A stretch of DNA of 10,082 nt from Tardiphaga sp. (lineage in GTDB: Bacteria; Pseudomonadota; Alphaproteobacteria; Rhizobiales; Xanthobacteraceae): assembly GCA_028290765.1 (NCBI GenBank), contig JAQGJF010000052.1:1-10082 (forward strand), in the 5' to 3' direction. Numbering within the stretch: the first letter of the stretch is position 1; the number at the start of each line of letters is the position of its first letter. A model generated the notes under the pieces. That model was not told the origin of the DNA, did not search any database, and was given only the letters and a program-made list of their open reading frames with translations. The position numbers and the translations under genes are program-made. Shown here piece by piece: positions 1 through 10,082 of this stretch.

Positions 1-308
1 ATCTGCTGGGCCAGTACGATGCGTCGCTGTCATGGGCGCGCGAGGCGCTGTATGCGACGCCCAATCATCTCCAGGTGCTCGCGGTGCGCGCCGCGGCGCT
101 GGCGCAATCCGGGCGCGCCGACGAAGCGGCGGAGGCCACCAGAACCTTGCTGGCCAGCTATCCGGGCCTGAGCGTGGAGCGGCATCTGCGCAATTTCCGC
201 TGGAAAGTCCCGGCCGACATCGCCCATTACCGCGATGGACTTTTGAAAGCCGGTGTCCCCCTCAGCCGATTGACGCTGGTCGACCCGGTCTCGAAGCGGT
301 CGGCCTGA
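1..308 (+). CDS. C-terminal end of a TPR-containing protein, probably a class III adenylate/guanylate cyclase (5' truncated by window)
   Basis: The reading frame is open from base 3 and ends in TGA at 306-308, giving about 101 C-terminal residues. The visible part holds a TPR-like helical pair (LGQYDASLSWAREAL, then HLQVLAVRAAALAQSGRADEA) with the usual small/large residue alternation and a proline-type turn (ATPNH). It is followed by a tail with FRWKVPADIAHYRDGLLKAG. Tails of this form (F-R-x-K-x-P-x-D-I-x-H-Y-x-x-G-L-x-x-A-G) are familiar from rhizobial adenylate/guanylate cyclases and TolB/TPR proteins, where TPRs follow an N-terminal catalytic or winged-helix domain. No catalytic domain is in the window, so the enzymatic assignment is inference. 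The TPR tail itself is clear. It is not connected with the genes to its right. Confidence 0.75.
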   Translation, partial: LLGQYDASLSWAREALYATPNHLQVLAVRAAALAQSGRADEAAEATRTLLASYPGLSVERHLRNFRWKVPADIAHYRDGLLKAGVPLSRLTLVDPVSKRSA

Positions 309-311
309 GGG

Positions 312-324
312 GCGGCTTCGCCGC
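312..324. terminator. Small GC hairpin in a convergent gap, weak terminator candidate
   Basis: GCGGC-TTC-GCCGC forms a 5-bp stem with a 3-base loop just after the TPR gene stop, between that gene and the convergent DUF1127-like gene. The following bases (GTCATTGTTAG) are only moderately T-rich, so this is a weak candidate for an intrinsic terminator. Confidence 0.25.
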
Positions 325-403
325 GTCATTGTTAGTCAAGGAAGTTGGCGTTACATCCGTAACGCGCTCCGGATCGGCGCGCTGCTTCATCGGAAGGCAG
401 AGT

Positions 404-640
404 CTAAATGATGCGCAATCGCCGGGAAGGCTTGCGGGAAGGTCCCCGCAACATGGCGATGTCCTCATTGGTCAGTCCGAAGCGGCGAAGCCGCTCATCG
501 TCGATGTCGCAGAGCCACGCTCTGATGCGATGTTTGGCCGGATCGTCCTTGGCTTGAACGAGCCTGCGCACGAGGCTCGATCCGGATTTTCCGCAATCGG
601 GCAAAGCGATGGGAGCTGATCGCAATTGTCTGGTGGCCAT
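404..640 (-). CDS. DUF1127-like small protein (about 78 aa)
   Basis: The minus-strand frame ends in TAG at 404-406. Residues 38-62 (H-R-I-R-A-W-L-C-D-I-D-D-E-R-L-R-R-F-G-L-T-N-E-D-I) resemble the DUF1127 core (R-x-L-x-x-L-D-D-x-x-L-x-D-I-G-L-x-R-x-D-I). A basic tail rich in Arg and Lys follows, and the N-terminal half is variable, as is usual in this family. DUF1127 proteins are short (about 45-90 aa), abundant in Rhizobiales, and some act in RNA turnover or phosphate/stress responses; the role of this one is unknown. I chose the ATG at 640 because AGGAAAT lies directly upstream at good spacing. An in-frame ATG at 700 would give 98 aa but has no clear ribosome binding site and adds residues unlike the family. 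It appears to be a single-gene unit. Confidence 0.6.
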   Translation of the reverse strand: MATRQLRSAPIALPDCGKSGSSLVRRLVQAKDDPAKHRIRAWLCDIDDERLRRFGLTNEDIAMLRGPSRKPSRRLRII

Positions 641-1095
641 GGCGATTTCCTGCAAACGATCCATCCATTTTTGATCCAGCTTGGATGGTAAAATCCCCAT
701 GATTCCGGCAGAGAAAGCCGCGGCGTGGGGACTGGACAGTTAGGAACGGCGCCTCGAGGCAGCCAGTATGAAGAGAGGCCGCGCGGGTAACGTTTGCGCC
801 GCAGCCGCACACCTTCTCGCGATTGGTGGATGATTTTAAGTTAAATCGACATTACCCGCGTGGCCGGGCGGCGCGTTCTCGCCTTCCAACAGCATCCGCA
901 GGACCCAGGATCAATTGGCCCACGGCGCCCGGTGAGTCATCTGCCGCACGGAATGTTGATCGATGTCAAAAGCGTAGATCAATTTTCAGGCCGGAAGCTG
1001 ACCTGCCGACGGCCGATGGAGGTTTGGAACTTTTCACGACACGCCATGTTAGCAACATCGCCCTGACCTGACGGGCAACCCCAGGAGCGTTGACA
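641..1095. other. Intergenic stretch without a convincing gene
   Basis: The short open frames here on both strands lack ribosome binding sites and recognisable motifs. The stretch should hold the promoters of the flanking divergent genes (404-640 minus, 1096-1317 plus), but I cannot place -35/-10 elements with confidence. The one structural item is the perfect 10-bp palindrome GCCTCGAGGC at 751-760, which may be chance in GC-rich DNA. Confidence 0.5.
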
Positions 1096-1317
1096 ATGGC
1101 AACCCAGATCGTGATGGACCACCACGGCGACAGCCGGCACAGTTTCGACCCCACGGACGCGAAGGCGCTCCAAAAGGCAGAGCAGCGCTTCAAGGAACTG
1201 ACGGGCTCGGGCTATACGGCGGCATTCCGCACCGGATCCGGCGAGCCGGTCATCACCCGCCACTTTGATCCGGCCGCGGAAGAGACCCTGTTTTATCCGC
1301 GGCTGGTCGGCGGCTAG
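1096..1317 (+). CDS. Conserved hypothetical protein, 73 aa, first gene of a two-gene unit
   Basis: Translation starts at ATG 1096, preceded by CCAGGAGCG (AGGAG at 1083-1087, 8-base spacing), and ends in TAG at 1315-1317. The protein begins MATQIVMDHHGDSRHSFDP, has an acidic/basic helix (KALQKAEQRFKELTG), then GYTAAFRTGSG, and ends with FDPAAEETLFYPRLVGG. I recall close relatives, with a beta-strand start, an 'AEARFKELTG' helix and a 'DP..E.TLF.P.L.GG' end, as unnamed small proteins in Rhizobiales and other Alphaproteobacteria, but I know no function. The beta-helix-beta pattern suggests a compact alpha/beta fold (inference). Only 8 bases separate it from the next gene, so the two are probably co-transcribed. 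No signal peptide or membrane segment is visible. Confidence 0.75.
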   Translation: MATQIVMDHHGDSRHSFDPTDAKALQKAEQRFKELTGSGYTAAFRTGSGEPVITRHFDPAAEETLFYPRLVGG

Positions 1318-1325
1318 GTCGGTCG

Positions 1326-1754
1326 ATGTTCGAGCAGCCGCTGCGGATCGGCGGTGGTCTGTTGCGACGGCTCGCCGCGGCCGGCTGGCGCGCGGCGCAA
1401 GCCGTTTGGGACTGGTACCGCGAACTGGGCCACGGCGATGACAGCGAAGCGCGCGGGTTGCGGCTGCTGCGCGAATGGCTGACGCCCGAACAACTGGCGC
1501 AGTATGAGACGCACAAATATTTCGACGTCACCGGCTGCCATAGCGGCAAGCGATACCGGATCCGCCATGGCACCGGCACCAACGTCCATGAGTTGGACGA
1601 CGCCGGCCGCCCCAAGGACGGCTGGTGTTTTGTCCCCCGGGATTGTCTCGTCGCCGGCGACGTGATGCTGGCGCAAAAGATTGCCCTGGAAACCAACGAG
1701 CAGGGCGCATTGGCAATCGCGAGACGCTTTTCGCCGAGATGGGCAGCGCTCTGA
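1326..1754 (+). CDS. Conserved hypothetical protein, 142 aa, second gene of the unit
   Basis: ATG at 1326 follows the previous stop by 8 bases; the stop is TGA at 1752-1754. Residues 1-45 look helical and contain several Trp and Arg (WRAAQAVWDWYREL). The core, about residues 49-135, is distinctive: REWLTPEQLAQYE, HKYFDVTG (residues 63-70), GKRYRIRHGTGTNVHELD (74-91), GWCFVP (99-104), and GDVMLAQKIALETNE followed by ALAIARRF. I recall this pattern (Y/F-F-x-V-x-G, G-x-x-Y-R-I-R, N-V-x-x-L-D, W-C-F-x-P, G-D-V-M-L-A-Q-K-I-A-L-E) as a widespread unnamed bacterial protein family of unknown function, found on chromosomes and plasmids. The beta-rich middle with a final helix suggests a small globular domain. 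The ribosome binding site is weak (TAGGTCGG), so translation may be coupled to the upstream gene. Confidence 0.75.
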   Translation: MFEQPLRIGGGLLRRLAAAGWRAAQAVWDWYRELGHGDDSEARGLRLLREWLTPEQLAQYETHKYFDVTGCHSGKRYRIRHGTGTNVHELDDAGRPKDGWCFVPRDCLVAGDVMLAQKIALETNEQGALAIARRFSPRWAAL

Positions 1755-1764
1755 ACCAGGCAAG

Positions 1765-1784
1765 GCTGTCGGCTTGACGGCAGC
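1765..1784. terminator. Hairpin between convergent genes, weak terminator candidate
   Basis: GCTGTCG-GCTTGA-CGGCAGC forms a 7-bp stem (one G-U pair) with a 6-base loop. It lies 11 bases after the stop of the hypothetical gene at 1754 and between convergent genes. No T-tract follows on either strand, so termination by this element alone is doubtful. Confidence 0.25.
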
Positions 1785-1861
1785 GCATCGCCCACTATGC
1801 GAGCGGGCGCTATTTCCGTTTCGGCGACGAGTGACCGAACCAACAGCTTGAACCGCCGCGC

Positions 1862-2599
1862 TCACGCAGGTTGTTTGCGCTTCTTTCGACGCATCGGCGA
1901 CACCTCCGTCGCTTCGTTCTTGAGTTTCTCAAGGATCAGATAGGACCCCTCGCGAAGATCGCGAACGGCTAGTTCCCCTGCTTCGCTTGGCGATTTCCTG
2001 CTCAATGCGTCAATAATCATCAAATGCGGATGGACTTCCGAATGAGCCCGGCGAACCTGAGGATATTGATTGTTCACGAACGGGCCTGCCAGAAGCCACA
2101 GATTCTCAATGATACGAACCAGAATCTCATTGTCGGACGCCCGATAAATCGCGAAATGAAATTCCTGGTTGGCCGCCAGCGCTTCCTTCCATTTCATGTC
2201 CTGCTCTGACTGAACGAACCGCTGGTGAAAAGTCCTCAGGCTCTCCAGCAAGGATTCCGTCATATTCACCGCGGCAAGTTCCGCCGCCAACCGTTCAAGC
2301 GGAACCCGCGCCTCGCGGATCTTGATATATTGAGGGATCGTCAGGACCGGTACGCGCGGTTGATGCCCGAGCCGGAGCTCCAAGGCGCCTTCGCGCACCA
2401 GCTGCATGACGGCTTCGCGCACCGGGGTTGGTGAGGTCTCGTAGCTGGCGGCAAGTCCGCGAATGTTGAGGCGCGCGCCAGACTCGTAAACGCCCGTCAT
2501 CAGGGCAAGCCGCAGGTGCCCGTATATCCTTTCGGAAAGGCTGTCGCGGAGGACGTCTGCCGGATCGTCGGCCCGAATGTCGGCGACGTTGGTGCTCAT
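1862..2599 (-). CDS. GntR family transcriptional regulator, FCD (FadR C-terminal) subfamily
   Basis: This 245-aa protein has the standard size and layout of FCD-type GntR repressors. The N-terminal winged helix-turn-helix spans about residues 18-85 (ERIYGHLRLALMTGVYESG, LNIRGLAASY, and TSPTPVREAVMQLVREGAL, which is the recognition-helix signature). A helical FCD effector domain covers about 95-225. Metal or ligand residues visible there are N144 and H148 (ANQEFHFAIYRAS) and H190/H192 (EVHPHL). The fourth position, usually His in an 'MRxHL'-like motif, reads AVRDLREG (D214). A Lys/Arg-rich tail ends the protein. ATG 2599 is preceded by AGGAG with 5-base spacing. It is divergent from the SMP-30 gene, and FCD regulators usually repress neighbouring transport and catabolism genes and are released by a pathway intermediate. 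I infer it binds the TGATATATCA palindromes at 2913-2926, 3153-3168, 6542-6557 and 6592-6607. Confidence 0.93.
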   Translation of the reverse strand: MSTNVADIRADDPADVLRDSLSERIYGHLRLALMTGVYESGARLNIRGLAASYETSPTPVREAVMQLVREGALELRLGHQPRVPVLTIPQYIKIREARVPLERLAAELAAVNMTESLLESLRTFHQRFVQSEQDMKWKEALAANQEFHFAIYRASDNEILVRIIENLWLLAGPFVNNQYPQVRRAHSEVHPHLMIIDALSRKSPSEAGELAVRDLREGSYLILEKLKNEATEVSPMRRKKRKQPA

Positions 2600-2910
2600 G
2601 CTGTCTCCTGCCCCAGCGAGGTCGCGCGTCGGCCGAACTCACAGGCGCCTATCTGCGATCCGGTTTCCGCGTCGGGTTGCATGACGGCCACTTCCGAGTT
2701 TCGAGTTTGATTTTGCGGCGCCCGTGTTGAGAAGGCTGTTTTGCCGGCCTCACGACCGCATATTCCCATTCGTTCGTCGAGACTATGTCGGCCAACTGGC
2801 TGAAGGAAACCGAAACAACGGCCGGCACGCGAGCAACGAGCCCCGCTTGTCCACAACCGCGGAAACATCGGCGCGTTCTCCGCAATGCCAGTACGGTAAA
2901 ACAATTTTGA

Positions 2911-2946
2911 TCGATGATATATCGTCAAGATCAATAACTTTGTCAA
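2911..2946 (-). promoter_or_regulatory. Probable gntR promoter with overlapping GATATATC operator
   Basis: On the minus strand a perfect -35 (TTGACA, plus coordinates 2941-2946) is followed after 17 bases by GATATA and the overlapping TATATC -10-like element (2916-2923). The same bases form an imperfect palindrome, GATGATATATCGTC at 2913-2926, whose core TGATATATCG differs by one base from the perfect operator at 3156-3165. Binding there would block the promoter, so autoregulation is likely (inference). Confidence 0.5.
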
Positions 2947-3136
2947 ACGCACCCGAGCCATGCGCAGCCACAGGCGCCCCTCAAGAGTGCCTGAATACAC
3001 TGGTTTCGTCGATTTTCAATACGTTATACCTTTCCTTTGGACATTTTCCAGGCCTCTCCCATTTCTGTCCAGCCGGCCGATTGCGTCTAATTTTGCTATC
3101 TCAAATTTGTACGCGCCCCCAGCCGCAAGATCACAC

Positions 3137-3168
3137 TCGACAAATAGATAGATTTTGATATATCAAAA
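3137..3168 (+). promoter_or_regulatory. Operator palindrome TTTTGATATATCAAAA with overlapping promoter for the SMP-30 gene
   Basis: Bases 3153-3168 are a perfect 16-bp inverted repeat, TTTTGATATATCAAAA. A -35-like TCGACA (3137-3142) and a -10-like TATATC (3159-3164) are separated by 16 bases, so the palindrome covers the -10. Operators of this size and AT-rich symmetric form are typical of GntR/FCD regulators, and a gene for one lies divergent to the left. This is the best candidate for the main operator of the catabolic genes. The predicted start of transcription is about 90 bases before the TTG start at 3259. Confidence 0.65.
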
Positions 3169-3177
3169 AAATAATCC

Positions 3178-3196
3178 GGAGGTCGCGCGATCCTCC
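3178..3196 (+). other. Leader hairpin GGAGG...CCTCC upstream of the SMP-30 gene
   Basis: GGAGG (3178-3182) can pair with CCTCC (3192-3196); the intervening TCGCGCGA is self-complementary. The left arm is an ideal Shine-Dalgarno sequence, but the nearest ATG (3197) opens a frame of only four codons (M-R-V-G-stop) whose TGA overlaps the ATG at 3208. The hairpin could be a leader structure or a small upstream ORF, or chance. Confidence 0.3.
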
Positions 3197-3258
3197 ATGC
3201 GCGTCGGATGACGCCAGCAGGTCAATGCGCTGGCGGCGATTCGAATGAGGAGAGCGTT

Positions 3259-4149
3259 TTGTTGCCCACCCTGAAGTTCGAGACTTTGATCGACTTCAAT
3301 TTGGAAATCGGCGAGAGCCCCGTCTGGGATGAACGGCGAGGCGTCTTGTGGTTCGTGGACATTCTCTCCCCCGCGGTGCTCTGCCTCGAACCGCTGACCC
3401 GAAAGGTCGCGGCCTTCGCCATGCCGGCAGACGTCGGCAGCATCGGCCTTGCGTTCGACGCCCGTCTCGTCGTTGCCCTGCGCACCGGCGTTCACCTCTT
3501 CGATCCGGGCTCTGGCGAGTTGGTCTTTCTCGTCCATCCCGAACCTGACAGGGCGATGAATCGCCTCAACGACGGCAAGGTGGGGCCGGACGGCTGTTTC
3601 TGGATCGGCAGCATGCATGATTCCGTGCCCCGCGCACCGTCGGCGGCGCTCTATCGCGTCGCCCCGAGCGGCGAGAGTCTCCGCGTGCTGGACGGGATCA
3701 AGGTATCGAACGGCCTGGCGTGGAGCCCCGACGGACGGACAATGTATCATGCCGACAGCCGCGGATCTTACATCAACGCTTTCGATTTCGATGTTGCGAC
3801 GGGCGGTCTTTCGAATGCGCGCGCGTTGATGACGTTGACGGAGGAGCAGGGCCTGCCTGACGGGGCAGCCGTGGATAATTCGGGATTCTACTGGAGCGCC
3901 GGCGTCACCGCCGGAAAGCTCAACAAAATCTCGCCGCAAGGCATTCTGGTGGAGAGTGTCGAACTTCCCGTCTCCGCCCCGACGATGCCCTGCTTCGGCG
4001 GCCATGACGGAGGGACCATTTTCGTCACCTCCCTTGCCTCTGACAGATCCGGCCGCCACGAGCAGGGAACGCTCATCTCTTTCGAAACCGATGCCGTCGG
4101 CGCACCGGTCGGCCGGTTCGGCGACGTCATGACCCCGGCTCGCTCGTAG
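3259..4149 (+). CDS. SMP-30/gluconolactonase/LRE family hydrolase (sugar- or aldono-lactonase-like)
   Basis: This 296-aa protein is a six-bladed beta-propeller of the SMP-30/regucalcin/gluconolactonase family, of typical length. The canonical divalent-metal ligands are visible: E19 (IGESPVWD), N104 (RLNDGKVGPDG), N151 (SNGLAWSPDG) and D201 (LPDGAAVDNSG). Also present are FWIGSM at 114-119 and, near the C-terminus, the family motif APTMPCFGG-DGGTIFVTS. Family members hydrolyse aldonolactones or related esters in the cytoplasm; there is no signal peptide. An in-frame ATG at 3208 gives 17 extra residues without homology or ribosome binding site. TTG 3259 follows GAGGAG (3247-3252) at 6-base spacing and places the conserved ExGESPVWD region at its usual distance from the N-terminus, so TTG is preferred. 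It is the first gene of the proposed catabolic series. Substrate unknown. Confidence 0.92.
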   Translation: MLPTLKFETLIDFNLEIGESPVWDERRGVLWFVDILSPAVLCLEPLTRKVAAFAMPADVGSIGLAFDARLVVALRTGVHLFDPGSGELVFLVHPEPDRAMNRLNDGKVGPDGCFWIGSMHDSVPRAPSAALYRVAPSGESLRVLDGIKVSNGLAWSPDGRTMYHADSRGSYINAFDFDVATGGLSNARALMTLTEEQGLPDGAAVDNSGFYWSAGVTAGKLNKISPQGILVESVELPVSAPTMPCFGGHDGGTIFVTSLASDRSGRHEQGTLISFETDAVGAPVGRFGDVMTPARS

Positions 4150-4213
4150 ATGTGCCGTGCCGACCACCGATGGCGCGACGGGGCCACCGGAGCCGGTTGG
4201 CGGACCCCATTTC

Positions 4214-4223
4214 TGATATACGA
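4214..4223. promoter_or_regulatory. Degenerate operator-like sequence in the 137-base gap before the PLP enzyme gene
   Basis: TGATATACGA matches the putative operator core TGATATATCA at 8 of 10 positions and lies about 65 bases before the PLP-enzyme start. The rest of the gap (4150-4286) shows only a short GC inverted repeat (ACCGGAGCCGGT). The match could be chance; it would matter only if an internal promoter exists here. Confidence 0.2.
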
Positions 4224-4286
4224 TATGGCATACGAAGGGCTCGCCAGACTGTTTTTGGCCAGCGTCAAACCTAAAGGACATGACTT

Positions 4287-5588
4287 ATGAGCGGCTCTCG
4301 CCGCGGCTCAAACGAGGCCGCTCTTGATCTCAGGGAGAAAGGCACGCCCGCGTTAGACGGTCCGGTAGCGCTCGCAGCGGTCGGCGCGCAGGACTGGCGA
4401 GTCCTGCGCGAAGACCTGCCGCTCCCGATCGCCGTGATCAAGGAGCGCGCACTTCGTCACAACAGCGCATGGATGAAGGCTTTTCTGGCGGATGGAGGCG
4501 CCATGATCGCGCCTCATGGCAAGACGACCATGAGTCCGGCGCTGTTCGATCTTCAATTGGACGATGGCGCCTGGGCGGTGACGCTCGCCACGCCTCATCA
4601 GATCCAGGTCGCCCGAAGCTTCGGCTATAACCGTATCTTCCTGGCCAATCAGCTCGTCGGGCGCGCCGCCATCGAATATGTGCTGCGCGAGTTGAGGGAC
4701 CACCCGGATTTTGAGTTTTACTGCCTGGTCGACTCGGTCGCCAACGCCCAGGCGATCTCCCATGCGGCGGAGCAGCTCAAACTCACCCGCCCCGTGAACC
4801 TACTGGTCGAACTCGGCTATGCCGGCGGGCGGACAGGCTGTCGCACCGTCGACGAGGCCGTCGCCTTGGCGTCATTTGTGAGCAGGTCGGACAAAATCCG
4901 GCTCAGCGGCATCGAGGGTTTTGAGGGCCTGCTGCGAGGCGATTCTCCCGAGAAGACCGCGGCACTCGTCAACGCCTTCCTCGACGATCTGGTCGGTCTT
5001 GCAGAGATATGCGCGAGCCAAGGGCTGTTCCCCGACGAGACGATTATCCTCAGCGCCGGCGGATCGTCCTTCTACGATCTCGTCGTCGCCAAACTGAAGG
5101 CGGCGAAGCTGGCCCGACCAAGCATCGTTCTGCTGCGCGCCGGCTGCTACATCACCCATGATTCCCTGATGTATGTGCGGGCGTTCGATGCGCTGCGCCA
5201 GCGCGATCCGGACCTTGCGGCGAAGGGCGGCGGCCTTCAACCAGCCCTGGAGATCTGGGCCTACGTCCAGTCCAGGCCTGAGCCGACGAAGGCCATCCTC
5301 GGGTTCGGAAAGCGCGATGCGTCCCATGACGACCTGCCCGTCGCCTTGTCGTGGTTTCGCCCCGGTGGCGCGATGGATCGTCCTGTTGCCATGCCACGCG
5401 GACACGACGTTCTCAGGCTGAACGACCAGCATTGCCATATGGCGATCCCGCAGGATTCACCGCTTTCGGTGGGGGATATGGTCGCTTTCGGAATCTCCCA
5501 TCCCTGCCTGACCTTCGACAAATGGCGGGTCATTCATCTGGTCGACGATGATTACCGCGTGACCTCGTCGATCCGAACCTACTTTTAA
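4287..5588 (+). CDS. D-serine deaminase-like PLP enzyme (fold type III, alanine racemase N-terminal barrel; DSD1 / D-threonine aldolase family)
   Basis: This 433-aa enzyme has the two-domain layout of the DSD1/D-threonine aldolase/D-threo-3-hydroxyaspartate dehydratase group. An alanine-racemase-type TIM barrel carries the PLP lysine K79 in APHGKTTMSPALF. Later barrel strands read LVDSVANAQ, NLLVELGYAGGRTGCR and LSAGGSSFYDL. The C-terminal beta domain has the zinc-site pattern GISHPCLTFDKW (H405 and C407), as in eukaryotic DSD1, where His-X-Cys binds the catalytic zinc, so a metal-dependent lyase is more likely than a racemase. Known members remove ammonia from D-serine or 3-hydroxy-D-aspartate, or cleave D-threonine; the substrate here is unknown and annotators often write 'amino acid deaminase'. 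ATG 4287 has AAGGA (4274-4278) at 8-base spacing. The gene ends 51 bases before the SDR start, so co-transcription is likely. Confidence 0.9.
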   Translation: MSGSRRGSNEAALDLREKGTPALDGPVALAAVGAQDWRVLREDLPLPIAVIKERALRHNSAWMKAFLADGGAMIAPHGKTTMSPALFDLQLDDGAWAVTLATPHQIQVARSFGYNRIFLANQLVGRAAIEYVLRELRDHPDFEFYCLVDSVANAQAISHAAEQLKLTRPVNLLVELGYAGGRTGCRTVDEAVALASFVSRSDKIRLSGIEGFEGLLRGDSPEKTAALVNAFLDDLVGLAEICASQGLFPDETIILSAGGSSFYDLVVAKLKAAKLARPSIVLLRAGCYITHDSLMYVRAFDALRQRDPDLAAKGGGLQPALEIWAYVQSRPEPTKAILGFGKRDASHDDLPVALSWFRPGGAMDRPVAMPRGHDVLRLNDQHCHMAIPQDSPLSVGDMVAFGISHPCLTFDKWRVIHLVDDDYRVTSSIRTYF

Positions 5589-5639
5589 TTGCGCGGCGGC
5601 CGCCGCATGGCGCGTTCAGTCCCGATCCAAGAGGATGTC

Positions 5640-6497
5640 ATGAAAAGCGATAAATCAAAGGTCTATCTCATCACCGGCGCCGCCAGCGGGATCGGAGCCG
5701 CGACGGCCAGGCTCGCCGCTTCGCTTGGTCATAAGGTCGTTATCGCCGACATCAACGATGAAGCAGCGAAGGCCGTCGCGGCGGCGGCGGGCGTCAACGC
5801 CACCGCTCTCCATCTCGACATCTGCTCGAGCGACCAATGGGAGGCGACGCTCGATGAGGTCTGGAAGCGTTTTGGCCGCCTCGACGTTCTCGTCAACAAC
5901 GCGGCGGTGGTTCACACCGGCTACGCGCGGGACGTCGCCGTCAAGAAGCACGAGCATACCGTTGCCACCAACTTCATGGGGCCGCTGACCGGAATGCTCG
6001 CAGCATTGCCGCGGTTCCGACGGCAAGGATCCGGACATCTCGTGACAATCTGCAGCATGACGGCCTTTCTGCCGTTTCCGGGTATTGCGAGCTATGCCGC
6101 GGCCAAACACGCCCTACGCGCATTCCATCATGCCGTCGCCCTGGAAGAGCGGGACGGTCCGACGGCATTCACGATCATCCACCCGACGTCCACGGAGACG
6201 CCGATGCTGGAGAAGGAAGCGGAGGACGATGCGATGTCCCTCGCCTTCGCCGGCCCGTCGATGACAGCCGAGCAGGCCGCCGAGACGATCATGAAAGCGA
6301 TCAAATCGAAGACGCTCGAAGTGTTCATGCCGCCCGAACGGGGCAAGATCGTGCGCGCCGTTGGCGTTAACCCGCGCAGCCTGAAGAAATTGGTTGAACG
6401 CAACGAAATCATCGGCCGCGAGCGCCTTGCCGCGCGACGGGCCGCGCTGGTGGCGGGCCAGGGAGCCGGGGCGCCCGACGGATCCGGCCCGGCATAA
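5640..6497 (+). CDS. Short-chain dehydrogenase/reductase (classical SDR, NAD(H)-preferring)
   Basis: This 285-aa protein has all marks of a classical SDR. The Rossmann glycine motif is TGAASGIG (12-19), with an Asp at the end of beta-2 (ADIND, D37) that favours NAD(H). NNAA follows at 86-89, N111 in ATNFMG, and the catalytic triad is S139 (ICSM), Y152 and K156 (SYAAAKHAL). HPTSTETPM follows beta-6 in place of the usual PG..T. The last 50 or so residues are a basic extension (LKKLVERNEIIGRERLAARRAAL) ending in Gly/Ala/Pro. The ATG at 5640 follows AAGAGGATGTC. An upstream ATG (5607) and a TTG (5589) in frame lack ribosome binding sites and add Arg-rich sequence without family match. It probably oxidises an alcohol intermediate in the pathway (inference). 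It is the last gene before a second operator-bearing gap. Confidence 0.92.
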   Translation: MKSDKSKVYLITGAASGIGAATARLAASLGHKVVIADINDEAAKAVAAAAGVNATALHLDICSSDQWEATLDEVWKRFGRLDVLVNNAAVVHTGYARDVAVKKHEHTVATNFMGPLTGMLAALPRFRRQGSGHLVTICSMTAFLPFPGIASYAAAKHALRAFHHAVALEERDGPTAFTIIHPTSTETPMLEKEAEDDAMSLAFAGPSMTAEQAAETIMKAIKSKTLEVFMPPERGKIVRAVGVNPRSLKKLVERNEIIGRERLAARRAALVAGQGAGAPDGSGPA

Positions 6498-6541
6498 GCC
6501 GGATGGACTCCCCCGGGGTCTCTTGGCGCACATTCGCCACA

Positions 6542-6557
6542 AAAAGATATATCAAAA
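6542..6557. promoter_or_regulatory. Operator-like site 1 upstream of the solute-binding protein gene
   Basis: AAAAGATATATCAAAA shares the core GATATATC and the right half of the perfect palindrome at 3153-3168; the left TTTT is AAAA. Its core AGATATATCA is a 9/10 match to TGATATATCA. It lies 50 bases (centre to centre) from the second site, close to five helical turns, which would suit cooperative binding by GntR dimers (inference). Confidence 0.5.
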
Positions 6558-6575
6558 TAGATAAAAATGGTGATC

Positions 6576-6607
6576 TCGATATAGACATGGATTTTGATAT
6601 ATGATTT
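6576..6607 (+). promoter_or_regulatory. Operator-like site 2 with probable promoter for the solute-binding protein gene
   Basis: TTTTGATATATGATTT at 6592-6607 matches the complete left half and centre of TTTTGATATATCAAAA. It overlaps TATGAT (6600-6605), a 5/6 match to the -10 consensus, with a weaker -35-like TCGATA (6576-6581) 18 bases upstream. Transcription would begin around 6612, leaving a leader of about 75 bases before ATG 6687. The site is strong evidence that the transporter and amidohydrolase genes form a second unit under the same regulator as the SMP-30 unit. Confidence 0.5.
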
Positions 6608-6686
6608 CTTCAATTCTCGGCAACGATCGCGTCCCCAGTGTCCGGTCGTCGTCCTGACCGGCATCCGCATCGAGATGGAGCGTCCC

Positions 6687-8282
6687 ATGCAACGTCGCCA
6701 GTTTCTTTCGACTGCCGCAGCTACCGCTGGCCTGGCTCTTGCGCCACTTTCTCTGCGAAGAGCACACGCTGCGGGAGCAAGCCGAGTCCTCAAATTCATT
6801 CCTCAAGCCGACCTCGCCATTCTCGATCCTCTGGCCACCACAGCCTATGTCACGCGTAATCACGCACTCATGGTGTTCGACACCCTGTTTGGCGTCGATG
6901 AGCAGTACAATGCGCAGCCTCAGATGATTGAGGGCTACACCGTCGAAAACGACGGAAAGCTGTGGCGACTGACGTTAAGAGAAGGTCTTCGCTTCCACGA
7001 CAACGAGCCGGTTCTTTCGAAGGACGTCGTCGCGAGCATTAACCGATGGGGCAAGCGGGACATCTACGCTGGCGCCCTGATGGCCGTTCTCAACGACCTG
7101 GTCGCGACGTCCGATCGCGTGGTCGAGTTCCATCTTTCGAAGCCCTTCGGCCAACTGCCAAACCTGTTAGGCAAACCAGCCTCCAATCTCGCGGTGATCA
7201 TGCCGGAGCGTCTCGCCCTCACCGACCCCATGAAGCAGGTCAGCGAGATCGTCGGCAGCGGGCCGTTCAGGTTTGTCGCGCGCGAAAGAAACCCCGGCGC
7301 TCTGAACGTCTATGAAAAATTCGCTGGCTACGTCCCCAGGAACGGAACGCCAAGCTATATCTCGGGGCCGAAGGTTGCCAATTTCGATCGCGTCGAATGG
7401 CATACCTTGCCGGATCCTTCCACCGCCGCTGCCGCGCTCCAGGCGGGCGAGATGGATTGGTGGGAACAGCCGACATCCGACCTCGCTCCTCTTCTGCGAT
7501 CGAACCCCAACATTAAAGTTCAGGTGCAGGACCCCGCGGGCTTTACGGGCCTGATGCGCTTCAATCATCTGCAGCCGCCGTTTGACAATCCGGCGATCCG
7601 CCGTGCGATTCTGGGCGGAATTCTACAATCTGATTACATGCTTGCGGTCGTTGGCGAAAATCAAGCGATGTGGCGCGAGGGCATGGGCTTCTTTCATCCC
7701 GACTCGCCGATGGCGAGCAAGGTCGGTTTGGACGTCTTCCCCGCCAAGGTCGATCTGGGCAAAGTCAAAGCCGACCTTCAGGCCGCCGGCTATAAGAACG
7801 AGCGCGTCGTGATGCTCGCGACGGCGGACTTTCCCGCCATCGACATCATGAGCCAGATCGCGGCCGATATGCTGCGGAAGATCGGGATGAATCTCGACTA
7901 TCAGGCGCAGGATTGGGCGACGGTCTCCACTCGGATGCAATCCAAGGAACCGATCGGCAACGGCGGATGGAGCGTCACCTGCAATTTCACTGCCGGCATA
8001 GGCCTCTATAATCCGGCGGCCCACACCTGGCTCCGAAGCAATGGGCCGAAGGCGTTTGTCGGCTGGCCATCAATTCCCGAGATCGAAAAGCTGCGCCTCG
8101 ATTGGTTCGACGCTCCGGATGTCGCCACGCAACAGACGATCTGCCAGAACATCCAAAAGGCGGCCTTCGATCAGGTGCCCTACGTTCCGTTGGGCTTTTA
8201 TTATCAGCCGACCGCGTTCCGCTCGAATTTGACCGGCATCCTGAAGGGCGTCCCGATGTTCTACAACGTCCAGCGCGTCTAA
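6687..8282 (+). CDS. ABC transporter substrate-binding protein, peptide/opine/nickel family (SBP family 5), Tat-type signal
   Basis: This 531-aa periplasmic protein begins MQRRQFLSTAAATAGLALAP with a twin-arginine RRQFL motif, a hydrophobic stretch and a likely cleavage site at AHA28-AG, so export through Tat is probable. The mature part has family-5 signatures: LKFIPQADLAILDPLATT, a first lobe with GYTVENDGKLWRLTLREG and FHDNEPVLSKDVVASINRW, IVGSGPFRF, and later ALQAGEMDWWEQP, LMRFNHLQPPFDNPAIRRAI and VPYVPLGFYYQPTAFR. Length is normal for the family (about 500-550 aa). These proteins deliver peptides, opines, sugars or other polar organics to an ABC permease; ligand unknown here. ATG 6687 has GGAG at 6-base spacing; an in-frame ATG at 6594 would hide the signal peptide behind 31 residues. 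No permease or ATPase genes follow directly; they may lie beyond the window. Confidence 0.93.
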   Translation: MQRRQFLSTAAATAGLALAPLSLRRAHAAGASRVLKFIPQADLAILDPLATTAYVTRNHALMVFDTLFGVDEQYNAQPQMIEGYTVENDGKLWRLTLREGLRFHDNEPVLSKDVVASINRWGKRDIYAGALMAVLNDLVATSDRVVEFHLSKPFGQLPNLLGKPASNLAVIMPERLALTDPMKQVSEIVGSGPFRFVARERNPGALNVYEKFAGYVPRNGTPSYISGPKVANFDRVEWHTLPDPSTAAAALQAGEMDWWEQPTSDLAPLLRSNPNIKVQVQDPAGFTGLMRFNHLQPPFDNPAIRRAILGGILQSDYMLAVVGENQAMWREGMGFFHPDSPMASKVGLDVFPAKVDLGKVKADLQAAGYKNERVVMLATADFPAIDIMSQIAADMLRKIGMNLDYQAQDWATVSTRMQSKEPIGNGGWSVTCNFTAGIGLYNPAAHTWLRSNGPKAFVGWPSIPEIEKLRLDWFDAPDVATQQTICQNIQKAAFDQVPYVPLGFYYQPTAFRSNLTGILKGVPMFYNVQRV

Positions 8283-8293
8283 GGGCGAATGAA

Positions 8294-8401
8294 ATGAATA
8301 GGCTGGTTGCAGGGCGCGTCTTCGTCCGAAGCTTGGCCTTTCCGTTCGCACTGCGCCAAGCCGCCATCGAAGACGAAGCTGTCGGAGCCCTGGATGCTTG
8401 A
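8294..8401 (+). CDS. Possible 35-aa small ORF upstream of the amidohydrolase small subunit
   Basis: ATG 8294 opens a 35-codon frame (MNRLVAGRVFVRSLAFPFAL at its start) ending in TGA 8399-8401. It fills most of the 111-base gap after the binding-protein gene and overlaps the start of the next gene (8394) by 8 bases. The ribosome binding site is weak (AAGG at 8281-8284). The overlap would permit translational coupling, but no homology is recognised and it may be a chance frame. Confidence 0.25.
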   Translation: MNRLVAGRVFVRSLAFPFALRQAAIEDEAVGALDA

Positions 8402-8744
8402 GAACGATCCCTCGGCTGCTCATTACCCGATCGACCCCGATCGGCTCGACCTCGTCGAGGAATTTCGGCGCGCGCCCAAAGGACCTCATGGCGACGAACT
8501 TCAGAAGGTCTTGCATCGTATGCGCTGGAGCGGAGAAGCGCGGCGTTATTGTGCGCTGGTCGTCGAGCCAGGACGAAAATGGATGCTGGGACGCCTTCCC
8601 GCCATGCGCGGTCAGCCCATCGAGAAGTTTGCCGACAGGATTTTTACAAGCCTGGCCGATGTCGAGTGGGAAGTTTTCTGTCGCCGCTGGGAAGCCATAA
8701 CCGGCCGAACCCTGCCAATCCGTCTGCGAGACCGAGCGCCATGA
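8394..8744 (+). CDS. N,N-dimethylformamidase-like small (alpha) subunit
   Basis: This 116-aa helical protein directly precedes a dimethylformamidase (DMFase)-type large subunit and resembles the DMFase small subunit as I remember it. The order is an acidic N-terminus, then LVEEFRRAPKG (compare IVEEHAANPFG), DELQKVLHRMRW (compare SPYLQRVHNYFRM), a strand pair RYCALVVEPGRKWMLGRL, FADRIFTSLADVEWEVFCRR (compare ERFKTEEEAMHAVFLRR) and a C-terminal helix. In the known enzyme (alpha-2 beta-2 or larger assemblies) this subunit is needed for stability of the large catalytic subunit. ATG 8394 has GGAG (8384-8387) at 6-base spacing; open frame continues upstream without a better start. Its TGA overlaps the large-subunit ATG (ATGA at 8741-8744), implying coupled translation and balanced amounts. 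The remote similarity is judged from memory; the neighbour strengthens it. Confidence 0.7.
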   Translation: MLENDPSAAHYPIDPDRLDLVEEFRRAPKGPHGDELQKVLHRMRWSGEARRYCALVVEPGRKWMLGRLPAMRGQPIEKFADRIFTSLADVEWEVFCRRWEAITGRTLPIRLRDRAP

Positions 8745-10082
8745 TCGATACAACATCCGTCCTCGGCTATGCCTGGCCGCTCGCCGCCGCTGCAGGCGAA
8801 CGAATTCAGTTTCATTTGAGCAGCGCGTCCTTGTCGAAAGCCAATGTTCGCGTCGTCCGCGTCCGCTGCGGCGATCCCGATCCCTTAGGCCCCGGCTTGC
8901 GGACAACAGCGATGGAAGCGGATATCAGCGGATCGCTCGCTCTCAAGTTTCAACCGATACATCCGGGCTCCTATGCATTCGTCGAAGACAGGGCAGCCTT
9001 CGCGTCGGCGCGCGATCTGTCATTTGGATGCTATCTGTTCCCGACGATCGTCGGCGGGAAGCCGCAGACGATCGCCTCGCGCTGGAACGGACCCGAGGCG
9101 ACGGGTTGGAAGCTCGAACTCGACGATCAGGGGTGCCTCTGCCTCGTCGTCGGGGCCGATGGAAAGCGCGCGATAGTTCGCGCACCCAAGCCTTTGCTCG
9201 TCCGGGAATGGGCGTTTGTCGGCGCGATTATCGCGCCGTCGCAAGGGCGCATTGAGATCCATCAATCCAGCCTTGCGCGGGACGGCGGTCGCGACCGAAG
9301 CGCCTCCGCCGAAGCCGCGTGCCCGAACGCCCTCGCATGGCCTGCCAAGACGCCGCTTATTCTCGCCGCGGAATCGACTGGCGCCGCTGACAGCAACCCG
9401 CCGACGACACAACACTACAATGGTAAGATCGACCGGCCGCGACTTTACGACCGCGCCCTGCCCGCTGCAGCGCTTCGCGGTCTCGTCGAGGCGCTACGGC
9501 CAGCCGCTGACGATCCGAACCTGCTTGCCGCCTGGGATTTCAGTCAGGGGATTTCCGGCGATCGCATCGTCGATCTCTCCGCCAACCGCTGCGACGGCCT
9601 GCTCCGTCAACTTCCCATGCGGGCGGCGACGGGTGCGAATTGGGACGGCGCCGCGCTGAGCTGGAATGAGGCGCCCTGGCAATATGGCGCAATTCACTTC
9701 CACGAGGACGATCTGCAGGACTGCAGCTGGGAGCCGACCTGCAGTCTCACGATCCCCTCGAATTGGCGGTCGGGCTTCTATGCCCTGGAATTGACCGCCG
9801 ACCTGCCCTCGGGGCGCATCGAAAGTTATGTGTCGTTCTTTGTAAGAGCGCCACGTGGGCGCGCCACGGCGCCGTTGCTGTTCGTGGCCTCGACGGCGAC
9901 GTTTCTTGCCTACGCCAATATCGGCACTAGGCTCGACCAGCCGGGCTTCGAGGTGCACAGCGAAGGCCTCGTCACCCTGAGCGCCGACGACGTCTATCTC
10001 AGCGAACATCGTGAGCTCGGCCTTTCCTCCTACGACACCCACACCGATGGAAGCGGGGTCTGCTACTCCTCGGGCGCCCGGC
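8741..10082 (+). CDS. N,N-dimethylformamidase-like large (beta) subunit, 3' end beyond the window
   Basis: ATG 8741 opens a frame without stops to the window end (447 codons; known DMFase large subunits are about 760 aa, so about 40% is missing). Residues 1-90 begin VLGYAWPLAAAAGERIQFHL, typical for the family start. About 90-305 is a LamG/concanavalin-like domain (YNGKIDRPRLYDRALPAAAL, LLAAWDFS, DLSANRCDGLL). The catalytic region begins with WRSGFYALEL, LLFVASTATFLAYAN and SYDTHTDGSGVCYSS. The characterised Paracoccus enzyme uses a mononuclear iron held by two Tyr and one Glu (as I recall, Tyr399, Tyr440 and Glu521). Y391 and Y431 here lie in matching motifs 40 residues apart, so both Tyr ligands seem kept; the Glu would lie past the window. 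The family cleaves N-C amide bonds, but with this neighbourhood the substrate need not be dimethylformamide. Confidence 0.85.
   Translation, partial: MIDTTSVLGYAWPLAAAAGERIQFHLSSASLSKANVRVVRVRCGDPDPLGPGLRTTAMEADISGSLALKFQPIHPGSYAFVEDRAAFASARDLSFGCYLFPTIVGGKPQTIASRWNGPEATGWKLELDDQGCLCLVVGADGKRAIVRAPKPLLVREWAFVGAIIAPSQGRIEIHQSSLARDGGRDRSASAEAACPNALAWPAKTPLILAAESTGAADSNPPTTQHYNGKIDRPRLYDRALPAAALRGLVEALRPAADDPNLLAAWDFSQGISGDRIVDLSANRCDGLLRQLPMRAATGANWDGAALSWNEAPWQYGAIHFHEDDLQDCSWEPTCSLTIPSNWRSGFYALELTADLPSGRIESYVSFFVRAPRGRATAPLLFVASTATFLAYANIGTRLDQPGFEVHSEGLVTLSADDVYLSEHRELGLSSYDTHTDGSGVCYSSGAR

Follow-up and report, generated by a model that had tools for sequence, protein, structure and literature searches.

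Genes in the window

The window, by which we mean the whole 10,082-nucleotide stretch of Tardiphaga sp. DNA analyzed here, carries six plus-strand genes between positions 3259 and 10082. They encode an SMP-30 family protein, a PLP enzyme resembling D-serine deaminase, a short-chain dehydrogenase (SDR), a family-5 extracellular solute-binding protein (SBP) and the small and large subunits of an enzyme of the N,N-dimethylformamidase (DMFase) type. A GntR/FCD gene adjoins this series and is divergently oriented, on the minus strand (Table 1). Pfam and PDB matches confirmed the open reading frames and families named in the original prediction; the large-subunit gene is incomplete in the window.

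Table 1. Genes and operator-like sites of the window.
Feature	Position	Strand	Match or score
GntR/FCD regulator	1862..2599	-	PF07729 70.5 bits, PF00392 47.3 bits
Weak operator-like site TTTTGATCGATGATAT	2905..2920		score 13.1
Operator-like site TTTTGCTATCTCAAAT before SMP-30	3091..3106		score 19.2
Perfect 16-base palindrome TTTTGATATATCAAAA, main predicted operator before SMP-30	3153..3168		score 30.7
SMP-30/gluconolactonase-family lactonase	3259..4149	+	PF08450 252 bits
Operator-like site TTCTGATATACGATAT before deaminase	4211..4226		score 16.1
Fold-type III PLP deaminase (D-serine deaminase / OngC-like)	4287..5588	+	PF14031, PF01168; 3gwq 346 bits
Short-chain dehydrogenase (SDR)	5640..6497	+	PF00106 151 bits
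Operator-like site AAAAGATATATCAAAA before SBP	6542..6557		score 20.9
Operator-like site TTTTGATATATGATTT before SBP	6592..6607		score 21.6
Family-5 extracellular solute-binding protein, twin-arginine motif	6675..8282	+	PF00496 (SBP_bac_5) 191 bits; PDB 8vdx 498 bits
DMFase-type small subunit	8394..8744	+	profile match to 6lvb_B
DMFase-type large subunit, cut by window end	8741..10082	+	PF20254 83 bits; 6lvb, 8huy

The SMP-30 gene has a TTG start with GAGGAG ahead of it. Its product matches regucalcin (PDB 4gnb) with 146 bits and retains the ESPVW, NRxNDG, SNGL and PDG blocks, which we take to have a metal-binding role. The SDR lacks a specific family assignment, scoring 177 bits to PRK07825 against a cut-off of 287, and is predicted to be a sugar or sugar-acid dehydrogenase. 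The twin-arginine motif of the SBP reads RRQFL, and the Pfam TAT_signal model scores 17.3 bits, under its cut-off of 22.7. Peptides are common ligands of family-5 SBPs.

The original prediction had called the PLP enzyme a DSD1-like lyase. Its place in the D-serine dehydratase-like family stands (PF14031, 62.2 bits against a cut-off of 22); it is more fittingly characterized by its kinship to the nearest solved structure, PDB 3gwq (“D-serine deaminase”), and, at 38% identity over 98%, to the deaminase of an ong-like cluster in P. shioyasakiensis (Pseudoalteromonas). Deaminases of other contexts are nearer to it (44-47%) than the ong-like one, and the two are not joined in the tree. The lysine of the APHGKTTM motif, presumably the PLP lysine, is kept in all 23 aligned deaminase rows, and the protein is predicted to be a 2-amino-3-hydroxy acid ammonia-lyase. 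It falls into a clade of seven rows with moderate support (90/89), in every one of which an SMP-30 gene lies nearby or is fused to the deaminase (P0129).

A two-subunit amidohydrolase of the DMFase family

The small- and large-subunit genes are joined by an ATGA overlap. The small open reading frame had no Pfam match and no meaningful PDB match by single-sequence search, while a profile of 28 sequences matched 6lvb_B (32.8 bits, E = 5e-7; next match E = 0.07); its assignment as a DMFase small subunit comes from this profile only. Of the large subunit, 447 codons are readable, close relatives having about 748 residues, and this part matches DMFase (PDB 6lvb) with 222 bits and an N-acetyl-(R)-beta-phenylalanine acylase (8huy) with 201 bits. 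As a full-length stand-in we used P0001, which is 94% identical over the window part; it scores 476.6 bits to 6lvb, with nearly full-length homology, and 432.7 bits to 8huy.

The Paracoccus DMFase (6lvb; PMC7686228) likewise has two subunits, and its catalytic residues are kept. The iron ligands Tyr399 and Tyr440 correspond to Tyr391 and Tyr431 of the window protein. His519, Glu521, Asn547 and Glu657 are encoded beyond the last base of the window, and relatives were used to read them: P0001 has all six residues, that is, the iron ligands Tyr399, Tyr440 and Glu521 and the needed His519, Asn547 and Glu657. Five of them occur in 45 of 45 aligned rows, and Asn547 in 43.

The residue that narrows the pocket of the Paracoccus enzyme, Phe693, is held to exclude larger amides (PMC7686228). 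In P0001 it is replaced by Thr, and the four-row clade to which the window enzyme (as P0001) belongs, with a support of 100/99, has Thr, Thr, Ala and Val at this position, in a loop that aligns loosely. Phe is not a family-wide feature here: of the 35 rows that lie outside a ten-row clade, just 6 have it. In the stretches examined, a deaminase lies beside the DMFase in all four rows of the window clade as compared to none of the 41 other rows; most sister DMFases have class III aminotransferases as neighbors. The Thr of P0001 at the Phe693 position and the association of the relatives with enzymes of the sugar-acid and PLP kinds make DMF itself an improbable substrate of the amidohydrolase. 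These genomic partners, and in relatives an ABC importer, also set it apart from the Paracoccus enzyme.

Recurrence of the gene set

All seven window genes occur together in three further replicons: G559, a plasmid of Agrobacterium larrymoorei, and G953. The G559 cluster (73-84% identity) has the same gene order, followed by two permeases, two ATPases and Eda; identities are 54-71% in A. larrymoorei and 47-64% in G953. In this same order of replicons, the small-subunit counterparts are 82%, 68% and 55% identical, the GntR/FCD counterparts 84%, 71% and 63%, and the SDRs, which directly follow the deaminase, 80%, 63% and 54%. The recurrence check called for in the original prediction was thus run and did not refute it, although few genomes proved to have the whole set, which is rare. 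Among 15 class-wide deaminase loci, only that of G953 has an SMP-30 or DMFase gene adjoining; nine of the 15 genomes have a DMFase match, which in eight lies on another contig or 333 kb away (G774). G405 has the deaminase together with SMP-30, but its DMFase belongs to a different branch and is encoded on a separate contig. Two Comamonadaceae plasmids carry a 43% identical deaminase with a family-5 SBP/ABC set, RidA and a D-aminoacylase.

The three relative clusters also carry a peptide-type ABC transporter and, outside the part corresponding to the window, a pyruvate aldolase: Eda in G559 (212.8 bits, above the NCBIfam cut-off of 156) and HpcH in A. larrymoorei and G953, nearest to HpaI/GarL/RhmA and under their cut-offs. 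The usual substrate of Eda is a phosphorylated acid or 4-hydroxy-2-oxoglutarate. An aldose 1-epimerase (mutarotase) and an SSADH-like aldehyde dehydrogenase (ALDH) are annotated in the A. larrymoorei region, and G559 has a XylB-like SDR (344.6 bits, cut-off 400) some 1.5 kb beyond Eda, with an opposite-strand gene in between.

None of the reference-set sugar kinases was matched in the clusters of G559 and G953, nor does the annotation of the A. larrymoorei region list one; searches of the whole G559 and G953 genomes returned kinase matches of 29-30% only. No sugar-acid dehydratase (IlvD/EDD or enolase type) is annotated beside the A. larrymoorei genes; the reference set for the G559 and G953 clusters included a mandelate-racemase-type protein and held no IlvD/EDD. 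D-aminoacylase references gave no blastp match in loci L027, L028, L103 and L104, and none is annotated in L001.

A predicted operator common to the genes

An operator matrix was trained on five sites of A. larrymoorei and G953 only and then run on the window. Its six best places all fall in the gaps before SMP-30, the deaminase and the SBP. Five places score at least 14, compared to 0.05 in whole-window shuffles, and the best site of each gap was equalled in 0 of 1000 gap shuffles. A site identical to the palindrome TTTTGATATATCAAAA precedes SMP-30 in G559, where a site similar to that before the deaminase occupies the same place (L027 11307). In A. larrymoorei, one place with sites is ahead of the ABC-SBP-DMFase unit, another separates HpcH-RidA from mutarotase-ALDH-deaminase-SDR, and a third precedes SMP-30. 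No operator site was found in G405.

Since an operator derived from two other replicons reappears before SMP-30, the deaminase and the SBP, the window genes are probably one regulon, with the divergent GntR/FCD protein as the probable regulator of the whole unit and the presumed ligand of these sites. The claim that the genes form one set was therefore borne out by the recurrence in three other replicons and the common operator, and on the same grounds the neighborhood is not due to chance. The homology to DMFase could instead suggest unrelated neighbors around a subunit pair for DMF or a similar solvent. Genes that merely lie side by side are largely refuted by recurrence and operator, and with Thr, Thr, Ala and Val at the Phe693 position in the clade we consider this explanation extremely improbable.

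A proposed oxidative pathway

The lactonase, SDR, deaminase and, in relatives, aldolase, read together, point to a sugar-acid route, as do the two unrelated kinds of aldolase, the mutarotase, the SSADH-like ALDH and the XylB-like SDR of the sister clusters. We judge it slightly on the probable side that the locus, as one GntR-controlled catabolic regulon, serves soil bacteria in taking up an N-acyl 2-amino-2-deoxy sugar, or the lactone or acid of such a sugar, and in degrading it oxidatively. From the computed gene identities, recurrence, common predicted operator, kept catalytic residues and clade-specific pairing we infer every reaction, their order, the binding by the regulator and the substrate class. 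Several observations weigh against this reading: the generic SDR, the absence of kinase matches in clusters whose Eda would usually take a phosphorylated acid, the uneven presence of RidA, the action of OngC on D-serine and D-threonine, the deaminases of other contexts that are nearer to that of the window, and the rarity of the whole set, as in the 15 class-wide loci and in G405.

The compound would be imported by the SBP and the peptide-type ABC transporter, whose genes lie downstream in G559, beyond the part covered by the window. Oxidation of an aldose, or of an intermediate further on, would be the task of the SDR, and lactone opening that of the SMP-30 enzyme. In the cytoplasm, the two-subunit ferric-iron DMFase-like enzyme would hydrolyze the N-acyl amide, and the deacylated form would be a 2-amino-2-deoxyaldonic acid (amino-sugar acid). 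PLP-dependent beta-elimination of its 3-hydroxyl by the deaminase, with loss of the 2-amino group, would give a 2-keto-3-deoxy acid, which the pyruvate aldolase (Eda or HpcH) may split into pyruvate and a short aldehyde.

The original prediction had proposed a larger amide of a hydroxy-amino acid. An amide other than DMF is indeed probable, and a D-hydroxy-amino acid as the deacylated intermediate fits the deaminase; for the opine-like conjugate also suggested there is no pointer. One possibility is N-acyl-D-amino acid catabolism, with the DMFase-like enzyme as a D-aminoacylase analogue for N-acyl-D-serine or -threonine or another D-beta-hydroxy-amino acid (derived, for example, from lipoamino acids or a fragment of the wall); the deaminase would then yield a plain 2-keto acid. 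The names of the closest solved structure of the deaminase, 3gwq, and of a solved DMFase relative, 8huy, and the peptides often bound by family-5 SBPs agree with this, as does the action of OngC on D-serine and D-threonine (PMC9537276). However, the lactonase, aldolases and mutarotase of the sister clusters would go unexplained, though they share the predicted operator in A. larrymoorei, and we regard this possibility as unlikely.

Breakdown of an N-acyl-homoserine lactone or another acylated amino-lactone would account together for the lactonase, the amidase (as an acylase) and a pyruvate aldolase acting on 4-hydroxy-2-oxobutanoate. Homoserine has no beta-hydroxyl, and the deaminase chemistry therefore misfits; moreover, the mutarotase and XylB-like SDR in relatives suggest sugars. 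This explanation is very improbable.

Relation to known systems

Non-phosphorylative sugar-acid pathways employ an SDR, an SMP-30 lactonase, a dehydratase and a 2-keto-3-deoxy acid aldolase. The sister clusters share the SDR, SMP-30 and pyruvate aldolase with them, and the deaminase would occupy the position of the sugar-acid dehydratase.

In the ong cluster of Pseudoalteromonas prydzensis ACAM 620, OngB deacetylates GlcNAc1A and OngC then deaminates glucosaminate to KDG (PMC9537276). The route proposed here resembles ong (PMC9537276; PMC12017989) in that N-deacylation comes first and a PLP deaminase of fold type III, from one family in both cases, acts next. They differ in the deacylase (D-aminoacylase-like OngB versus the DMFase-type enzyme), in uptake (an SSS transporter and TonB receptors versus the SBP and, in relatives, an ABC importer) and in the regulator (OngR versus GntR/FCD); KdgK and RidA are essential in ong, whereas the window has SMP-30 and SDR. 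The RidA and KdgK set did not recur as such: RidA was found in the A. larrymoorei and G953 clusters and not in 40 kb of G559, and a kinase was matched or annotated in none of the three.

The acylases 8huy, 8i59 and 8i5a show, by PDB record name, a DMFase-family large chain in the hydrolysis of an N-acyl amino acid. Loci of Pseudoroseomonas (L002), Variovorax (L003 and L004) and G160 (L029) combine sister DMFases, in a clade of 10 with a support of 100/100, with a class III aminotransferase. Like the window they have the small subunit (four of four), a family-5 SBP (three of four) and GntR (three of four); unlike the window, the amine is presumably handled by the aminotransferase. The nearest PDB entry to the Pseudoroseomonas aminotransferase is aminopentol aminotransferase 6hbs (428.5 bits), and a 3-oxo-tetronate-kinase-like gene is present in the Pseudoroseomonas and G160 loci.

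These loci, of which G160 has a similar operator and Pseudoroseomonas a weaker one, could be taken to indicate two pathways under one regulator, in which a DMFase module (both subunits, SBP and ABC) deacylates an N-acyl amine while an SMP-30/SDR/deaminase module takes another product of the same parent compound. SMP-30 and deaminase occur without DMFase in the examined stretches of Novosphingobium, G303 and G518, and in A. larrymoorei a second DSD1-family enzyme and an SDR directly follow the DMFase. In G953, on the other hand, small subunit, large subunit, deaminase and SDR are consecutive, and the pairing of the DMFase clade with the deaminase in all four rows also argues against separate modules. 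Such a division is distinctly unlikely.

Returning to the amino-sugar reading, we tentatively propose, as a possibility, that a DMFase-family iron amidohydrolase was recruited as an amino-sugar(-acid) N-deacylase, defining a terrestrial, ABC-fed, lactone-forming oxidative pathway parallel to marine ong, and that within this DMFase branch the enzyme removing the nitrogen has alternated between two kinds, a deaminase working by beta-elimination and an aminotransferase of class III, under a similar operator throughout.

PF20254 proteins were named dimethylformamidase in the database listings consulted, although DMF may be a compound that many of them do not encounter. The gene set, the operator and the clade tie one branch of iron amidohydrolases to amino-sugar or hydroxy-amino acid deamination, and thereby suggest a concrete, testable class of natural substrate. 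Alphaproteobacteria would then join the marine chitin degraders for which oxidative breakdown of amino sugars has been described, though they would use a different deacylase.

Gene set of the window and its recurrence

All six genes on the plus strand, and the GntR/FCD gene that diverges from them, lie in the window as originally predicted, with the families as claimed. The gene for the DMFase-type large subunit starts within that for the small one, a sign of coupling, and can be read for 447 codons before the window end cuts it; the continuation of the locus beyond position 10082 is taken from the genome G559 rather than from the contig itself. The small ORF had no Pfam family match and its single-sequence PDB search stayed at chance level. 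A profile of 28 relatives gave the DMFase small subunit 6lvb_B as the top match (32.8 bits, E 5e-7; next E 0.07). For the family-5 binding protein (SBP), a solved relative was found in PDB 8vdx (498 bits), which carries no functional name, and an AlphaFold model built on 4 sequences was of poor quality (mean pLDDT 41.3).

Positions of predicted sites and other features in the window
Feature	Position	Strand	Remark
TPR-containing protein, tail	3-308		truncated at the window start; matches weak and under the Pfam cut-offs
ORF, 142 aa	1326-1754	+	no Pfam or NCBIfam match; within 400-1860, otherwise without clear genes
Predicted sites before SMP-30	2905, 3091, 3153		matrix
Predicted site before deaminase	4211		matrix
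Predicted sites before SBP	6542, 6592		matrix
SBP gene	6675-8282
Small/large DMFase-type gene overlap	8741-8744	+	ATGA

When the window proteins were compared by tblastn with 72,556 plasmid records, an Agrobacterium larrymoorei plasmid matched both the deaminase (64.9%) and the large subunit (54.1%), with about 10 kb between them, and in a 35-kb region of this plasmid every window gene has a counterpart (54-71%). Directly after the large subunit of that region there are also, at 8106-10051, a second DSD1-family enzyme (BhcC-like, 292 bits against a cut-off of 690) and a second SDR. G559 keeps the gene order of the window at 73-84%, followed by two permeases, two ATPases and an Eda-type aldolase. 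A third replicon, in genome G953, carries SMP-30, an HpcH aldolase, RidA, GntR, permeases, ATPases, SBP, small subunit, large subunit, deaminase and SDR within about 14 kb, with identities to the window of 47-64%. Eleven contigs, paired by eye on size alone, appear common to the best 120 of 797 large-subunit relatives and the best 120 of 6403 deaminase relatives, which suggests further linked cases; one is the A. larrymoorei plasmid, and four are shorter than 22 kb (12486, 16189, 19527 and 21935). In the 732-residue protein P0129, SMP-30 and deaminase share a single frame; barring an assembly artefact, this is a gene fusion. Chance neighbourhood, as an explanation for the gene set, was rejected.

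Phylogeny and frequency

A large-subunit tree (45 rows) placed a 94% relative, standing in for the window protein, in one clade with the proteins of G559, A. larrymoorei and G953 (support 100/99). With six more rows, five of them linked to a class III aminotransferase, these four make up a larger clade (100/100). Outside the four-row clade, the deaminase was absent from all 41 rows in the stretches examined. In the deaminase tree (26 rows), the window enzyme fell into a seven-row clade of moderate support (90/89), all seven with SMP-30 nearby or fused; the deaminases of G303 and G518, also linked to SMP-30, fall elsewhere.

The complete set is rare and limited to one branch. Large-subunit matches were found in 10 of 299, 3 of 347, 2 of 12, 2 of 4 and 31 of 385 genomes, in overlapping samples with differing thresholds, and in 73 plasmid records, four of which were inspected. 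A contig scan with the large subunit added two distant loci, L006 (the same region as L033) and L007. A deaminase lay within 15 kb in 3 of 44 large-subunit rows, in the stretches examined. At the order level, SMP-30 was near the deaminase at 4 of 11 loci (G559, G405, G303 and G518) and DMFase was also present at one, G559, two loci (L054 and L057) being cut by contig ends. At the class level, either gene stood beside the deaminase at one of 15 loci, G953, the stretch being 14 kb or less in four of the other 14. A DMFase match occurred in 9 of the 15 class-sample genomes with a close deaminase relative versus 31 of 385 overall, which would be far above chance expectation if the genomes were independent, and they are not, kinship being uncontrolled; in eight of the nine, deaminase and DMFase are on separate contigs or have 333 kb between them. 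Among 11 plasmid deaminase matches inspected (from 368 records, the Pseudoalteromonas NC201 record being unannotated there), SMP-30 was found in A. larrymoorei and Novosphingobium. Also among the 11 is Eleftheria terrae (L067, 7703-10236), where a 'lactonase family protein' gene adjoins a 42.9% deaminase relative, possibly following the same lactone-plus-deaminase logic. A Pfam search of two sets of ten ORFs around looser deaminase and DMFase loci left the reading unchanged.

Predicted operator and regulon

In the window, 90 bases upstream of SMP-30, there is a perfect palindrome, TTTTGATATATCAAAA. Its 14-base core, with up to two mismatches, occurs twice there versus 0.01 expected. The 16-mer, with up to three mismatches, occurs three times in the A. 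larrymoorei region (0.06 expected), twice in the G559 locus (0.01) and twice in the G953 locus (0.03), and each of these seven places precedes a unit of the gene set; there was no occurrence in the Pseudoroseomonas DMFase locus.

A matrix built solely from five A. larrymoorei and G953 sites placed its six top window positions in gaps between genes (see table). For the gaps before SMP-30, deaminase and SBP, 0 of 1000 dinucleotide shuffles per gap matched the observed best; neither the gap in front of SDR nor the one in front of the small subunit has a site, the best there being equalled by 569 and 841 of 1000 shuffles, respectively. Five window places scored at least 14, versus 0.05 in whole-window shuffles. 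With a second matrix, from all eight sites, G559 had sites in the same three gaps as the window. Aminotransferase-linked DMFase loci also scored (30.7 and 23.4 in G160, 21.6 in Pseudoroseomonas), and the top score across thirteen other stretches scanned was 16.2. Among these thirteen, no site was found at the deaminase-SMP-30 loci of G405, G303, G518 and Novosphingobium, or at Variovorax locus L004. We infer that the GntR protein binds the predicted sites, and in our judgement the genes very probably form one regulated unit.

DMFase active site and substrate

A structural and mutational study of DMFase (PMC7686228) names Y399, Y440 and E521 as ligands of the iron, with H519, N547 and E657 also required. 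All six except N547 are conserved throughout the 45 rows, and N547 is conserved in 43. The same study says that Phe693 explains the poor use of larger amides by DMFase. In the four-row clade this position is Thr, Thr, Ala or Val, and of the 35 rows that fall outside the ten-row clade, 6 have Phe there. The replacement of a residue that is not general in the family counts against DMF, which was rejected as substrate, and names no substrate in its place. An opine conjugate, proposed earlier, was also rejected; no opine-type gene was seen.

A separate DMFase branch (loci L031, L107, L109 and L110; genomes G009, G923, G758 and G851) directly adjoins phosphoglucose isomerase and phosphoglucomutase genes; L107 and L110 have a sulfatase with an N-sulphoglucosamine-sulphohydrolase C-terminus, and L107 a histidinol-dehydrogenase-family gene. 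Variovorax paradoxus VAI-C carries an aminotransferase-SBP-small-large-SDR-ABC operon on two plasmids, CP063168 and CP063167. In the Pseudoroseomonas DMFase cluster (L002, 6938-11968), aminopentol aminotransferase 6hbs is the closest match of the aminotransferase (428.5 bits); the cluster also has a 3-oxo-tetronate kinase that exceeds its cut-off (372 vs 350).

Proposed pathway

D-glucosaminate dehydratase is known from Pseudomonas and Agrobacterium. A Cupriavidus genome paper (PMC2842291) mentions a glucosaminate deaminase gene. Among the literature matches listed, mostly papers available without subscription, no title or abstract joins DMFase with deaminase, SMP-30 or sugar catabolism. OngC, of the marine Pseudoalteromonas ong pathway, belongs to the same deaminase family as the window enzyme and, according to PMC9537276, converts glucosaminate to 2-keto-3-deoxygluconate once OngB has taken off the acetyl group.

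On two Comamonadaceae plasmids, a deaminase of 43% identity is accompanied by RidA, a D-aminoacylase, ABC genes and a family-5 SBP, and on one of them by 2-dehydro-3-deoxygalactonate kinase and aldolase as well; the D-aminoacylase beside the deaminase suggests that the deacylase place is taken by unrelated enzymes. A DHDPS-family protein in locus L055 was dropped as a third aldolase and is not used as evidence because its nearest NCBIfam match (52 bits) is far below the cut-off of 278.

Four observations count against the proposed pathway: OngC is active on D-serine and D-threonine too, no kinase was seen near Eda, RidA is absent from the G559 stretch examined, and the complete set, found in a single branch, is rare. 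If the inference is right, the window locus works like the ong pathway. It is not classed as a member because an OngB-type deacylase and a kinase, which membership calls for, were not found in the clusters of G559, A. larrymoorei and G953, and the deaminase may not be an orthologue of OngC.

The locus is a real and recurring unit and is probably co-regulated. Its lactonase, SDR, deaminase and amidohydrolase, together with the two unrelated kinds of pyruvate aldolase in the related clusters, are consistent with a substrate that is an N-acyl amino sugar or such a lactone or aldonate, and we lean slightly towards catabolism of this class as what the pathway would do.
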